DNA of 64,000 nucleotides from Hymenobacter montanus. Its GTDB lineage: Bacteria > Bacteroidota > Bacteroidia > Cytophagales > Hymenobacteraceae. Position numbers and translations under genes: made by a program. Shown here in pieces: positions 1-64,000 of this stretch (position 1 is the first letter of the stretch; every line of letters starts with the position of its first letter). Under the pieces are notes generated by a model. The model was not told where the DNA came from. It saw only the letters and a list, made by a program, of their open reading frames with translations, and searched no databases. The stretch lies in NCBI RefSeq assembly GCF_014699115.1, contig NZ_JACXAD010000012.1:1-64000 (forward strand). Direction: 5' to 3'.

Positions 1-281
1 CTGGCCGCGGTTCGGAAGATACGCTGACCCAGGTACCACAGCCCGGCCTGAATGCGCTTGTTGGTGGCCAGCAGAAACAGCACGAACAGCGTCCCCAGCC
101 CGATGCCCAGCTTGACGGTATCGAAAACGATGTCGACTAAATACGGAACAATCAGGCCCCAGTAGTAAACGCCCATTCCGGCGAGCAGAGCCACGAACGA
201 CCAGGCGGCTACTTTTTCGGGTTTTTGCCAGGAGGGCAAGCCGTCGGCCGGGGAAGGCGGGCCAAGTAAGGGTGTATTCAT
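1..281 (-). CDS. Membrane protein, C-terminus outside window
   Basis: Translated directly from the minus strand, starting at the ATG whose complement is at 279-281; the gene runs off the left edge, so only about 93 residues are visible. The start reads MNTPLLGPPSPADG, then a short polar stretch, then two hydrophobic segments at about residues 25-46 and 53-72 that look like membrane helices. I do not recognise the family. It lies 12 nt downstream of the coiled-coil gene at 294-1010 on the same strand, so the two are very likely one transcript. The visible part is open and in normal GC-rich codon usage. Confidence 0.7.
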   Translation of the reverse strand, partial: MNTPLLGPPSPADGLPSWQKPEKVAAWSFVALLAGMGVYYWGLIVPYLVDIVFDTVKLGIGLGTLFVLFLLATNKRIQAGLWYLGQRIFRTAA

Positions 282-293
282 CAATAAAAAAGG

Positions 294-1010
294 TTATTTA
301 GAAGCGGTGCCAGCAGCGTTCAAAAACGATTCCGCCGCCTTGTGGTGGGCTTGCAGCTCGGCCAGCGCCGCCGAATTAGCCAGCTCGTAGGAAGCCAGCG
401 CGGCCTGCGTTTTCTGGCGCTCTTCGGCTAGTTGCTGCTGCGTTTGCACCAGTTGCTGCTGCTTGGCTTGGAGCTGACGGGTGAGCTCGGCCAGTTCGGC
501 CGCCAGCTTTTTTTCCTGAGCCGTGAGCTGCACCACGGTGCTGGGAGCCGCGCCGGGCCCGGTTGCCTCGCCCATCTTCTCGCGGTGTCGGGCCAGCACT
601 TTTTCACGGTCGGTGGCCAGGACTTGCTCAAATTGGGAAGCCGAGGCCAGCAGGCTGGGCACCGTGCCGCCGTTTACGGCCGAGAATGCATTAAAGGCCG
701 TCTGATAAAGCAGCGGCCCCGACATACCGGCCGCTGCCATGCTCTTCACCATTTTCATGTACGCGCTAAAATCCTTGCCGTCGCCGGCCAGTAAGCCCGC
801 GATGTGGTCGAGGTGGCGCTGTTCCGCCTGCGTTACGGTTGGGGCGGCAAATGGTGCGGCCGGAGCCGCGAAAGGGGCTGCCGTCGCACGCGGCGCCGCG
901 GTCGAGGCCCCGTACTGGGTAGTTGGCGGAGTAGTCGGTGGAGTCGGTCCTTCCTCAGGCTCAATAAAAAAATCTTTAGCGGCGTTGGTGAGCTTATCGA
1001 AGATTTCCAT
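294..1010 (-). CDS. Coiled-coil hypothetical protein
   Basis: A 238-residue protein of unknown function. I start it at the ATG at 1010 (MEIFDKLTNAAKDFF) rather than further upstream, because the upstream extension has no family-like character and crosses the probable leader. After a short amphipathic N-terminus comes a Pro/Thr/Ala-rich linker (about residues 20-60), a globular middle, and a Gln- and Glu-rich coiled coil at about 160-205. There is no signal peptide or membrane segment, so it is probably cytoplasmic. It is transcribed ahead of the membrane protein at 1-281 with a 12-nt gap; the pair may act together at the inner membrane, but that is inference from spacing only. Confidence 0.65.
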   Translation of the reverse strand: MEIFDKLTNAAKDFFIEPEEGPTPPTTPPTTQYGASTAAPRATAAPFAAPAAPFAAPTVTQAEQRHLDHIAGLLAGDGKDFSAYMKMVKSMAAAGMSGPLLYQTAFNAFSAVNGGTVPSLLASASQFEQVLATDREKVLARHREKMGEATGPGAAPSTVVQLTAQEKKLAAELAELTRQLQAKQQQLVQTQQQLAEERQKTQAALASYELANSAALAELQAHHKAAESFLNAAGTASK

Positions 1011-1278
1011 GAAAATATAAAGAGAATGAGAGTAAGACGGATGACCCGTGAAAGCGCCAAAGACCAATCAATGTACCAGTGGTAAAAGATTGGGCTAAAA
1101 ACCTCTGCGACGGTTCAAAGGTAAAGATATGGGGCAATTCAGCCGGTTGTAAAAAAAAGCAGCATAAAAGCCTATCGGGGCCTTGCTTGCAAGAGCCCAC
1201 CTGAACATAGGCCATATTCCCGCCACCGGAGCCGGGTTCGGGGACTTGGCTGGCAATAGAAAAGGGGAGACAAAAAAA

Positions 1279-1309
1279 GGGAGTAGAGACATACAATGTC
1301 TCTACTCCC
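1279..1309. repeat. Perfect 14-bp inverted repeat, 3-nt loop
   Basis: The arms 1279-1292 and 1296-1309 (GGGAGTAGAGACAT and its exact complement) flank the loop ACA. It lies between the divergent ends of the M61 peptidase gene (stop at 1343) and the start of the coiled-coil gene. A GTAGAGAC...GTCTCTAC core is the kind of short palindrome dispersed through Bacteroidota genomes; it may also end minus-strand transcription from the peptidase gene. The rest of the 1011-1342 intergenic stretch shows no gene. Confidence 0.7.
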
Positions 1310-1342
1310 TTACTCCCTTACCTAAAGCAGCCGGCAACGGCT

Positions 1343-3685
1343 TTATTTGGACGCTTGACTGGCCAGCCAAGCCTCACGCAAGGTTTTTTGGTTGGGCGAA
1401 TACACCATCTTCTCGACGCCTTCCACGGGCTTCACTTGCACGTTGGGGTCTTCGGCCAAGATGAGCTGCGTGGTTCTTTCTACCCCGCCGCGGGTTTTCA
1501 CCCTTACGAATACCACGTCGTTGGGCGAGTGCGTATGCAATATGGCATCAAGGTCGCCCGCGGACTTAATCTCCTTGCCATCGAGCATCATAAGGTGGTC
1601 GCCGCGGTCGATGCCCGCTTTGTAAAGGCCCGAGCCAATCTGCGCGTTGTAGGCCACGATGCAACGGCCCTGCTCGTCGAATTCCACCTGCCGGGGCAAG
1701 GCCGCCCCCAGCACGCGAGTCGGAATAACCACCAAGCCCGCCCCCAGCAGGCTCTCATTGAAGCGGGGCTGCTCGCGGCCGTACACGTACAGCCGGAAGA
1801 AGCGGTTGGCAAACACCGTATCCTTGCTCACTTCGCCCAGCACGCGCTGTAAGTCGGGCACGGTATACGGCTTGGTGGGGGCGTAGCCTTCCTGCTGCTT
1901 GCCATATTGCTGCCACAGGGCCTGCATGTACTTGTCGAGCGTGGTGCGGTGGTGCTGGCGCAGCTGTAAGTCGAGCACCAGCGCTAGTCCCGCGCCCTGG
2001 TCGTAGTAAGACAAGTAGGTGTTCACCGCGTTCGTGGGGTCGCTGCTCGAGGCTTTATCGTTGAACGCTGCTTGGCGGCTCATATCGATGGCCGAGGCGT
2101 AACGGGCGCCGGGGCTGTTCTGACGCAGGTTCACCCAGCGGCTGATATCGTCGAAAAACTCTTCGTCCTCAATCAATTTGGCCCGGCGCAGGGATAGTCG
2201 GGCGTAGTACTGGGTGAAGCCTTCAGCGAACCACAGCGCGTCGCTCATGTTCACGCGCTGAAAGTCGAACGGCTCCAGGTCTTTCGGCCGCAGGCGCTCC
2301 ACGTTCCAGGAGTGAAAGAATTCGTGGGCCACCGTGCTGAGGTTTTTCGTGCCGTCTTCGTCGCGCAGGGGCCGTGGGCTCGTCACCGAAGATGAGTTAC
2401 GGTGTTCCATCCCATCGCTGGTGGCCTGGCTTAAATAGTCCGCTAAGAAGGTGTACCGTCCGAAGTCAAAGGTTGGTAAATCGCCAAAAACGGCTTTTTC
2501 CTCTTTCACCACCTTTTGCACCTTCTTGGCGTAGGCATCCAGCTCCGCCGCCGGTCCCAGGTAGAGGGTGGCCAGCTCAATGGTCTGATTACCCTCCTGC
2601 CACGTGCGTACCTGCTGAACACCCAGCGACACCGGGCTATCCATCAAATACTGCATGTTGGGGGCTAAAAACAGGTTCTTATCGGCTCCGGGGCGCAGCT
2701 GCGTGGCTACTTTCCAGGTAGGGGGCAAGTCGAACTTTATTTCGGCGCTCCGGCCTTCCAGGCCGATGGCGTAGCACAGGGCGGCGGGCAGGTTGAGGTG
2801 GGCGTGCTGCTGGTCGATGCCGACGTAAGTGCCATCGGTCTGGTCGCCGTAGAGCGTATAGTTGAACACCACCGTGCCGTCGGCGCCGGGAGTTACGTCC
2901 CAGCCGTAGGGGTCGGGCCGGTTAAGGGGCAAGGGGTGGTTGCTGCCGTCGGTGGCCACGGTGTAATACACGTTTTTCGAGAAATCGTGCAGGGAGTAGC
3001 GCCCCGGCGAGCTACGCGCCATGCGTACGTGCAGGGGCCCGCTGGGCAACCCCGAGAACGTGGCCGTAACCCGGGCTTCGTGGTGTACCGCATTCGGGAA
3101 CGACATGGTATAACGCACCGCCGGGCCCTGAACCTCCTTGGCAGGAGCCGGTTGAGCCGCCCCGGGCCCTGGCACCGGGGCTTTCGGGGCCGCCGTTTGT
3201 GGCCCCGCGACCTTAGTGGGGGCTGGTGCCAGATCCGGCGCCGGCGCCTTGGCCGGCGCCACAACCTTAGCTGGCCCAACGACTCCCGGGGCCGGGGCTG
3301 CCGTTTTAGCGGGAGCTCCCGGCTTGGCGGGAGCCACAGCCTGAGTTGGCGCCCCAGCCTTGGCCGGAGCCAGAACCTTACCTGGGACCACGGCTTTAGC
3401 TGGTGCTACCACTTTAGCCGGTGCCCCAACTTTGGCTGGCGCCCACGGCTTCGCGGGAGTTTTGGCCGGCGCCCACGCTTTCGCGGGCGCTTTGGCCGGT
3501 ACTCCAGCTTTGGCCGGAACCCACGCCTTTGCGGGCGCTTTGGCTGGTGCCCCAGCTTTGGCGGGAGCCCACGCCTTCGCGGGCGCTTTGGCCTTCGGCG
3601 GAACCGGTGCTTGGGTTTGGGCTTGAACTTTGATTGGCCCCACCCCCAGGACCATTAAAGCAGTAACGGTAGCGATGTGCTTCAT
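1343..3685 (-). CDS. M61 family metallopeptidase with PDZ domain
   Basis: A 780-residue exported protein that starts with a signal peptide (MKHIATVTALMVLG, ending near VQAQ). Residues about 25-190 are a low-complexity Ala/Pro/Lys tract built from repeated APAKAWAPAKAG-like units. From about residue 190 it is a glycyl-aminopeptidase-type M61 protein: N-terminal beta domain, thermolysin-like core with the zinc motif HEFFH at 454-458, the further Glu in WFAEGFTQ at 488, and a C-terminal PDZ domain at about 690-750 (DRGDHLMMLDGKEI). M61 enzymes are zinc aminopeptidases of the periplasm or cell surface. The long repeat tract is unusual for the family and probably acts as a flexible spacer. The gene stands alone, with normal GC usage. 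Confidence 0.88.
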   Translation of the reverse strand: MKHIATVTALMVLGVGPIKVQAQTQAPVPPKAKAPAKAWAPAKAGAPAKAPAKAWVPAKAGVPAKAPAKAWAPAKTPAKPWAPAKVGAPAKVVAPAKAVVPGKVLAPAKAGAPTQAVAPAKPGAPAKTAAPAPGVVGPAKVVAPAKAPAPDLAPAPTKVAGPQTAAPKAPVPGPGAAQPAPAKEVQGPAVRYTMSFPNAVHHEARVTATFSGLPSGPLHVRMARSSPGRYSLHDFSKNVYYTVATDGSNHPLPLNRPDPYGWDVTPGADGTVVFNYTLYGDQTDGTYVGIDQQHAHLNLPAALCYAIGLEGRSAEIKFDLPPTWKVATQLRPGADKNLFLAPNMQYLMDSPVSLGVQQVRTWQEGNQTIELATLYLGPAAELDAYAKKVQKVVKEEKAVFGDLPTFDFGRYTFLADYLSQATSDGMEHRNSSSVTSPRPLRDEDGTKNLSTVAHEFFHSWNVERLRPKDLEPFDFQRVNMSDALWFAEGFTQYYARLSLRRAKLIEDEEFFDDISRWVNLRQNSPGARYASAIDMSRQAAFNDKASSSDPTNAVNTYLSYYDQGAGLALVLDLQLRQHHRTTLDKYMQALWQQYGKQQEGYAPTKPYTVPDLQRVLGEVSKDTVFANRFFRLYVYGREQPRFNESLLGAGLVVIPTRVLGAALPRQVEFDEQGRCIVAYNAQIGSGLYKAGIDRGDHLMMLDGKEIKSAGDLDAILHTHSPNDVVFVRVKTRGGVERTTQLILAEDPNVQVKPVEGVEKMVYSPNQKTLREAWLASQASK

Positions 3686-3842
3686 GAACGAAAATGATGT
3701 GAAAACAAGGAACGCAGCAGGCTTTTAAGGCTAAGCCAGTCGGTAAAATTGAGCAAAAGTTACAGCAAAAACACTGAGCCGACCCCGCTCAACCCACTCG
3801 CTGCTCATAAAACCAGGTTTCAGCTTCCTTAAAAAAGGAATA

Positions 3843-4553
3843 TCAACTAGCAAAGGTGCGGCGGGAAGCTGACTGTTCGACGAAGACTACTCCTTCGACG
3901 GCACCGGCGAAAAAAGTTTCGCTGGTGGTTGGCTCCAGCCCCAGGCAGCCGAGGGCCCGGGGCAAGTTCGGCAGTTCCCGGGCTCGCAGCCCCGTCGTCA
4001 GCCGGAAAAAAGCGTACATCAACGTCAGCAGGACCCGCCGCCAGCCGCCCCCGGCCGGCCGGAAATCAGCCAGCAGCCAGGGGGCCCCGGGGCGTTGGGC
4101 GGCCCGCAGCCGCGCCAGCGCGGCGTCGAACTCGGTCGCGGCCAGGCAGTCGAGGACGAAAAACGTGACAATCACGTCAAAACGGTCGGCGGGGCCGAGG
4201 TGGTGCTGAGTACCGTGCCGAAACTCAACTTGGGGTGCGGCCCCGGGGGACTCGCGCCCGAGCCGGTGGCGGGCCCGGGCGAGCATGTTGGGCGAGGCTT
4301 CCAGGTAAAGCACCGTGGCCCGGGGCCGGCGCCGCAATACCTCGGTGAGGACCCAGCCCGTACCCCCGCCCAGGATGAGCACGTGGGGCGCCCCGGCCGG
4401 CAGCCCCCTCAAGGCCGCCCGTTGCGCTCTTTTCAGCGCGGGCCCAAATACCAGGCCGGCTAGGGCGTCGTAGCACCACGCCACCCGGTCGAAGCCAGTG
4501 GGCCGCTCGGCGCTCGGGGCAGCTTGGAAAGAACCAGCGGGGAGATCAGACAT
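3843..4553 (-). CDS. SAM-dependent methyltransferase
   Basis: A 236-residue class I methyltransferase. I use the ATG at 4553 (MSDLPAGSFQAAPSAERP); the longer open frame upstream runs towards the tRNA promoter and has no domain content. Motif I is LGGGTGW at about 61-67, with the acidic strand-2 residue in VLYLEASPNML about 20 residues later. The middle holds the usual Rossmann strands (FDVIVTFFVLDCL). A hydrophobic stretch near the end (LLTLMYAFFRLTTGL) may touch the membrane. The substrate cannot be told; resemblance to UbiE/type-11 methyltransferases is only general. It is monocistronic and divergent from tRNA-Leu. Confidence 0.8.
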   Translation of the reverse strand: MSDLPAGSFQAAPSAERPTGFDRVAWCYDALAGLVFGPALKRAQRAALRGLPAGAPHVLILGGGTGWVLTEVLRRRPRATVLYLEASPNMLARARHRLGRESPGAAPQVEFRHGTQHHLGPADRFDVIVTFFVLDCLAATEFDAALARLRAAQRPGAPWLLADFRPAGGGWRRVLLTLMYAFFRLTTGLRARELPNLPRALGCLGLEPTTSETFFAGAVEGVVFVEQSASRRTFAS

Positions 4554-4658
4554 GCCGGAATGCGGAAGTCGCAGAAAAAAATTAGGCTGGCAAGTAACTG
4601 AAAAACAAAGGTCGGTAAGCCGGCATCCTCTTACAATCGGAAAAAAATGAGCCAGGGG

Positions 4659-4690
4659 TTGTATCGCTGTAACCCGAAGACGTATCTTTG
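4659..4690 (+). promoter_or_regulatory. Bacteroidota-type promoter for tRNA-Leu
   Basis: TTG at 4659-4661 and TATCTTTG at 4683-4690, separated by 21 nt, fit the Bacteroidota sigma-A pattern (TTG about 20 nt ahead of TAnnTTTG). The tRNA starts 57 nt further on, leaving a short 5' leader. Confidence 0.6.
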
Positions 4691-4746
4691 CACCATCAAA
4701 AGGCCGCACTGCTTAACGAGGAGAGCGGTTTTTTGTCCTACTGCAT

Positions 4747-4828
4747 GCGCTTGTGGCGAAATTGGTAGACGCGCTGTCTTCAGGCGGCAGTTCCGCAAGG
4801 TGTGGGAGTTCGAGTCTCCCCGAGCGCA
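4747..4828 (+). tRNA. tRNA-Leu (anticodon CAG)
   Basis: The 82-nt sequence folds as a class II tRNA. The acceptor stem GCGCTTG (4747-4753) pairs with CGAGCGC (4821-4827) with one T-G wobble, and the discriminator base is A. The anticodon stem CTGTC/GGCAG closes a 7-nt loop TTCAGGC that gives anticodon CAG. There is an extended variable arm, and a T arm GGGAG/CTCCC around TTCGAGT. The 3' CCA is not encoded. It reads CUG codons, which are very frequent in the GC-rich genes here. Confidence 0.95.
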
Positions 4829-4833
4829 CGTTT

Positions 4834-4866
4834 AAAAAGCCAGCCCAAGGAAGGGCTGGCTTTTTT
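4834..4866 (+). terminator. Rho-independent terminator after tRNA-Leu
   Basis: A 13-bp stem (AAAAAGCCAGCCC at 4834-4846 with GGGCTGGCTTTTT at 4853-4865), a 6-nt loop and a T tract directly follow the tRNA. The A tract on the other side makes it potentially bidirectional. Confidence 0.9.
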
Positions 4867-4921
4867 CGTTTTGCGTATGTAGTCGCGGTTTTGCTTTTCC
4901 CCTGCGTCGGCACCCCGTCCC

Positions 4922-5599
4922 ATGAACCGTTTCCCCTCCCGGCTACTGCCCCTGGCTGGCCTGCTCACCGTCGAAATCGCGCTCGGGGCGGGGCTGTTCG
5001 TGGTGGCGTTTGCCATCTTCTTCTACCTGAGCCGGGTGGTGTTTGTGCAGCACTCCATGGCCCTGGACAACTGGGCTGCGGGCGTGGTCGACCGCTGGCG
5101 GCACGCGGCCCCGGGCCTGACGGCCCCGGTCCGGTTCGTGACCTTCTTCGCCTCGCTGCCTTTTCTACTGCCCGCCGGCATAGTGGTGCCGCTGCTGCTG
5201 CGCTGGGCCGGTCGGCCACGGGCGGCGCAGGAGCTGGTAGTAGCCATGTTGGGCGGCGTGCTGCTCAACCAATTGCTGAAATGGTATTTTGGGCGGCCCC
5301 GCCCCAGCAATGCTCTGCTGCAGTCGCTGGGGCTGAGCTTCCCCAGCGGCCACGCCATGCTGGGGATGACTTTCTACGGCGGCCTGGCCTGGGTGCTGGC
5401 GCGGTATTTTGGTCGCCGCGGCTGGGCCGTGCCCTTGCTGCTCTGGGTGGGGTTGATTGGCCTTACGCGAGTGTACTTGCACGTGCACTACGCCACCGAC
5501 GTGCTGGCCGGCTTTGCGGGCGGCGCCGGCTGGTTGGTCGTTTGCCGGGCAGGCTTACGGCTGTTTCGGAAGGAAGAAGGGGAGGTGCTGGGCGAATGA
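4922..5599 (+). CDS. PAP2-family phosphatase, membrane-bound
   Basis: A 225-residue integral membrane protein with about six hydrophobic segments. It has the three acid-phosphatase motifs of the PAP2 superfamily: KWYFGRPRP (about 120-128), PSGHAM (about 141-146) and RVYLHVHYATD (about 181-191). The conserved Arg, His and second His form the active site. Family members remove phosphate from lipid phosphates such as undecaprenyl pyrophosphate or phosphatidylglycerol phosphate; which one applies here cannot be told. The ATG at 4922 follows the tRNA terminator, so the gene needs its own promoter within 4867-4921. Confidence 0.88.
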   Translation: MNRFPSRLLPLAGLLTVEIALGAGLFVVAFAIFFYLSRVVFVQHSMALDNWAAGVVDRWRHAAPGLTAPVRFVTFFASLPFLLPAGIVVPLLLRWAGRPRAAQELVVAMLGGVLLNQLLKWYFGRPRPSNALLQSLGLSFPSGHAMLGMTFYGGLAWVLARYFGRRGWAVPLLLWVGLIGLTRVYLHVHYATDVLAGFAGGAGWLVVCRAGLRLFRKEEGEVLGE

Positions 5600-5646
5600 G
5601 CCGCTCCCGGCCGGCCTCGTGTGCCCCGGGCAGTACGGCATCTACC

Positions 5647-7995
5647 TCACAGCTTTACCCGCACCCGCAGGGCCAGCAGGCCTTTTACGCCCTGCAGCTC
5701 TTCCAGCTCCAGCTCTTCCACGCCGGGCTCCAGCAGGCGGCGGTCCTGGAGGTAGTCGATGTATTCGTAGTACTCCACGGCCTCCCGGGTTTGGGTGTAT
5801 ACCAACGCAATGGTGCCGGGTTGGGTCAGGCGTTCGCCGGTGCCCAGCAGGGTGGCTTTGTCAATGCGCTTTTTGATGATTTCGTAGCGGATGTTGTACG
5901 CGCCGTCGACGTCGAACTGCCGCTCGTCCTGCCGGAACCGGATGTCGAGCGGTTGGCCGTGGATGAGGATGAGCTGGGTGGTGTCGAGCGGCACGGGCAG
6001 GGTTTCCTTCAGCGCCGCCGTGCGCCGCGTAATCTCCACCATGGTCAGCAGCTGCCACAGGCGCAGGTTTTTCAGAAAGACCAAGTCGAAGGGCTTGTTT
6101 TGAACCAGCGTGCTGCCCACGTAGATGTTGAATTCCACGCCATCGGTCTTAGAGCGGTGGAAGTAGTGCGGATACATCAGCTGGGCCTTTTCTTCTTCTT
6201 CGTCAAGGTAGTCGCTCACCGCGTCGTTGAGGGCGGTCACGCTCTTCTCGAAGTCCTGCCGACGCTTGTACAGGATGCCCAGCTTGGAGTCGATGTTGCT
6301 CCAGTACTTGGTGATGATGGGGCGCAGCTCGGGCGTGTGCCGGGCCAGGTACTCGAACAAGGGCTCCACCTCCCGCTTCAGCGAGTCGTAGATGTTGGCC
6401 TCGTCGCCGGTGAGCATGCCCTCGCGCAGGCGCTTAAGGTGTTTGGTGACGTAGAATTTCAGCTCATCGAGAATGGGTAGCTGCTGGCATTCCAGGGCTT
6501 TCTTCAGGACTTTATCCGCCAGGTTGAGGTGCTCGATCAGGTCGCCCTGGATGGCCTCGTTGCGGGCCGTGCTGCTGCCCCGGATGTCGCAGGAGCCGTG
6601 CATGGGGTACACTTCCTCGAACACGATGGGCTCCATTTCGGCCGTGCGGTTGCCGGCGTCGAGCTTGGCGAGCAGGTTGCGCGCCGCGTCCATAAACCGC
6701 CATTCCATGGTGGGATGGATGGCGGTAAATTTTTCCCGGATGATGGCCTGCACCCGGGTTTGCAGCTCTTCGGCGTTGCGCTTCACGGCTACGGCAAACA
6801 AGGGAATAAACTGGGCCACCTTGTCCATGTCAAACTCATCCAAGCCCCCCACGTGGGGCGAGCCCAGCTCGAGCAGGCCCACTGTGTCGTTGCCGTAGGG
6901 CAGCAGCGCCAAGATGGCGGAATGAATGCCCAGCCCGAGAATTTGCGCCCGCAGGTCTTCGGGAATGTCGGCCGTGGCCACATCCTTCAGCACCAAGGGT
7001 TCCCGCTCCTGGAGCAGCCGGTCATAAATCAACCGGAAGCTGCTGTCGGCCGACTGGTGCGCTACCTTTTTGGTGAGGAAGCTGTGGTTGATTTTGCGGC
7101 CAAAATCCTCGAAGACCCGTTTTTTTTCGTCGTACGCCGCAATGCCTAGCTGTAGCGTCGGTTGGGCAAACAGCACCCGCAGCTTCTCCTGGATCTGCTC
7201 GAAGCGGGCCGGGGTCTGCAGCACGTCGTGCTCCAGCAGGTCGTACTTCAGCTCGGACAGAATCTCCTGATCGGTCACGTCCACCAGTTGAAGGAAGTTG
7301 AAGCCTTCCAGCTCAAAGTGCTCGGGCGGCAGCAGCTCCCGCCAGTACTCCGGTCGGTGGCGGTTGTGAATCAGCATTTCGATCTGCTCGGGCGTGAGGG
7401 CCGGCGGCTCGCCCACGACCTTGACGGTCACAAAGTCCGAGTTAAAATCTACCCCGTAATGCCGGTAAAGACCAATCTGGTAGTCGGGCACGGTAAAAAT
7501 GATGGTGCCCAGCGACGGCAAGCTGGCTCCGTATACCCGGTGCAGCACGAAGTGGTAAGCCATCAGCCCGAGTTGCCGCTCCATGGTGGGCAAGTCAATA
7601 TTCAGCGGCTGCTTGATGGTGCCATCCTTATTGAGCATCACCTCCGCAAAGTGGCGCGTCGCGTAAAAACAGTGCCGTTGAAAAGGGCCCACCACCCCGC
7701 TGATGTCAGTAGCAAACGAGGCGGGTGGGAAGATGGCCAGCATCAGGGCCTCCACCAAGTCACGGTTGCATTCCAGAATGCTGAAATCACTGAGCGGGCC
7801 CCGGCATAAGGGCGCTTGGGCTACTTGTTCGCCAATGGCCCGGGCCAGCTGGGCAATACCCGCGTTGCGGGCGTCTTCCCGCTGCTGCCAATAGGCAATG
7901 AGGGGTTCCAGGCTGAGTGTAGAGCGAAAAGGGAAAGCGGGCCTGCGGGGCGCAAGCACCGGGGAGTCCAGCGGGAGGATGGGTTCAGCAGGCAT
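5647..7995 (-). CDS. GAF domain-containing protein
   Basis: A 782-residue cytoplasmic protein. The start chosen is the ATG at 7995 (MPAEPILPLDSPV), since the upstream extension has no conserved features. A GAF-like fold is visible at about 335-480, including ILALLPYGNDTVGLLELGSP. The N-terminal 300 residues and the C-terminal half, with a long helical stretch about 540-650, do not match any domain I can name. No kinase, cyclase, HTH or receiver motif is present. GAF domains bind small ligands or act as dimerisation modules, so a sensory or scaffold role is possible. Very large single-GAF proteins of this kind are common in Cytophagales. Confidence 0.7.
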   Translation of the reverse strand: MPAEPILPLDSPVLAPRRPAFPFRSTLSLEPLIAYWQQREDARNAGIAQLARAIGEQVAQAPLCRGPLSDFSILECNRDLVEALMLAIFPPASFATDISGVVGPFQRHCFYATRHFAEVMLNKDGTIKQPLNIDLPTMERQLGLMAYHFVLHRVYGASLPSLGTIIFTVPDYQIGLYRHYGVDFNSDFVTVKVVGEPPALTPEQIEMLIHNRHRPEYWRELLPPEHFELEGFNFLQLVDVTDQEILSELKYDLLEHDVLQTPARFEQIQEKLRVLFAQPTLQLGIAAYDEKKRVFEDFGRKINHSFLTKKVAHQSADSSFRLIYDRLLQEREPLVLKDVATADIPEDLRAQILGLGIHSAILALLPYGNDTVGLLELGSPHVGGLDEFDMDKVAQFIPLFAVAVKRNAEELQTRVQAIIREKFTAIHPTMEWRFMDAARNLLAKLDAGNRTAEMEPIVFEEVYPMHGSCDIRGSSTARNEAIQGDLIEHLNLADKVLKKALECQQLPILDELKFYVTKHLKRLREGMLTGDEANIYDSLKREVEPLFEYLARHTPELRPIITKYWSNIDSKLGILYKRRQDFEKSVTALNDAVSDYLDEEEEKAQLMYPHYFHRSKTDGVEFNIYVGSTLVQNKPFDLVFLKNLRLWQLLTMVEITRRTAALKETLPVPLDTTQLILIHGQPLDIRFRQDERQFDVDGAYNIRYEIIKKRIDKATLLGTGERLTQPGTIALVYTQTREAVEYYEYIDYLQDRRLLEPGVEELELEELQGVKGLLALRVRVKL

Positions 7996-8070
7996 AGAGA
8001 CGAAAAACACGGGTTTCCGGCCAATCGTTGCAGCGCGGCAGCCCTTATACGCCAAGTGCTGGCGGCCCGA

Positions 8071-8616
8071 CTATCTGGGTTTAGTAATGGTGAGAACAGG
8101 GTTGGGCTTCAGGTCCTGCCCAACGGGCTCATTGTTTATAAAGACCGTTTTCTGGGTGTTTTTATAGTAGGTGCAGCACGCCGCGCCCTCCAGGCTGCCC
8201 CGGAGCTGAACGCTGTCAATGGTGAGGACCGGGGTGGCCACTCGTCGGGTCCCGGGTACCCCCTGCAGGTACTGAATTACGTAGCGGTACCGATTAAGCT
8301 TAGCCGTGCCGGTTTGCGCAAAAGGAGTGTTGTTATTCAGTACGATAGTGTCGCGCGCTTGCGCCGAGGTTCGCCGCAGGATAACGACTTCGGGTTTGGT
8401 GGTCGGCGTAAACTTCCGCGGGTAGCGCTGGATGATAATCGTGTCCAGCTCGGCCGCGGTGAAGCTCCGGCTGCCGTCGATCGAAAAGCGCAGCAGAATG
8501 TTATCCTCCCGGCTGTCATCCCGGTCGCAGACGTTGTTGGCGCAACAGCTGCCGAGCAGCAGAGCCAGGCTCAGTAGGAGGGCAGCAGCGTATCGGAAGG
8601 GTGAGGAGTAAGCCAT
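8071..8616 (-). CDS. Putative lipoprotein, unknown function
   Basis: A 181-residue protein with a lipoprotein signal: a hydrophobic stretch AALLLSLALLLGSC, with the lipobox Cys at about residue 24 followed by a second Cys. The mature part is beta-rich and polar, with a Cys-Cys pair near residue 145 (EGAACCTYY). I do not recognise the family. It sits about 110 nt downstream of another lipoprotein gene on the same strand (8725-9384), and the two may be co-transcribed. Confidence 0.6.
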   Translation of the reverse strand: MAYSSPFRYAAALLLSLALLLGSCCANNVCDRDDSREDNILLRFSIDGSRSFTAAELDTIIIQRYPRKFTPTTKPEVVILRRTSAQARDTIVLNNNTPFAQTGTAKLNRYRYVIQYLQGVPGTRRVATPVLTIDSVQLRGSLEGAACCTYYKNTQKTVFINNEPVGQDLKPNPVLTITKPR

Positions 8617-8724
8617 GACAAGCCCAAAGGTAAGGCCCGCCGCCCCGACCGCTCACCCCGAACCAGGAGCAGTGGGGCCGCGGGCCACCGGTGCGGCGGG
8701 CCAGGGCCGCGCCCCGGTTGGGTC

Positions 8725-9384
8725 TTAGCGACTGCCCGTCACTATGGAGGAAGAAGGTACTGTCGGGCTCTCCACGGGGCTGCCGGATAACAACAGCGGG
8801 CGCAGGCGGGCAGTGGCCGTGTCCAGCTGAGGGCGAATCTCGGCCATGGCGCCCCGCAAAGCCAGGATGTCGGCCAGACGAGGGGCCACGGTTTGCGAAT
8901 AGCCGTGATACATGGCGACTTTCACTTCGGAGTTGCCGGTGCCCGTGTAGGTGCCCAGCAAGTTGCCGGCGGCGTCGCTCACTTGCACTTCGGCCTGCAA
9001 GGTGGTTTTGTACCATTCCAGCGGCATCCCGAATAAGGACGGCGACATCAGCAGTAGTATTTGGAAGGCCTGAATACCCCGGCCCGTCCGTCGGGTGCGC
9101 ACCTTCCGCACAACCAGCTTCGCGTAGCCGTACGTGGTCGAGTCGGTGGGCTCCATCAGGTTGGTCTCGCATTCTTGCTGAAACAACCGGAGCGGGTCTT
9201 CAGGCAGGGCTCCGTCATTCATGGCGAGAGGGCCTTGGTCCGCCAGAATTTCCAGCGCGGGCAGGCGTTTAGTAATGGCCGCGGCCGGCGTGCTCTTCAT
9301 TACGGTTTTGACCGACACGCACGCGGGCACCAGCAGCAGGAACGGCACCAACGCTAGCATGACGAATTGACGAGTAGGCTTCAT
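8725..9384 (-). CDS. Putative lipoprotein, unknown function
   Basis: A 219-residue protein that starts with a lipoprotein signal (FVMLALVPFLLLVPAC; lipobox Cys at about 22). The mature region includes GTGNSEVKVAMYHGYSQTV and a Ser/Pro-rich tail (about 200-219). A short hydrophobic patch (FQILLLMSPSLFGMP) lies mid-protein. No named family is recognised. It probably sits in the envelope, facing the periplasm or attached to the outer membrane. It heads a possible two-gene transcript with the lipoprotein at 8071-8616. Confidence 0.6.
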   Translation of the reverse strand: MKPTRQFVMLALVPFLLLVPACVSVKTVMKSTPAAAITKRLPALEILADQGPLAMNDGALPEDPLRLFQQECETNLMEPTDSTTYGYAKLVVRKVRTRRTGRGIQAFQILLLMSPSLFGMPLEWYKTTLQAEVQVSDAAGNLLGTYTGTGNSEVKVAMYHGYSQTVAPRLADILALRGAMAEIRPQLDTATARLRPLLLSGSPVESPTVPSSSIVTGSR

Positions 9385-9851
9385 AGAGAGAAGGCAAAAA
9401 TGCCAGAGAGTAAAAAGAAATGGAATGAAAAAACCAAAGACTCCTTGGTAGATAAGCCCTTCAATAATTGGAGGCTAAAATAAGGGTTCTAATCCAGAGC
9501 CCGACTTTTTCTCGGTGAATGGCCTAAAAACACCCCTGATTGGATGAAACAGCAGCGTCTAATTGTACTTTACTTTCGCGCAGGGCGATTGGCTGGCGTC
9601 CGGACCGCATCCGGTTGGTGATTTTCCCTCGTGCCGCGCCCGGTAATGTAGCTGGGACAGGTTCACTAAACGCTACGTACGCGTTGAATTCTGCAGTAGG
9701 CTGGCTCGGGAAGTGCCAGCCCTCGGGGCTTGGAAAAGTTGGCCCCGGCCTATCTTATTAGGAATTAAAAATTAAAAATGAGGAATTAAAAATTGACCAG
9801 CCGATTTTTAATTCTTCATTTTTAATTTTTAATTCCTTTTCGAAAACTGCT
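9385..9851. other. Intergenic region with hairpin and AT-rich palindrome
   Basis: No gene is visible in these 467 bases. They hold a short hairpin (GGCTGGC at 9699-9705 with GCCAGCC at 9715-9721) and the AT-rich inverted repeat described separately at 9761-9836. The rest is mixed-composition spacer between the lipoprotein gene start and the end of the symporter gene. Confidence 0.6.
9761..9836. repeat. AT-rich palindromic repeat, copy 1
   Basis: Two 34-bp arms (9761-9794 and 9803-9836) made of AATTAAAAAT-type units are complementary at about 32 of 34 positions and enclose an 8-nt centre. A related but rearranged element lies at 33853-34015. It stands out sharply against the GC-rich surroundings, lies just after the 3' end of a gene, and looks like a dispersed intergenic repeat that may also stop transcription. 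Confidence 0.75.
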
Positions 9852-11234
9852 CTAAATCAGCCCGTTTTGTTCGGGCGCCTGATAGTTATCAACGAATTCG
9901 CCTTCCCAGCGGGCCACCACGGCCGAGGCCAGACAGTTGCCCAGCACGTTGATGGCCGTGCGCGCCATGTCCATCAAGGCATCGATGCCCAGGATGATGA
10001 AGACCGGCCAGCTCGGCAGGTTGAAAGACGCCACGGTAGCCAGCAGAATTACCAGCGAGGCCCGGGGCACGCCGGCCACCCCCTTACTGGTGAGCATGAG
10101 CGTGAACACCATGAGCAGCTGCTGCCCAAAGGTAAAGGGCACCCCGGCCGCCTGAGCCACGAATACGGCCGCCAAAGACAGGTAGAGCGTGGTGCCATCT
10201 AAGTTGAATGAGTAGCCCGTGGGCATCACGAAGGCCACGATGCGGCGCGGAACGCCGATGTTTTCCATGGCTTCCATGGCCCGCGGCAGGGCGGCCTCCG
10301 ACGAGGTAGTGGCAAAGGCAATGCTCATCGGCTCCGCCACCGCCGCCATAAAGCGGCGCAGGGGGATGCGCATGAGCAGCGCCACCGGCAGCAGCACCAG
10401 CAGGACAAACGCGATGAGGGCCCCGTAAAGGGTGAGCAGCAGCTGAAACGCGTTCAGCAGGGGCGCGAAACCCATCTTGCCCACCGTGTAGGCCAAAGCT
10501 CCGCCCACGCCCAGGGGCGCGAAAAACATCACCACGTTCGTGAACTTGAACATGACCTCCGACAAGCTTTCGCACACCTCCAGCATCACGCGGCGGGGCC
10601 GCTCGGGCGTGATAGCCAAGCCAATAGCGAACAGAATGGCGAAAATGACCACCTGCAGCACCTGGCCCTCGGCCACCGACTTGGCAATGTTTTCGGGGAA
10701 GATGTGCAGGATGATGTCGGCCGCGGTTTGGGGCGGCGCCACGGCCAGGGCCTCTTGCTTTACGCCGGCCTGACTCACCCCCACGCCCGCTTTGGTAAGG
10801 TTAATGGCGGCCAGACCGATAAACAGGGCAAACGTGGTAACAATTTCGAAGTAGACGAGCGCCTTCAACCCCATGCGACCCACCTGCTTGAGGTTGGCGT
10901 GCCCGGCAATGCCCACCACCAGCGTCGCAAAAACCAGCGGGGCAATGATGGTTTTTACCAGGCGCAGGAAAGCGTCGCTCAAAACTTTAAGGTTGAGGGC
11001 CACGCCGGGGGCGTCGTGCCCCAGCTCAATGCCCACCAGCATGCTGACCACAATCCAGAGGGTGAGGGAGCGGCGCGGGGCCACAGCCGCTGCCACCGCT
11101 AACAGGGCCAGCCAGCGCGCCGCCAGGGGCAGGGCCGGCGGCAGGGCCCCTGGGTTCTGGGCCGCCCAAACGGTAAATGCAATGGCCAACAACAACAACA
11201 AGACAGCCACGAGGGGTAAACGGGATTTCGCCAT
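9852..11234 (-). CDS. Dicarboxylate/amino acid:cation symporter (DAACS)
   Basis: A 460-residue inner-membrane carrier of the sodium/proton:dicarboxylate family (GltP/DctA type). About eight hydrophobic helices are visible. The two family signatures are present: the serine-rich hairpin FATTSSEAALP (about 306-316) and the substrate-site helix with NLDGTTLYLS (about 341-350). Such carriers take up C4-dicarboxylates or acidic amino acids by co-transport with Na+ or H+. An N-terminal extension with an extra hydrophobic helix (about 7-25) precedes the usual start of the family. It stands alone; the exact substrate is unresolved. Confidence 0.9.
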   Translation of the reverse strand: MAKSRLPLVAVLLLLLAIAFTVWAAQNPGALPPALPLAARWLALLAVAAAVAPRRSLTLWIVVSMLVGIELGHDAPGVALNLKVLSDAFLRLVKTIIAPLVFATLVVGIAGHANLKQVGRMGLKALVYFEIVTTFALFIGLAAINLTKAGVGVSQAGVKQEALAVAPPQTAADIILHIFPENIAKSVAEGQVLQVVIFAILFAIGLAITPERPRRVMLEVCESLSEVMFKFTNVVMFFAPLGVGGALAYTVGKMGFAPLLNAFQLLLTLYGALIAFVLLVLLPVALLMRIPLRRFMAAVAEPMSIAFATTSSEAALPRAMEAMENIGVPRRIVAFVMPTGYSFNLDGTTLYLSLAAVFVAQAAGVPFTFGQQLLMVFTLMLTSKGVAGVPRASLVILLATVASFNLPSWPVFIILGIDALMDMARTAINVLGNCLASAVVARWEGEFVDNYQAPEQNGLI

Positions 11235-11616
11235 GCAAGTAAAAAAGGCCGTGAAAACGAAATAAGGGCCTAAAGAACGGCATTATCCAGTCAGTAATCC
11301 TGCCGGGCCCCGCGTAATGCGCCCGGGGAACCCAAAAAAGCCCCGCGCTGGTGAGCGCGGGGCGGTGAGCCACCCTGTACCGGTCGGGCCATGAGGGCCG
11401 CATATAGTAGGTGGCCAATGTTAACATGGGCCCCTGGCCAAACCCAGGCTGCTGGCCCTTGGGGCCGGGGCTAGGGCTTGGTAGAGCGCGCGGCCGCGCC
11501 TGGCCCTGTGCTGCTGGGTTAGTCGAGGCACCCGCCTGGCCTTACAGCGCAGCGTCAGGCTCGCTGCCCGGTCGGGCTTCGCCCACCGTAGGGTGTGCCC
11601 CTAACTCAACACCCCT
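11235..11616. other. Structured GC-rich intergenic region, no ORF
   Basis: These 382 bases carry no convincing gene. Read on the minus strand, the stretch from 11616 down to the terminator at 11334 has several short complementary GC-rich segments (for example GGGCACACCC and GGTGGGCGAAGCCCGACC). It is therefore either a long 3' untranslated region of the gene ending at 11617 or a small RNA gene. It does not match tmRNA, RNase P, SRP or 6S signatures that I know. Confidence 0.4.
11334..11363 (-). terminator. Rho-independent terminator, minus strand
   Basis: The 10-bp GC stem GCCCCGCGCT (11340-11349) / AGCGCGGGGC (11354-11363) has a 4-nt loop. On the minus strand it is followed by six T residues (complement of 11334-11339). 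It lies about 250 nt past the stop codon of the DUF6799-like gene, so the transcript it ends has a long untranslated tail. Confidence 0.8.
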
Positions 11617-12096
11617 TCAGTTTGCCGTGGCTGGGTGCGGTGAGCTGCTGCGGGCGGGTGTCGCTCCGGGGGCCGCCGGGCGCTCGGGGGAGGCCGCAGC
11701 CGCCCCGGGCGCAGCCGTTGGCGCCGCCGCGGGTGCGGCCGATGGCTCCGGGGAAGCGGACAGAGCCGATGGGTTGCGGGTATTGGCAATGAAATCCCCG
11801 TTCAGGCTCAGAACGTCGCCTTCCTGAAATTTTACGCGGGTACCATTGGCGAACACGACCGACTTGGAGCGGTAGTCTATCCGAACGCCACTAGGCAACA
11901 TGATGTCCCTTTCCAAGGGCTTGGTTTTGCTACCATTTCGAATGATTAAGGCATTATCCTGCAACGTGAACCACGGCAGGGAGCCGGCCGATTCGGCAGA
12001 GGAAGCTTCCTCGAGCGCTTGAGCCCTGGCCTGAGAAAGGCTGCTGATCGACAACAGAATAATGAGTAGAAACGAGATAAATAAAGGGGATTTCAT
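11617..12096 (-). CDS. Secreted DUF6799-like protein
   Basis: A 159-residue exported protein. It has a signal peptide (SPLFISFLLIILLSISSLSQ), a short conserved domain at about 48-110 and an Ala/Pro/Ser-rich tail. The domain (IIRNGSKTKPLERDI, then LPSGVRIDYRSKS, then VKFQEGDVLSLNG) aligns with the protein at 15508-16101 and with the pseudogene at 13345-13986. It looks like the DUF6799-type beta repeat common in Hymenobacter secreted proteins. The family label is from memory and of moderate certainty; function is unknown. The upstream DNA (12097-12328) is AT-rich, with no further gene. Confidence 0.65.
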   Translation of the reverse strand: MKSPLFISFLLIILLSISSLSQARAQALEEASSAESAGSLPWFTLQDNALIIRNGSKTKPLERDIMLPSGVRIDYRSKSVVFANGTRVKFQEGDVLSLNGDFIANTRNPSALSASPEPSAAPAAAPTAAPGAAAASPERPAAPGATPARSSSPHPATAN

Positions 12097-12328
12097 AATT
12101 GATTATAGTAGTTATGGTTAATTTAATTTATTATAAGGTAGGATGTTATAAAGTAGAAAGCCTAACAAAGATACCACGTCAGCGCTTACGCTACCCCAGC
12201 CTTGATTATGTTTTAGGTGAAGCGGTGGAAATGCCAAGTTAAAGAGACTATTCGCTCGATCGTGACGGCGAGGGGTGGTTCTTCGCCTTATTTTTGAGCT
12301 CCCACTTCCTGGACTCCCTCTGCCACCC

Positions 12329-13336
12329 ATGCCCACTTGGACCCTGACCTCGCACCTGCTGCCCCTGCGCTTTGTTTGGAAAATTTCCCGCAACGCATCG
12401 GCTACCAAAACCAATTTGCTGGTGCTGGTGGCGGGCCACGGGCACCGCGGGCTCGGCGAGGCCGCCCCTAATGTGCGCTATGGCGAGTCGCCGGAGCTCT
12501 TGCAGCAGCAGTTTGAGTTGCTGCAGGCCCAGGGCTTGTCCGGGATTGATTCGTTGGATGAGCTGGATGCCTTGCTGGGCCGGCAGCCCGTGGCCCACGC
12601 CTTGCGCTTCGCCCTGGAAGCCGCCCTGGTGCAGTGGCTGGCCAACCGGGCGGGTCAGCCGGTATGGCAATGGCTGGGGGTGGTGCTGCCTACCCACCGG
12701 GTGCCCACCGCCTTTTCGCTGCCCATTATGGAGCCCAGCGCGGTAGCCGGGTTTTTGCGCGAGCAAAACGCGGCCCGCTTCCACTTGCTAAAAATCAAAG
12801 TCAACCAGGCGCAAGGGCTTGACTTGCTGCGGGAAGTGGCCCGGGCCCTGCCCGGCCACGCCTTGCTGGTAGATGGCAACGAGACCTGGCCCGACGCCGA
12901 CGGCGTACTGCAGTTTCTGGAGCAGGCCACCGCCCTGCCGGGGCTGCACCTGCGCCTGCTGGAGCAGCCGTTACCGGCGGACCAAGCCGCAGACTATCGC
13001 TACCTGCGGCCCCGTAGCGCCGTGCCGCTGCTGGCCGACGAATCGGTGACCGACACTGCCGATTTCGCCGATATCGCCCAGCAGTTCCACGGGGTGAATG
13101 TGAAGCTGATGAAGGCCGGGGGCTTCCGGCGCGGCATAGAGCTGCTGCGCCAAACGCGCGCGCATGGCCTGCTGCCCATGCTGGGCTGTATGGTGGAGAC
13201 GAGCGTGGGCATTGCGGCGGCCCTGCAAATCAGCTCCCTGGCCGACGTTCACGACCTGGACGGTTTCCTGATTGTGCAGGACGAGCCGTTTGGAGTGGTG
13301 GAGGAACAGGCCGGGGAGCTGTTTATCCGCGGGTAA
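12329..13336 (+). CDS. Dipeptide (L-Ala-D/L-Glu type) epimerase
   Basis: A 335-residue member of the enolase superfamily, muconate-lactonising subgroup. The start is the ATG at 12329 (MPTWTLTSHLLPLRF). Visible catalytic features are the KxK motif in LLKIKVNQ (about 152-159), the metal ligands in VDGNETWPD, the Glu of RLLEQPLP and the Asp of ADESVTD, the second base Lys in VNVKLMKAGG (about 252-261), and GCMVETS near the end. This set matches L-Ala-D/L-Glu epimerases, which epimerise murein-derived dipeptides for recycling or catabolism. Its last roughly 130 bp are also present as a decayed fragment at 15378-15499, which shows a local duplication. Confidence 0.88.
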   Translation: MPTWTLTSHLLPLRFVWKISRNASATKTNLLVLVAGHGHRGLGEAAPNVRYGESPELLQQQFELLQAQGLSGIDSLDELDALLGRQPVAHALRFALEAALVQWLANRAGQPVWQWLGVVLPTHRVPTAFSLPIMEPSAVAGFLREQNAARFHLLKIKVNQAQGLDLLREVARALPGHALLVDGNETWPDADGVLQFLEQATALPGLHLRLLEQPLPADQAADYRYLRPRSAVPLLADESVTDTADFADIAQQFHGVNVKLMKAGGFRRGIELLRQTRAHGLLPMLGCMVETSVGIAAALQISSLADVHDLDGFLIVQDEPFGVVEEQAGELFIRG

Positions 13337-13344
13337 CCAATAAC

Positions 13345-13986
13345 TTAATCCGGGGCCATTGGCTGGGCCTCCAGCTGGGCGAGTTGGTCGTCGATGGCTT
13401 TCGTATTGGGCAGCTCCGTGCGGCCCTGGCTGAGGAGTTTGACTTTCTGGGTGAGCAAGTCCACCTTTTTACTGAGTAGCCGCACCTGCGCGTCGGCTGC
13501 TGACGCTGGAGAAGTCAGGTTAATGTAATTGGCGCTCCGTGGTACGGTACGCATTTGGAGCCCGTCGCATTCGTCGCCTTATTGGCATCGCCCCGGGCGG
13601 CTGCCGTGCTGGCTGGGGTGGCGAAGACGGTGCTGCCATCGGCGCGAACAAAGCCGCCTTCCTGCAGGGGAATTTTCTTATCCTTGGGATATAGTTTATT
13701 CGGCTGGTATTTGTACTATTTTATAGTTAATTTTGAAGTTGTTAGCCAGCTTGACGTCGTGGGTGAGGGGATCAGCTGGTTACTCTCGCGTTGCACCACT
13801 TCGCCGTCTTTGAGCACAAACGGGCTGCGCGCAGTGGTTTTGACAGCGTAGCCGCCCTCCTGCGCCGCCGCGTGATGAGGAGCTGTAACCAAGTAGGCGG
13901 CCGCGAGCATCGCGAAGATAAAGTGGTTGATAAAGCAAGGGACAAGCTTAGTATAATAGGATAATACATAGGCTGCCCGGTATTGC
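13345..13986 (-). pseudogene. Decayed copy of DUF6799-like gene 15508-16101
   Basis: The two ends are clearly homologous to the intact gene at 15508-16101. The N-terminal part reads INHFIFAMLAAAYLVTAP and GGYAVKTTARSPFVLKDGEV; the C-terminal part reads KKVDLLTQKVKLLSQGRTEL and is almost identical. The start codon has changed from ATG to ATC, and frameshifts and stops break the middle (about 13555-13715), so no full product is possible. It lies 8 nt after the epimerase stop codon, in the same relative place as the intact gene follows the epimerase fragment in copy B. Confidence 0.88.
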
Positions 13987-14080
13987 ATAATCACAATGTC
14001 AAAAAAAATAAAGAATTAGCTAAAACGATGTTGTGACGTTAAGTGTAGACCTATAGATTTGCAGGGTTCCGCTGCCTCTT

Positions 14081-14149
14081 ATGAGCAGCGAAGGCGAAAT
14101 TAACCAGCCGATTTTTCGCAATGAACACCAGTAAGGCTCACATCACTCT
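14081..14149 (+). pseudogene. 5' remnant of marR (copy of 16264 gene)
   Basis: The first 17 codons (MSSEGEINQPIFRNEHQ) match the start of the intact MarR gene at 16264 (MRIEDEIKQPVFRNEYQ). A single T inserted after the CAG codon then produces an immediate TAA, while the nucleotide match continues out of frame to about 14149, where low-GC DNA begins. The upstream TTG and TAGATTTG promoter elements (about 14031-14061) are kept, but the 20-bp palindrome of copy B is not. Confidence 0.85.
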
Positions 14150-14163
14150 TTAAAAACACTTTT

Positions 14164-15066
14164 ATGAAAAAGATTTTACTCTTTATTTTTTTCCTTGCAA
14201 GCCTGCAGACGGCTTTTGCACAAGCTCCGGTCATTGAAGGGGATATAAGACTTTGTGCTTATACAAACGGGACCGCTCGCGTAACAAACCCTACATCTGC
14301 CAGTTATCAGTGGTATGTAAAAAGGTACTGGTTTAACGAAGCGCCTTATGTGCCAATTCTCGGAGCTACAGGGCCTACTTTTACTTATGACTGGTTTCAC
14401 TATGATCAGACTCTGCTTAAGGTAGTAGCTACCTTAAATGGTGTAAGTACCGAGTCAAATACTATTCGGATTGACAGTTATGCATTTGCTGGATTAACAA
14501 TAGCAACGCCTGTAACGCCATTTCTTGTTTATAACTCACAAGCGGGTCTTTGGTATCTTTGTCCGGGGCATAGCGTTGATATACGCATGAACAACCCTCC
14601 CTATAGTATTATTCAATGGTATAAAAACGGCCAGCCAATTCCCGGAGCCATTTCAGCGACTTATACCATTTCCGAACCTGGAAATTATTATGTTGTTGCG
14701 TCCCCTGGTTTATGCCCAAATCTTTCTTTTCAAGAGCCAGGTAGTGGGATGAGGGTAGTCTGGAATCCTAATCCAAATAGCTGCAATGCTCTAGGGACTG
14801 CTAATCCCGAAATGGAGTTGGTTGTAAATTTATATCCTAATCCGGCAAAAGACAGACTTACTTTAGAACTGCCTCATAATGCAAATTTTACAAGTTATAG
14901 CATTCTAGATATTTCCGGTAAGGTTATAAGCCATGATAATCTGTCTCTATCAAATACGGCTATTAAAACCGGCCAGTTAAAGACCGGCCATTTATCAAGC
15001 GGTTTTTATATGCTTAGGCTGGAAGGAGAAAAAACAAGTATCTTCAAAAAATTTATTAAAGAGTAG
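14164..15066 (+). CDS. Secreted Ig-like protein with T9SS sorting tail
   Basis: A 300-residue exported protein. It has a signal peptide (KKILLFIFFLASLQTAFAQ), two immunoglobulin/PKD-like beta domains at about 22-105 and 115-190 (each with a QWY motif, SYQWYV and IIQWYKNG), and a C-terminal type IX secretion sorting domain from about 218 (VVNLYPNPAKDRLTLELP, then ILDISGKVIS, ending FYMLRLEGEK...FKKFIKE). It should be secreted through the outer membrane and anchored on the cell surface. Its DNA is markedly AT-richer than the neighbours, and it sits exactly between two pseudogenes of a duplicated block, so it is probably a transferred insertion. Ligand unknown. Confidence 0.82.
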   Translation: MKKILLFIFFLASLQTAFAQAPVIEGDIRLCAYTNGTARVTNPTSASYQWYVKRYWFNEAPYVPILGATGPTFTYDWFHYDQTLLKVVATLNGVSTESNTIRIDSYAFAGLTIATPVTPFLVYNSQAGLWYLCPGHSVDIRMNNPPYSIIQWYKNGQPIPGAISATYTISEPGNYYVVASPGLCPNLSFQEPGSGMRVVWNPNPNSCNALGTANPEMELVVNLYPNPAKDRLTLELPHNANFTSYSILDISGKVISHDNLSLSNTAIKTGQLKTGHLSSGFYMLRLEGEKTSIFKKFIKE

Positions 15067-15068
15067 TA

Positions 15069-15249
15069 ATGAAAAAAATCTTGCTGCCCGCCCTGTTTGC
15101 TGTTGCTGTCCGTCACGGGTAAGGTCATCATCAATCGCATTAAGTACGGCGTGAAGTCCGGCCCGAAAACTTTCTTCGATACTATTGGCGACCGGGCTAT
15201 CAACGATGATTTTGACCTAACCTTTAAAATCATCACCGAAAAAATTTAA
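15069..15249 (+). pseudogene. Internally deleted yceI copy
   Basis: It begins with an ATG and the signal-peptide start of the intact yceI at 16830 (MKKILLPALFAVAV). It then jumps to that gene's last third (INRIKYGVKSGPKTFFD, then NDDFDLTFKIITEK) and ends in TAA at 15247. About 460 bp of the middle is missing, and the join is out of frame. It starts 3 nt after the T9SS gene. Confidence 0.88.
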
Positions 15250-15306
15250 GGCGGCCCGGCCTAGCAACCCGGATTTCCTCGGTTGCCTCGGCCTGGGTTC
15301 GAGACG

Positions 15307-15343
15307 AATAAAAAAAGCCTGTTCTGACCAGGCTTTTTTTATT
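15307..15343. terminator. Bidirectional rho-independent terminator
   Basis: A 15-bp stem (AATAAAAAAAGCCTG at 15307-15321 with its complement at 15329-15343) with a 7-nt loop TTCTGAC. The A tract on one side and the T tract on the other would stop transcription from both directions, insulating copy A from copy B of the duplicated block. Confidence 0.85.
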
Positions 15344-15377
15344 CGGGCAGGGGAAGCAGCGGGGCCGCTCAATCCAG

Positions 15378-15499
15378 GCGTGGGCATTGTGGCGACGCTA
15401 CAGCTAAGCTTTCCAACGGACGTCCACGACCTGGCCGGCTTCCTGCATTGTAAAAGACGAGCCATTTGGAGTGGGAGAGCAGGCCGGGGAGCTGTTTAG
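15378..15499 (+). pseudogene. 3' fragment of epimerase gene
   Basis: About 120 bp align with the end of the epimerase gene (13204-13336), including TCCACGACCTGG, GACGAGCC, TTTGGAGTGG and CAGGCCGGGGAGCTGTTTA. Indels break the frame, and no upstream part of the gene is present. Confidence 0.85.
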
Positions 15500-15507
15500 C
15501 CCCGCGC

Positions 15508-16101
15508 TTACTTCGGGGCAATAGTGCTGGGCTGGGCCTCCAACTGGGCGAGCTGGTCGTCGATGGCTTTCGTGTCGGGCAGCTCCGTGCGGCCCTGGCT
15601 GAGGAGTTTAACTTTCTGAGTGAGTAAGTCCACCTTTTTGCTGAGTAGCCGCACTTGCGCGTCGGCCGCCAATGCTGGTGCCGTCCGGGCGGTATAGTTG
15701 GCGCTCTGCCGCACGTACTTGGGGGCCGGTGCAGTGGTTGCCGAAGTGGCTTCGCCGCGGGCGGCAGCAGCGCTGGCCGGGGTGGCGAAGACGATGCCGC
15801 CATCAGCGCGGACAAAGTCGCCTTCCTGCAGGGTGATTTTCTTGCCCTTGGGATAGAGTTTATCGGCCGGCATTTCCACAATACCATTTTTGTAGTTGAT
15901 TTTGACGCCGTTGGCTAGCTTGACGTTTTGGGTGAGGGGGATTAGCTGGTTGCCCTCGCGCTGCACCACTTCGCCGTCTTTGAGCACAAACTGGGTACGT
16001 GCGGTGGTTTTGACGGCGTAGCCGCCATCCTGCGCCGCCGCTTGGCGAGGAGCGGTAGCCAGGCAGGCGGCGGCGAGCAGCATGAAAATAAAGCGGTTCA
16101 T
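15508..16101 (-). CDS. Secreted DUF6799-like coiled-coil protein
   Basis: A 197-residue exported protein. The ATG at 16101 (MNRFIFMLLAAACLATAP) gives a clean signal peptide, so the longer frame upstream is not used. The domain at about 25-95 consists of short beta units (FVLKDGEVVQREGNQLIPL, KLANGVKINYKNGIVEMP, KKITLQEGDFVRADGG). It is followed by an Ala-rich linker and a Lys/Leu heptad stretch (about 150-178, QVRLLSKKVDLLTQKVKLL) that should form a coiled coil. The domain matches the protein at 11617-12096 and resembles DUF6799. Function unknown. It is divergent from marR across about 160 bp, so the MarR operator could also affect it. Confidence 0.75.
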   Translation of the reverse strand: MNRFIFMLLAAACLATAPRQAAAQDGGYAVKTTARTQFVLKDGEVVQREGNQLIPLTQNVKLANGVKINYKNGIVEMPADKLYPKGKKITLQEGDFVRADGGIVFATPASAAAARGEATSATTAPAPKYVRQSANYTARTAPALAADAQVRLLSKKVDLLTQKVKLLSQGRTELPDTKAIDDQLAQLEAQPSTIAPK

Positions 16102-16211
16102 TGGGTAAAGGACAAGAGTAGGTAAATAGGGGGCAATACGCATTCCAGGGTCGGTCAGGCACCTTGTGAGTCAAATAGAAGCAAAAATCTTTGAAATTAA
16201 TCTGAGCGATG

Positions 16212-16242
16212 TTGCAACATTAAATGTATGTACATACATTTG
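16212..16242 (+). promoter_or_regulatory. marR promoter overlapped by 20-bp palindromic operator
   Basis: TTG at 16212-16214 and TACATTTG at 16235-16242, separated by 20 nt, form a Bacteroidota-type promoter. A perfect 20-bp palindrome, AAATGTATGT followed by its complement (16222-16241), covers the spacer and most of the -7 box, and an 8-bp palindrome GTTGCAAC (16211-16218) covers the TTG. The ATG of marR follows at 16264. A MarR dimer bound here would block its own promoter, so autorepression is likely. Confidence 0.75.
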
Positions 16243-16263
16243 CAGTCGATTCCTCTGCCTCTT

Positions 16264-16716
16264 ATGCGCATCGAAGACGAAATTAAACAGCCGGTTTTTC
16301 GCAATGAATACCAGAAGGCCCACATCAATCTGGTGTACACCGCCGGGTGGTTGCAACTGCGCCAGGCCGCGGCATTCAAGCCCTTCGGCCTCACCCTGCC
16401 CCAGTTTAACATTCTGCGCATTCTTCGCGGGCAGCATCCCCGGCCGGCCACCGTGGCCCTGCTAATCGACCGGATGCTGGACAAAACCAGCAACGCCTCC
16501 CGAATTGTGGACCGGTTGGAAGAAAAGCAGCTCGTGACGCGCACCGTGTGCCCGGCCAACCGCCGGGCCGTCGACATCCGCATCACTAAGGCTGGGTTGG
16601 ACCTGCTCGACCGGATCGAGCAAGCCAACATTACACCCTCCGGTGTCGAGCAGCTTAGCGAGGCGGAAGCACAGCAGCTCAATGCCTTACTCGACAAGGT
16701 GCGTACGGTTGAGTAA
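16264..16716 (+). CDS. MarR family transcriptional regulator
   Basis: A 150-residue winged-helix repressor. I use the ATG at 16264 (MRIEDEIKQPVFRNEY); an earlier start would lie inside the promoter palindrome. The HTH spans about 50-80 (TLPQFNILRILRG, then LLIDRMLDKTSNASRIVDRL) and the wing about 85-105 (KQLVTRTVCPANRRAVDIRI). MarR proteins are dimeric and release DNA on binding small phenolic or oxidant signals. It is followed on the same strand by yceI (gap 113 nt), a pairing often seen in Bacteroidota, so it likely controls yceI. Confidence 0.9.
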   Translation: MRIEDEIKQPVFRNEYQKAHINLVYTAGWLQLRQAAAFKPFGLTLPQFNILRILRGQHPRPATVALLIDRMLDKTSNASRIVDRLEEKQLVTRTVCPANRRAVDIRITKAGLDLLDRIEQANITPSGVEQLSEAEAQQLNALLDKVRTVE

Positions 16717-16829
16717 AGGTAGATATCGATTAACTACTTGCGCGGACGCTTTTGGCACATTTCTTCGTTGCCGTGCGCTGGTCCTTTTGCTTCTTTTTTT
16801 ACTACTTACTTTTTAAAATCTTTTTTCAG

Positions 16830-17474
16830 ATGAAAAAAATTCTGCTGCCCGTCCTGTTCGCTTTTGCCGTGCTTGGCGCGGCACCCGCTGCTTCAGCCCA
16901 AAAAATGAACAGCGAAAAAATGGCCACCAACGCGCCGGCCTATAAGCTGCAGCCGCAGCTGAGCTCCTTGGGCTGGGAAGGCAAGGCCGTAACCCACGGC
17001 CACAACGGCACCATAAACTTCACCGATGGAGAACTGCTGGTAAAAGGTAACGCTGTGGTGGGCGGCACCGTGACCGTGGACATGAAGAGTATTAAGGCCA
17101 CCGACATTAAGGATGCCGAAAGCCATACCAAGTTTGTGGGCCACATGAGCGGCGACGACTTTTTCGGCGTGGAGAAAAACCCCACCTCCACCTTTAAAAT
17201 CGTGAGTGTAACGCCCCTGAAAGGCGCCACCAAAGACGGAAACAACGCCACCATTACCGGCGACATGACCATCAAAGGTGTAACGCAACGCATCAGCTTC
17301 CCCGCTAAAGTAGGCGTGAAGGGCGGCGTGGCCTCCGCCCAAGGCAAGGTGACCATCGATCGTACCAAGTTCGGCTTGAAGTACGGCTCGAAGACCTTCT
17401 TCGACAGCATTGGCGACAAGGCTATCAACGACGATTTTGACCTGACCTTCAACGTTATCGCCAAAAAATCTTAA
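16830..17474 (+). CDS. YceI family periplasmic protein
   Basis: A 214-residue exported protein. The start is the ATG at 16830 (MKKILLPVLFAFAVLGAAP), which gives a signal peptide with a cut near ASAQ. The mature part is the YceI lipocalin-like barrel, which binds isoprenoid or amphiphilic ligands. Recognisable stretches are LGWEGKAVTHGHNGTINFT, HMSGDDFFGVEKNPTSTF, GDMTIKGVTQRISFPA and the C-terminal NDDFDLTFNVIAKK. A decayed copy lies at 15069-15249. Expression is probably MarR-controlled from the upstream operator. Confidence 0.9.
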   Translation: MKKILLPVLFAFAVLGAAPAASAQKMNSEKMATNAPAYKLQPQLSSLGWEGKAVTHGHNGTINFTDGELLVKGNAVVGGTVTVDMKSIKATDIKDAESHTKFVGHMSGDDFFGVEKNPTSTFKIVSVTPLKGATKDGNNATITGDMTIKGVTQRISFPAKVGVKGGVASAQGKVTIDRTKFGLKYGSKTFFDSIGDKAINDDFDLTFNVIAKKS

Positions 17475-17480
17475 GCCGAA

Positions 17481-17905
17481 TTACAGCGGGCTGGCCTGGC
17501 TGTATAGTCCCGGTATGAGGCGGGTCGGGTCTCGGGTAAAGATAGTCGGGTTCCGTTGCCACTGAGCACAGACGAGCTCGTATGGGGTCAAGCCGCCCAG
17601 GGCCTTGACCCCATACGAGCTCGTCTGCGTTCTGGTAATAAAAGCGCTGGTGGCTTCCTTGCTGGTGCGGTTCCTGCGCTCGACTTGGCTGTTAATCCAC
17701 GGGTGCGCTGGTGTGGTTAGACGGTGCGCCACGCCGTATTCGCAGCAGATGCAGTCAACGCAGTGGCCGCCGGGCGGGAATTGAGGCGCTCGCGGGCTGA
17801 ACGGCACTCCGTTGTCGCTCAGTACTGTTTGGACCTGATAGGGGAGCGTTTCGAGTACGCGCCGCCGAAATTCGGCGGCCACGAGGCTGGAGAGCAGCGG
17901 CCGGG
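17481..17905 (-). pseudogene. IS481-type transposase fragment with fold-back
   Basis: The minus-strand frame encodes the C-terminal half of a DDE integrase-core transposase of IS481 type. It contains TVLSDNGVPFS with the second catalytic Asp (codon near 17816), then YGVAHRLTTPAHPWINSQVE with the catalytic Glu, then GGLTPYELVCAQW, ending IPGLYSQASPL. The N-terminal half with the HTH and first Asp is missing. Between the Glu motif and GGLTPYE, about 40 expected residues have been replaced by an inverted copy of the following DNA (see the repeat at 17569-17627). It cannot be an active transposase. Confidence 0.85.
17569..17627. repeat. Perfect 24-bp inverted repeat inside transposase remnant
   Basis: The arms 17569-17592 and 17604-17627 are exact reverse complements around an 11-nt centre. 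In coding terms the DNA for LTPYELVCA is followed by its own reverse complement, which is read as QTSSYGVKA. This is the footprint expected of a replication template switch, not of an insertion-sequence end. Confidence 0.9.
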
Positions 17906-17929
17906 CCTGCCGGGCCTCGGGGCGCCGGC

Positions 17930-18299
17930 CTACCGTGCGGCCACCGCACCCAGCGCCCGAGCGCATCGGCCACCACATGTAGCCTGCTGGTCAAGCCGCG
18001 GTGCCCGAGGGCGTGCGGCCTGTTTTTGTGCGTGCTCCGCTGGCGTGTTGGCGGGCCCACGCCGTGGTCGAGTCCAGCCGCAGCGTGTGTCGGGCGTCTG
18101 CTTGCTGCCCCGCCGCCCCAGCGCCCGGGCCCACCCCCGCGAGGCGGTCCAGGTGGCCGGCAAGGCCCGCCCGCGGCAACCTAGTGCCCGACTTCGACTA
18201 AGCTGCGGCTGCGTGGCCTGGTCCACCTTTCGTGCCTTCCCGACTCGGCAGCAGGGGGGCAATCCGTGCCCGCTGCGCCTCCGTCAACAAATAGGTCAT
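17930..18299 (-). pseudogene. IS5-type (IS427 group) transposase remnant
   Basis: Reading down from the ATG at 18299, the sequence begins MTYLLTEAQRARIAPLLPS, the typical start of IS427-group transposases. After frameshifts it continues LDSTTAWARQHASGAR, ALGHRGLTSRLHVVADALGRW. Several frame changes and the loss of the C-terminal half make it non-functional. It abuts the IS481 fragment on one side and the IS982 element on the other, so this spot has taken several insertions. Confidence 0.75.
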
Positions 18300-18309
18300 C
18301 CCCTACTAC

Positions 18310-19246
18310 CTAACCCAAGTTGCGGCGTAGTGTAAGGACAAAAAAAGTCTGTTCCGGCACGGAACAGCTAGGTTTGAGGTCTTCGACCACACTCACTCCT
18401 AGGCCCCATGACAGAACAGACTGTGGCAATGTACTGCTTCCTCGACGATTTTTTACGCCTCACGCGCCCACCGGCCCCGCACCGGCGCCACCTCTCCGAC
18501 GCCGAAGTGTTGACGACGGCCTTGCTGGCGGCGCGTTTTTTCGGAGGCAACTTGGCGGCGTCCCGCCGCTACATGGAGCAGCACTGGGGCATGAAGCGGG
18601 TTGATAAGAGCGGCTTTACGCGCCAGCTGCACCGCTTGCACGCGACGCTCCAGGTCTTGTTTTTGGCCCTGGGCCACCACCTGAAGACCCTCAACCCGCA
18701 GGCCCGCTATGTCATCGATTCGTTTCCCGTCGCTGTCTGCGACAACGTGCGCATCCAGCAGTGCCGCTTGCTCGAAGGCGAGGCCTACCGGGGCTACTCC
18801 GCCAGCAAGCGCTGCTACTTCTAGGGCTTCAAGGTACAGGTGCTCATGACCCATGATGGGCTACCCGTTGAGCTATACATCCACGCTGGCAGCGAAGCGG
18901 ACATCACGGGCCTGCGGGTCTTAGGGCCGCAGCTACCGGCCGGAAGTGTGCTGTATGCCGACGCGGCCTACACCGATTATGCCTTCGAAGATGCGTGGCG
19001 GGAAGCGGAGCAAGTTTGCCTGTTGGCTGAGCGCAAAAGCAACAGCAAACGGCCGCATGAACCGTGGCAAAACTTTCTCATACAGCACTTTCGCAAAGGC
19101 GTAGAAACGACTATCAGCCAAATCACCGAGCGCTTTCCCAAGTCCATTCACGCGATCACGGCCCAGGGATTTGCCCTAAAACTCCTGCTGTTTGTCTTCA
19201 CCCACACCCTCGCCCAACTCGGGGCTTAGTCCGCAACTTGGGTTAG
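18310..19246 (+). mobile_element. IS982-family insertion sequence
   Basis: The 937-bp element is bounded by perfect 16-bp terminal inverted repeats, CTAACCCAAGTTGCGG at 18310-18325 and its complement at 19231-19246. The element proper may start at the ACCC two bases in, as is usual for IS982. It contains one transposase frame broken by a stop codon. No target-site duplication is obvious, which fits insertion into already scrambled DNA or later loss of one flank. Confidence 0.85.
18408..19229 (+). pseudogene. IS982 transposase split by an in-frame amber codon
   Basis: The frame starts at ATG 18408 (MTEQTVAMYCFLDDFLRL) and stays in one phase to 19229, giving about 273 residues, but TAG at 18822-18824 interrupts it. 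The context is SKRCYF-stop-GFKVQVL. IS982 transposases normally have RYFYGFKLH here, so a Tyr codon has become TAG. The DDE elements are present on both sides: IDSFPVAVCDN before the stop, and LYADAAYTD and the region of ISQITERFPKS after it. No other damage is visible, so the lesion is recent or read through at low level. Confidence 0.88.
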
Positions 19247-19413
19247 ATAGTTTGCCTATCCTCGATTTATTATGCGGTCGGAAAGATTTTATAATAGTTA
19301 AGGTATAACGGTTGATTAATTAAATTGAGTATATAATATTGTATTTGCTGACATTAGTCAATTTATTTTTTATATCGTTTCCATCCACTTAATTGTTTCT
19401 TTACTTTGACTCG

Positions 19414-19941
19414 ATGAAACCAATATTTTTTCTCTTAATAATGGCGCGCCATTACATTGGTAACTATGACCAAAAGGGACAGCCATTGCATTTGCGTAGG
19501 GGATTCCTCAATCTAGGTTCGGCTACTCGAACTGCTTCCTTGGATACCATTCCTCACGCGGGAGAAAATTCAGTAGCCTGCAGCGTAGCTTACCTGGGAC
19601 CGTATATACTGGGAGTGACTCGGCGAGGCGATGTATATGTGTCCACCCAAGCAGAAGGTGGCATGTTTCATGCGCCAGTCTTTTCCCCAAGAAACAGTGT
19701 TGAGATAGAGAACATACCTGTGTGTTCGGGAGTGAAGGGCGACAAAATCGTATTTGTCAGTATTACAGATGGGTATGTACAACCAAAGCGCTATACGGTA
19801 GTCGAGCTTTCATTGGCAAGAAGGACTTTTGCCCGCATTTGCCGCAGCCGCAGCCCTGTCTGTGTCACATATTCGGCGGATGGAACCCTTGTACAAGTGG
19901 AATCGCAAGGCAAACTACAATCGTTCCACTCTGCTTATTGA
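19414..19941 (+). CDS. Hypothetical protein, low-GC
   Basis: A 175-residue protein of unknown function. The best start is ATG 19414 (MKPIFFLLIMARHYIG), which follows a TTACTTTG promoter-like box by a few bases; ATG 19441 is an alternative. There is a short hydrophobic start but no clear signal peptide. The rest is beta-rich (ACSVAYLGPYILGVTRRG, IVFVSITDGYV), perhaps a small propeller or tip domain. It is AT-richer than the core genes and lies between an IS and a toxin remnant, so it probably arrived with that island. Confidence 0.5.
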   Translation: MKPIFFLLIMARHYIGNYDQKGQPLHLRRGFLNLGSATRTASLDTIPHAGENSVACSVAYLGPYILGVTRRGDVYVSTQAEGGMFHAPVFSPRNSVEIENIPVCSGVKGDKIVFVSITDGYVQPKRYTVVELSLARRTFARICRSRSPVCVTYSADGTLVQVESQGKLQSFHSAY

Positions 19942-19977
19942 AGTAAAATCTAATTACTAGCAGCTTTTCCTAGCCTA

Positions 19978-20344
19978 AAAGGATTAGTAGAAGCAGGAGA
20001 TTTAGCGGTCACCAAATTTGGGTCTGAGGTAGGGCCTTCAGCTGAAAAGCTGGCAGCTAGAACAAGTATGAAAGCGGGTAAACTTACTTACTGGCGCTAA
20101 AATCGGCGAAGTGGTAGGATGGGGAACAGGTTAGCAAACCGCACAACAAGCAATTAATGTGACAAAGAGTCTGACACAAGGGCAAGTGCAGAAAATGATA
20201 GAATAGGGCCTTACCAAAACGAAAGTACAGAACTTAATTACTGAATACTCTGCTAGATTAGTTGAGGGAGGTAAATACTTAAACAACCAAGTAATGGCGC
20301 CTAGAAAATAACTCCTAGGAGCAACTATAAGAATGTGGCCATGA
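19978..20344 (+). pseudogene. Decayed C-terminal tip of a polymorphic toxin
   Basis: Two frames together read as one toxin-like C-terminus. The first is GLVEAGDLAVTKFGSEVGP...MKAGKLTYWR. After one frameshift near 20085-20095 the second reads IGEVVGWGTG, stop, QTAQQAINVTKSLTQGQVQ, stop, GLTKTKVQNLITEYS...NQVMAPRK, stop, LLGATIRMWP and a final TGA at 20342-20344. The three internal stops (20132, 20204, 20309) each need one base change. The pattern GWGxG...TxxLT...GLT...PRxxL...WP is one I know from tips of Rhs and related secreted toxins. The final TGA overlaps the start of the immunity gene as ATGA. Confidence 0.7.
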
Positions 20345-20832
20345 TTGACTCTTCACTACCAACTGTCCTGAATCATTTATCACTCTACTGGAAAGAACGT
20401 TCCATCTTTTCTTCGTTTAACACAGTTGAGTTCATAAAGCATTTTGAAGATGAAAATGGCGTCAAATTGCCAGAAGATATATCCTGTTTTTACAGTTTAC
20501 TCGATGGAATGCCTTCTATTTATCCGCATGATACTGACGAAGAGGGTTTTTCATTCAAGGAATTAGCAATGATGCACATTAAGCGAGGGAATTATAAAAT
20601 ATGGGACGGGCAGGAATTTCAGACTATCCATGTGAACGTTTTGCCTTTTTGCGACTACATGCAATTATCATGGGAATACGCCTTCGTTTTCCCATGGTCC
20701 ACTGATTCTCAATATATCGTATGTATAATGCCTACGACTGACAGCCTAACTCCTTTATGCGACAGGCTTTCAACTTTTCTGAACCATTATATGGATGATG
20801 ATGATGTCATTTATAATTACAAGATGGAATAA
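20341..20832 (+). CDS. SUKH (SMI1/KNR4-like) immunity protein
   Basis: A 163-residue cytoplasmic protein. I choose the ATG at 20341 (MIDSSLPTVLNHLSLYW) because it forms an ATGA overlap with the stop of the toxin remnant, the usual arrangement of toxin and immunity genes; ATG 20335 is also possible. The SUKH pattern is visible: FEDENGVKLPEDISCFYSLL, then DGMPSIYPHDTDEEGFSF, with a Trp/Phe-rich core later (LSWEYAFVFPWSTDS). SUKH proteins neutralise diverse secreted nuclease-type toxins by direct binding. The toxin next to it is dead, so this gene is an orphan that could still protect against kin toxins. Confidence 0.8.
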   Translation: MIDSSLPTVLNHLSLYWKERSIFSSFNTVEFIKHFEDENGVKLPEDISCFYSLLDGMPSIYPHDTDEEGFSFKELAMMHIKRGNYKIWDGQEFQTIHVNVLPFCDYMQLSWEYAFVFPWSTDSQYIVCIMPTTDSLTPLCDRLSTFLNHYMDDDDVIYNYKME

Positions 20833-21021
20833 ATATTTATCAAAGCTCGCATCAGATAAACATTCATTTAGGGGTAAATATTTGATTTTTAATAATTTAT
20901 AGAATGATTATTCATCTCAATTTTAGCTATTGTGACATCTAGGAGAAACTCGTTAAATTGCTTCGATAACAACTGCTCACAGTGAGGTTGTCTCATAAGC
21001 TAACTCTTGTTAATTAATAGT

Positions 21022-21549
21022 ATGAATTCTGTTTTGAAATTTGTGCTCTTTATAATTTGTGTAGCGTCACACTACAAATGTATTGCACAACCCCAAAAAA
21101 TACTTTCTCAACGTTTAGTGAGAAATACCGTTATAGATTCAATTAAAGTACCACTCAGACTTGAAATACACATTGCAAAGAAGATATTCTCCTTAAATGA
21201 GAGAAGTATAATGATTTCACTCGATGCAATTAATCAAACTGATACACCTCTTTTAATTAGCGATCCTAAATTTTCTGCATCGACGCAACTGATACTAAAA
21301 AATAATGGCATTCTAGTGCCATCTGTAAAAATCAAGCCTATTTTAAGTAATCTTAACGAGTTAGTCTCTATAAAGCCGAATAGCAAATATAGTACAGTGT
21401 TTTCCTACCCAATAGAAAAATATTTTTCAAAAATATCTTATGGTAAATATGAGGTTCAGGCTGAATATTCTGGCAATGTATTTATAAATAAAACACCTTA
21501 TTCTGCAAGTGCCATGACAAGCAATACTTTTTATTTTGTTGTCCAGTAG
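21022..21549 (+). CDS. Exported hypothetical protein, low-GC
   Basis: A 175-residue protein. The ATG at 21022 (MNSVLKFVLFIICVASHY) gives a signal peptide with a possible cut near CIAQ. The mature part is a beta-sandwich-like domain (RSIMISLDAINQTDTPLLIS, then GKYEVQAEYSG) of the kind found in periplasmic Ig-like proteins. No named family is recognised. Its low GC and its place between an orphan immunity gene and an Rhs fragment suggest it is cargo of the same island, perhaps a second, periplasmic immunity factor, but nothing proves that. The 20833-21021 spacer is AT-rich and empty. Confidence 0.5.
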   Translation: MNSVLKFVLFIICVASHYKCIAQPQKILSQRLVRNTVIDSIKVPLRLEIHIAKKIFSLNERSIMISLDAINQTDTPLLISDPKFSASTQLILKNNGILVPSVKIKPILSNLNELVSIKPNSKYSTVFSYPIEKYFSKISYGKYEVQAEYSGNVFINKTPYSASAMTSNTFYFVVQ

Positions 21550-22254
21550 ACAAAGAGTGTTAGATACTGTACGACCCGGGGGCTCACTTCTGACCTGGGG
21601 CAGGCTGTGGGCGGCAGCCTGGGCACGGCCGGCAGCAGTGGTCCCGATAACCGGCCGGCCGGGCAACGGCGGTGGTTGCCGTCGATCACAGCCGGGGTGG
21701 CCGTAGCCTGGGAGAAGCTGCGGGGGCTGTGGGGCAAACCGCAGGCCACGCCGCAAGCCAGCTTAACCTATGAGCTATACACGCAAGACAGTGTGCTGGT
21801 CAAGCGGGCCACCTGCTCGTTATCGGCTACGGGGGAGGCGGAGTGGCAGCAGTTGCAGCAGGGGTTTCGGGCCAGGGAGGGGGGGTATGTGCAGGTGTAC
21901 CTGGCCAACGCCAGCGCCACCAACGCCTGGTTTGACGACCTACAGGCCGAGGTGTTTCCCGTGCTTACCCAGCAGGAAAACCACTACGACCCCTTTGGCC
22001 AGAACCTGCCAGAAATCGAGCTCACCAGTGCCACTGATAGAAAGGAGCAGTACACCGGGCAAGAGAAAGTCGATGAGTTTGGCCTTAGTCTAGCTGATTA
22101 TAATCCGCAGTATTATGATTTTCAACTAGGCTGCTTTCAAGGAATCGACGCTGATGTAGCTTCCTATATTTCACAAAGCCCGTATAATTACTGCCTTAAC
22201 AATTCGGTTGGCCATGCCGACCCTGACGGAAAGAACCCCCGTTACCTGGTATGA
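21550..22254 (+). pseudogene. Rhs-repeat core fragment
   Basis: The frame is open from 21550 (first usable start GTG 21607) and encodes about 215-235 residues. The end is the RHS-associated core: NHYDPFGQNLPEIE, RKEQYTGQEKVDEFGLSLAD, YNPQYYDFQLGCFQGIDADV, NNSVGHADPDGK. Full Rhs proteins are over 1000 residues, with YD repeats before this core and a toxin after it; both are missing. The GC content jumps up at about 21570. The stop TGA (22252-22254) overlaps the CoA-transferase ATG. It is the core that should precede a toxin tip, yet it lies downstream of the tip remnant at 19978-20344. Confidence 0.8.
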
Positions 22255-23375
22255 CCAACCCCTTGCCTTTCGCTCACCTACGCGTTCTTGAGCTTGCTTC
22301 GGTGCTGGCCGGCCCGCAGGTAGGCCAGTTTTTCGCGGAGCTGGGCGCTGAAGTCCTGAAAGTTGAAAGCCCCGCCGGCGACGTCACGCGTACCTGGAAA
22401 ACCGCGGCCGAAGCGGCTCAGGCTCCCGGCGAGGCATCGGTTTCGGCGTATTTCACCGCTTCCAACTGGGGCAAAAAAACGGTGGTGCTGGACCTGACCA
22501 CCGCCGTTGGCCACGCCACGCTCCGTCGCCTGGCCGCCACTGCCGACCTGGTGGTGGCGAGCTACAAGCCCGGCGACGCCGAGAAGCTGGGTGCCGACTA
22601 CGCCTCTTTAGCCGCGGAGAACCCTCGCCTGATTTACGGCCACCTTACCGGCTACGGCCCCGATGAAGCCCGCGCCGGCTACGATGCCGTGCTGCAGGCC
22701 GAAGCGGGCTTCATGTACCTCAACACCGAAGGAGCCGGCCAGCCGCCCCAAAAGATGCCCGTGGCTATGGTGGACATGCTGGCCGCGCACCAGCTCAAAG
22801 AAGGGCTGCTTACGGCCCTGCTGCAACGGGAAAAAACCGGGCGCGGGGCCTTGGTGCACGTTAGCTTGCTGGATAGTGCCTTAGCCGCGCTGGCTAATCA
22901 GGCCGCGACTTACCTCGTGACGGGGCACGACCCCCAGCCGCTGGGCTCGGGCCACCCGGGCATTGTACCGTATGGCACCGTGTACCGCGCCGCCAATGGC
23001 CGCCAGTTGGTGTTGGCCGTGGGCTCGGATGGCCAGTTCCGCCAGCTGTGCGCTGCCCTGGGCCAACCCGTCTGGGCTGACGACGCCCGCTTTCAAACCA
23101 ACGTGGCCCGGGTGGCGCACCGGGCCGCGCTCGAAGCCCTGCTCACCGAGCACATTGCCGCCGTAAACGGCGACGAGCTGCTGGCTGAGCTGGCGCGTCG
23201 GGCAGTGCCCGCCGGGGCGGTGCGTACCGTGGGCGAGGCTCTGAGCCAGGCTTCAGCCCAGCCCATGCTGTTGCCCGGCGCCGGCAGCATTCGGGCGGGG
23301 CTGCGCACGGTGGCCTTCCGTAGCCCGGAGTGGCCGGTGCTGTCTCAGCTGAGTGCCCCGCCCGCGCTTCCCTGA
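22251..23375 (+). CDS. CaiB/BaiF (class III) CoA-transferase
   Basis: A 374-residue cytoplasmic enzyme that moves CoA between carboxylic acids. The family is shown by the N-terminal LRVLELASVLAGPQVGQFFA and AELGAEVLKVESPAGD, the GHLTGYGP and YDAVLQAEAG segment with the likely catalytic Asp at about 146, and the C-terminal FRSPEWPVLSQLSAPP end. The length is normal for the family. The substrate cannot be read from sequence. Its ATG at 22251 overlaps the stop of the Rhs fragment, probably because the island ended exactly here. Confidence 0.88.
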   Translation: MTNPLPFAHLRVLELASVLAGPQVGQFFAELGAEVLKVESPAGDVTRTWKTAAEAAQAPGEASVSAYFTASNWGKKTVVLDLTTAVGHATLRRLAATADLVVASYKPGDAEKLGADYASLAAENPRLIYGHLTGYGPDEARAGYDAVLQAEAGFMYLNTEGAGQPPQKMPVAMVDMLAAHQLKEGLLTALLQREKTGRGALVHVSLLDSALAALANQAATYLVTGHDPQPLGSGHPGIVPYGTVYRAANGRQLVLAVGSDGQFRQLCAALGQPVWADDARFQTNVARVAHRAALEALLTEHIAAVNGDELLAELARRAVPAGAVRTVGEALSQASAQPMLLPGAGSIRAGLRTVAFRSPEWPVLSQLSAPPALP

Positions 23376-23527
23376 AAAAGAGCGGCCCGCAGCGGCCGAA
23401 ACCAGGGCGGCAACGCATTTCGTACGCTTATTTTACCGCAATAAAGTGGCAGTTGGGTCTGCTGTTGCGCTTATCTTCGTGGTCTGCTCCGGCGCTGCTC
23501 ATTTCAGAGGCGCCACTTCTTTATCGA

Positions 23528-24445
23528 ATGGCTAAGTCATCCCCCAAAACCACCGAGCCCGCGCCGTCTGCCCCCACCGAGGGGATGGCTCCTGCTCCGG
23601 CAGCCGCGCCGGCTCCGCCTAAAAAGAAGGCCGCCCGCAAAGCGGCGCCGAGCCGCAGGGCCAATAAAGCCGAACCGGCGGCTTCGGCGGCGGCCGAACC
23701 CGAAACCGGCCACCGGGGCGCCACCGCTACCGATAACCTGCCCACTGCCGAAGCCGGCTCACCCACGGAGGCCCCGGCCGACCGCCTCGACCAGATCTTC
23801 GAAGGGCTTAAGCAGAAATCCACGGCCAAGCAGGCCATTTTTCGCAATACCCAGATGGCGTTCGATTGCCTGCGCCTGGTGTCGCAGGAGCTGGTGGTGG
23901 AGCTCAGCCGCAAGCTCACACCCTTGGATTCGAGCGTGCTGATTGAGTACCGGTCCATCAACGATATGGAGTTTCACATCAAGTTTTCGGGCGATTTGCT
24001 GGTGTTCATCATGCACTCCAACATCGTCACGTTTCCCGACGACTACGGCCCCATGAGCAGCGCCTACGTGAACGAGGACTTCCGGCGGCGGTTCTTCGGC
24101 CACATCATGGCCTATAACTTCATGGCCGACAGCATCAAATACCAGCGCCTTAACGACCCGGGTTACCTGGTCGGCCGGTTGCTGGTCAACATCAACAATC
24201 ATTACTTCCTCGAAGGCGTCCAGCAGCTCGAACTGCCCGATAACGACATGTCGGACAACCTGATTACGCCCGAGATGATGCGCCTCTTCGTGGAGAGTGC
24301 CATGATTGCTGCCGTGAACAACGACCTGATTGCCCCGCCGCTACCCGAGATTCAAAAAATCAGCGTCAAGCAGAAGCTGGAAAACCAGCAGGTAAGCCGC
24401 GGTAGCAAGGTGGGCTTCAGCTTCTCGCACGAACAGGTGTATTAG
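23528..24445 (+). CDS. Conserved hypothetical protein with Ala/Pro/Lys-rich N-terminus
   Basis: A 305-residue protein. The start is ATG 23528 (MAKSSPKTTEPAPSAP); the frame further upstream overlaps the CoA-transferase and is not protein-like. Residues 1-85 are disordered (Pro/Ala/Lys-rich, KKKAARKAAPSRRANK). Residues about 90-305 form a compact conserved-looking domain (IFEGLKQKSTAKQAIFRNTQ, MEFHIKFSGDLLVFIMHSNI, FFGHIMAYNFMADSIKYQRL, LVGRLLVNINNHYF). There is no catalytic motif, signal or membrane helix. The basic tail could bind nucleic acid. I know similar proteins only as uncharacterised Cytophagales proteins. Confidence 0.65.
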   Translation: MAKSSPKTTEPAPSAPTEGMAPAPAAAPAPPKKKAARKAAPSRRANKAEPAASAAAEPETGHRGATATDNLPTAEAGSPTEAPADRLDQIFEGLKQKSTAKQAIFRNTQMAFDCLRLVSQELVVELSRKLTPLDSSVLIEYRSINDMEFHIKFSGDLLVFIMHSNIVTFPDDYGPMSSAYVNEDFRRRFFGHIMAYNFMADSIKYQRLNDPGYLVGRLLVNINNHYFLEGVQQLELPDNDMSDNLITPEMMRLFVESAMIAAVNNDLIAPPLPEIQKISVKQKLENQQVSRGSKVGFSFSHEQVY

Positions 24446-24504
24446 CACCGTCTTCCGGTGTTCGCGGCGCAGCCGTGGGCACCTCACGGGACCCCTACGG
24501 GGCG

Positions 24505-24552
24505 ACCCCGGTTCGCTGGAGGCGCGAAGCCTCAGGAGAGGGGAGCCGGACG
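24505..24552. repeat. GC-rich intergenic repeat, copy 1
   Basis: The sequence CCCCGGTT, then GGCGC, AAGCCT, AGAGGGGAGCC is shared, with small changes, with 49170-49222 downstream of the GT39 gene. Both lie in short gaps after gene ends, so this is probably a small dispersed repeat. Confidence 0.55.
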
Positions 24553-24573
24553 ATGGGGATACCGAACCTGGGG

Positions 24574-25551
24574 TTATAAGCGCCCGTAGCCCACCTTCTG
24601 GCGCACTTTGGCTAATACTTCGGCGCCGTATTCCTGGGCGCGGCGGGCCCCGATTGCCAGCTTGGCGTCGAGCTCCGGCAGGTTGCTGGAGTAGAAGTTG
24701 AACTGCTCGCGCTCGGCCGCAAAACGCTGTAAAATCAACTCGTACAGAGCCTGCTTCGCGTGACCGTAGCCGTAGCCGCCAGCCTCGTAATTGGCCCGCA
24801 TGGTGGCCGTTTCGTCGGCGGTAGCCAGCAGGGAGTAGAGCTTGAAGGTGGTATCGGTATCGGGATTTTTGGGTGCCTCCAGCGGGGTACTATCCGAGAT
24901 AATGCTTCTGACGGTTTTCAGTAGTTCCTTTTCGGGCGCGAAAACGTCGATGATGTTGCCGTAGCTCTTGCTCATTTTCTGGCCGTCGAGGCCGGGGATG
25001 GTCATCAGCTGGGCGTCGACGCGGGCCTGGGGCAGCACCAGCGTTTCGCCGTAGCGGGCGTTGAAGGCGGCGGCAATGTCGCGGGCAATTTCCAGGTGCT
25101 GCACCTGGTCTTTGCCCACGGGCACAATTTCGGCGTCGTAGAGCAGGATGTCCGCCGCCATCAGCACGGGGTAGGTGAACAAGCCCGCGTTCACTTCCGA
25201 TAGTCGATCGGACTTATCCTTGAAGGAGTGCGCATTGGCCAGCATGGGGTAGGGCGTGAAGCAGCTCAGGTACCAGGTTAGCTCGGTTACCTGCGGCACG
25301 TCCGACTGCCGGTAAAACAGGTTCTGCTCGGTGTCGAAGCCGCAGGCCAGCCAGGCGGCGGCCACGGCATAGGTGTTCTGGCGCAGCAGCTCAGGGTCGC
25401 GCACGGTGGTGAGCGAGTGCAGGTCCGCAATGAAGTACAGCGAGTCGTTGGCCGGGTTTTTCGATAGCTCGATAGCCGGGAGGATGGCGCCGAGCAGGTT
25501 ACCGAGGTGGGGGCGGCCGGTGCTTTGAATGCCGGTGAGAATGCGGGACAT
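24574..25551 (-). CDS. trpS: Tryptophanyl-tRNA synthetase
   Basis: A 325-residue class I aminoacyl-tRNA synthetase that charges tRNA-Trp. The nucleotide-binding signatures are TGIQSTGRPHLGN (HIGH-equivalent, residues 6-18) and KMSKSYGN (about 195-202), with PVLMAADILLY and VPVGKDQVQHLEIARDIA between them as in bacterial TrpRS. Length is normal. It starts 9 nt after the exported protein gene at 25561-26172, so the two share a transcript. A decayed fragment of its 5' end lies at 26441-26578. Confidence 0.96.
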   Translation of the reverse strand: MSRILTGIQSTGRPHLGNLLGAILPAIELSKNPANDSLYFIADLHSLTTVRDPELLRQNTYAVAAAWLACGFDTEQNLFYRQSDVPQVTELTWYLSCFTPYPMLANAHSFKDKSDRLSEVNAGLFTYPVLMAADILLYDAEIVPVGKDQVQHLEIARDIAAAFNARYGETLVLPQARVDAQLMTIPGLDGQKMSKSYGNIIDVFAPEKELLKTVRSIISDSTPLEAPKNPDTDTTFKLYSLLATADETATMRANYEAGGYGYGHAKQALYELILQRFAAEREQFNFYSSNLPELDAKLAIGARRAQEYGAEVLAKVRQKVGYGRL

Positions 25552-25560
25552 AAAGGAAGG

Positions 25561-26172
25561 CTAGCGAGGTAAGCGCACGCCTTCGTTGTAGGCGTGCACG
25601 GCGGCCCGCAGCTGCGCGTGGGGAATGCCGTTGATGGCAAATTTCCGCTGCAGCACGGGGTCGGCCGGGAAGAGGGCCGCCACAAAGGTACCGGGGGCTA
25701 ACTTCTGGTCAAAGCCCGGCGTACGGGTGGGGCTGTAGGCAAAGAACACATTAGTGCCGGTCTTGCGGAGTACGGGCAGCTTGGCGTGCGCCTTGAAGTT
25801 AGGCCCCATCTCGACCAGGTAGTAATAGTAGTACAGCTCAACCGGACCGGTTTCGAGGATTTCCAGCAAAACGGGATCCTTGAAGTCCGCATCGGACCCG
25901 CTGCGGAACCGAAAATCCTTAATGGTAATGAAACTGTGGTTATCAATAGTGAAGGCATTAATCTCACTGGTGCGAAAGGTGCGCTTATTGCCATTCTTCA
26001 CGCCCATTACTACCGTCGGCTTGCCCTCCTGGGCCAAAACCAGTTTCAGCTCCGCCTCGCCTTTGGACCCGTTGGCGAGCTCGTAGGTGCCCAGGGCCAG
26101 ATTAAACTGCGCCATTGCCATACCGGGCAGCAGGAAAGCTGTTAGCGCCGGCAGGACTTTAAACAATTTCAT
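25561..26172 (-). CDS. Exported hypothetical protein, paralogue of 26587-27186
   Basis: A 203-residue protein with a signal peptide (KLFKVLPALTAFLLPGMAMA). It shares its whole plan with the protein at 26587-27186: FxxGTYELxxGSKGEAELK near the start, KRTFRTSEINAF, NHSFITIKDF, then a C-terminal IPHAQLRAAVHAYNEG. No named family is recognised. It probably acts in the periplasm or envelope. It precedes trpS by 9 nt, as its paralogue precedes the trpS pseudogene, which dates both to one tandem duplication. Confidence 0.65.
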   Translation of the reverse strand: MKLFKVLPALTAFLLPGMAMAQFNLALGTYELANGSKGEAELKLVLAQEGKPTVVMGVKNGNKRTFRTSEINAFTIDNHSFITIKDFRFRSGSDADFKDPVLLEILETGPVELYYYYYLVEMGPNFKAHAKLPVLRKTGTNVFFAYSPTRTPGFDQKLAPGTFVAALFPADPVLQRKFAINGIPHAQLRAAVHAYNEGVRLPR

Positions 26173-26278
26173 AGAGAAAAAATAAGGTTAGATAGATGAC
26201 CGCGCGGCAGGCCACGGGGTAAGGCTACGACTCATTCATCAATACGCCCCAGCTTTGGCCAGCTATAAGGTGAGTAGC

Positions 26279-26578
26279 CTATACGCTTACCTCCGCCACC
26301 GCCTCAACTTGTAACTCGGCGGTTTCGTTCTTGCCCCGGTACTTATCAATCGAGTAATGCGCCAAGTAGAGCACCGGCCTGCGCAGCCGGGCCCCAAAAT
26401 TGGGGCCAATAATTGGTGTTGGCCCCGAAGTTACCTGGTTGAGCGAGTGTAAGTCAGCGATGAAAGGCAGCGACTCAATGGACGAGTTTGCTGACAGCTC
26501 GCTGGCCGGGAGAATAGCCACAGTAGGCCGTCCGGGTGGGGCAGGCAGCGGTTGGAATGCCGGTAAGAATGGGGGTGG
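26279..26578 (-). pseudogene. Collapsed trpS head / yhhQ tail fusion
   Basis: Read on the minus strand, 26578-26441 matches the first about 45 codons of trpS without its ATG (ILTGI, AILPASELS, ESLPFIADLHSL). From 26446 down to 26279 it matches the last about 50 codons of the queuosine-precursor transporter (PVLYLAHYSIDKY, NETAELQVEAV). The two parts meet at TCGCTC (complement of 26441-26446), a hexamer present in both parent genes. It is the scar of a tandem duplication followed by deletion. Confidence 0.88.
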
Positions 26579-26586
26579 GTGAGGTA

Positions 26587-27186
26587 TTATTTGGGCCCAG
26601 CGTTGTAGGCCCGGATAATACCCCGAATGGTTTCGGCCGTGTAGGGCTCCTTGTTGAGACGCTCCACCAAATCCGGGCGGTCTTTGATGAAGGATGCAAT
26701 AATAGGGCGGGCTTTCTTGGCCACGACCGGAACGCCGGTCAGGGGCCCGCCGCGCTGCCGAATAAGGGGGCAGCCAGTGGAGAAAGCATCGCCAGACGGA
26801 CGGGCTTCACCGGCTTTATTGGTTAACATCGGCAACGAATAGCTTAAAAGCTCGACCCGCCCGGTATCCAGCACCTCGGCAAAATCATGCTTGATGAGCA
26901 TCTTCGTTGTCATGGGCAGCCCGCTATCGACGATAAAATCATGAACCGACACAAAGTTTCGGTCGGCAGTCTGGAAGGATTTTACCTCTTGCGGAGAGAA
27001 CGTGAGCTTCTTGCCTTTTTCAGCGGGCTTCGCCACCAGTTCCGCCCCCGAGCCGGATGAGTACTTAAGGGCGCCCTCACCTTTTGTTCCATCGACTAAT
27101 TCATAAGTGCCTGGCGTAAAGCCCTTCTGAGCAAAGCTAATGGAAGGCAGCATCCCAATAATAAATAATACGTGCAGAGAACGCAT
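26587..27186 (-). CDS. Exported hypothetical protein, paralogue of 25561-26172
   Basis: A 199-residue protein with a signal peptide (RSLHVLFIIGMLPSISFA). It parallels the protein at 25561-26172: FTPGTYELVDGTKGEGALK, KKLTFSPQEVKSF, RNFVSVHDF, a middle beta segment (GRVELLSYSLPM), and the C-terminal IRGIIRAYNAG. Sequence identity between the two is limited, so the duplication is old or the copies diverged fast. Function unknown. Its stop is about 9 nt before the trpS pseudogene, copying the spacing of the intact pair. Confidence 0.65.
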   Translation of the reverse strand: MRSLHVLFIIGMLPSISFAQKGFTPGTYELVDGTKGEGALKYSSGSGAELVAKPAEKGKKLTFSPQEVKSFQTADRNFVSVHDFIVDSGLPMTTKMLIKHDFAEVLDTGRVELLSYSLPMLTNKAGEARPSGDAFSTGCPLIRQRGGPLTGVPVVAKKARPIIASFIKDRPDLVERLNKEPYTAETIRGIIRAYNAGPK

Positions 27187-27300
27187 AGGATAAATATAAT
27201 ATAGGTTAAAGAGGAAAATATAGGCTAGATAGAGAAATAAAGGTAGAAAGAAAATATGAAATAAAAGTACTGGCCACCAGCCGCCGCGCGCAAGTTGCCT

Positions 27301-28047
27301 TTAAACGCTTACGTTTTCTACTGCCTCTATTTGCAGCTCGGCGGTTTCGTCCTTGCCCAGGTACTTATCAATCAGGTAATGTGCTAGGTAGAGCACCGGC
27401 GTGAGCAGCAGGGCCGCCGCGAATTTGTACCAGTAATTGGTGTTGGCCACCGAAACCACTTGCTCGAGCGACCAATTGCCAAAGACGTAAAACGCCACGT
27501 ACAGCACCACGAAGGAATCGACCAGCTGCGAAACCAGCGTGGAGCCCGTGGCGCGCAGCCAGATGAAGCGCCCCCCGGTGGCCTTGCGAATGGCGGCAAA
27601 GATGGTGGCATCCAGCACCTGGCCCACCGCAAAGGCCACAATCGAGCCGGTGATGATGCCCAGGCCCTGGCGGAAAATGCTTTGGTAAGCAAAATCAATG
27701 TTGAAGGGCCGGCCCTGGTCGTCGGTCTTGTTCACATCCAGCCAAAAATCAGCCGGGGGCAGCTTGGTGGTGAGGTAAATAACGCCGAAAGCAAACAGAA
27801 TGAGCACCACCGTGAGGTAGCTGATGCGCAGCACGCCCGCCTTGCCGAAGTACTCGTTGATGACGTCGGTGGTCACAAACACCACGGGCCAGATGAGCAC
27901 GCCGGCCGTGAGGCTGCCGGGCAGGCCCATTAGCTTATCAGCCGAAAAAATCTTAACGCCGATAATTTCGGCCAGCAGTGCATTAACCAGAAAAATACCG
28001 CTCAGGACGAGGTAAAGCTGCTGTTTCTTGTTGGAGAAGGTAGACAT
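27301..28047 (-). CDS. Queuosine precursor transporter (VUT/YhhQ family)
   Basis: A 248-residue inner-membrane protein. The start is ATG 28047 (MSTFSNKKQQLYLVLSG). About six membrane helices are visible. The family is recognised from LLAEIIGVKIFS, WPVVFVTTDVINEYFG, IVAFAVGQVLDATIFAAIR and the RATGSTLVSQLVDSFVVLY segment. YhhQ-type proteins import 7-cyano- or 7-aminomethyl-7-deazaguanine for queuosine synthesis in tRNA. Its last 50 codons are duplicated in the pseudogene at 26279-26446. Confidence 0.9.
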   Translation of the reverse strand: MSTFSNKKQQLYLVLSGIFLVNALLAEIIGVKIFSADKLMGLPGSLTAGVLIWPVVFVTTDVINEYFGKAGVLRISYLTVVLILFAFGVIYLTTKLPPADFWLDVNKTDDQGRPFNIDFAYQSIFRQGLGIITGSIVAFAVGQVLDATIFAAIRKATGGRFIWLRATGSTLVSQLVDSFVVLYVAFYVFGNWSLEQVVSVANTNYWYKFAAALLLTPVLYLAHYLIDKYLGKDETAELQIEAVENVSV

Positions 28048-28208
28048 ATTAGGGTAAAGTAAGCCAACTTTCCGTTGGAGAACCATTGAAAATAGGGCGG
28101 AGGTTTAACCAGGCCCGGGGCTTTGGGTAGACCCCTGCCAAAAAGAGAGCCTTAGCCCATCCAGCGAGTAGCGTAGCAACGAAGCAGGCCGAACCCTCCT
28201 GGCAGAAG

Positions 28209-29120
28209 CTAGAGGCTCACGCTCAACCCTTCGAGGGCCAGCTCGGTGGTGGGGAATACCGCGCGGGCTTCGACCAATAGGGGCTCCAGGGCTTTGTAGC
28301 GGCTGGAGAAGTGACCCAGCAGCAGCTGCTTCACGCCGGCATCGTGCGCGAGCTGGGCGGCCTGGCGGGCAGTGCTGTGGTGGGTTTGGGCGGCCCGCTC
28401 CTTGAGCTCTTCCAGAAACGTGGCTTCGTGGTAGAGCAAGTCGACGCCGCGAATCAGGTCGGCCAGGGCGGGCGTGTAGAGCGTGTCGGAGAAGAAGGCG
28501 TAGCGGCGGGGCGCCGGGGGCTGACCCGCCACGTCGGCATGACGCACGCCGGGCTGCTGGTCGTCGGCGGGCAGGTCTTCGCCCTGGGCGAGGCGCGCCA
28601 ACTGCTCGGGGCGCAGACCCGGGGGGAGCTTCTCCTTCAGCAGCTTGGCCCGCCGAGGCTTTTCCGCAAACAGGTAGCCGGCGCACGGAATGCGGTGGCG
28701 CATGGGCAACGACGACACGGTGAGGTGCGCGTCCTCGTACACCACGGCGTGGGCTTCGGTATCGACGGCGGTAAAATCCACGGTGAAGCCCATGTGCATG
28801 TCAGAAACCCGGGCCTGGGTAGTGAGCACCTCGTTGAGGCCGGGCGGGCCGATGATGTGCAGCGGCTGGGTGCGGCCCTGCAGGTGCATGGTGCTCAGCA
28901 GGCCAAACAGTCCAAAGTAATGGTCGCCGTGGAGGTGCGAGATGAAAATGGCGCGCAGATGGTGCGGGCGGATGCGATGCTCCAGCATGCGCCACTGGGT
29001 ACCTTCGCCGCAATCAATCAGGTAGTTGTTAGTGCTCACCGTAAGTACCTGGGCCGTGGGGTGGCGGGCCTGAACTGGCGTGGCGGAGGCGGAGCCCAAA
29101 ATCTTCAGTTCAAAAGTCAA
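28209..29120 (-). CDS. rnz: Ribonuclease Z
   Basis: A 303-residue metallo-beta-lactamase-fold endonuclease that trims tRNA 3' ends. The zinc motif is SHLHGDHYFG, with further metal ligands in PMRHRIPCAGY, LFSDT-like FFSDTLYTP, and LLGHFSSRY near the end. There is no ATG. TTG 29120, giving LTFELKILGSASATP directly before the first strand, fits the family start; TTG 29159 would add 13 Pro-rich residues. Length is right for the short RNase Z form. It is monocistronic. Confidence 0.93.
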   Translation of the reverse strand: MTFELKILGSASATPVQARHPTAQVLTVSTNNYLIDCGEGTQWRMLEHRIRPHHLRAIFISHLHGDHYFGLFGLLSTMHLQGRTQPLHIIGPPGLNEVLTTQARVSDMHMGFTVDFTAVDTEAHAVVYEDAHLTVSSLPMRHRIPCAGYLFAEKPRRAKLLKEKLPPGLRPEQLARLAQGEDLPADDQQPGVRHADVAGQPPAPRRYAFFSDTLYTPALADLIRGVDLLYHEATFLEELKERAAQTHHSTARQAAQLAHDAGVKQLLLGHFSSRYKALEPLLVEARAVFPTTELALEGLSVSL

Positions 29121-29189
29121 GACGGACGGTGGGAATGGGTGAAACAGGGAGCCTGGCAACTCACCAGGAACCAGGTTTCGGATGGGAAG

Positions 29190-29238
29190 AAAATAAAAGG
29201 CTGTTAGCCGTCAGCCCGAAAACCAACCGCTAACAGCC
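29190..29238 (-). terminator. Rho-independent terminator of the STAS gene
   Basis: GGCTGTTAGC (29199-29208) pairs exactly with GCTAACAGCC (29229-29238) and is followed on the minus strand by CCTTTTATTTT. It lies 20 nt past the stop of the STAS protein gene. Confidence 0.75.
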
Positions 29239-29257
29239 AACAGCCGAGGCTAAAAAA

Positions 29258-29632
29258 TTATTCTTTATCCGTCAAATCGCGCTCGATGGCGTGCAAAAAT
29301 ACCCGGTCGATGCCTTCTTCGACGGTGGGCAGGATGTGCAGCACCGACTCCAGCTTGCTAATAGTGATAAGTTTCAGCACGTGGTCTTGCAAGCCGGTAA
29401 GCACCAGCAGGCCGCCCGTGGAATTACACAGCCGGTTGGCGATGAGGATGGAGCTGAGGCCGGACGAATCCGTGTATTTCACGTTAGTGAGGTCGAGAAT
29501 CAGGTTGTTAATGCCTTCAGCGTTCAGCTTCACAAACTCCGATTTGAGGTCGGGCGCAACGGTGGTATCGAGCTTCTTCTCCTCAATGGTGATGATGGTG
29601 TAGCTTTCTTTTTTATCGATCGTGTACTTCAT
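29258..29632 (-). CDS. STAS-domain anti-sigma-factor antagonist
   Basis: A 124-residue cytoplasmic protein of the SpoIIAA/RsbV type. The whole protein is one STAS domain with the strand LILDLTNVKYTDSSGLSSIL; the Ser in DSSGLS (about 57-60) is the site phosphorylated by an anti-sigma kinase and dephosphorylated by an RsbU-type phosphatase. One such phosphatase is encoded at 62453-63754, but no anti-sigma kinase is seen nearby, so the partnership is only possible. It has its own terminator. Confidence 0.9.
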   Translation of the reverse strand: MKYTIDKKESYTIITIEEKKLDTTVAPDLKSEFVKLNAEGINNLILDLTNVKYTDSSGLSSILIANRLCNSTGGLLVLTGLQDHVLKLITISKLESVLHILPTVEEGIDRVFLHAIERDLTDKE

Positions 29633-29703
29633 ACAGCGTTAGGCAAGAGGGGTAAGAGAGCGGCGAAGGTAAAGAAAAAACCCAAAATCTTGGGCGAAGC
29701 AGG

Positions 29704-30573
29704 CTAATGTTTTGTTGCTCGCCGTCCGGTGCCGGGTGGTCCGGCAAACGTGAGCGAGGCCCAGGTTGATTGCCAATCGGCGCGGTCGCGCAGGTTAGCG
29801 GGGGCCTCACTCATGCCGACGGTAGCCAGCAGGTAGGGCCCCGGCCCGGATAAACGTAACAGCACCCGGCCGTTTTGGTTGGCCCGCGTCGTAAAATGCA
29901 TGGTGGGCAAGCCGCTGGGCTGGCGCTGCCACACCTGCACGGCGGCGCCAGCGGCTGGTCGGCCAGCGCGCAGCACGCGTACGGTCAGGGCTTGGTCAGC
30001 AGCTAGGCGGTAGGGGTTCTGTTCGGGTACCAGCTCCAGCGGCAGGCCGTACACGCGGCGGTAGGCGCTGTCGGTGGCGGCGGGTACGGCGCGGGCCTCA
30101 CCCACTTGCACGAGCGCTTTAGCACAACGGCGGTACGTTTCACGGCCGGCTGCTGCTTCCTGGCCGCGCTCCTGGCGGAGCTTCAGCGGATAGTCGAGGC
30201 CTTCTTCGCGCAGGTAGGCCGTGAATTGCGCCGCGGGCAGCTCGATAAAGGAGTTAGTAGACCGCAGCAGCACGACGTGGGTGCCGGGCTGCGCGAAAGA
30301 AAAGGCCGTTCGGAAAGTATCGGTAGGGGCGAAGCCCGCCGCCGGGGTGAGGTCGGTAGAATCGGCCGGGTTGGGGCCGTAGCGCACCAAGCGCAACACT
30401 TTGGCCGCCTTATTGGTCCAGGGTTCCGCCTTAAAGTCCATCCCGATGAAGGGGCGGATGCTGAGCGTCTGGCCAGGTTGGAGGCGAAAGCGGGGGGCTT
30501 CGAGCCAAAACTCGTGGGCCAGGGCGACCCCAGCACTCAGAATAATTGGGCCAATCAGCAGCTTTGGATTCAC
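29704..30573 (-). CDS. DUF4198-type exported protein
   Basis: A 289-residue protein with a GTG start at 30573 and a short signal peptide (LLIGPIILSAGVALAHEFW). The AHEFWLEAPRFRLQPGQ start, the beta-rich middle (FSFAQPGTHVVLLRST) and the C-terminal Ig-like domain (LTVRVLRAGRPAAGAAVQVW, NQNGRVLLRLSGPGPYLL) match the DUF4198 family. Its members are periplasmic proteins sometimes linked to metal or nickel uptake. No metal gene is next to it here. The His directly after the signal cut is a family feature and may bind metal. Confidence 0.8.
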   Translation of the reverse strand: MNPKLLIGPIILSAGVALAHEFWLEAPRFRLQPGQTLSIRPFIGMDFKAEPWTNKAAKVLRLVRYGPNPADSTDLTPAAGFAPTDTFRTAFSFAQPGTHVVLLRSTNSFIELPAAQFTAYLREEGLDYPLKLRQERGQEAAAGRETYRRCAKALVQVGEARAVPAATDSAYRRVYGLPLELVPEQNPYRLAADQALTVRVLRAGRPAAGAAVQVWQRQPSGLPTMHFTTRANQNGRVLLRLSGPGPYLLATVGMSEAPANLRDRADWQSTWASLTFAGPPGTGRRATKH

Positions 30574-30638
30574 CTGATCTATGAGAGGGAATAGCTCTGG
30601 GAGAGCTTAATAACTAAAAATGAAACAGCCGAGTCCTT

Positions 30639-31136
30639 TCAAAGTAAGTAATTATGATAAGGGCACTTATACCGGAAGTAATACGACTTATCGCCACGCA
30701 CTAGTCTTACGGTCAATGTATTCGGCTTTTTAATAATGCTATCCCCCACATGTGCCTGTAATGGTAAACTAAACGGTTGAGCTAAGTCGTACGGGAACAT
30801 ATTGTCAGGCATCTCCTTGACCAGTCGAGTGAAAGCGGCTTGTTGATAGAATTCCTCTAAGTCATATGCTAGAACCAGGTTATATGCCTGAACCGGTTCT
30901 TTCGTTGTGGTCACCCACACTTGAGTGCGACCTCGGTCATCTGGCTCTTTTCGCCAAACCACTCCGCAGTAGGAGAGGCTCTTTGCTACGGCTAGATCCT
31001 CTGCGTGAGTGGGTTTCTTTTCAGCTCGCGCAAAGAGCACGACCCCAGCCATTATTGTAATCAGGCCCCAGAGCGCTTGAACCTGAGGCGAATAGGCCCG
31101 AGAATCCAATAAGGTCTCTAAAAACTTGGCTAGCAT
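30639..31136 (-). CDS. Small membrane-anchored hypothetical protein
   Basis: A 165-residue protein with one hydrophobic segment at about 18-37 (VQALWGLITIMAGVVLFA) and a polar C-terminal domain containing VTTTKEPVQAYNLVLAYDLE and RGDKSYYFRYKCPYHNYLL. No family recognised. It probably sits in the inner membrane with the C-terminal domain on one side. It ends 65 nt before the DUF4198 gene start and lies 31 nt downstream of the glycogen synthase stop, so it may be read through from that gene. Confidence 0.55.
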   Translation of the reverse strand: MLAKFLETLLDSRAYSPQVQALWGLITIMAGVVLFARAEKKPTHAEDLAVAKSLSYCGVVWRKEPDDRGRTQVWVTTTKEPVQAYNLVLAYDLEEFYQQAAFTRLVKEMPDNMFPYDLAQPFSLPLQAHVGDSIIKKPNTLTVRLVRGDKSYYFRYKCPYHNYLL

Positions 31137-31167
31137 CGTTGAGGGAGATCAACCGGCAAAGTTTCGC

Positions 31168-33006
31168 TTACTGCCGCTCCAAGGCCAGGGCATAGGCCCG
31201 GTCGTAGTGTACGCGCAGGTTTTTCCAGTCGAACAGTTCGGCGGAGCTCTCCACGGCGTTGCGCTGCATGATGCGCTCGCGCCGATTGAGCAGCACGAAC
31301 TGCCAGAGCATCTCGGTCAGCTCCTCGGCCGATTCGTCGAAGGATTTTTCCTGGCGATGCACCACGAAAATGCCTTTCTGCTCGGGGTCGGGGATGGTTT
31401 GCAGCACGTAGTCGCCGAAGCCCGACAGGTCGGAGGTGATGGCTGGCACGCCGCGGGCCACGCATTCGAGCGGGGTGTAGCCCCAGGGCTCGTAGTAGGA
31501 GGGAAACACGCCCATGTGGCAGCCGCGCACGAACTGGCCGTACTCCATGCCCAGCAGGGGCGAGGAGGGCGACACAAAATCGGGGTGGTACACCATTTTC
31601 ACCCGGTCGTGGCGGTGATTGAGCAGCTGCGCCCGGCGCATGAAGTTCAGGATGTCGTCGTCCTGGTCGTTCACCAGGTTATGGGTGATGACGGGCGGCA
31701 GGGAGCTTGTTTTCCAGCTTTGTAAGGTGCGCCGGTAGCGCAGGCGCCAGTAGTCGTCGACCATGGAGCTGAGTTCGGGCAGCTTGTGGTCCTGGCTGGC
31801 GGCGGCGGCGTAGAACAGGCGCTCGCCCACCTGCCGCTCGATGGCCCGGCAGGTTTCGTGCACTTCGTCGAGCATGGCGCGGCGCTCCAGCACCTGCGGG
31901 TTGATGCTGGTGAAAGGCCGTTTGGTGATGAAGAACATCACCACCTGGCCTTCGAGGCCACTCTGCTGAAGGCGGTAGTTGAGCCGGGCCAGGGCTTCCA
32001 GGGTCAGGTCGAACCCCTTGTTGTGGTACTCGTAGCGGCCCGAGGTAAACAGGTACAAAGTCTTGTCCAGGTCGAAAGCGTAAGACTGGAAGAAGTGGGC
32101 CATCACGAACTCGTGAATCTGCGCCTTGTACTTCTGGTGCATCACTTGGAACTCGTGCAGGGCCACGAAGCGCTCGATGTTGAGGCCGTTGGGCAGCACC
32201 GCGTCCGGAATGCGGTCGAGCAAGTAAATGCACTCGCGCACCGTGAGCTCGCTCACGGTGGTGAACACGTGGCTGCCGTGGGCGGCGGCGCGCTCCATGC
32301 GCACGGCCGGCTCGATGTTGAACTTGCGGGCCTCGGCTTCCCAGTTCACCCACATGAGGTGATCGTAAAAAGCGGGGTCGTTCATGGCCAGGTAGCGGCC
32401 GAGCAGGGTAGCGTGGGTGGTAAAGAGCAGGTGGGCGGGCACTTGCAGCCGGCGCAGCTCGGGGATGGCCACGCCAGTCATCCACTCGTGGAAGTGGCCC
32501 AGCAGGCGTAGCTTAGGCGGTACCTGGGCGGCCAGGTGCTGAAAGAAGATGGTGCTCAGGTGCCCGAAGGCAATAACCTGGTGCAGCAGGTCGTCGTTGT
32601 CCGGCGCCGGAATGCCGTGGCGCTGCCAGAGGTCGGTTTTGAGCTGTCCCAGCCGGTCGTAAGCCTGAAACGGGTTGATGAGCACCACGCGGGGCCGGCC
32701 CGTGACGAGCCAGGTGCCAATGCCCACATCGTAGCCCTGGGCCCGCATGGTGCGCACGGCGGCCCCAAACGGGTCGGCGGCCGTGTGCACGGCCAGATCG
32801 TCGAAGGGCTCGAACTCCCCCTGGGCCTGGTGCGGGAAGTAGGGGCCCAGCAAGCAATACCGGTCGCCCCAGGCCGGCACGGTGGCGGGCACTTTCGAAC
32901 GAATTACGGTGTAGATGCCGCCCACCTGGTTACAAACTTCCCAGGCTACTTCCACCAGCAAGGCGTCGGGAAACAAGGCATCGGGGGTAGGGGGCGTGGG
33001 CTGCAT
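31168..33006 (-). CDS. Glycogen synthase, GT3 (eukaryotic-like) type
   Basis: A 612-residue cytoplasmic glycosyltransferase that extends alpha-1,4-glucan from a nucleotide sugar. The GT3 family is recognised from VEVAWEVCNQVGGIYTVIRS (about 13-32), GHFHEWMTGVAIPELRRL, FTTHATLLGRYLA, LPNGLNIERFVALHE, YLFTSGRYEYHNKGFDLTLE and the C-terminal PSYYEPWGYTPLECVARGVP with the acceptor-site Glu. GT3 is the animal/fungal form and is also common in Bacteroidota, in place of GlgA (GT5). A branching-type GH13 enzyme follows at 34004-35899. Confidence 0.92.
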   Translation of the reverse strand: MQPTPPTPDALFPDALLVEVAWEVCNQVGGIYTVIRSKVPATVPAWGDRYCLLGPYFPHQAQGEFEPFDDLAVHTAADPFGAAVRTMRAQGYDVGIGTWLVTGRPRVVLINPFQAYDRLGQLKTDLWQRHGIPAPDNDDLLHQVIAFGHLSTIFFQHLAAQVPPKLRLLGHFHEWMTGVAIPELRRLQVPAHLLFTTHATLLGRYLAMNDPAFYDHLMWVNWEAEARKFNIEPAVRMERAAAHGSHVFTTVSELTVRECIYLLDRIPDAVLPNGLNIERFVALHEFQVMHQKYKAQIHEFVMAHFFQSYAFDLDKTLYLFTSGRYEYHNKGFDLTLEALARLNYRLQQSGLEGQVVMFFITKRPFTSINPQVLERRAMLDEVHETCRAIERQVGERLFYAAAASQDHKLPELSSMVDDYWRLRYRRTLQSWKTSSLPPVITHNLVNDQDDDILNFMRRAQLLNHRHDRVKMVYHPDFVSPSSPLLGMEYGQFVRGCHMGVFPSYYEPWGYTPLECVARGVPAITSDLSGFGDYVLQTIPDPEQKGIFVVHRQEKSFDESAEELTEMLWQFVLLNRRERIMQRNAVESSAELFDWKNLRVHYDRAYALALERQ

Positions 33007-33201
33007 AGGGGGCGGGAAGTAGGAAGGAGAGGAAGATGGCGCGGGTTGAGCGCGGCGAAAGGTAAGCCGATTGGGATTCAGATGCCACTACAAGCCGCCA
33101 TTTTCGGGCCGCCAAGCGGGAAATAATTCGGTTATTTGGCCGAAACACCGGGTCGTAGCCCCGGTTGGCCGCCCAATAGTCCCTTTATTCTCTCGCTTCT
33201 G

Positions 33202-33831
33202 ATGGCTGATACCACCAACCTTCTGACCCTCGAAACTCCCATTCTGCCGGTACTAACCCAGCGCCGCAGCCCGCGGGCCTATGCGGCCCAGCCCGTACCA
33301 CCCGACCTGCTGCAGCAGGTATTCGTCGCGGCCTCGTCGGCCGCGTCCTGTTATGGTGAGCAGCCCTGGCGCTACCTCGTGGGCACCCGGGCCAGCAGCC
33401 CCGAGGCGTACGATAAAATCCTCGCCAGCCTGGGCGAGTTCAACCAGGTCTGGGCCGAGAAGGCCCCGGTGCTGGGCGTGAGCATTGCCAAGCTGGCCTT
33501 CTCGCACGACGACAACCCCAATGCCTGGGCCCGGCACGACGTCGGCCAGGCCACGGCCACCATGGCTATTCAGGCCACCGAGCTGGGCCTGCAAGTGCAC
33601 CAGATGGCCGGCTTTGCGCCCGATAAGCTGCGCGAGGCTTTTGGTATTCCGGCTGGCTACGAGCCCGTAGCCGTGTTTACGCTGGGCTATCCCGGCGACC
33701 CCGCCAGCCTGCCCGATTCGCTGCGCGACAAAGAGCTGGCACCCCGTACCCGTAAGCCCCTGGCCGAGTTCGTGTTCGAAGGCGGCTGGCCCGAGCAGGC
33801 CGGGGAGCGCTACGACCAAGCCACCGTCTGA
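33202..33831 (+). CDS. Nitroreductase family protein
   Basis: A 209-residue flavoprotein. The start is ATG 33202 (MADTTNLLTLETPILPV). The FMN-binding pattern is present: TQRRSPRAYAAQPVPPDLL near the start, AASCYGEQPWRYLVGT, and GQATATMAIQATELGLQVHQ, with the C-terminal GIPAGYEPVAVFTLGYPGDP. Family members reduce nitro compounds, quinones or flavins with NAD(P)H as homodimers. The physiological substrate is unknown. The gene is divergent from glycogen synthase. Confidence 0.9.
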   Translation: MADTTNLLTLETPILPVLTQRRSPRAYAAQPVPPDLLQQVFVAASSAASCYGEQPWRYLVGTRASSPEAYDKILASLGEFNQVWAEKAPVLGVSIAKLAFSHDDNPNAWARHDVGQATATMAIQATELGLQVHQMAGFAPDKLREAFGIPAGYEPVAVFTLGYPGDPASLPDSLRDKELAPRTRKPLAEFVFEGGWPEQAGERYDQATV

Positions 33832-33852
33832 CCCCCTGGCGGCGTAGTATGA

Positions 33853-34015
33853 AATAATTAAAAAATGAAGAATTAAAAATTAAAAATTCGATTCTAGAAC
33901 CCCTTTTTAATTCCTGATTTTTGCCTTTATTCCCTCATTTGAAAGGGATTAAAACTTAAAGTTCGAACTCTAGCCCCCTTTTTTAATTCTTTATTTTTAA
34001 TTTTTAATTCTCTTT
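33853..34015. repeat. AT-rich repeat, copy 2
   Basis: A mosaic of AATTAAAAAT units in both orientations: 33856-33890 reads mainly AATTAAAAAT, and 33981-34012 reads mainly ATTTTTAATT. Shorter partial units lie between. It matches the composition and unit of the palindrome at 9761-9836 and fills the gap between the convergent nitroreductase and GH13 genes, slightly overlapping the stop of the latter. Confidence 0.65.
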
Positions 34016-35899
34016 TAAATCCTGCGACAGAATCAGCACCGCGTACGGAGCCAGGCCGATGCTGCCGTGCCAGGCGTAGCCATCGGCCTCGCCTTCGGCA
34101 GCCTCCACGCCAAAGCTTTCGAAATCTAAAAACTCGCCATCGTAGCCGCGCCAGTCGCTGTTGAAGCGCACGTGCCAGTGGCCGGGGCCGGGCAGGCCGA
34201 TGGTGTAGGCCTCGTGGGTCTGATTAGCGAAGTTGGCTAATACGATGGTCGTATCGGAGGGGCCCCCGTCGCCGTCGGCCCAGCGGGCAAAGGCTATCAG
34301 CTTGTCGGTATTGTTTATGTGGAATACGTGGGTGTGCTGCCCGCCCAGGCCGCGGGTGTGCCCCCGTTGGTTGCGGCGCAAGGCAATCAGGTCGCGGTAG
34401 AGGTGCACTAGGCCGCTGCGGTGTTCGGCGTTGGCCCACTGCAGCGGCTCGGTGTCGTTGAACGCACCCGCAGCCAGAAATTCCTGGCCCTGAAACAGCA
34501 TGGGGATGCCGGGGGCGGTGAGCACGAGCGCCGCGCCCAGGGTGGTGCGCTTTTTCGAGAAGTAGTGGTCGGCGGCGCCCGGCATAATTTCCTCCGCCAC
34601 GCGGCTCTTGCCGTTAGCCACTTCGTCGTGGCTCTCGGTGTAGATGACGCGGTGGAAGGCATCGCCGTTGTATCCTTCGGCCAGGGCCCCGGCCACGGCG
34701 TGCATATCGCGGTCGGCATCCTCGCCGGCAGTGAGCGCCTCACGGATGGGGTAGACGAACGAGCTGTCCCACTGCGAGTCGAAGCCCTGCCCGCCGTTGG
34801 CCACCGTTTCGGTAATGTGGGCGTTGCCGCGCATGTCTTCGGCAATGGTGATCTTCCAGGGCATGGTCTGGTCGATTTCCTCGTTAATCCAGCGCATCAG
34901 GCTCCAGCCGTCGGGTAGCTCGGCCCCCGGGTCTTCCTCGCCGTGCACGTTGCGGATGAAGGCGATGGCATCGGCCCGCAGGCCATCGACGCGGTATTCT
35001 TCAAGCCACATCAGGGCATTGTCGCGGATGTACTGGCGCACTTCGGGGCGGCCGTAGTCGGGGCGGTTGTCGCCCCAGGGCGTGCGGGCCCGCCAATCAT
35101 TGTAGAAGTAGATACCGCCGCCATCGTTCTCGCTCCACCCGTCGAACTGCCACAGGTCCAGGTCGCCGGGGCCGAAGTGGTTGTACACCACGTCGAGCAC
35201 CACCGCGATGCCCTGCTGGTGGGCCTGCTTGACCAGTTCCTTGAACGCCTGGGGCCCGCCGTAATCACTTTCGAGGGCGAATGGGTTCGAGGGGTTGTAG
35301 CCCCAGGAGCGGCTGCCCGGAAACTCGGTAGCTGGTAGCAGCTCTATGCAGTTAATGCCCAGGTCGCGGAGATAGGGAAGCTTTTCGGCGACATCCAGGA
35401 AGGTACCCACCCGGTCGGTGTGCGGCGCGTTGAAGGTACCCACGTGCAGCTCGTAAATCACCAGCTCATTCCAGGCTGGCATCTGGAAGTGGTCGTCGCC
35501 CCAGTCGAAGGCCGGGTCGTGTACCACCGAGGCGCCCGCCGAGTTCGTTACCTGCCGGGAGTAAGGGTCGTTGCGGTCGAACGAGCGGCCTTGGTGGGTC
35601 AGGTGAAACTTGTACTCGTCGCCGGGTTTGGCAGTGGGCACATCGGTGGCCCAGTAGCCATTCCCCTCCGGCTGCAACGGGTTTTTCGTGGCGGACCACT
35701 TATTAAAAGTGCCGATAACAGCTACGGCCTCAGCATTCGGCGCCCACACCCTAAAGGTGGTGCCGGCCGGGTGGGGCACGGCGCCCATGCCCGGCTGCAA
35801 GGGCACACGGGGCGCGCCCGAAGCGGATTTACGAGTAGCGGAAGGAGAGGATTTGGCGCGCGGCGCGCCCTGGGCGGGACTGGCGTTAGACTTAGACAT
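34004..35899 (-). CDS. GH13 alpha-glucan branching-type enzyme with CBM48
   Basis: A 631-residue protein. I use ATG 35899 (MSKSNASPAQGAPRAK); the longer frame upstream is unlike protein. A disordered basic start (1-40) is followed by a CBM48 domain at about 45-135 (FRVWAPNAEAVAVIGTFNKW) and the GH13 barrel. It has DVVYNHFGPGDLDLWQFDG, the nucleophile Asp in VDGLRADAIAF, the acid Glu in ITIAEDMRGN, and ESHDEVANGK. The order and motifs fit branching enzymes, though the protein is shorter than classic GlgB. With the GT3 synthase nearby, it likely adds alpha-1,6 branches to glycogen; another amylolytic role cannot be ruled out. Confidence 0.82.
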   Translation of the reverse strand: MSKSNASPAQGAPRAKSSPSATRKSASGAPRVPLQPGMGAVPHPAGTTFRVWAPNAEAVAVIGTFNKWSATKNPLQPEGNGYWATDVPTAKPGDEYKFHLTHQGRSFDRNDPYSRQVTNSAGASVVHDPAFDWGDDHFQMPAWNELVIYELHVGTFNAPHTDRVGTFLDVAEKLPYLRDLGINCIELLPATEFPGSRSWGYNPSNPFALESDYGGPQAFKELVKQAHQQGIAVVLDVVYNHFGPGDLDLWQFDGWSENDGGGIYFYNDWRARTPWGDNRPDYGRPEVRQYIRDNALMWLEEYRVDGLRADAIAFIRNVHGEEDPGAELPDGWSLMRWINEEIDQTMPWKITIAEDMRGNAHITETVANGGQGFDSQWDSSFVYPIREALTAGEDADRDMHAVAGALAEGYNGDAFHRVIYTESHDEVANGKSRVAEEIMPGAADHYFSKKRTTLGAALVLTAPGIPMLFQGQEFLAAGAFNDTEPLQWANAEHRSGLVHLYRDLIALRRNQRGHTRGLGGQHTHVFHINNTDKLIAFARWADGDGGPSDTTIVLANFANQTHEAYTIGLPGPGHWHVRFNSDWRGYDGEFLDFESFGVEAAEGEADGYAWHGSIGLAPYAVLILSQDLKEN

Positions 35900-36283
35900 T
35901 GAAGGAATGGCTGGCCGCTGCCCAGGCAGCCAGGAATGCGGCCGGTACTGAACAGTAGGTAACCGGGCAATACGGAATCGCCCGGAATTTGGCCACGTCC
36001 TTTCGGCCAAGAGTGCTTTACGCCAGCCGCACCATAAAATAGGCGCGGCCAATTCGCACCATTCATGAGTTATTACCCGCGTCAAGCCCACCGGCCCCAC
36101 CAACCTACTCGTGCACCGCCCAACGGCGCGCCGCATTTCCTTTACGGCCTTGCACGACGGTGCCGCTCTGCGCGACCGCGTGCTGGCCCACGCTTTCCTG
36201 CATCTGCCCGCCACGTCGGCTCCGGCTGCTTACTGAGCGCGCATCTCCACTTACAAAATGTGAAAGCAGCTGTTCAGGGGTGG

Positions 36284-36389
36284 GCCTCACCCCCCGACCC
36301 CCTCTCCGGGGAGAGGGGGAGCCGGTTATGCATCTACCGGATTCGCCTGGCTCCCCCTCTCTGAAGGAGAGGGGGCCGGGGGGTGAGGC
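36284..36389. repeat. GC-rich palindromic element (MITE/REP-like)
   Basis: The 24-bp ends 36284-36307 and 36366-36389 are reverse complements with one mismatch and begin GCCTCACCCCCCGACC. Inside are further complementary segments (GAGAGGGGGAGCC / GGCTCCCCCTCTC). Sequences of this type are widely dispersed between genes in Bacteroidota. The neighbouring 36062-36283 stretch has no gene. Confidence 0.75.
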
Positions 36390-36450
36390 GCAACTTTGGC
36401 CATCGGTTTGGGGTTTTGCAGGTAATCTTTGCCCCGTACTTTGCCTGTTT

Positions 36451-36858
36451 ATGCCTCGCCCTAAACCTGTTGTTTTTGGTCTTTACAGCTGGTCGCCGGC
36501 TTACGGCTTCCGGTACATCCACCCCGCTAACCGCCGCTCCTTTGAGTTATTGGAGCCAGTGGGCAAGTTGTTCGAGAAAATCAGTGAAGACGAAGAAGGG
36601 GAGTGGATGACTCTGCGCTACGACGAGCAGCAGTTTCTGGTGCGGCCTGAGCTGTTCAAGGAAATCTACCACAAGCCCAGGTTTAGCTTCGGCGATTCGG
36701 TGGAAGAGGTAACCTCGCTGCCCGGTCAGTACCGCCATTTTGGTCAAGTTTCCGACGTGTTTTGGGACGAGGCCACCGACACCGCCTCTTTTCAGATCGT
36801 GGAGCGCAAGCGTAAGCTGCCGCGCATTTTTAAAGCTACCGAGCTGCGGGCCGACTAG
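36451..36858 (+). CDS. Conserved hypothetical protein (DUF6960-like?)
   Basis: A 135-residue cytoplasmic protein. The start is ATG 36451 (MPRPKPVVFGLYSWSPAYGF), preceded by a TACTTTG box at about 36437-36443. It is polar, with a mixed alpha/beta look: RYIHPANRRSFELLEPVGKL, MTLRYDEQQFLVRPELF, GQVSDVFWDEATDTASFQIV. There is no catalytic motif. I have a weak memory of such proteins being filed as DUF6960, which I could not check. The gene is single. Confidence 0.6.
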   Translation: MPRPKPVVFGLYSWSPAYGFRYIHPANRRSFELLEPVGKLFEKISEDEEGEWMTLRYDEQQFLVRPELFKEIYHKPRFSFGDSVEEVTSLPGQYRHFGQVSDVFWDEATDTASFQIVERKRKLPRIFKATELRAD

Positions 36859-37592
36859 CCCCAGGCAGCAGAGCCATTACGTCAAATAAATTAAGGGTAA
36901 TTAGAGGGGCTGGAACATCCCCGCTAAGGAAGCCTGCCTCCGACGGCGCCCCAGGAATGGATAACGATGTCAGTCCTTGGGCCTCCGCAGCAGTACCGCG
37001 CCCACGAATAAGGGCGAGCCTTTCTGTTATTCCGACTCTATGCTCACCAGCCTATTCGGGGGATCTATGGTGGAGCTGATGGCGCGAACGCTGGGAGGCG
37101 AGCCGGCGGCTGTTGCAGGTGGGTAAATGTAGGGTCGCCTGGGTACCCCAAGGGCTATTGCTTACGTTTCTTATTCTAAGCCAAGTGATATTATAGCGAC
37201 TAGGCGGGTAGGCTACGTACCGGGCCATTATCGCGGCAGGAATGCCTTGTATCCGGAAACTAAGTGTGGTTTCTCTCTGGCCGAGGAGGGCGGCACTGAT
37301 AAAAAGTCATATCATTTCGGGGCTCCGCACCGATCGGCTTACCTGATTGCTGCCGGCTCCCGAACCAAACCTGCGAATCAATCCAGGGGTAGCAGGCCAC
37401 TATCATCGAGGGCGTCGATGGACCCACCGGCTTCTTTACACGTCTGGCCAGATAGCTGTTTTGGAAATAATGAGGATGAGTAACTGGTAACAGGATTTTG
37501 GCGTTAGCTTGGATCTTCAGTTTGTTGTTTGTTTATTAGCCACTTCAGTAGAATAGTTCAGTAATTTCCATACTCACTTAACAAATGCTATT
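36859..37592. other. Long intergenic region, no convincing gene
   Basis: About 730 bases with no gene I can support. A short frame at 37039-37125 (MLTSLFGGSMVELMARTLGG) resembles the start of DUF937-like proteins but ends at once, so it may be a fragment. Another frame at 37247-37483 has no protein-like features. Codon bias is lost throughout, as expected of decayed DNA next to the pseudogene at 37743. Confidence 0.5.
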
Positions 37593-37673
37593 ATGGAACA
37601 TAACCACTTTCTGAAAGGTGATTCGCTTTTCCACGAGCCTCACGAGCAAGCCCCTACGCCATCGACCTCTTGA
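37593..37673 (+). CDS. 26-codon leader ORF, copy 1
   Basis: This tiny ORF (MEHNHFLKGDSLFHEPHEQA...) is 26 codons long and lies 69 nt before the start of the beta-helix pseudogene. An ORF of the same length and start (MKHNHFL) lies 74 nt before the intact gene at 38809. The shared length and frame in two diverging copies suggests translation, but a chance carry-over by duplication is possible. Confidence 0.35.
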   Translation: MEHNHFLKGDSLFHEPHEQAPTPSTS

Positions 37674-37742
37674 GGTGAGGCCTAGTCCACACCACTTTCT
37701 ATCCTTCATCTACCTACCCGATTCACTTAACTGAATAATACC

Positions 37743-38315
37743 ATGCACACCATGCTAACTATCCTCTTACGCCAGCCACTGGCCCAACCCTGTTATCACG
37801 GTTCTGCCTGCTGCTGACGACTTTGGCCTTTGCCACTGACCATTACTTGGTTTTAATGGCAACGGTGACTCTTTTTATGGATGAAGCCAATCATAATTAC
37901 CATTTGACACCTAACCGACTCGGCCGTGATAAGCCAAGGAGGGCATCTTCGGGCTAGCCTACGATGTACGATGACAATGTGCAGGGCTTGCCGACCTGAA
38001 GGCCTACGAGTTGAACACGCCCTTAAGCGCGGGGGCCAATAATCATTTGGCGGAGCAGGTCGGGCCTCGGGGATGGGGTTGGATCCGAACCCGGCCCGCG
38101 GGTAGGTAGGCCTCGGTTTGTCGGCGTTCACCCCGAAAAAGGCCGTCTGGGCACGCATCAGGCATGTGAGTAGGCGAGAAGTCTTGGCCGAGTACCATAC
38201 CACCGTCAGCCAATGCCGAAAGTGCGGTGCGCTTAGCCATCAACCAGCTCTGCTCGGGCTTGTTCTGGGTTCGGGGCCAGGCAGCAAAGTCGTCAAGTTG
38301 GTTATCCTTCCTTAA
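37743..38315 (+). pseudogene. Internally deleted copy of the beta-helix T9SS gene
   Basis: The start (MHTMLTILLRQPLAQPC...) and about 140 bp match the signal-peptide region of the gene at 38809. From about 37958 the sequence matches its last about 370 bp, including the DNA for YDDNVQGL, ELNTPLSAGAN, PNPAR, KAVWARIRHVSRREVLAEY and the final KVVKLVILP. About 1.7 kb of the middle is gone, and several frameshifts and stops break the rest. Confidence 0.88.
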
Positions 38316-38653
38316 CTGCAGTAATTTGGTAAACTACTAGGAGATTTCGGGCCGCTAGTAGGACTTTTGTTGAGCACGGCACTCGTAGTGAGTGCTATTG
38401 ATTCACGTAACTAGTTATCCTGGTGTTTATAACCCCGTCATGGGATTGGAGTCGCCATAGTCTGCTTGGAAAACGCTTTTGGTAAGTTTAAGCTAAACAA
38501 TTAAATAGATGCGGTGTTGAATTACAAATAATATATTATTAAACAGCGGAAGACAAACAGGCTGGGATAGACCAGTCCAAACGGCGGTTGTGTTAGGCAT
38601 AAAAGAAAAGAGAAGTCAAGACGATTAAGTACAACCTCTAATCAATTACGAGT
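38316..38653. other. Intergenic region between pseudogene and intact copy
   Basis: About 340 bases of AT-richer DNA with no gene. Its last part (from about 38630) resembles the DNA upstream of the pseudogene (from about 37560), which marks the left border of the duplication unit. Confidence 0.5.
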
Positions 38654-38734
38654 ATGAAACATAATCACTTTCTGGACCGCGATGTACTTGTCTACGAGCT
38701 TCAGGAGCCGACCCCTACACTACCATTCCTCTGA
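38654..38734 (+). CDS. 26-codon leader ORF, copy 2
   Basis: The ORF MKHNHFLDRDVLVYELQEPT... has 26 codons and precedes the beta-helix gene by 74 nt. It keeps M-HNHFL--D-L--E of copy 1. It may be a leader peptide or a relic of a larger gene; there is no other evidence of function. Confidence 0.35.
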   Translation: MKHNHFLDRDVLVYELQEPTPTLPFL

Positions 38735-38808
38735 GGTGGATCCTAGTTCACAGCTACTTACTATTCTTATCGCCTCTACCTGCGCGATCCACTTAATTGA
38801 ATAATATC

Positions 38809-41121
38809 ATGCATACCACACTAACTATCCTTTTAGGCCGACGCCCCGCCCGAGCCCTGTTGTCGTTGCTCTGCCTGCTGCTGACGGCTCCGGCTTTTGC
38901 CACCGACTATTACGTGGCCCTCAACGGCCGCGACACCAATAATGGCCGCTCGCTGACCACCCCCTATGCTACCCTCCAGAAAGCCTCGGACGTGGCCGTG
39001 GCCGGCGATATGGTCTACGTTCGGGCCGGAGTGTATCGCGAAATGGTGGACCTGAAGGCCGACCGGGTGACGTTTCAGCCCTACAATGGGGAAAGCGTGA
39101 CCATCAATGGAACGGACCTGATGCGGGACTGGACCCCGGTGGCCGGTTCGACCTACCAGACGACTATGGCCTGGGACGTGGACGCCCGGTGGGGCACCAA
39201 CCAGGTGTTTGCCGACGGGCGAATGATGGAGCTGGCCCGCTGGCCCGATCAGACCGCGAGCGACCTGGTCATGCCCACCAATGCCAAAGCCGATGCCGTG
39301 AGCGCCTCGGGCAACTTATTTACCATTACTGATGCGGACTTCAACGAGCCCGCCGGTCGCTGGGTCGGCGCTCAGGTCTGGGTCAATCTGGCGCGGCTGG
39401 ATCTCGACGGGCAGGGCTGGACGGGCACCGTGGTGGCCACCAGCGGCAATACCATCACTATCGATTTTCGCTCACCACCCCGATTAGGGTACCAAGCCTG
39501 GAGCTTAGGGGAAGGCACGGAATATTTCTTATTCAATCCGACCCCGGCCGGGGTCAATGCCACCGGGGGCGTGAATGCGCTGCTGGGCCCGGGCGAATGG
39601 TGGAAAAACGGCAATACACTGTACGTGAAAACACGCAACGGGGGCGCGCCGAGCGCCACGGGCACGGGCTCGAACGTGATTGAAGCCAAACGACGGCACT
39701 TTGCCTTCTGGGGCTCGACCACGCGCTCGGGCTACACTATCAAGGACTTTCGCCTGTTTGCCTGCGCCATCACCACCGACAAAGATGCCTTCTACAACCG
39801 CGGCATCATCGAAGCGGCCCACGACATCACCCTCAGCGGCCTGAACGTGGAGTACCCCTCGCACCAGACCGACATGAGCGGCAACTGGCAGGACCAGCAC
39901 TATACCTGGACAGGCATGGTGGTGAGCGGGCGCAATAACACAATTCGCAACTGTACGATCCGCTATTCGGCCACTTCGGCCTTGAGCGTCCAGGGCTTTG
40001 GCATCAAGGTGCTTAACAACCGGATTCAGGATGCTAACTACATGTGTTCCAACTCCGGGGCGATGAATACCGGCTTTATCTGCAAAGATGCCGAGATCGG
40101 GTATAACAAGATCTGGAACACCACCATGATGGCCATCAACTTTAAATATTCTCAGAACAGCAATCCGGATGTTCGGGACGTGTACCGGATCCATCACAAT
40201 GAGATCTATGATTTCATGCGCCGGAGCTGGGATAGCGGGGCCATCGATATGGTAGGGTCAGATTTGCAGTGGATTCGAATCGACCACAACCGGATTTACA
40301 ACACCCTACCCGATGCTAAATACGGGGGCCGGCGGCATGGAATCTACCTCGATTTCGGTAGCTCTACAAATGGCGAATTGAGAATACGGGCGACGGTAGA
40401 CCACAATGTGGTTTACGAGGTCGACAATCCAATGTTGATTAACCCCGGTATCGAGGTGAATGTCTTTAACAACACCTTCCTGGCTCATGCCCCAGGGGGA
40501 GGGCGTATTGCCAGGGGGGCCTTAGCAATCACCCTGAACTCCACCAATACGGGAAGAAACATCAAGGTATATAATAACATACTAAGTAATCCGCTGGTTC
40601 TTTACCCCGCTAATAGTCCGAACCTGTTAGACATCCGCAATAACCTATTCAATGCGGCCGGAACGGTGCTCTCGACCCTGTTCGTGGACGCGGCTGGTGG
40701 TGACTACCGTCTGAAACCGACGGCGACGGACGCGATCGACAAGGGCATTTCCGTGCCGCCCTACGATGACAATGTGCAGGGCCTGCCCGATCTGGGCGCC
40801 TATGAGCTGAATACGCCCTTGAGCGCCGGGGCCAATACCCCTGCGGCGGACGAGGCACTCGCCCCGGGTCTGGGGCTGTATCCGAACCCGGCCCGCGAGT
40901 GGGTGAGCCTTGATCTGTCGGCCTTCGCCTCGGAAAAGGCGGTCTGGGTGCGCATCGTGGATGTGAGCGGCCGGGAAGTATTGGCAGAGTATGTGCCGCT
41001 CTCGGCCAAAGCTGAAAGCGCCGTACGCTTGCCCATCGGCCAGCTTGCCTCGGGTCTGTTCTCGGTGCGGGCCCAAGGCAGCAAGACGAGTAAAACCGCT
41101 AAGCTCGTAATTCTGCGCTAA
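38809..41121 (+). CDS. Right-handed parallel beta-helix protein, T9SS-sorted
   Basis: A 770-residue exported protein. The start is ATG 38809 (MHTTLTILLGRRPARALL), giving a signal peptide with a cut near AFAT. Residues about 30-110 hold the DUF1565-like start of such helices (DYYVALNGRDTNNGRSLTTP, YATLQKASDVAVAGDMVYVR). The middle (about 300-620) has many Asn-rich turns typical of parallel beta-helices (NTIRNCTIRYSATSAL, RIDHNRIYNTLPDAKYGGRR, VDHNVVYEVDNPML). The last 85 residues are a type IX sorting domain (LGLYPNPAREWVSLDLS...VRAQGSKTSKTAKLVILR). It is likely a surface polysaccharide lyase or binding protein; the substrate cannot be told. Confidence 0.87.
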   Translation: MHTTLTILLGRRPARALLSLLCLLLTAPAFATDYYVALNGRDTNNGRSLTTPYATLQKASDVAVAGDMVYVRAGVYREMVDLKADRVTFQPYNGESVTINGTDLMRDWTPVAGSTYQTTMAWDVDARWGTNQVFADGRMMELARWPDQTASDLVMPTNAKADAVSASGNLFTITDADFNEPAGRWVGAQVWVNLARLDLDGQGWTGTVVATSGNTITIDFRSPPRLGYQAWSLGEGTEYFLFNPTPAGVNATGGVNALLGPGEWWKNGNTLYVKTRNGGAPSATGTGSNVIEAKRRHFAFWGSTTRSGYTIKDFRLFACAITTDKDAFYNRGIIEAAHDITLSGLNVEYPSHQTDMSGNWQDQHYTWTGMVVSGRNNTIRNCTIRYSATSALSVQGFGIKVLNNRIQDANYMCSNSGAMNTGFICKDAEIGYNKIWNTTMMAINFKYSQNSNPDVRDVYRIHHNEIYDFMRRSWDSGAIDMVGSDLQWIRIDHNRIYNTLPDAKYGGRRHGIYLDFGSSTNGELRIRATVDHNVVYEVDNPMLINPGIEVNVFNNTFLAHAPGGGRIARGALAITLNSTNTGRNIKVYNNILSNPLVLYPANSPNLLDIRNNLFNAAGTVLSTLFVDAAGGDYRLKPTATDAIDKGISVPPYDDNVQGLPDLGAYELNTPLSAGANTPAADEALAPGLGLYPNPAREWVSLDLSAFASEKAVWVRIVDVSGREVLAEYVPLSAKAESAVRLPIGQLASGLFSVRAQGSKTSKTAKLVILR

Positions 41122-41142
41122 GCGGTTTCCCATACGGATGCG

Positions 41143-41184
41143 GCAACACAGCCTGACTAGGAATAGTCAGGCTGTGTTGCTTTT
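41143..41184 (+). terminator. Rho-independent terminator of the beta-helix gene
   Basis: A perfect 17-bp stem (41143-41159 with 41164-41180) around the loop GGAA, followed by TTTT. It lies 22 nt after the stop codon. The rest of the 41122-41427 gap shows no gene. Confidence 0.9.
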
Positions 41185-41427
41185 CAGGCCTCTCAAAGCT
41201 GCGGCATAGCTGTCGCCTGAATCAGGAGCCAGCGGTAGTGGAAAATAGCAGGAGTGAGAATCTGTTGCTGTCGCAACGCCTGGCGGCTAGCTGGCGCATG
41301 CATGGGCCTGAGCAGCATTATTTATCCCAACTAAGCGGAGCGTGTCGGCGACCAAGCGCCGGGAAAAGCAGGTTTCAAATGGCTTTCTGTCAGTCCTCAG
41401 CACCTGGGCCAAGCTCATTGCCAGCCC

Positions 41428-42777
41428 CTATTCCAGGCCAATGGTAATGCCCATTACCACGCTCACGATGCCCAGCACCACTAGGCCCAGGTACAGGGGC
41501 CACACGAACTTCAGCCACTGCTCGAAGCGCACCCCGGTGGCGGCCAGCATGGCCATGAGTGTGCCGTTGGTGGGCGTTATCAGCTCGCACAGGCCCGCCC
41601 CGTACTGGAAAGCCAGCACCATTACCTGGCGGGAGAGGCCAATGAGGTCGGAGAGGGGCGTGAGCAGCGGCATGGTGAGGGTGGCCTGCCCGCTGCCGCT
41701 GGGTACGGGTACGTGCAGGGCCGTTTGCACGGCCATCATGCCCAGGGCCGCAAACGCTACGGGCAGGTGGCTCAGGGGCTCGGCCAGCCCATGTACAATG
41801 GTGTCCACGATGTTGCCCTGCTCCAGCACCACGAAAATAGCCCGGGCAAATCCGAGGAGCATGGCCGAAAACGCCATGTCGCGAAACCCTAGTACAAAAC
41901 CTTCGGCCGTGCCGGTGAGGCCGCGGCCCCCCAACAGGCCGGCCGCCACGCCCAGCGCGAAGAACAGGGCGGCCATTTCCTCGAAGCCCCAGCCCTGCCG
42001 CACCACACCGTAGGCAAAAAAGCTGAAGCCCACCAGCAGGAGCAGCAGAACCAAACCGTGGCGGCCGGAGCCGGTCGCATCGGCCGCCCGCTCCTGCTCC
42101 GTGGCCTCCACCAGCACGCGGTGGCGCTGGGCGTGGCGGATGGTGCCCCAGAGCCAGAACGCCAGGGCCAGCACCAGAAACGCCAGGCGGTAGCCCCCGG
42201 CCGAGAGCAGCGGCAGCTGGGCCAGCTTCTGGGCAATACCCACTTGAAACGGGTTGATGGGGCTGAACGAGGCGCCCACGAAGGCTGCTCCCGCGCTGGC
42301 TGCCACGGCCGTGAGGGCCGGAAACCCGAGCCGCCGCATCAGCACCAGCAGCACCGGCACCAGGGCAATGATTTCTTCCCCCATGTTCTCGAGGGCGCCC
42401 ATGGTGGCAAACAGGACCCCGATGAGCGGAATCACCAGCACCTGGCGGCCCTGGGTGCGGGCCAGCAGCCAGTCCACGCCGTGGCGCAGGGCCCCCGTTT
42501 GGTCGACCACCGTGAAGGCGCCACCCGCCAGGAAGATGAGAAACACCACGCCCGCCGCATCCGCCAGGCCCTTGGGAATGTCCACCACCATGTCGAGCAG
42601 ACCCACCGGGGTAGCGGGCACGCGGTGGTAAGAGCCGGCTACCACTACTTCGCGCCGGGTCACGGGGTCTTGTTTGCGGTCGAAGCGGCCGGCGGGTAGG
42701 ACGTAGCTCAGCGCGGCGGACAGAATGATAAAACCCACGAGCAGCACGAGTGGGTGAGGAAAGCGGAAGGTATTCAT
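41428..42777 (-). CDS. YfcC family membrane transporter
   Basis: A 449-residue inner-membrane protein with about 11-12 hydrophobic helices. YfcC/ArcD-like features include FPHPLVLLVGFIILSAALSY and VLPAGRFDR at the start, LIGVLFATMGALENMGEEII, FVGASFSPINPFQVGIAQKL, and VPVPSGSGQATLTMPLLTPL near the end, with ITPTNGTLMAMLAATGV. The family is thought to carry basic amino acids or short carboxylates; the substrate is not known for most members. The gene is single, with normal GC. Confidence 0.85.
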   Translation of the reverse strand: MNTFRFPHPLVLLVGFIILSAALSYVLPAGRFDRKQDPVTRREVVVAGSYHRVPATPVGLLDMVVDIPKGLADAAGVVFLIFLAGGAFTVVDQTGALRHGVDWLLARTQGRQVLVIPLIGVLFATMGALENMGEEIIALVPVLLVLMRRLGFPALTAVAASAGAAFVGASFSPINPFQVGIAQKLAQLPLLSAGGYRLAFLVLALAFWLWGTIRHAQRHRVLVEATEQERAADATGSGRHGLVLLLLLVGFSFFAYGVVRQGWGFEEMAALFFALGVAAGLLGGRGLTGTAEGFVLGFRDMAFSAMLLGFARAIFVVLEQGNIVDTIVHGLAEPLSHLPVAFAALGMMAVQTALHVPVPSGSGQATLTMPLLTPLSDLIGLSRQVMVLAFQYGAGLCELITPTNGTLMAMLAATGVRFEQWLKFVWPLYLGLVVLGIVSVVMGITIGLE

Positions 42778-42903
42778 GGGCGACTCCCGCTCCCGGTTAT
42801 CCTCTTAAAAAAGGACCGTCAGGAGGCCGAAGCTGATTAGGTAGTGGAGGAAAGGTTTACGGTTCTTCGCGCTTAGCAAAGAGTTCAGAGTGAAAGCCCA
42901 GGG

Positions 42904-44073
42904 CTAGAATCCGTTGCGGTTTGACATTTCTACATTCACATTATTCGAATCTGCATCACCCCAGAGGTAAAAGGCCGCGCCGGCCAGCAGCAGGCCCAGT
43001 AGCACCAGTAGCAGCACCTTCCAGAACGAGAGGGGCCGCGAGCCGCTCACTTTCCCGGTCTGCCCGTTCACCAGGAAGTGATAGAGCTTGCCCCGGTAGG
43101 TGTAGGCGCAGAGCCACAGCGGCAGCAGCAGGTGCTTAAAGGACTCGTTGCTGAGGGTCGTGGCCACCTCCAGGCCGCGCTGGGTATCGCCGCCCAGCAG
43201 CTGAGCACAGGCTTCTTCCTCGCGCTGGTGAATGGTGGCGCGGGCCCGATTCAGGCCCTCGGCCAGGTCGATGGCGTACACTTCGGCCTCCCAGCCCAAC
43301 AGCACGCGGGGGTCGTAGTCGACTACTTCCTGGAGGTTGTAGTTCAGGACCTCATCGACGTGTTTTTGCTGCTTAGCCAGGCTCTGCGACGCCAGGATCA
43401 GCACGTCGTCGTAAAAGAAGTCGTGGCTGCCGCTGCGAAACGACCAGCGCGTGCGTCGTTCCTGGCGGGTGACGCTATTTCCTTTGCTATCAGTGCTACT
43501 CACCGACACGTAATAATAGTCGCCCCGCTCGCCCTGCCAGTCCGAATGCGCCTGCGCGTCGAAGGTCCAGAAAGGCAGGTACATGCCGTGCAGGTTGTCC
43601 AGGTTGGCGGCAGCGGCCAGGTCGTTGGGGGCCAGCCAGCTGGTTCCAATCCAGCGGCGGAAGCCTTCGGTAGCCGCGGCCTTGCTCAGTCGGAACGGCA
43701 GCACCCCGGCGGGCTCAATCAGGCGGGTGCGCTGGGCCTCGGGGTTGATGGCCCGGCTGCCGCAGAAACCGCAATTGAGGGTGGGGTGGTCGGCATTGAT
43801 GCGGGTGCGGGCCCCACAGTTGGGGCAGCTGAAGAGCTGCTGCTCGGCGAGCATTGCCGGATTTAGCTCATCGGCGATAAACAACCCGGTGAGCCGGTTT
43901 TCAGTCAGCCGGTCGCGGCTGAAAACCAGCGCTTGGGTAGCTCCGCAATGGCCGCAGCCCAAGACCTGCGTATCGGCCTGAAACACCATTTGCGAGCCGC
44001 AGCTGGAGCAGGGCGCGCGCAGCAAGTCAGATTCACGCAGGTGGTGGAGGGTGGCTTCGGTGGCGGGATCCAT
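42904..44073 (-). CDS. Zinc-ribbon membrane-anchored protein
   Basis: A 389-residue protein. Two zinc ribbons lie at the N-terminus: CSSCGSQMVFQ...CGHCG (about 18-40) and CPNCGARTRIN...CGFCGS (about 80-105). A mixed domain follows, then one membrane helix near the C-terminus (about 350-370, KVLLLVLLGLLLAGAAFYLW). It starts 40 nt after the SPFH gene on the same strand. In Bacillus, zinc-ribbon YdjG and SPFH YdjI act together and recruit PspA to stressed membranes; the gene pair here has the same two domain types. That role is inference. Confidence 0.75.
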   Translation of the reverse strand: MDPATEATLHHLRESDLLRAPCSSCGSQMVFQADTQVLGCGHCGATQALVFSRDRLTENRLTGLFIADELNPAMLAEQQLFSCPNCGARTRINADHPTLNCGFCGSRAINPEAQRTRLIEPAGVLPFRLSKAAATEGFRRWIGTSWLAPNDLAAAANLDNLHGMYLPFWTFDAQAHSDWQGERGDYYYVSVSSTDSKGNSVTRQERRTRWSFRSGSHDFFYDDVLILASQSLAKQQKHVDEVLNYNLQEVVDYDPRVLLGWEAEVYAIDLAEGLNRARATIHQREEEACAQLLGGDTQRGLEVATTLSNESFKHLLLPLWLCAYTYRGKLYHFLVNGQTGKVSGSRPLSFWKVLLLVLLGLLLAGAAFYLWGDADSNNVNVEMSNRNGF

Positions 44074-44113
44074 CAGGGGTGGGGGGTGGGTTCAGACCGA
44101 GCTAGGTCGTGCT

Positions 44114-45115
44114 TTATAGCTGCGCCAGCAGCTCGGCCTTTTTGGCGTCAAATTCTTCGGCCGTCAAAATGCCGTCGGCCTTGAGCTGGCCCAAGTCACG
44201 CAGCAGCTGCATCACCTGTTCCCGGTTGGCGCTGGCAGGGGCGGCCGGTGGGGTTGCTGCCGCCTGGGCCGGCGCGGTGGCGTTGCCTAGCATGTTGCCC
44301 AGCCCGCCCAGCAGCACGGCGGCCCCGCCAATGCCGCCTTCCTGCTCCGCTGCTTTTTCCACGGCCAGGCCGGCCTGGAACTGCTGAAACCGGCCCATGT
44401 CGCCGGCCATACTCATCTGGGTAGTCTTGTCCAGGAAAGCCTCTACTTCGGCCGGCAGGCTGGCATTCTCGAGGTAGAAGCGCGTGAGCTCCAGGCCGTA
44501 GGCGCCGAAGTCGTCCTGCAGCAGCGGCCGTAGCCGCTCGCCCAGCTCCTGGTAGTTGCGGGCCAGGTCGAGCACCGACACGTTGGCCTCGGCCAGGGTA
44601 TCGGAAAACTTGTTCACGATGGCCGAGCGCAACTGCCCTTCCACGTCCGTGATGCGAACCAGGGAGTTGGTACCCGCGAATTCGGTCAGGAACTTGGTGG
44701 CTTCGGTCACGCGCAGGGCGAAGGTGCCAAAGGCCCGTACCCGCACTTGCTTGAACTCCGGGTCGCGCAGGATAACCGGGTTGGGCGTGCCCCACTTCAG
44801 GTTGGTGAACTGCTTGGTGGCGACAAAGAAAACGTCCACCTTAAACGGCGAGTCGAACCCGTACTTCCAGCCGCGCAGGGTGGTGAGCACCGGCAGGTTC
44901 TCCGTGGTCAGCACGTGGCGGCCGGGCCCGAAGACGTCGGCAATTCGGCCCTGGTCCATCAGGATGGCCATCTGGGAGTCGCGCACGGTAAGCTGCGCCC
45001 CGTTTTTGATATTGTTTTCGTGGTCCGGAAATTTCCAGATGACCGTATCGGTTGAGTTATCAACCCAGTCGATAATCTCAATCAGCTCGTTGCGAATAAA
45101 GTCGAAGAGGCCCAT
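44114..45115 (-). CDS. SPFH domain protein with C-terminal SHOCT motif
   Basis: A 333-residue protein. The SPFH (band-7-like, YdjI type) domain covers about 20-220: SQMAILMDQGRIADVFGPGR, FFVATKQFTNLKWGTPNPV, VRAFGTFALRVTEATKFL. An Ala/Gly-rich linker (about 245-290) leads to a SHOCT motif at 297-333 (LLRDLGQLKADGILTAEEFD). SPFH proteins form oligomers on membranes and gather partner proteins; SHOCT motifs are short oligomerising tails. There is no membrane helix of its own. It is co-transcribed with the zinc-ribbon protein downstream. Confidence 0.88.
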   Translation of the reverse strand: MGLFDFIRNELIEIIDWVDNSTDTVIWKFPDHENNIKNGAQLTVRDSQMAILMDQGRIADVFGPGRHVLTTENLPVLTTLRGWKYGFDSPFKVDVFFVATKQFTNLKWGTPNPVILRDPEFKQVRVRAFGTFALRVTEATKFLTEFAGTNSLVRITDVEGQLRSAIVNKFSDTLAEANVSVLDLARNYQELGERLRPLLQDDFGAYGLELTRFYLENASLPAEVEAFLDKTTQMSMAGDMGRFQQFQAGLAVEKAAEQEGGIGGAAVLLGGLGNMLGNATAPAQAAATPPAAPASANREQVMQLLRDLGQLKADGILTAEEFDAKKAELLAQL

Positions 45116-45213
45116 GCGAAGACAAGCAGGTTAGGGTAGTAATTTGGTGCAACCTAAGGAGAAAAATTGACACCTCCCCGCCTTGTCGGGCTTCCGCGCC
45201 GCCCGTGCTGCTC

Positions 45214-45459
45214 ATGACCTACACCCACTTCAAAGCCCTGCACCAGCGCCGCCAGGCCGAGTACCTCGCCCGGCACGGCCACTGCCTGGCCGAGCGCCAG
45301 GAAGACAGCTTCGTGCTGACGCTGTACGCAATAGAGGGATTTTACGCCGAAATCTGGCGCAGCCGGGGCGAGGAACCCATTCTTTTCATTCACGTCTTCC
45401 AAAGCTCCACTGGGCTGAGCGACTACCTTCGCCTGGTGCAGCTGCCCAGCAACCTGTAA
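45214..45459 (+). CDS. Small hypothetical protein upstream of kinase gene
   Basis: An 81-residue protein. The start is ATG 45214 (MTYTHFKALHQRRQAEYL). It reads as a compact alpha/beta protein (LAERQEDSFVLTLYAIEGFY, AEIWRSRGEEPILFIHVFQS). No family recognised. It precedes the kinase/Thg1-like pair by 57 nt on the same strand and may belong to the same transcript, but function is unknown. Confidence 0.55.
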   Translation: MTYTHFKALHQRRQAEYLARHGHCLAERQEDSFVLTLYAIEGFYAEIWRSRGEEPILFIHVFQSSTGLSDYLRLVQLPSNL

Positions 45460-45516
45460 GGCTCCTGTGCCGCTCGGGCAAAGGCAGGTGCGACTCGGGC
45501 TTTTCGTTAGTTTCTC

Positions 45517-45960
45517 ATGCAGGCCATTATTTTCTGCGGCATTCAGGCAACGGGTAAGAGTACCTTCTACCGGCAGTTCTTTTTCAATTCGCACATCCGC
45601 ATCAGCATGGATTTGCTGCGCACCCGCCACCGGGAGCAGCGCATGCTGGAACTGTGCCTCGATACCCAAGCCCGATTTGTGGTCGACAACACCAACCCAA
45701 CCGCTGCCGACCGGCAGCGCTACATCGGCCCCGCCCGGCAGGCTGGGTACCATGTGGTAGGGTACTTCTTTCAATCGGCTACGCAAGCGGCCGTGGCCCG
45801 CAACCGTAACCGCCCGCTCGAGGAGCAGGTGCCAGACCGCGGCATTTTTGGGACCCGGGCGCGGCTGGAGTTGCCCGCCTACCCCGAGGGATTTGATGAG
45901 TTACACCACGTCCGCATCGCCCCGGACGGTACATTTGTTGTCGAACCTTGGCAACCATGA
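45517..45960 (+). CDS. P-loop kinase, polynucleotide-kinase-like
   Basis: A 147-residue AAA-type small kinase. The P-loop GIQATGKSTF is at about 8-17. After it come RISMDLLRTRHRE (phosphate-acceptor site), FVVDNTNPTAADRQRYIGPA, and the Arg-rich lid ARNRNRPLEEQVPD. This is the plan of the kinase domain of T4 Pnkp and related 5'-OH polynucleotide kinases, which phosphorylate nucleic-acid 5' ends; a small-molecule kinase remains possible. Its TGA overlaps the ATG of the Thg1-like gene (ATGA at 45957-45960), so the two are translationally coupled. Length is typical of a single kinase domain. Confidence 0.82.
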   Translation: MQAIIFCGIQATGKSTFYRQFFFNSHIRISMDLLRTRHREQRMLELCLDTQARFVVDNTNPTAADRQRYIGPARQAGYHVVGYFFQSATQAAVARNRNRPLEEQVPDRGIFGTRARLELPAYPEGFDELHHVRIAPDGTFVVEPWQP

Positions 45961-46715
45961 AATTTAACGACCTTGATGCTCGTCTCCGGGTATATGAAAC
46001 CGCCCACGACCATTGCGCGCTGCCGGGCCTTTATCTAGTGGCCCGCCTCGATGGGCGGGGATTCACCCGCCTCACCAAAGAGCTGCACCCTTTCGAGCGG
46101 CCCTTCGACGCGCGTTTTCGGGACCTGATGGTGGCTACCGTGGCCCATTTGATGCAGTGCGGTTTTCGGATCCGGTACGGGTTTACCGAGAGCGACGAAA
46201 TATCGCTGCTGCTCGACCCTGCCGAAAACACCTTTGGTCGTAAGCTGCGCAAGTATCACAGCATCCTGGCCGGCGAAGCCTCGGCGAAGTTCTCGTTGCT
46301 CCTCGGCGACCTCGGCAGCTTTGACTGCCGTATAGCGCAGCTGCCCCGGCTGAGCGACGTGGACGACTATTTCCGCTGGCGCGCCGAGGATGCGCTGCGA
46401 AACGCCCTCAATGCTCATTGTTACTGGCAGCTACGTGACGAAGGGCAGTCCCCGGCCGCGGCCACTGCCGCGGTAAGCGGGCTGAGTACCGCGGCCAAAA
46501 ACGAGCTGCTGTTTCAACGCGGCATCAACTTCAATAACCTGCCCGCCTGGCAGAAGCGGGGAGTAGGGCTGTACTGGATGGAAGAGCCGCATCAGGGGGT
46601 TAACCCCTTGAAAAAGGAAGCAACCCTGGTAGCGCGCCGGCGCTTGCATACCGAATACGAACTTCCCGTAGGACCCAGCTACGGCGTATTTATTCAGCAA
46701 TTGCTAGCCGAATAA
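45957..46715 (+). CDS. Thg1-like 3'-5' RNA polymerase (tRNA-His guanylyltransferase family)
   Basis: A 252-residue enzyme. Start ATG 45957 (MKFNDLDARLRVYETAH) overlaps the kinase stop. The Thg1 palm is shown by VARLDGRGFTRLTKE (first metal Asp, about 28) and YGFTESDEISLLLDP (second metal Asp/Glu), plus FDCRIAQLP and DDYFRWRAEDALRNALNAHC and WQKRGVGLYW. Thg1-family proteins add nucleotides to RNA 5' ends in the 3'-5' direction. Bacterial Thg1-like proteins often repair truncated tRNA 5' ends rather than adding G-1. The upstream kinase could prepare the 5' end, so the pair looks like an RNA end-repair unit. Confidence 0.9.
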   Translation: MKFNDLDARLRVYETAHDHCALPGLYLVARLDGRGFTRLTKELHPFERPFDARFRDLMVATVAHLMQCGFRIRYGFTESDEISLLLDPAENTFGRKLRKYHSILAGEASAKFSLLLGDLGSFDCRIAQLPRLSDVDDYFRWRAEDALRNALNAHCYWQLRDEGQSPAAATAAVSGLSTAAKNELLFQRGINFNNLPAWQKRGVGLYWMEEPHQGVNPLKKEATLVARRRLHTEYELPVGPSYGVFIQQLLAE

Positions 46716-47096
46716 TCACCAGCGTCCTCACTCCCTTAGCCGGTCTACGTCGATCAACTGGTATTTGCCCTGCCTGGTTTTTGATATCCTATTCAAACCT
46801 ATTATAGGGCAGGGAGATTTCCTTTAGCGCTGAATGCCGCCCCGGTAATATAGGATATTTGTTATAATATTCTGGTTTCGCTTGTGCTTGGTTTCAGCGG
46901 TGCTACCGCTTCACGTTCCGACTCCAAGGTCACTCAGTCCAAGCGGTCGGCTTCTTTCGAGGCAAAGCCATGGCGGCCGGTGACCCGACGGTTCCACCGA
47001 TTTGTTGGGCCGCGTTTAGAGTAACAGCAGCAAGACGGGAATGCGTTTTGCTGCCAGCCTGGAGAGCGGCCCGGTAGCTCGCGTTTGGGAGTGTAC
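46716..47096. other. Intergenic region, no gene seen
   Basis: About 380 bases with mixed composition, including an AT-rich patch near 46850-46880. There is no ORF with protein-like features, no tRNA and no clear terminator. Confidence 0.5.
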
Positions 47097-47418
47097 TCAG
47101 GGCATCGATTTCAAGCCACTGCTTATAATGCTCCAGGCAAGCAGGCTCGCTATTACCAGCAGCCCCATCCAGTGCCAGAGCGGTGCCCGCGTTTGCCCTT
47201 TCAACTGTTGGGTGGAGCTGCGCAGCTCCGCCGGCATCCCATTCTCTTCCCAGGCTTGCTGGCAGTGGCCGCAGTGCACGAACGTGGGCTTGCTAAACGG
47301 AAACAGCGGAATCCAGTAGATGTGGACGTAGCGGCTGTACACGCTCAGGTGCATTTTTTCGGGGGTGGCACAGCTAGGACAGGCTACACCGGGCAGCGTT
47401 GGTTCCGTAAATAATCAT
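47097..47418 (-). pseudogene. Zinc-ribbon membrane protein gene with 5' frameshift
   Basis: From ATG 47418 the frame reads MIIYGT and then runs into a stop. A second frame directly continues with LPGVACPSCATPEKMHLSVY, IYWIPLFPFSKPTFV, CGHCQQAWEENGMP and a C-terminal membrane helix (LWHWMGLLVIASLLAWSII). Small proteins with MIIYG near the start, two CxxC pairs and WIPLFP are common in this group. A 1-2 nt indel near 47400 has therefore broken the start. Translation from the internal ATG at 47354 would lose the first CxxC pair. The region 47419-47588 is otherwise empty. Confidence 0.65.
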
Positions 47419-47588
47419 TGAAGAGTAAGAGTAGCGAATGCGCCAGTGGTGGTGGAATTCAGAGCAGCTAAAAATACTGCTAAAAATAATTTAAATATAA
47501 TAATTTGTACCAGTAGGGTGGCAGGGTGCGCTTGAAAAGGTATTAAGATAGCGCTATTAGCTGCTAAGCGGTTGCTACCTTGCCCCGC

Positions 47589-49115
47589 ATGAAACGCTTC
47601 TTGCCGCTTGCTTTCGCGCTGGTTAAGTTCGTGTCGGGCTACTTCTTCATTAGCCCGGCGTACGACTTGCAGCGCGACGAATACCTCTATCTCAACCAGG
47701 GCCAGCACCTGGCCTGGGGCTATCTGGAAGTGCCGCCGCTCATTGCCGTGCAGGGGTGGGTAACGCTAGCCCTGGGTGGGGCCGAGGGCTGGGTGAAGTT
47801 CTGGCCTTTTCTGTGGGGCGCGGCCACGGTGTACCTGGTGGTGCGGCTGGCTGGCCGGCTGGGCGGGGGCTGGTTTGCCCAAAGCCTGGCGGGCACCTGC
47901 TACCTGGCTTCGGCCTTCGCCCGGCTGAACATCCTGTTTCAGCCCAACTCGTTCGAGGTATTCGGGTTTATGGCATGCTTGTACTGGCTGGTGTGCTTTA
48001 TCCAGGAAGCCCGGCCGCGCCACCTCTACCTGCTGGGCCTGGGGCTCGGGTTGGGCTTGCTGAACAAGTACACCACGCTGTTTTTTATTGCCGCATTGGG
48101 CGGGGCGCTGCTGCTCACGCCCGCTCGCCGGCTGCTGGGTAACCGCCACCTGTGGGGCGCGGCGGGCCTGACGCTCCTGCTGTGGCTGCCCAATGCCTTG
48201 TGGCAGCTTCGGCACGGCATCCCGTTTCTGCACCACATGGCCCTGCTGAAGGAAAGCCAGCTGGTGCACGTCGAGGCCGCCGACTTTTGGAAGGCTCAAC
48301 TGCTGATGTGCCTGCCGGCCACGTGGGTGTGGGTGCCCGGGCTGCTGGCCCTGTTAGGCGGCCGGGCGTTTCGGGCTTACCGCCCGGTGGGTTGGGTGCC
48401 GGTGCTGGGGGTGGGCCTGTTGGCCGCGCTGCACGGCAAAGACTACTACGCCCTGGGCTACTACCCGGTGCTGTTTGCCTTCGGAGCGGTGTGGTGGGAA
48501 ACCCGACTGCGCAATTTTCGGGGGAAGGCGCTGGTGCAGCCCGTGCTGCTGGCAGTGCCGCTGGTATTTCTGGTCTCGTTTCTCCCCTTCGTGTTTCCCG
48601 TGCGCCGCCCCGCTACCATGGCTGCTCTGCGTCCGCAGTACGTCGGCCTGGGCCTGTACCGCTGGGAAGACGGCCGCGACCACACCCTGCCCCAGGACTA
48701 CGCCGACATGCTGGGCTGGCACGAGCTAGCCGAAAAAACCTGGGCGGCCTACCAGTCTCTGCCCGATTCGCTGCGGGCCCACACCCTCATTCACTGCGCG
48801 AATTATGGCCAGGCCAGCGCCATTAATTACTATAATCGTCACCGGCCCCTGCCGCCCGCCAACAGCCTCAACGGCAGCTTCCTGTTCTGGTATCCGGTGC
48901 CGGCGCGGTGTCGAGCCCTCATCATTGTCGACAACGAGCCCGACGACGAGCTGGCCCCGCATTTTGCCGCTTACCGCCGCTTTGGCACCGTCGCCGACTC
49001 CTACGCCCGCGAACGGGGCACTGCAATTACTATTGGCATACTTCCCGATAGCTACATTCGGGCCCTCCTGAGCCGGGAATGGCGCGCCGGCCTAGCCGAG
49101 TGGGAAGGGCACTGA
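47589..49115 (+). CDS. Glycosyltransferase family 39 (dolichyl-P-mannose type) membrane protein
   Basis: A 508-residue inner-membrane protein. The start is ATG 47589 (MKRFLPLAFALVKFVSGY). Around 9-10 helices are visible, with the catalytic Asp-Glu of the GT39/ArnT-like fold in the first loop (YDLQRDEYLYLNQGQHLAWG, about 28-47) and GYLEVPPLIAVQGWV after it. A soluble domain forms the last about 130 residues. Such enzymes move sugars from lipid-phosphate carriers to proteins or lipids in the periplasm. Donor and acceptor are unknown. It is monocistronic. Confidence 0.85.
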   Translation: MKRFLPLAFALVKFVSGYFFISPAYDLQRDEYLYLNQGQHLAWGYLEVPPLIAVQGWVTLALGGAEGWVKFWPFLWGAATVYLVVRLAGRLGGGWFAQSLAGTCYLASAFARLNILFQPNSFEVFGFMACLYWLVCFIQEARPRHLYLLGLGLGLGLLNKYTTLFFIAALGGALLLTPARRLLGNRHLWGAAGLTLLLWLPNALWQLRHGIPFLHHMALLKESQLVHVEAADFWKAQLLMCLPATWVWVPGLLALLGGRAFRAYRPVGWVPVLGVGLLAALHGKDYYALGYYPVLFAFGAVWWETRLRNFRGKALVQPVLLAVPLVFLVSFLPFVFPVRRPATMAALRPQYVGLGLYRWEDGRDHTLPQDYADMLGWHELAEKTWAAYQSLPDSLRAHTLIHCANYGQASAINYYNRHRPLPPANSLNGSFLFWYPVPARCRALIIVDNEPDDELAPHFAAYRRFGTVADSYARERGTAITIGILPDSYIRALLSREWRAGLAEWEGH

Positions 49116-49169
49116 AGCCAGGGAGCGTACTGTTGTCGTTCTAGCGGGGCCTCTCGTGCCCTCTCCGAG

Positions 49170-49222
49170 GCCGGCCCCGGTTAGTTTGGGGCGCGGAAGC
49201 CTTCAGCGAGAGGGAGCCAGCC
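49170..49222. repeat. GC-rich intergenic repeat, copy 2
   Basis: It matches 24505-24552 over GCCCCGGTT, GGCGC, GAAGCCT, CAG and AGAGGGAGCC. A short hairpin (CCCCTCTC ... GAGAGGG, about 49233-49256) follows. It occupies the gap between convergent GT39 and RNA-ligase-like genes. Confidence 0.5.
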
Positions 49223-49264
49223 GAGGAAAAGTTGCCCCTCTCTTTTTGGAGAGGGATTCGGGTA

Positions 49265-49783
49265 TCAGCCGGTGAAGGGAAATTCGGTGATGCTTTCCCA
49301 CGGCCCGTTGCGGTAGGCCCAGAGGTGTAACCCGGTGCCCACCGAGCCGAACGGTGCGAAGTCCGATTGTAGGAGGGCCAGCAATTGCCGGGCCGCGGCC
49401 GGGTCTACCTTGTTTTGCACCGTGACGTGGGGCTGAAGCTTCTGTTGGTCCTGGGGCGTGAGGTAGGGCGCAAACGCCCGCTGCAGCTGGCGGTGCAGGG
49501 CTAGCAGGCCGTCGCAGGCCAGCGAAAACGCCACACCCCGGCCCAGGGAGCGTAGTCCCGTCACTTGCAGCGACAGCGGGGGCTGGGTTTGGCAGCAGGT
49601 GCGCAACTGCTCGCTGACGGTGGCCAGCTCGTTGCCGGGCAAGTGGTGGAAGAGCGTCAAGTGGGCGGCCAGGTAGTTGATGTTGGGCGGAAAATGCTGG
49701 CGACGCAGGGCATTGAAATACGTGTGGGCCGCGTCGTCCAGCGTGAGCGTGAGGATGAGCGGGGCATCGGCAAAATACGACAT
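49265..49783 (-). CDS. 2'-5' RNA ligase (LigT/2H phosphoesterase) family protein
   Basis: A 172-residue cytoplasmic protein. Start ATG 49783 (MSYFADAPLILTLTLDD). The two HxT-type motifs of the 2H superfamily are present: AAHLTLFHHL (about 40-49) and LQPHVTVQNKV (about 119-129), at the expected spacing. Members act on 2',3'-cyclic phosphates or 2'-5' links in RNA or small nucleotides. It lies about 2.5 kb from the kinase/Thg1-like pair, separated by GT39 and on the other strand, so a shared role is only a possibility. Confidence 0.88.
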   Translation of the reverse strand: MSYFADAPLILTLTLDDAAHTYFNALRRQHFPPNINYLAAHLTLFHHLPGNELATVSEQLRTCCQTQPPLSLQVTGLRSLGRGVAFSLACDGLLALHRQLQRAFAPYLTPQDQQKLQPHVTVQNKVDPAAARQLLALLQSDFAPFGSVGTGLHLWAYRNGPWESITEFPFTG

Positions 49784-49980
49784 GGGGCGGCGAAGAGGAT
49801 AGCAGCTGATAAGCGTACGCAAAGCAGCCCGTAACCGCTGCATGCTAAGCTGCTTGAGGTGGCGGCAAAACCCCGAGCTTGCTTGATAAAAGACTACAAA
49901 ATCAAGGAATTAAGCGTCGAGTGAAGGACTTAATTTGGCCTCCAAAACGTTGGTCTTCTATCCCTCACCAACCCGCTTCT

Positions 49981-51102
49981 ATGCTACCTGCTGGCTCCCT
50001 GGTTTCGCTTTCGGATACCTTGCTCACCGACGTGCCCGCTCCGGCGACGGCCCCTCGCACTCACTCGGCCAAGCGTTGGCGGCCCCAGCGGGTGGTGTTC
50101 ACGCCCGATGCGCTCGACGAGGAATTCGGCCAGCAAATTCTGGCTCGCGTCGCGGCTCAGAATCTGGAAGTGGAGCTGCTGAAAAGCAACCGCCTCACCG
50201 GCCTGCGGGGCGACGACGTGCGCGCTACCTATCGCACCGCCAAAAATACCCTGGCCATCGTGAAGGCCCCCGCCGGGGCCCTGCGCCTGCAGCCTACGCC
50301 CCCTTCGGCCGACTGGCAGCTGAACCTGGCCGAGGGCTGCCCCGCTCACTGCCAGTACTGCTACCTGGCCGGCAGCCTCAGTGGCCCTCCCGTGGTGAAG
50401 GCCTTCGCCAATCTGCCCCAGCTGCTGGCCAACACCGCCGCCTACGAGCAGCCCGGCCGGGTGGTCAGCTTCGAGGCCAGCTGCTACACCGACGTGCTGG
50501 GCATCGAGCACCTCACCGGCAGCCTGGGCGAGGCCGTCCGGTATTTTGGGGCCCGGGAGGGAGCCCAGCTGCGTTTCGTGAGCAAGTATGACCACGTCGA
50601 CTCCCTGCTGGGCCAGCCGCACCACGGCCGCACCCGCGCCCGCTTTTCCCTCAACGCCGAGCCCGTGGTGCGCCGTCTCGAAGGCGGTACGGCTTCGGTT
50701 GAAGCTCGTTTGCAGGCCCTGCGCAAGCTGGCGCTGCCGGCAGGCAAGGGGGGCGGAGGGTACCCCGTGGGCGTGGTGCTGGCCCCCATCATGCCCATTC
50801 CCGATTGGCAGCAGCACTACACCGAGCTGCTCGACCGCCTGCGGGCAGTGCTGGATTTCGACTGCGACCTGATCGCCGAGTTTATCACCCACCGCTTTAC
50901 GCCCGGCTCGAAAGACGTGCTGTTGCAGTGGTACCCGAACACCAGCCTCGATCTGGCCGAGGCAGGCCGCGCCGTGAAACGCAATAAGTTCGGCGGCCTC
51001 AAGTACGTGTACCAACCCGAGCAGATGAAGGCCATGAAAGCCTGGTTCTACGCCGAGTGGCAGCGCCGGTTTCCGCAGGCCCCGGGGCAATACTGGACCT
51101 AG
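49981..51102 (+). CDS. Spore photoproduct lyase-like radical SAM protein
   Basis: A 373-residue protein. Start ATG 49981 (MLPAGSLVSLSDTLLTDVPA). It has the radical SAM cluster motif CPAHCQYCYLAG (about 119-130). The SplB family is recognised from the N-terminal VVFTPDALDEEFGQQIL and TYRTAKNTLAIVK, the FEASCYTDVLGIEHLT segment, and the C-terminal TPGSKDVLLQWYPNTSLDL and KRNKFGGLKYVY. In Bacillus SplB repairs UV thymine dimers of spores; non-spore formers carry homologues of uncertain role, perhaps DNA repair. The codon use is like that of core genes. Confidence 0.88.
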   Translation: MLPAGSLVSLSDTLLTDVPAPATAPRTHSAKRWRPQRVVFTPDALDEEFGQQILARVAAQNLEVELLKSNRLTGLRGDDVRATYRTAKNTLAIVKAPAGALRLQPTPPSADWQLNLAEGCPAHCQYCYLAGSLSGPPVVKAFANLPQLLANTAAYEQPGRVVSFEASCYTDVLGIEHLTGSLGEAVRYFGAREGAQLRFVSKYDHVDSLLGQPHHGRTRARFSLNAEPVVRRLEGGTASVEARLQALRKLALPAGKGGGGYPVGVVLAPIMPIPDWQQHYTELLDRLRAVLDFDCDLIAEFITHRFTPGSKDVLLQWYPNTSLDLAEAGRAVKRNKFGGLKYVYQPEQMKAMKAWFYAEWQRRFPQAPGQYWT

Positions 51103-51152
51103 CGCCCGGCTTTGCGCGTCTGGTAGCCAGACAGCACCCTCTGGCGGCTGCC

Positions 51153-51160
51153 TACATTTG
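51153..51160 (+). promoter_or_regulatory. -7 box directly before hutI start
   Basis: TACATTTG matches the Bacteroidota -7 consensus and ends only 3 nt before the ATG at 51164. Transcription would begin at or just inside the start codon, so hutI may be leaderless from this promoter, or the box may be fortuitous. A TTG about 20 nt upstream is not clear. Confidence 0.4.
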
Positions 51161-51163
51161 GGC

Positions 51164-52492
51164 ATGGATTCCCCTTCCCTCGCCGTTTCGCCGCACGTTC
51201 TCCCGGGCCCCCTTGGTACCCCTGCTGGTCTGAGTCCCTATACCCTGGTCATTCAGCACGCGGCCCAAGTGCTGACCCTGGCCGGCGGGCCAACCGACCG
51301 CCCATTGGCCGGGGACGCGCTCGGCAACTGGGCCGTTATCGAGGACGGCTACGTCGCGTGCTTGGGGCCGACCATCGTAGCGGTGGGGCGAATGAGCGAG
51401 CTGACTCCGGCTCGCATCGGCCCCGGTACCCGCCTTATCAACGCCACGGGGTGCGTGGTGATGCCGGGCGTGGTGGAGTGCCATACCCACTTGGTGTTCG
51501 GGGGCAACCGCGCCAGTGAGTTCGAGCGCAAGCTGCGCGGGGAGTCGTACCTGGATATCCTGGCCGGGGGCGGCGGCATCTTAAGCACCGTGCGCGCCAC
51601 CCGCGCGGCCTCGGAGGCCGAGCTGCTGGCCAACGCCTTGCAACACCTGGAGGGGTTTCGCCGCTACGGGGTGACCACCCTGGAAGCGAAAAGCGGCTAC
51701 GGCCTCGACCGCGACACCGAGCTGCGCCTCGTGCGCGTGGCCCGCGAGGCCGGGCACCAGCAGCCCGTGCGGGTAGTGCCAACTTTCCTGGGCGCGCACG
51801 TGGTGCCGCCGGAATTCAAGGCCGCGGGGCCCCGGGCCTACGTCGACTTTATCTTGCGGGAAGTGCTGCCCGACTTAAAAGGGCAGGTGGCATTCGTTGA
51901 TGTTTTCTGCGAGGAAGGAGCTTTTCCGCTGGCAGTGGCGCGCTATTACCTGGAGCAGGCCCGGAAGATGGGTTTTCGGCTGAAAATACACGCCGAGCAG
52001 CTGCACGACCTGGGTGGCTGTGAGATGGCCGCTTCCCTGGGTGCCCTTAGCGTGGACCATTGCGACTACCTCACGCCGGCCGCGGCCGCCCGCCTCGGGC
52101 AGCAGAGCCAGGGCCGTACCGTGGCCGTGTTGCTGCCGCTGGTGCCTTTGTTTTTGCGGCAGGAGAAATTTGCCGCCGGCCGCGAGTTTATCGATGCCGG
52201 CTTGCCCGTGGCCTTGAGCACCGACTTCAACCCCGGCTCCTGCCCAAGCAAAAACGTGTGGCTGTCCCTGTCTGTGGCCTGCCTGAAAATGGGCTTCACC
52301 CCGAAGGAAGCCGTGGCGGCCGTCACGCTCAACGCGGCCTGGGCCATTGGCCAGCAGCGCAACTGCGGCAGCCTGGAGCCCGGTAAGCAGGCCGACGTGC
52401 TGGTCCTGCGTCGAGCAAGCATAGCCGAAATTCCGTATTGGCTGGGCGAAAACCCGGTCCGCGACGTGGTAATAGGCGGCTGTTTGTGTTAG
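51164..52492 (+). CDS. hutI: Imidazolonepropionase
   Basis: A 442-residue cytoplasmic metal-dependent hydrolase of the amidohydrolase superfamily; it opens the ring of 4-imidazolone-5-propanoate in histidine breakdown. Seen are VVMPGVVECHTHLVFGGNRA (HxH metal site, about 95-114), ASEFERKLRGESYLDILAGG, GILSTVRATR, SVDHCDYLTP, and STDFNPGSCPSKNVWL with the metal Asp. The length is close to the family norm, with a short extra N-terminus. No other hut genes are nearby, so the pathway genes are scattered. Confidence 0.94.
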   Translation: MDSPSLAVSPHVLPGPLGTPAGLSPYTLVIQHAAQVLTLAGGPTDRPLAGDALGNWAVIEDGYVACLGPTIVAVGRMSELTPARIGPGTRLINATGCVVMPGVVECHTHLVFGGNRASEFERKLRGESYLDILAGGGGILSTVRATRAASEAELLANALQHLEGFRRYGVTTLEAKSGYGLDRDTELRLVRVAREAGHQQPVRVVPTFLGAHVVPPEFKAAGPRAYVDFILREVLPDLKGQVAFVDVFCEEGAFPLAVARYYLEQARKMGFRLKIHAEQLHDLGGCEMAASLGALSVDHCDYLTPAAAARLGQQSQGRTVAVLLPLVPLFLRQEKFAAGREFIDAGLPVALSTDFNPGSCPSKNVWLSLSVACLKMGFTPKEAVAAVTLNAAWAIGQQRNCGSLEPGKQADVLVLRRASIAEIPYWLGENPVRDVVIGGCLC

Positions 52493-52566
52493 GCAGCCGG
52501 TTGAGCGGGGGTGGGGAAGTGAGTACCAAGGTTCGGACGCTTGAGGAATTTTTTAGAGGTAAAAAA

Positions 52567-52944
52567 ATGATATTTGAATTTCATGCTAGCGAATTTGAAA
52601 TTGACGCTGCTGCTCTTCGTGTTGGTTTTGCTGAGGGAGAAAATGGTGAACATTACTTCATCATGCAACGTGACGAAGAGTTTACAGAAGAGCCTCTTTC
52701 CAACCTGGAAAATATCTACACTGAGCGAGACGATCAGTGTTGGGGAGGGTATGGAGGAATCAACCAGGTTAGTCTAAATCGTAACAGCCTCATCATTGAT
52801 TTAAATCCTGAAATGGCGAATCAGATGGGTGGATATGAGACAATTAAAATTACTTTCTCAACTGACAATTTACAATTTCAGCAGTTACAGAAAGTGTTGC
52901 AGCAGATAATGCAGGATTATGAAAGTAAATTAAATTTTGTATAA
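52567..52944 (+). CDS. Imm10-family immunity protein
   Basis: A 125-residue cytoplasmic protein, AT-richer than its neighbours. Start ATG 52567 (MIFEFHASEFEIDAAALRV). The Imm10 pattern is clear: FAEGENGEHYFIMQRDEEF, then ENIYTERDDQCWGGYGGI with the Tyr-Gly-Gly-Ile core, then LNRNSLIIDLNPEMANQMGG and a C-terminal helix. Imm10 proteins are immunity partners of polymorphic toxins. No toxin gene is present here, so it is an orphan immunity gene, gained or left behind. The 52945-53176 spacer has no gene. Confidence 0.78.
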   Translation: MIFEFHASEFEIDAAALRVGFAEGENGEHYFIMQRDEEFTEEPLSNLENIYTERDDQCWGGYGGINQVSLNRNSLIIDLNPEMANQMGGYETIKITFSTDNLQFQQLQKVLQQIMQDYESKLNFV

Positions 52945-53176
52945 GAATATTGTATATAAATTAAAGATAAAAGAATCCTATGTTCTTGTTTTGGCTATTC
53001 ACATTACTCTCTTATTTCTGATAGTAGCAATGAAATGCCAAAGGCTGGTCTGGCGCCCTTTTATGACGAACCCAAACGGCTTAGCCGATCTTTCTGGTCG
53101 AATAGGGAGAGTAAGTGTGCCTTGGCGCCCGCGTACGCTAATCAGAAAACAGCGGGAGTCAGCCCCGGGGATAACG

Positions 53177-54781
53177 TCAGCGGAACTCATAAGAAAGCCC
53201 AAGCAAGGCCCCGGCCCCGAAGAGATGGTGCGGAGTTAAGCCGGACAATGGGCGCGGCAGCGAATTTAAAAAATAAGTTGCCGTGGGCTGAGCCAGCACT
53301 TCCAGGTGAGAAGCAAGACGGTACCTAAAATCAAGGCCCAGGCTTACGGATGCGCTAAGCGGGCGGTAAGGGCTGCCGCTGATGCTCCAGGCGGTGGGAA
53401 CTGCCTCTTTACCCGCGCTATTGCCGCCCAGGTACAACGCCGCATCGATCCCCGCCAGCAGGCCGTAGCGTAACCGGCCCCCCGACTGGCCCAGTGCATA
53501 ACCGAACCGGATAGGCACGGTCAGAAATCGGTAGGTGGAACGGTGGGGTGAGGGGGGAGCCATGTCGAATACGCCCGAACTCAGGATTGGCGGCGTGCTT
53601 GTCGACGTTGAAGCCACGTAAGTTGTCTGGCTGGCATACTCCTGGTAGCCTAGGCCGGTACTCAGGCTCCAGCGGCCGGTAAGCACCCGGCGAACCTGCA
53701 CCTGTGCGCTATAGCCCGTGCTCATTCGTTCCCGCCGGGAGAACTCATTAACGATGCTATCAAGATAGGTGATGATGCCGGTAGGAAGCGAGGGGTCTGA
53801 AGCAGGTTCAGCTCCTAAGTGCTGGTGGGTAAGGGTCGGCCCGGCCAGCACCTGCACCGTCCAGCGGCGGACCACTGCCGGAGCCGTCGAAAAAGTATCG
53901 GTGCGTAACTGCACCCTGGGTTGGGGAAGCGCAGGCGAAAGCACCGCTACCGGGCGCGATGCCAGCAGGCTTGCGGGAGCCCCTGGGGCATAATCGGTGG
54001 CCGAAGCGGCAACCGGGCCGAAAACAGGCGCGGTGCTGCGCTCAACGGCTTTGTGCCCGCCTGCGGAGGGTGCAACCACAACATCAACAGGTAGGCGCCC
54101 CTGCTCTGAACCGCTGGTAGAAAATGCAGCAGCAGTCGGTAACTCAACGCTCGAATCAGTGCTGCCTACGGCCAAGCTTGGCTGGCCAGCCGAATAGCGC
54201 ACCCTGGCACTCCGACTAAGCACCGCTAGCCGAGGGTTGCGGGCCTGGGACCCCCCCGCGAACGGGCCGGCCACCGAGCCGGCCGGCTGGGGACGATAAG
54301 GCCCGGAGCGCCGGGAAGCCGCCGAGTCCGGACGGACCTGGGTGGCCAACCGTAGATTATCAGTAGTAGCGGTTGAGGGCGAGGACTTCGTTTCGGAGAT
54401 CGAAGCCCCGGACATTCCTGGGTTCTCCAGTGCCGCTTTGCCGAGCTTGGGGCTAGCTGACGGCCCGGCTGAGGCTGGTGAGGCAACGGCGGCATTCGTT
54501 GGGGCATTTGAGCCTAGGGCCACGGTTTGCGGAGCCGGCATTACGGCTGGGCCCGATCTGCTGACCAGCCACAATTGCCAGCCGGCCGCGCTCAGCACGG
54601 TCAGCAGCAGGCCCAGGAGCACAATGGGGCGACGACGGCGCCGCCGCAGCTGCGGTGCAGCGACTGGGGGGGGCAACTGCGCCCGAATTTTAGCCCACAG
54701 CGGGGCGGGCGGCTCTTGGCCATAATCGGCCAGCCGGTCGCGCAGGGCATCGTATAAGTCGTCGGGGGTGCGGTCGGTCAT
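53177..54781 (-). CDS. Membrane-anchored protein with C-terminal outer-membrane beta-barrel domain
   Basis: A 534-residue protein. An N-terminal cytoplasmic segment (MTDRTPDDLYDALRDRLADY, about 1-48) is followed by one membrane helix (PIVLLGLLLTVLSAAGWQLW, about 52-71). Then comes a long Ser/Pro/Ala-rich linker (about 75-300) and a C-terminal beta-barrel-like domain (about 305-534, VQVLAGPTLTHQHLG ... GAGALLGLSYEFR). It overlaps the ECF sigma gene by 4 nt (ATGA). The N-terminus plus helix resembles anti-sigma factors, while the C-terminus resembles PorT/OmpW-type barrels. How one chain spans both membranes is unclear; it may be cut. Confidence 0.7.
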   Translation of the reverse strand: MTDRTPDDLYDALRDRLADYGQEPPAPLWAKIRAQLPPPVAAPQLRRRRRRPIVLLGLLLTVLSAAGWQLWLVSRSGPAVMPAPQTVALGSNAPTNAAVASPASAGPSASPKLGKAALENPGMSGASISETKSSPSTATTDNLRLATQVRPDSAASRRSGPYRPQPAGSVAGPFAGGSQARNPRLAVLSRSARVRYSAGQPSLAVGSTDSSVELPTAAAFSTSGSEQGRLPVDVVVAPSAGGHKAVERSTAPVFGPVAASATDYAPGAPASLLASRPVAVLSPALPQPRVQLRTDTFSTAPAVVRRWTVQVLAGPTLTHQHLGAEPASDPSLPTGIITYLDSIVNEFSRRERMSTGYSAQVQVRRVLTGRWSLSTGLGYQEYASQTTYVASTSTSTPPILSSGVFDMAPPSPHRSTYRFLTVPIRFGYALGQSGGRLRYGLLAGIDAALYLGGNSAGKEAVPTAWSISGSPYRPLSASVSLGLDFRYRLASHLEVLAQPTATYFLNSLPRPLSGLTPHHLFGAGALLGLSYEFR

Positions 54782-55347
54782 GGCAATTGTTGGTAGTGTT
54801 GGGTAGCCAGGCGGGATTCGAGCAGCCGGCGGGCCCGCGCCAGCTGCGACTTGGAGGTACCCTCGGCGATGCCCAGCAGCTCAGCGATTTCCTGGTGCGA
54901 ATAGCCCTCCACGGCGTAGAGGTTGAGCACCGTGCGGTAGCCGGGGGGAAGCGTATTGAGCAGAGCCAACAGGTCTTCGGCCGCCAGGCTCTCAAGCGCC
55001 GAGGGCTCGGCGCTGGGCAAGTCGGCCGCCAGGTCGTCGGGGTCGGTGCCGGGGGTCGGGTGGCGCAGGCGGTGCTGTTCTACCGCGTGCAGGGCGGTGG
55101 TTACGGCGATGCGCCGGGCCCACGCCTCAAATGGACCTTGGCCCCGGTATTGGTCGAGGCGGGTGAATATTTTAACGAACGTGTTTTGCAGCGCGTCCTC
55201 CGCTTCGGCCCGGTTGGGGCAGTAGCGCAGGCACACCCCCAGCAGGCGGTAGGCCAGCCGTTGGTACAGCTGGTACTGAGCGGCCGACTCGCCGCGCCGG
55301 CACGCCGCCAGCAAGGCCTCATCGACAGGGGCAATGGGGGGCGGCAT
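54778..55347 (-). CDS. ECF-type RNA polymerase sigma factor
   Basis: A 189-residue sigma-70 family protein. Region 2 lies at about 15-85 (RGESAAQYQLYQRLAYRLLG, LQNTFVKIFTRLDQYRGQGP, FEAWARRIAVTTALHAVEQH) and region 4 at about 130-180 (LNTLPPGYRTVLNLYAVEGY, SHQEIAELLGIAEGTSKSQL). There is no signal. The downstream gene overlaps it and carries a probable membrane anchor, so the pair is a likely sigma/anti-sigma unit. ECF factors of this kind in Bacteroidota respond to envelope or nutrient signals; no SusCD genes are adjacent here. Confidence 0.9.
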   Translation of the reverse strand: MPPPIAPVDEALLAACRRGESAAQYQLYQRLAYRLLGVCLRYCPNRAEAEDALQNTFVKIFTRLDQYRGQGPFEAWARRIAVTTALHAVEQHRLRHPTPGTDPDDLAADLPSAEPSALESLAAEDLLALLNTLPPGYRTVLNLYAVEGYSHQEIAELLGIAEGTSKSQLARARRLLESRLATQHYQQLP

Positions 55348-55631
55348 AGGAGAACGATGAAGAAAAGCAGGCTGTACACCACCCGCCTTACGACCTGATG
55401 ACCGGCGAGTACCCCAGGCGGTTGCACGGCCCGAAAGTTATTCTGAAAATATTTTCGATCCATGCCCCGGGCTCGGCCGTCCCGCCAACCCGTTCCCCAC
55501 TAGCGCCCAAGTAGCGCCGACCCGAGTTGTGCGTAGTGGCCCCCAGGCCGCGCTGTTTTCTTCTCGGGCTTTTCAATGCCCGCTACGCCGTATTCTTGCC
55601 AGGAAACTCGTACTCCCAACCCCGCCCCGTC

Positions 55632-56459
55632 GTGATACGCTATTTCCACGTCGATGCCTTTACCCAGCGCCCTTTTGCCGGTAACCCCGCCGGGGTGTGC
55701 CCCCTGCCCGCCGGGCTGCCCACCGAGCTGATGCAGCAGATTGCGGCCGAAAACAACCTGGCCGAAACGGCCTTCATCGTGCCGCGAGCCGGCCGGGCGG
55801 CGGAATACGACATCCGCTGGTTTACCCCCACCGTCGAAATCGACCTGTGCGGCCACGCCACCCTGGCGGCGGCCCACGTGCTTTTTGCGCACCTGGGCTT
55901 TTCCCAGGCCAAGGTTACCTTTTACAGCCAGAGCGGGCCATTGGAGGTTTCGCGGGAGGCCGATGGCCGCCTCACCCTGGATTTCCCGGCCCGCCCGCCG
56001 CAGCCCCTGGCTGCCCACCCCCTGGGGTTGACCGACGGCCTCCGGGCTACGCCCGTGCACGTGCTGGCGGCCCGCGACTTACTGGCCGTTTTCAATACCG
56101 AAGCCGAAGTGCGAGCCCTGAGCCCGGATTTTGCGGCTATTACCGCGCTCGAATACGTGGGCGTCATCGCCACTGCCCCGGGCTCCGCTGGTGTTGATTT
56201 CGTCTCCCGCTTTTTCGCGCCCCGGGTAGGGGTGCCCGAAGACCCCGTCACCGGTTCGGCCCACAGCACCCTGATTCCATATTGGGCCGAGAAGTTAGGC
56301 AAGGCCGAGTTGCGCGCCCGGCAGGTTTCGCCCCGCGGTGGTGACCTGTGGTGCCGGCTGCGGGCCGACCGGGTTGACATCAGCGGCTACGCCGTGACGT
56401 ACGCAACCGGAGAAATTGCCGCCGCGGACCCTGATGCCGATGGCCAGGTGGGCGCCTAG
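55632..56459 (+). CDS. PhzF family isomerase
   Basis: A 275-residue cytoplasmic enzyme with a diaminopimelate-epimerase-like fold. GTG 55632 (VIRYFHVDAFTQRPFAGNPA) is chosen because the family starts exactly there; the longer ORF runs across non-conserved DNA. The active-site Glu is in NNLAETAFIV (about 45), with IDLCGHATLAAAHVLFAH and VPEDPVTGSAHSTLIPYW as the other signatures. Physiological substrates of most PhzF homologues are unknown; no phenazine genes are near. The stop overlaps the convergent ruvC stop at CTAG. Confidence 0.92.
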   Translation: MIRYFHVDAFTQRPFAGNPAGVCPLPAGLPTELMQQIAAENNLAETAFIVPRAGRAAEYDIRWFTPTVEIDLCGHATLAAAHVLFAHLGFSQAKVTFYSQSGPLEVSREADGRLTLDFPARPPQPLAAHPLGLTDGLRATPVHVLAARDLLAVFNTEAEVRALSPDFAAITALEYVGVIATAPGSAGVDFVSRFFAPRVGVPEDPVTGSAHSTLIPYWAEKLGKAELRARQVSPRGGDLWCRLRADRVDISGYAVTYATGEIAAADPDADGQVGA

Positions 56460-57139
56460 GGCAGCTTTTTAGCCGACGTTTTTTTAGTCGTGGTTGTGGC
56501 GTTCAGTCGACCAGGGTTGTCGGCCAGGAACTTGCCCCAGCTTTTACCGCCGGCCTGCACGTTGTTGCCCTTCTGATAGTGGTGGCACAGGGCCACCGAC
56601 AGCGCATCGGTGGCGTCCAGAAACTTGCTGGCTTCGGCAATGGGCGGCAGCTTCAGGGTTTGGCGCAGCATGTGCGCCACTTGCTCCTTGGTGGCCGCAC
56701 CCGAGCCCGTCACGGCCTGCTTGACTTTAGTGGGCGCGTACTCCACATACGGAATCTGGCGGCTGAGCGCGGCGGCAATGGCCACGCCCTGGGCCCGGCC
56801 CAGCTTCAGCATGCTCTGGACGTTGACGCCAAAAAACGGGGCCTCAATGGCCAGCTCGTCGGGCAGGTATTCGTCGATCAGCTCCAGCATGCGGTCGAAA
56901 ATCCGCTTTAGCTTTACGGCGTGATTCGACCCCAGCGCCTTCATATTAATTACGTCGTAGCACAACACGTCGACCCGCTGGCCGCGCACCTCAATCAGGG
57001 CGTAGCCCATAATCTGAGTGCCCGGGTCGACGCCCATGATGATTTTGGGCAGCAGCTCGAGGGGGGCAACGGGGCGGGGGCGAAGGGGAGCGGGCAAAAT
57101 AGCGGGAGTGGAAGGCAAGGAGCCGGCGGCGACAACCAA
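56456..57139 (-). CDS. ruvC: Crossover junction endodeoxyribonuclease RuvC
   Basis: A nuclease that resolves Holliday junctions as a dimer together with RuvAB. Metal site residues are visible in IIMGVDPGTQIMGYAL (first Asp), LAIEAPFFGVNVQS (Glu) and FLDATDALSVALCHH (last Asp pair). The start is unsure: TTG 57139 gives 227 residues with a Pro-rich extension of about 30, while ATG 57037 (MGVDPGTQ) is short by half a strand. The C-terminus has a Lys/Thr-rich tail (TTTTKKTSAKKLP). Its 5' end faces the UPF0104 gene. Confidence 0.92.
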   Translation of the reverse strand: MVVAAGSLPSTPAILPAPLRPRPVAPLELLPKIIMGVDPGTQIMGYALIEVRGQRVDVLCYDVINMKALGSNHAVKLKRIFDRMLELIDEYLPDELAIEAPFFGVNVQSMLKLGRAQGVAIAAALSRQIPYVEYAPTKVKQAVTGSGAATKEQVAHMLRQTLKLPPIAEASKFLDATDALSVALCHHYQKGNNVQAGGKSWGKFLADNPGRLNATTTTKKTSAKKLP

Positions 57140-57295
57140 AGAGCCGACGGCACGCTTCCTTTACAAAGCTACGATACTAGTCAGGCGTGGGCGGCAAAAC
57201 AACCCGCCTCACCGGTTCTTCCTAGCAAAAGCAAAACCGGCCCCGAAAAAGGTCCCCCGGACCGCCAATGGGCCCGGTTCGTCTGGGGGGGCAAG

Positions 57296-58240
57296 GTGCT
57301 CGTCACCCTGCTTACCCTGGGCCTGCTGTATCATTCTGTTTTTGCCGCCCCCGATACGGCGGCGGCCTGGCAGGCCCTGCTCCGCAGTACGCTCAGCGGG
57401 GCCGGGCGGGCTCCCGTGCTACTGGCCCTGGCCCTGGTGCCCATCAATTGGGGCCTGGAAGCCTGGAAATGGCACCGCCTGGCCCGGCACCTCGAGCCCG
57501 TCACCTTCGGCCGCAGCCTGCGGGCCGTGTTCGTGGGCCTTACCCTGGGCTTTGCCACCCCCAACCGGGTGGGCGACTACGCCGGCCGCATCATCGAGCT
57601 CAAAAGCCGTCGGGTGAGTGCGCTGGGGGCCGTTTTCCTGGGGCGCTACTGCCAGCTCGTGGCCACGGTCCTGGCCGGGGTAGCGGGGCTGCTGTACTTT
57701 TTGCTGAAATTTTACTTGCGAGGCTACCCGGCGGCCGGCCTGGGAGTAGTGGCGTCGGCCCTGCTGATTAGCGGGGTAGTACTCGTGCCCCTCTACCGGT
57801 CGCGGCTGCTGCTGGCGGCGCTGGGGCTCTGGCGGCCGTTGCGGCGTTTCCGGCCGGCTCTGGCCATCATGCCCACCTACCCGGCGCGGGCCTTGCACAC
57901 GGTGCTGGCTATCTCGGGGCTGCGCTACGGCGTGTTTTGCGGGCAGTTTTTGCTGCTGCTGAGCGCCTACGGCGTGGCGTCGGCCCCGGGGCCAGCCGTA
58001 GCGGCGGTGGCAGGTACTTTTTTGCTCAAGTCCTTGGTGCCCTCGCTCAATGCGCTGGCCGACGTGGGCGTGCGCGAGTTGTCGGCCACGCACTTGTTTG
58101 GGCTGCTGGGGCAGCCCGCTCTGCCGGTCCTTAGTGCCAGCCTGAGCTTGTGGGTCATTAATATTGCCCTGCCCAGCGCCGCCGGGCTGCTGCTGGTGCC
58201 GGGGCTACGCGTGCTACGCGAAAAGCCCGTGGGCCGATGA
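57296..58240 (+). CDS. Lysylphosphatidylglycerol synthase-like TM (UPF0104) protein
   Basis: An inner-membrane protein of about 314 residues with seven to eight helices. The MprF-flippase-like UPF0104 family is seen from GLEAWKWHRLARHLEPVTF, FVGLTLGFATPNRVGDYAGR, LGRYCQLVATVLAGVAGLL and SLVPSLNALADVGVRELSA. The only in-frame start near the first helix is GTG 57296; the frame stays open upstream, so a longer N-terminus cannot be excluded. It lacks the soluble synthase domain of MprF. Its TGA overlaps the ATG of the GT2 gene, so it likely handles a lipid used by that enzyme. Confidence 0.8.
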   Translation: MLVTLLTLGLLYHSVFAAPDTAAAWQALLRSTLSGAGRAPVLLALALVPINWGLEAWKWHRLARHLEPVTFGRSLRAVFVGLTLGFATPNRVGDYAGRIIELKSRRVSALGAVFLGRYCQLVATVLAGVAGLLYFLLKFYLRGYPAAGLGVVASALLISGVVLVPLYRSRLLLAALGLWRPLRRFRPALAIMPTYPARALHTVLAISGLRYGVFCGQFLLLLSAYGVASAPGPAVAAVAGTFLLKSLVPSLNALADVGVRELSATHLFGLLGQPALPVLSASLSLWVINIALPSAAGLLLVPGLRVLREKPVGR

Positions 58241-59505
58241 TGCTGGCGGGGGGAGCCTTGCTGGTGCTGCCCGCGCTCTACGCCGGGCTGCTGGCGTGGC
58301 TGCGCGGCGGGTGGCAGCGGAACCTCCCCGAACGGCTCGAGGCTCCAGGCCGCTTAGCGCCCGGAGCAGAGGGCGCCTCCGCTGGTTTTGAGGGGTTCAG
58401 TTTAAGCCGGCCGAAAGACTCCATGCTTCAGCCGGCAGCCGGGTTTTCTTCTCTCAGGGAGAAGGCAGAGGCGGAGGTGCCCATAGCGGGCGTTCCGCTC
58501 TTCTCCGTCCTCATCGCCGCCCGCAACGAAGCCGCCACCCTGCCCCAGCTCCTCCAGGATCTGGCCGCACAGATCCTGCCGGCCACCCGGTTCGAGGTGC
58601 TCATTGCCGATGACCACTCCACCGACGCCACGGCGGCGCTGGTAAGGTCCGCGGCCGAGCAATTGCGGGTTTCATTACGGCTGCTCGGCCTACCCGCCCA
58701 CCAGACGGGCAAGAAAGCGGCCCTGCTCCTGGCCCAGCAAGCGGCCCGGGCACCCTGGCTGGTGTGCACCGATGCCGATTGCCGCGTGGGGCCCGGCTGG
58801 CTGCTGGCCTACGCCGCGCGGCTGGCGCGCACTCCAGCCGCCAATTTCCTCAGCGGCCCGGTGCTGCTCACTGGGCCCGCTACTGTTCTGAATACGCTGG
58901 TGGGGCTGGAGTTTGCCGGCCTAGTGGGGGTGGGGGCCGCCTGCCTGGCCCGCCAGCAGCCCACCATGTGCAACGGCGCCAACCTGGCCTACCGACGCAC
59001 CGCGTTCGAGGCCATCGGGGGCTTTGCTGATAACGCGCACCTGGCCAGTGGCGACGACGAGTTTCTGCTGCATAAAATGCACGCCCGCTTTCCCGGCTCG
59101 GCGTATTTTCTGGCCGATGCCGCGGCTATCGTGCGCACGGCCGCGCCGGATACGCTGCGGGCCCTGCTGACGCAGCGGGTGCGCTGGGCCAGCAAGTGGC
59201 GGCACTACCAAAGCGCCGCGCCACGCCGGCTGGCCCTGCTGGTGCTGGGAGCCAACGTGGCCCTGGCGGCCGGGGTGGGAGCGGGGCTGCGCTGGCCTGC
59301 CCTCTGGCCCTGGGTGGGAGCCGCCTGGGCCCTCAAGCTAAGCGCTGATGCCTGGTTTTTAACGCCGGTACTCGGGTTCTTTGGCCGGCGCAAGTGGCTG
59401 TGGGGCCTGCTGGCGCTCCAGGTGCTGTATGCCCCGTACGCCCTGGCCGTGGGGGCAGCTGGCTGGCGGGGCGGCTACCGGTGGAAGGGACGGGCCGTGC
59501 GGTAG
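58237..59505 (+). CDS. Glycosyltransferase family 2, membrane-bound
   Basis: A 422-residue protein. It begins with one helix (LAGGALLVLPALYAGLLAWL), then an extra polar insert (about 30-90) before the GT-A domain (about 88-320). There it has VLIAARNEAATLPQLLQDLA, VLIADDHSTDATAALV, the DxD-like CTDADCRVGPGW and DEFLLHKMHARFPGS with the QRVRWASKWRHY (QxxRW-type) motif. Two or three C-terminal helices follow. The QxxRW motif points to a processive or ceramide-glucosyltransferase-like enzyme. Start ATG 58237 overlaps the previous stop (ATGA). Confidence 0.9.
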   Translation: MMLAGGALLVLPALYAGLLAWLRGGWQRNLPERLEAPGRLAPGAEGASAGFEGFSLSRPKDSMLQPAAGFSSLREKAEAEVPIAGVPLFSVLIAARNEAATLPQLLQDLAAQILPATRFEVLIADDHSTDATAALVRSAAEQLRVSLRLLGLPAHQTGKKAALLLAQQAARAPWLVCTDADCRVGPGWLLAYAARLARTPAANFLSGPVLLTGPATVLNTLVGLEFAGLVGVGAACLARQQPTMCNGANLAYRRTAFEAIGGFADNAHLASGDDEFLLHKMHARFPGSAYFLADAAAIVRTAAPDTLRALLTQRVRWASKWRHYQSAAPRRLALLVLGANVALAAGVGAGLRWPALWPWVGAAWALKLSADAWFLTPVLGFFGRRKWLWGLLALQVLYAPYALAVGAAGWRGGYRWKGRAVR

Positions 59506-59565
59506 GCGGGCCGCTGGTAGGATACAAAAATATCGCAAAAAAAGTCAGCGGGCGGGCTTGATTAG

Positions 59566-59573
59566 TAAATTTG
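59566..59573 (+). promoter_or_regulatory. -7 box of the cytochrome c gene
   Basis: TAAATTTG fits the TAnnTTTG consensus and lies 33 nt before the ATG at 59607. A matching TTG about 20 nt upstream is not evident. Confidence 0.45.
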
Positions 59574-59606
59574 CCGCATATATATTACACCCTAGCCCCG
59601 TTCCTT

Positions 59607-60128
59607 ATGCGCTCTAACCCGGTTGGTTTCGCTCTTTCGGTTGGCATGGCTTTGATTGCCGTGCTGTTTGGCTTCACGTTATTGAGTGCGGGTAGCCTGG
59701 TGGGCTTCGCGGCCGACGACGTTGCATCAGGGCCCGCCGCGCCGGACAAGCCCGTAAGCAAGGATTCCATTATGTCGCTGACGAAAGCCGATGGCGCCGG
59801 GCCGGCGCTTTCGGCCGAGGAAGCCGCCCGAGTGGCCGCGGGCGATGCCTTGTTTAAAGCCAACTGCGCCCAGTGCCACGCGGTGAACGAGCAGGTGGTG
59901 GGCCCGGCTCTGGCGGGCATCACCAAGCGGCGCTCCATCTCCTGGCTGATTCCCTGGGTGAAGAACTCCAGCAAAGTAGTGGCCAGCGGCGACGAGTACG
60001 CCGTAGCTGTCTACACCAAGTACAACAAGCAGCAGATGCCCTCCTTTGCCCTTTCCGACCAGGAAATCACCTCGATTTTTGCCTACGTCAATGCCCAGCC
60101 GGCCCCGGCGGTAGCGCTGGCACGGTAA
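59607..60128 (+). CDS. Class I cytochrome c
   Basis: A 173-residue periplasmic or membrane-anchored electron carrier. Start ATG 59607 (MRSNPVGFALSVGMALIAVL). One hydrophobic segment at about 8-32 serves as signal or anchor. The haem c site is CAQCH at about 88-92, followed by VVGPALAGITKRRSISWLI, and the sixth ligand Met is in QQMPSFALSDQEI (about 144). It probably passes electrons in the respiratory chain. The last 41 nt overlap the convergent phosphodiester glycosidase gene. Confidence 0.9.
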   Translation: MRSNPVGFALSVGMALIAVLFGFTLLSAGSLVGFAADDVASGPAAPDKPVSKDSIMSLTKADGAGPALSAEEAARVAAGDALFKANCAQCHAVNEQVVGPALAGITKRRSISWLIPWVKNSSKVVASGDEYAVAVYTKYNKQQMPSFALSDQEITSIFAYVNAQPAPAVALAR

Positions 60129-60840
60129 CGCCGAGCATCACGCCAACATCACCGTCTAGCTGCGTCCAGTTTTGGCTGGGGGCGTAGGTCCGCGACACGA
60201 ATCCGTCGAGGTACAAGGCCTGGCGGCAGCCGGCCCGCCTGAAATAATTGGCGAAGTCGTAAAAATTAATGGGGGCTTTCGACATCGCCAACAGCAGCCG
60301 CTGGTCGGGCAGGATGCCGACGCCATTACGGATTTGCACATTGGCCGAGCCCGGCTGGAAGGCCGGGTGAATGTCGCCATCGATAACCAACAGGGGCCCC
60401 GATTGGGTCGCGTAGGTAACGGCGCCCGTACTCAGGAAATCTTCGGTTTTGCAAATGCGCGCGGACCCCTTGGTAGTGAGGTAAAAGACCCCGTTGGGTT
60501 TCAGGTAGAAGTTGCCGTGGCCGGTGGCCGTATCCAGGGGCTTTATTGTTCGTCCATCCTGAATAAAGAGGCCCTGGGGTGCGTACGCGGCGTCGAACAT
60601 GCCCGCGTTCATCGCGAAAAGAAGCTTCTGGCCCCGGGCGTCGAGCCAGCTTTTCAGCCCTCGCAGGCTCTGGAAGCGTCGATTTTTATCATCTTTCCAA
60701 TACAACTGGCAGGTCGTGCGCCGCAAATCCACCCGGTAGCTGACAAAAAGGGACGGCTTGGGTTGCGGGCCCGCCCCGGTGGCCAGGGTTGCCACCATCA
60801 GTGCCAGCAGGGAGGCGAGCCGGGATTTGAGTTTGCTCAA
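60088..60840 (-). CDS. Phosphodiester glycosidase (NAGPA/DUF2233) family protein
   Basis: A 250-residue exported protein. No ATG is available. TTG 60840 (LSKLKSRLASLLALMVATLA) gives a signal peptide, and TTG 60858 is the other choice; a TATCTTTC box just upstream favours the former. The family is seen from LLFAMNAGMFDAAYAPQGLF, IDGDIHPAFQPGSANVQIRN, GVGILPDQRLLLAMSK and RAGCRQALYLDGFVSRTYAP. The NAGPA fold removes GlcNAc from phosphodiesters in animals; bacterial members act on cell-wall or exopolymer links of mostly unknown nature. The C-terminus overlaps the cytochrome c gene on the other strand. Confidence 0.85.
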   Translation of the reverse strand: MSKLKSRLASLLALMVATLATGAGPQPKPSLFVSYRVDLRRTTCQLYWKDDKNRRFQSLRGLKSWLDARGQKLLFAMNAGMFDAAYAPQGLFIQDGRTIKPLDTATGHGNFYLKPNGVFYLTTKGSARICKTEDFLSTGAVTYATQSGPLLVIDGDIHPAFQPGSANVQIRNGVGILPDQRLLLAMSKAPINFYDFANYFRRAGCRQALYLDGFVSRTYAPSQNWTQLDGDVGVMLGVTVPALPPGPAGH

Positions 60841-60902
60841 CTTGCCGAAAGATAGCAATTAGGTTGCCGGACGAACCAAGCAAATGTAGCAGTTGCCCGG
60901 CT

Positions 60903-60910
60903 TACATTTG
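60903..60910 (+). promoter_or_regulatory. -7 box for gene at 60939
   Basis: TACATTTG matches the Bacteroidota consensus and would place the transcript start at about 60917. That excludes the longer ORF beginning at 60864 and supports GTG 60939. Confidence 0.45.
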
Positions 60911-60938
60911 CCCTACTTCCTTCATCTGCGCTTTTCTA

Positions 60939-61196
60939 GTGACTGACCCCGAATTCGACCTGCTCGACGAGTTGTACTTCGTCACCCCATTTCGCACCTT
61001 ACTCCAGAAAACCGGCCTGCCCGCCTCCGAGTTGGAAGACCAGCTGCGCAGCTTGCTGGAGCAGGGACTCGTGCGCAGCTTCTGGCCCGACCCGGACACC
61101 GAGCTGGCCTACGAAACCACCTCGTTCGGGGCCATTGCCCGCGATGCCTCCTACCTGGCTTCCAAAGAAGGGCTCCTGCAACACAATACTCGCTAG
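60939..61196 (+). CDS. Small conserved hypothetical protein
   Basis: An 85-residue acidic protein. The start GTG 60939 gives MTDPEFDLLDELYFVTPFRT and lies just after a promoter box. It looks like a small winged-helix-like alpha/beta protein (ELEDQLRSLLEQGLVRSFWP, then ASYLASKEGLLQHNTR). No function is known. It is 2 nt ahead of the DppC-type permease and clearly co-transcribed, as is often seen in relatives (from memory); it might regulate transporter assembly, but nothing in the sequence proves that. Confidence 0.6.
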   Translation: MTDPEFDLLDELYFVTPFRTLLQKTGLPASELEDQLRSLLEQGLVRSFWPDPDTELAYETTSFGAIARDASYLASKEGLLQHNTR

Positions 61197-61198
61197 CG

Positions 61199-62404
61199 GT
61201 GGCATTGGCAGTTTCGACAGCCGCCGCGGCCGCCTCGCCGAGCGCAATTGCCGCCGCCCGGTCGCCGGGTTACTACGTGCGCCGGCGCCTGTGGCAGAAC
61301 CGGCCCGCCGTGTTCGGCCTGGCTTTTATTGCCCTCTGCACCCTGGTGGCGCTGCTGGGCTACTGGGTGCTGCCCGACAACTCGCCCAACGCCAACCACG
61401 GCTTCGTGCAGATTCAAAAAGAAAGGCCGGCTCTACGCGTGCAGCTGCTGCGCCAGCCGTTGCCCGATTCGGCGCGCAATACCGCCGACCCCGCCAACGT
61501 CTTCAGCACCTGGCTCCACGGACGGGAGCCGGAAGTGCAGGAAACCCCTATTGGTGGGTACGAGTTCGCGGGCGACTCCATTATCCTCAAGCCCCTGGGC
61601 GCGCACTCGGCCGAGGCGGGCCGGTTCCGGCGCCTGGCCCTGGCTGCCGTGGTGGGGCACCCCGGGCCCCGGGCGGAATTGCAGCGGCTGGTTGAGCAAG
61701 GCCACCTCAGCACCCGCACTTACTGGCTCGGTACCGACAAGGCCGGGCGCGACGAGCTGAGCCGGCTGCTGCTAGGCACCCGCATTTCGCTGGGCATCGG
61801 GCTGGTGGCAGTGCTCATCTCGCTGGTGCTGGGGATGGCTGTGGGCGCGGTGGCCGGCTATTTTGGCGGCTGGGTCGATTCCATTCTGCTGGGCCTGATG
61901 ACCGTGGTGTGGAGCATTCCGGGCATTATGCTGGTGATTGCCATTTCGCTGGCGCTCGACAGCAAAGGAGTGTGGGTCAGCTTCGTCGCGGTGGGCCTGA
62001 CCATGTGGGTCGACGTGGCGCGTGTGGTGCGCGGCCAGATGCTCAGCCTGCGCTCGGCTACGTTCGTGGAAGCCGGGCGGGTGTTGGGGCTGCCCACCCC
62101 GCGCCTTATTGCCCGGCACCTGCTGCCCAATATGCGGGGCCCCCTCATTGTGCTGGCCACGAGCAACTTCGCGGCGGCCATTCTGCTCGAGGCGGGGCTG
62201 AGCTTTCTCGGGCTCGGGGTGCAGCCGCCGGCGCCTAGTTGGGGGCTCATGGTGAAGGAAGGCTACGACCTGCTGGGCACCGAGGCCGGGCTATGGCTTA
62301 CGCTCTTGCCCGGGGCCGCCATCTCCCTGCTCGTCCTGAGCTTTAACCTGCTCGGTAATGGTCTGCGCGACGCCTACGACCCTCAAACGCCCATAGCCGC
62401 TTAA
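61199..62404 (+). CDS. ABC transporter permease, DppC/OppC type
   Basis: A 401-residue inner-membrane subunit of a peptide/nickel-type importer. GTG 61199 is the start, 2 nt after the previous stop. An N-terminal helix (FGLAFIALCTLVALLGYWVL) and a long periplasmic insert (about 65-180) come before the permease core with five helices. The coupling (EAA) loop is in VEAGRVLGLPTPRLIARHLL, and AGLSFLGLGVQPPAPSWGLM is a typical DppC end. No ATPase, binding protein or second permease is adjacent, so the rest of the importer must be elsewhere. Confidence 0.9.
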   Translation: MALAVSTAAAAASPSAIAAARSPGYYVRRRLWQNRPAVFGLAFIALCTLVALLGYWVLPDNSPNANHGFVQIQKERPALRVQLLRQPLPDSARNTADPANVFSTWLHGREPEVQETPIGGYEFAGDSIILKPLGAHSAEAGRFRRLALAAVVGHPGPRAELQRLVEQGHLSTRTYWLGTDKAGRDELSRLLLGTRISLGIGLVAVLISLVLGMAVGAVAGYFGGWVDSILLGLMTVVWSIPGIMLVIAISLALDSKGVWVSFVAVGLTMWVDVARVVRGQMLSLRSATFVEAGRVLGLPTPRLIARHLLPNMRGPLIVLATSNFAAAILLEAGLSFLGLGVQPPAPSWGLMVKEGYDLLGTEAGLWLTLLPGAAISLLVLSFNLLGNGLRDAYDPQTPIAA

Positions 62405-62452
62405 GTTTGCGGGGCCGAGCACGTGTTTACCCCGCGTTGATTACCTTGCTTT

Positions 62453-63754
62453 ATGCCCTCTGCTCCGACTTCTTCTATTAAACCCGTGGCTCCGTTGGCT
62501 GACGAGACCGCTGCCTACACCGAGCAGATAAAGCAGCTCAAGCGCGAACTGTTGCTCAAGCAGTTCGAGCTGGATACTGTTCTGGGGGTGGCCCACGACA
62601 TGACCACCCGCGACCACACCGTCGACGAGCTCTACCACATGCTCCGCCTCACCCTGCAAGGCCAGCGCAACGTGGTCCAGCTGCTGCTTTTCGCGCGCGA
62701 AGAGGAAGGTTTTCGGGCCCGCATTGCGTTGGGCTGCGACCTGATTGAGGCCGAAAAGATGTCGCTTTCCGAGCACCTCCTCGCCGGCGGGGTAACGCAG
62801 CCCCAAGCTGTGGAAGACCTGCACCTGGGCTCCGACTGGGACCGGTACGAGCTCGTTATCCCGATTCTGCGGCAGAGCCAAGTCGTTGCCTACGTGTTCG
62901 TGGGCGGGTTGCGCAACGATTTCGACCGCCAACAGCTTATTCCTTTCCTGGGCTCGTTGGCTAATACGCTGATTGGGGCCGTGGAAAACCGCCGGCTGCA
63001 GGCCCAGCGGGTGGCTGATGCCGCGGTGCGCAAGGAAATTGAAATCGCGCAAGGGGTGCAAGCCCTGCTCTTTCCGCGCCAGCTGCCCAACGACGGCCAT
63101 TTGGTGATTGAGCGCAGCTACGTGCCGCACACCGAAGTCGGGGGCGATTACTACGATGTGGTGGAGATTGACGCCGACCGTTTGCTGTTGTGCGTGGCCG
63201 ACGTGAGCGGCAAAGGGGTGCCCGCTTCCCTGCTGATGTCCAACTTCCAGGCCGGGCTGCGCACGCTGCTGCGCCAGGGAGTAGAGTTAGCGACCATTGT
63301 GCCCGAGCTCAACCACTTGCTGTTTCGTAATTCCGGGGGCGAGAAGTTCATCACCGCTTTCCTGGGCATCTACGACCGCCGTACGCGCTGTCTCCGCTAC
63401 GTGAACGCCGGCCATAACGACCCCCTGCTCATTACCGACGACGGGGCCGTGCAAACCCTGACGCACGGCACCGTCATGCTCGGTATTATGGAAGAGCTGC
63501 CGCTGCTGCGGGTCGGGGAGGTTGAGATTCCGTCTCACTCGCTGCTGCTGCTCTACACCGACGGACTCACCGAAGTATTCGACGCTGATAACAACGAGTT
63601 TGGCGAAGAAGGCGTGCTGGCGGTGCTGCAGCGTAACCGCTACCTGCCGCTGCCCAAGCTGCACCAGGAGCTGCTGAGCAGTATCAATGCCTTTAGCGCC
63701 CACAATTCGCAGTTCGCCGACGACGTGACCATTCTCAGTTGCCGGTTTAAGTAA
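62453..63754 (+). CDS. PP2C-type (SpoIIE/RsbU) phosphatase with GAF-like sensor
   Basis: A 433-residue cytoplasmic protein. An N-terminal coiled coil (about 20-45, ADETAAYTEQIKQLKRELLL) leads to a GAF-like sensor at about 45-185, then the PP2C/SpoIIE phosphatase from about 205: IAQGVQALLFPRQLPNDGHL, EVGGDYYDVVEIDADRLLL with metal-binding Asp residues, VADVSGKGVPASLLMSNFQA, YVNAGHNDPLLI, LLLYTDGLTEVFD and FADDVTILSCRF. It should dephosphorylate a STAS-type antagonist such as the one at 29258-29632. Its stop overlaps the next ATG by one base (TAATG). Confidence 0.93.
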   Translation: MPSAPTSSIKPVAPLADETAAYTEQIKQLKRELLLKQFELDTVLGVAHDMTTRDHTVDELYHMLRLTLQGQRNVVQLLLFAREEEGFRARIALGCDLIEAEKMSLSEHLLAGGVTQPQAVEDLHLGSDWDRYELVIPILRQSQVVAYVFVGGLRNDFDRQQLIPFLGSLANTLIGAVENRRLQAQRVADAAVRKEIEIAQGVQALLFPRQLPNDGHLVIERSYVPHTEVGGDYYDVVEIDADRLLLCVADVSGKGVPASLLMSNFQAGLRTLLRQGVELATIVPELNHLLFRNSGGEKFITAFLGIYDRRTRCLRYVNAGHNDPLLITDDGAVQTLTHGTVMLGIMEELPLLRVGEVEIPSHSLLLLYTDGLTEVFDADNNEFGEEGVLAVLQRNRYLPLPKLHQELLSSINAFSAHNSQFADDVTILSCRFK

Positions 63755-64000
63755 TGGAAGTGGACGCGCTAATCGTCGAAATCAAGCAAAAGCTCACGGC
63801 AACCTTTGCCAAACTTGACGAATGGTTTGGGGTGTCAGAATCCTTGCGGGCATTCCGGCCCCTAAATGGCGGCTGGACTATTAATGAGATCCTAGAGCAC
63901 GTAGCGCTGACGAATCATTATTTATTGATTCTTATTAACAAAGCAGCTGCCAAAGCCGCCAAAAACATCAACAATCTGGACTTGGCCACGGAATTGGGCA
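63754..64000 (+). CDS. DinB-like protein, C-terminus outside window
   Basis: Translated directly from ATG 63754, which overlaps the phosphatase stop by one base, so the two are coupled. The visible about 82 residues (MEVDALIVEIKQKLTATFAK, RPLNGGWTINEILEHVALTN, HYLLILINKA) show the first helix bundle of a DinB/YfiT-like metal-binding protein, with the first His in EHVALTN. DinB-like enzymes are often thiol-dependent transferases. The right edge cuts the gene, so the remaining His ligands are not seen. Confidence 0.65.
   Translation, partial: MEVDALIVEIKQKLTATFAKLDEWFGVSESLRAFRPLNGGWTINEILEHVALTNHYLLILINKAAAKAAKNINNLDLATELG

Follow-up and report, generated by a model that had tools for sequence, protein, structure and literature searches.

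Two neighbouring blocks of DNA in Hymenobacter montanus carry intact or damaged versions of the same genes, which encode an epimerase-like protein, a DUF6799 protein, MarR and YceI. A preliminary description of the sequence read this locus as complementary gene loss, a small case of duplication, degeneration and complementation (DDC), so the question is whether the gene set was divided between two once complete copies or whether a single copy decayed. The features that bear on this question are listed below, with positions numbered along the window, the whole stretch of 64,000 nucleotides that was analysed.

12329 to 13336, + strand: intact epimerase-like gene (enolase superfamily, MR_MLE_C; Pfam PF13378, 3.9e-23)
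13203 to 15375: decayed copy A of the duplicated unit; a probably foreign gene lies inside it (repeat families D1-D9, pairwise alignment, alignment of its tail to contig C22)
13345 to 13931, - strand: DUF6799 pseudogene of copy A, with ATC for the ATG start and stops in matched frames
14031 to 14061, + strand: predicted former marR promoter of copy A, which keeps TTG-N20-TAnnTTTG but has lost the palindrome ATGTANNTACAT
14081 to 14134, + strand: marR remnant of copy A, 17 codons and then a stop (alignment)
14164 to 15066, + strand: probably foreign gene, 903 bp, 300 aa, with a C-terminal type IX secretion sorting domain (Por_Secre_tail, 2.2e-13)
15069 to 15249, + strand: yceI pseudogene of copy A, reduced to ~41 bp at its start and ~140 bp at its end, the middle deleted (repeats D8 and D4)
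15305 to 15345: terminator-like inverted repeat (I3) behind yceI of copy A; similar repeats were seen there in relatives by eye
15339 to 15375, - strand: last ~37 bp of gene X, convergent, at the right edge of the unit (alignment to C22:26547-26650)
15378 to 17478: copy B of the duplicated unit
15378 to 15512, + strand: 3' fragment of the epimerase gene with which copy B opens; it contains a stop and indels (repeats, alignment)
15508 to 16101, - strand: intact DUF6799 gene of copy B (Pfam PF20606, 1.4e-09)
16212 to 16242, + strand: predicted promoter of marR in copy B, TTG-N20-TACATTTG; the palindrome AAATGTATGTACATACATTT lies at 16222-16241
16264 to 16716, + strand: intact marR gene of copy B (Pfam MarR_2, 7.6e-12)
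16830 to 17474, + strand: intact yceI gene of copy B (Pfam YceI, 1.8e-27), present in the arrays of relatives
17479 to 18335: insertion-sequence-like block behind yceI of copy B, its transposase end recognised by eye

Extent and edges of the duplicated unit

Repeat search and pairwise alignment place the two copies side by side, in the same orientation and in register, which bears out the tandem duplication first described. Nine families of direct repeats span the copies with identities of 76-89%; their spacing is 2164-2225 nt in eight of the nine and 1761 nt in the ninth, at the start of yceI. Alignment of 13150-14165 in copy A with 15325-16360 in copy B found 782 of 952 aligned bases identical (82.1%), a span that counts in short non-homologous stretches at both ends. 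A 29-bp match at C9, around a start codon, seems fortuitous on inspection by eye.

On the left, the unit begins within the last 134 bp of the epimerase gene, where homology starts at 13203 and 15378. Within 11703-18978, epimerase matches comprise the intact gene and residues 293-332 and nothing else, and the first ~870 bp of the gene have no other trace there. Because the unit starts inside these last 134 bases, copy B would never have had an epimerase to lose, and its fragment was presumably truncated from birth. The preliminary description was right that copy B has only a wreck of the epimerase gene, here measured at ~130 bp and found to contain a stop and indels, but this piece marks where the duplicated unit starts and is not a lost gene.

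The right edge lies within gene X, 3' of yceI. The tail of copy A (15262-15375) aligned to C22:26547-26650 with a score of 72, whereas 200 shuffles scored no higher than 27, so that copy A, earlier taken to end at 15249, runs on through the terminator-like repeat into the end of gene X. At the junction, the gene X tail reaches 15375 and the epimerase piece begins at 15378, joining right edge to left edge, and no foreign backbone was found between them. Misassembly was rejected as a likely source of the two copies, since 16% of the aligned sites differ between the two DUF6799 versions and both lie within one 152-kb contig.

The array in related genomes

The array epimerase-DUF6799-marR-yceI is single in 29 of 29 loci of the genus (~3.5 kb each) and in all 16 named Hymenobacter loci, two sets that overlap, as expected of the single-array ancestor proposed earlier; DUF6799 was the one query used for second copies elsewhere in the relatives' genomes. 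The epimerase shares 74-83% amino acid identity with all 29 relatives, and MarR of copy B shares 75-87%. In the DUF6799 tree, which is unrooted, the two copies form one group, with a support of 100 on the branch separating both from all 29 relatives, and the copy pairs likewise group in short epimerase and yceI trees.

At third codon positions, the copies diverge by 29.7%, and the genome differs from the nearest relatives compared by at least 46%. The neighbour of this genome is L021 by epimerase (support 58) and by marR plus yceI (88), and L018 by DUF6799 (52), all weak. A foreign origin of copy B was considered and rejected; these weakly supported trees give no clear sign of one.

One-sided decay

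Disabled reading frames of the unit's DUF6799, marR and yceI genes are confined to copy A. Alignment to copy B confirms that DUF6799 of copy A has lost its ATG and acquired frameshifts, the indels comprising four of 1 nt, one of 3 nt and two of 6 nt, and that yceI lacks its middle, both as first described. The 1-nt insertion that creates the stop in marR also stands, but this gene is not just frameshifted: apart from about 70 bp at its start it is absent, and an unrelated gene follows. It is likely that marR was once whole in copy A.

Among the 95 differences between the DUF6799 copies, ~7 were set aside for want of enough relatives with a letter at the site, 44 were ambiguous, and 44 could be assigned using relatives, 39 to copy A and 5 to copy B (p 1.4e-7). 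The counts were 44 to 8 at a threshold of 0.6 and 20 to 1 at 0.9. As a control, 43 pairs of intact relatives with 8-22% divergence, which are not independent of each other, gave ratios of 1.00-2.07 against 7.8 for A/B. Synteny in relatives, a DUF6799 tree that joins the two copies, and these one-sided changes support the view that an ancestral single array underwent tandem segmental duplication and is now seen in mid-decay.

The codon positions of the assigned changes are not enough to establish that copy A has evolved neutrally. Changes at positions 1/2/3 number 11/12/16 in copy A (10 or 11 at position 1, depending on the end-gap setting) and always 0/0/5 in copy B, a contrast with p 0.019, although the share of copy A at positions 1 and 2 (23/39, 0.59) is itself within the range of the intact pairs (0.33-0.70). 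Tree lengths at positions 1+2 and 3 are 0.115/0.473 for DUF6799 of copy A and 3.17/13.76 for the whole tree, ratios that are about equal. Because its codon positions look like those of the intact pairs and tree, constraint may have acted on copy A during part of its existence. Relative to their whole trees, the remnants of epimerase and yceI are more relaxed at positions 1+2 versus 3, and the four genes pooled give a weak contrast, with 47 changes at positions 1+2 and 32 at position 3 in decayed copies and 4 and 7 in intact ones. Third positions of DUF6799 are also uneven (16 on A versus 5 on B, p 0.027), which saturation and selection on codon use may explain. A lean from G/C to A/T, 51 to 19 in decayed and 8 to 3 in intact copies (raw counts), is not special to the decayed ones.

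A probably foreign gene behind the old marR promoter

The gene at 14164-15066 sits where most of marR is missing from copy A, behind the old marR promoter. It has a GC content of 0.404 versus 0.597 for the window, and its frame stays open for 300 codons. Its product is 44-46% identical over most or all of its length to proteins in three genomes of one genus in another family of the class; matches in 119 other genomes of its own genus are weak only, and a plasmid collection held no relative of it. With its nearest relatives outside the genus and a deviant composition, the gene was probably acquired horizontally. Both this gene and the break 3' of copy B (see below) were overlooked in the preliminary description.

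The palindrome ATGTANNTACAT is retained in 28 of 29 relatives and in copy B and is gone from copy A, and the extended promoter pattern of copy B has its sole exact match in the genome there. Conservation of the palindrome makes it a candidate operator of a putatively autoregulated MarR promoter.

The break behind copy B

Full-length gene X, the ancestral 3' neighbour of yceI, lies on contig C22, apart from copy B. It matches C22 in all four named relatives compared (of 16), and gene order continues along C22 in three of them; in L051 gene X alone matches. Pieces of the block at 17479-18335 turn up at six places across five other contigs; one of them, 17980-18089, is 93% identical to C22:26407-26516, immediately upstream of gene X, so that insertion-sequence-like fragments flank both edges of the break. 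A Pfam scan of 17481-17978 found no family.

Weighing the explanations

Loss of each gene once from two complete copies, with the set split over the two halves, would account for four genes that are each intact exactly once. It is contradicted by homology that starts inside the epimerase gene, by the missing trace of that gene's first ~870 bp within 11703-18978, by a left edge of copy B two bases from the gene X tail, as expected of a unit edge, and by the decay of the other three genes all in copy A. Complementary loss is thus highly improbable, the epimerase never having been duplicated whole. Only slightly less improbable is that one block derives from an unsampled lineage, a close sister of this one, and arrived as a circle or fragment that recombined homologously beside the resident block. 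Such integration would give the same arrangement and junction, and the large, unevenly split divergence of the copies and the distance of all relatives compared are in its favour, but the DUF6799 copies are sisters, neither side is clearly displaced in the gene trees, and the junction lacks foreign backbone.

Tandem duplication of a single array, followed by decay of copy A with copy B under selection, is very probably what happened. An ancestral array of epimerase(+), DUF6799(-), marR(+), yceI(+), terminator and gene X(-) would have undergone a ~2.2-kb tandem duplication, presumably by illegitimate recombination, that joined the 3' end of gene X to that of the epimerase gene and made DUF6799, marR and yceI redundant. 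Copy A, set beside the intact epimerase gene, would then have decayed, perhaps after both sets had worked for a time, and copy B, its epimerase fragment non-functional from birth, would have remained under selection. Most of marR in copy A would have been deleted, with a foreign secreted-protein gene in its place, and an insertion or rearrangement near insertion-sequence-like DNA would have parted copy B from gene X; the order of these later events and the role of that DNA are conjectural. The duplication with both its edges, the one-sided decay, the deviant gene and the displaced segment 3' of yceI were observed directly, as were the single array of relatives and the grouping of the two DUF6799 versions.

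A further proposal, compatible with this duplication and decay, is that copy A was kept because its marR promoter, minus the repressor site, drives the foreign gene. The kept TTG-N20-TAnnTTTG, the loss of a palindrome so widely conserved, and a long open frame are in its favour, and the 29 nt from the marR stop to the foreign start leave little room for a promoter of the gene's own; however, nine fixed promoter bases at ~80% identity would survive by chance about 1 time in 8, and the proposal is tentative. Somewhat more doubtful still is that the redundant copy was a landing pad, in which a foreign gene for a type IX secreted protein replaced marR behind a duplicated, operator-less promoter.

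Comparison with known systems and implications

In DDC, or subfunctionalisation, two copies of one gene are described as degenerating to complementary functions (PMC2213666). The locus resembles it in starting from a duplication and ending with each ancestral gene intact once, but no gene here has two intact copies or functions shared between two copies. Bacterial tandem duplication with pseudogene formation also yields in-register copies, one intact and one with start loss, frameshifts and deletions, whereas the decayed copy here has persisted, as its third-position divergence shows, and has a probably foreign gene inside it. With insertion-sequence-associated rearrangement or insertion, the locus shares related, repeated fragments on either side of a synteny break, except that no more than fragments are seen here, identified by eye and from their repetition. 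Among the matches listed in literature searches on MarR/YceI in Bacteroidetes, Hymenobacter pseudogenes and duplicate fate, no title concerned this locus.

The locus is a case of ordinary gene duplication and decay, not of mutual complementation, and it offers an outgroup-rooted example of the decay of a bacterial duplicate with the intact copy adjoining the decayed one. It also illustrates a trap, in that a fragment of a gene cut by the border of a duplicated unit mimics a lost gene and suggests false complementation. If the landing-pad reading is true, a decaying duplicate would let an acquired gene be expressed without repression, and the intact copy would keep the original regulation. The conserved palindrome 5' of marR may provide a testable pair of regulator and site for the genus.

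Tandem duplication of the marR array

The two adjacent blocks claimed in the preliminary description are real, as direct repeats at regular spacing (2164-2225 nt in eight of nine families) and a global alignment of copy A with copy B (782 of 952 aligned bases identical) both indicate. The features concerned are:

12329-13336 (+), intact epimerase gene, whose 3' end lies in copy A
13203-15375, copy A, decayed
14164-15066, probably foreign gene inside copy A; 300 aa, signal-peptide-like start (by eye), Por_Secre_tail domain (Pfam)
15378-17478, copy B, with intact DUF6799 (-), marR (+) and yceI (+) genes
16212-16242, conserved palindrome AAATGTATGTACATACATTT at the -7 box of copy B marR

The damage to copy A is likewise as described: its DUF6799 gene (83.6% identical to that of copy B over 578 aligned bases) has lost its start and carries small indels, its marR is cut to a 17-codon remnant, and repeats and alignment place an internal deletion in its yceI. 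This locus very probably records an ordinary tandem duplication of which one copy decayed, together with the arrival of a foreign gene and, later, a break; our confidence is slightly lowered because codon-position controls do not show copy A to have been neutral throughout.

The single array proposed for relatives was found in the genus in which this genome is placed, whose named members are Hymenobacter. Epimerase, DUF6799, marR and yceI occur once and collinear in all 29 of the best loci outside the window's genome, and also in 16 of 16 named loci, a set that partly repeats genomes of the 29. DUF6799 matches occur in 113 of the 120 genus genomes, the window's genome counted. Behind yceI, a terminator-like repeat can be recognised by eye in relatives; a convergent gene, here gene X, comes next in all four named relatives compared and appears by eye in a number of other relatives' downstream sequences, not all. 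A full gene X lies on another contig of the same genome, C22, followed by a recR-like gene (named from its translation).

The epimerase is flanked on its other side (11617-12096) by a second, diverged DUF6799-type gene that falls just short of the Pfam cut-off; a number of relatives have a match to it at the corresponding place. In two other genomes, G012 and G074, a pair of DUF6799-type matches sits side by side in the same orientation, which may reflect independent tandem duplications of the DUF6799 gene.

Edges of the duplicated unit

Homology between the copies begins at 13203 and 15378, within the epimerase, and copy A runs beyond yceI to 15375. Its tail (15262-15375) aligns to C22:26547-26650, the start of the segment that follows yceI in relatives, with a score of 72, where 200 shuffles reached at most 27. 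These edges delimit a unit that took in the final 134 bp of the epimerase at one end and the final ~37 bp of gene X at the other. The unit's right edge is joined to its left edge with 2 bases between, which is the signature of tandem duplication; the mechanism is not readable from this junction, because only these bases separate the edges and the copies are too diverged. Since the unit's edge lies inside the epimerase, the copy B epimerase fragment was most plausibly incomplete from the outset. The earlier proposal of duplication, degeneration and complementation therefore does not hold, since the duplication never included a complete epimerase.

One-sided decay

When changes were assigned with relatives as outgroups (70% majority), the 95 DUF6799 differences comprised 44 assigned, 44 ambiguous and about 7 dropped; 39 fell on A (11/12/16 at codon positions 1/2/3) and 5 on B (0/0/5). 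Totals were 44 to 8 at a threshold of 0.6 and 20 to 1 at 0.9. Applied to 43 pairs of intact relatives at 8-22% divergence, which are not independent of one another, the assignment procedure yielded ratios of 1.00-2.07. At 70%, the yceI end had 22 changes on A and 3 on B, the marR start 3 and 1, and the epimerase end 15 on the copy B fragment and 2 on the intact gene.

Tree lengths at positions 1+2 and 3 indicate more relaxed change in the epimerase fragment (0.243/0.519 vs 4.33/13.3 for the tree) and the yceI remnant (0.199/0.377 vs 1.05/7.57). For A's DUF6799, they are in roughly the same proportion as for the tree overall (0.115/0.473; 3.17/13.76), and its share of changes at positions 1+2 is 0.59 (intact pairs, 0.33-0.70). 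This share and ratio speak against a simple neutral history of copy A, whose DUF6799 gene may have stayed functional for some of the period after the duplication. Divergence between the copies is 9.8% at positions 1+2 and 29.7% at position 3. At third positions, the window's genome is at least 45.9% different from every one of the 29 relatives, so the duplication postdates the separation of this genome from the nearest one compared.

Raw, unnormalised counts of G/C-to-A/T and A/T-to-G/C changes were 51 vs 19 in decayed and 8 vs 3 in intact copies. Such a lean is in keeping with the general bias of bacterial mutation towards AT, described in a paper that also calls pseudogenes a problematic gauge (PMC2936535), yet the decayed copies are not alone in showing it.

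Probable foreign gene and downstream break

The foreign gene has a GC content of 0.404 (window, 0.597). In the rest of the genus (119 genomes), the top match among those listed (E 1.2e-14) spans residues 23-187; most of the listed matches are to the tail domain, and those covering nearly the whole protein are weak (27-29% identity, E 1e-8 to 1e-6). In a sample of 395 genomes from the phylum, three genomes of one genus in another family of the class, at loci with GC 0.27-0.39, gave matches along most or all of the protein (44-46% identity, E 1e-61 to 3e-69), and another genus gave five weaker ones.

From ~7.9 kb or further to the left up to copy B yceI, the window is collinear with all four relatives compared. 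Beyond it, their order resumes on C22 in three; L051, the fourth, matches C22 only at gene X. This break is flanked on each side by related fragments of 93% identity (17980-18089 and C22:26407-26516), and five other contigs carry pieces of 17479-18335, at six places in all. By eye and from this repetition, the block is taken as insertion-sequence remains; a Pfam scan of 17481-17978 found no family. The break would reflect either an insertion or a rearrangement.

The block also holds a near-perfect inverted repeat (17564-17632; 29-bp arms, 93%, 11-nt spacer), perhaps a rearrangement scar. An insertion sequence with 21-bp, 95% terminal inverted repeats occupies 18305-19251, an in-frame stop near 18822 preceding a DDE_Tnp_1 match in its second half. 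Further on, 20335-22254 holds an SMI1/KNR4-type gene, then a frame at 21607 that by eye resembles an RHS-repeat protein end and had no Pfam match; these are possibly remains of a toxin-immunity island.

A predicted MarR operator

An upstream TTG box is part of the flavobacterial sigma A promoter pattern. TTG-N17-23-TAnnTTTG precedes marR in 26 of the 29 relatives (absent in L029, L030 and L033), and TAnnTTTG is given as the -7 consensus of flavobacterial sigma A in PMC9723704. Touching or overlapping a box of this type, ATGTANNTACAT precedes marR in copy B and 28 of the 29 relatives; in the other, L030, the palindrome was not found upstream of marR. The extended promoter pattern has a single exact match in the window's genome, the copy B site, and is matched exactly in 88 of the 120 genus genomes. 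Copy A keeps both promoter boxes at the same spacing and has lost the palindrome. From this conservation, the palindrome before marR probably serves as a MarR operator in the genus, and copy A would have lost this autoregulatory site.
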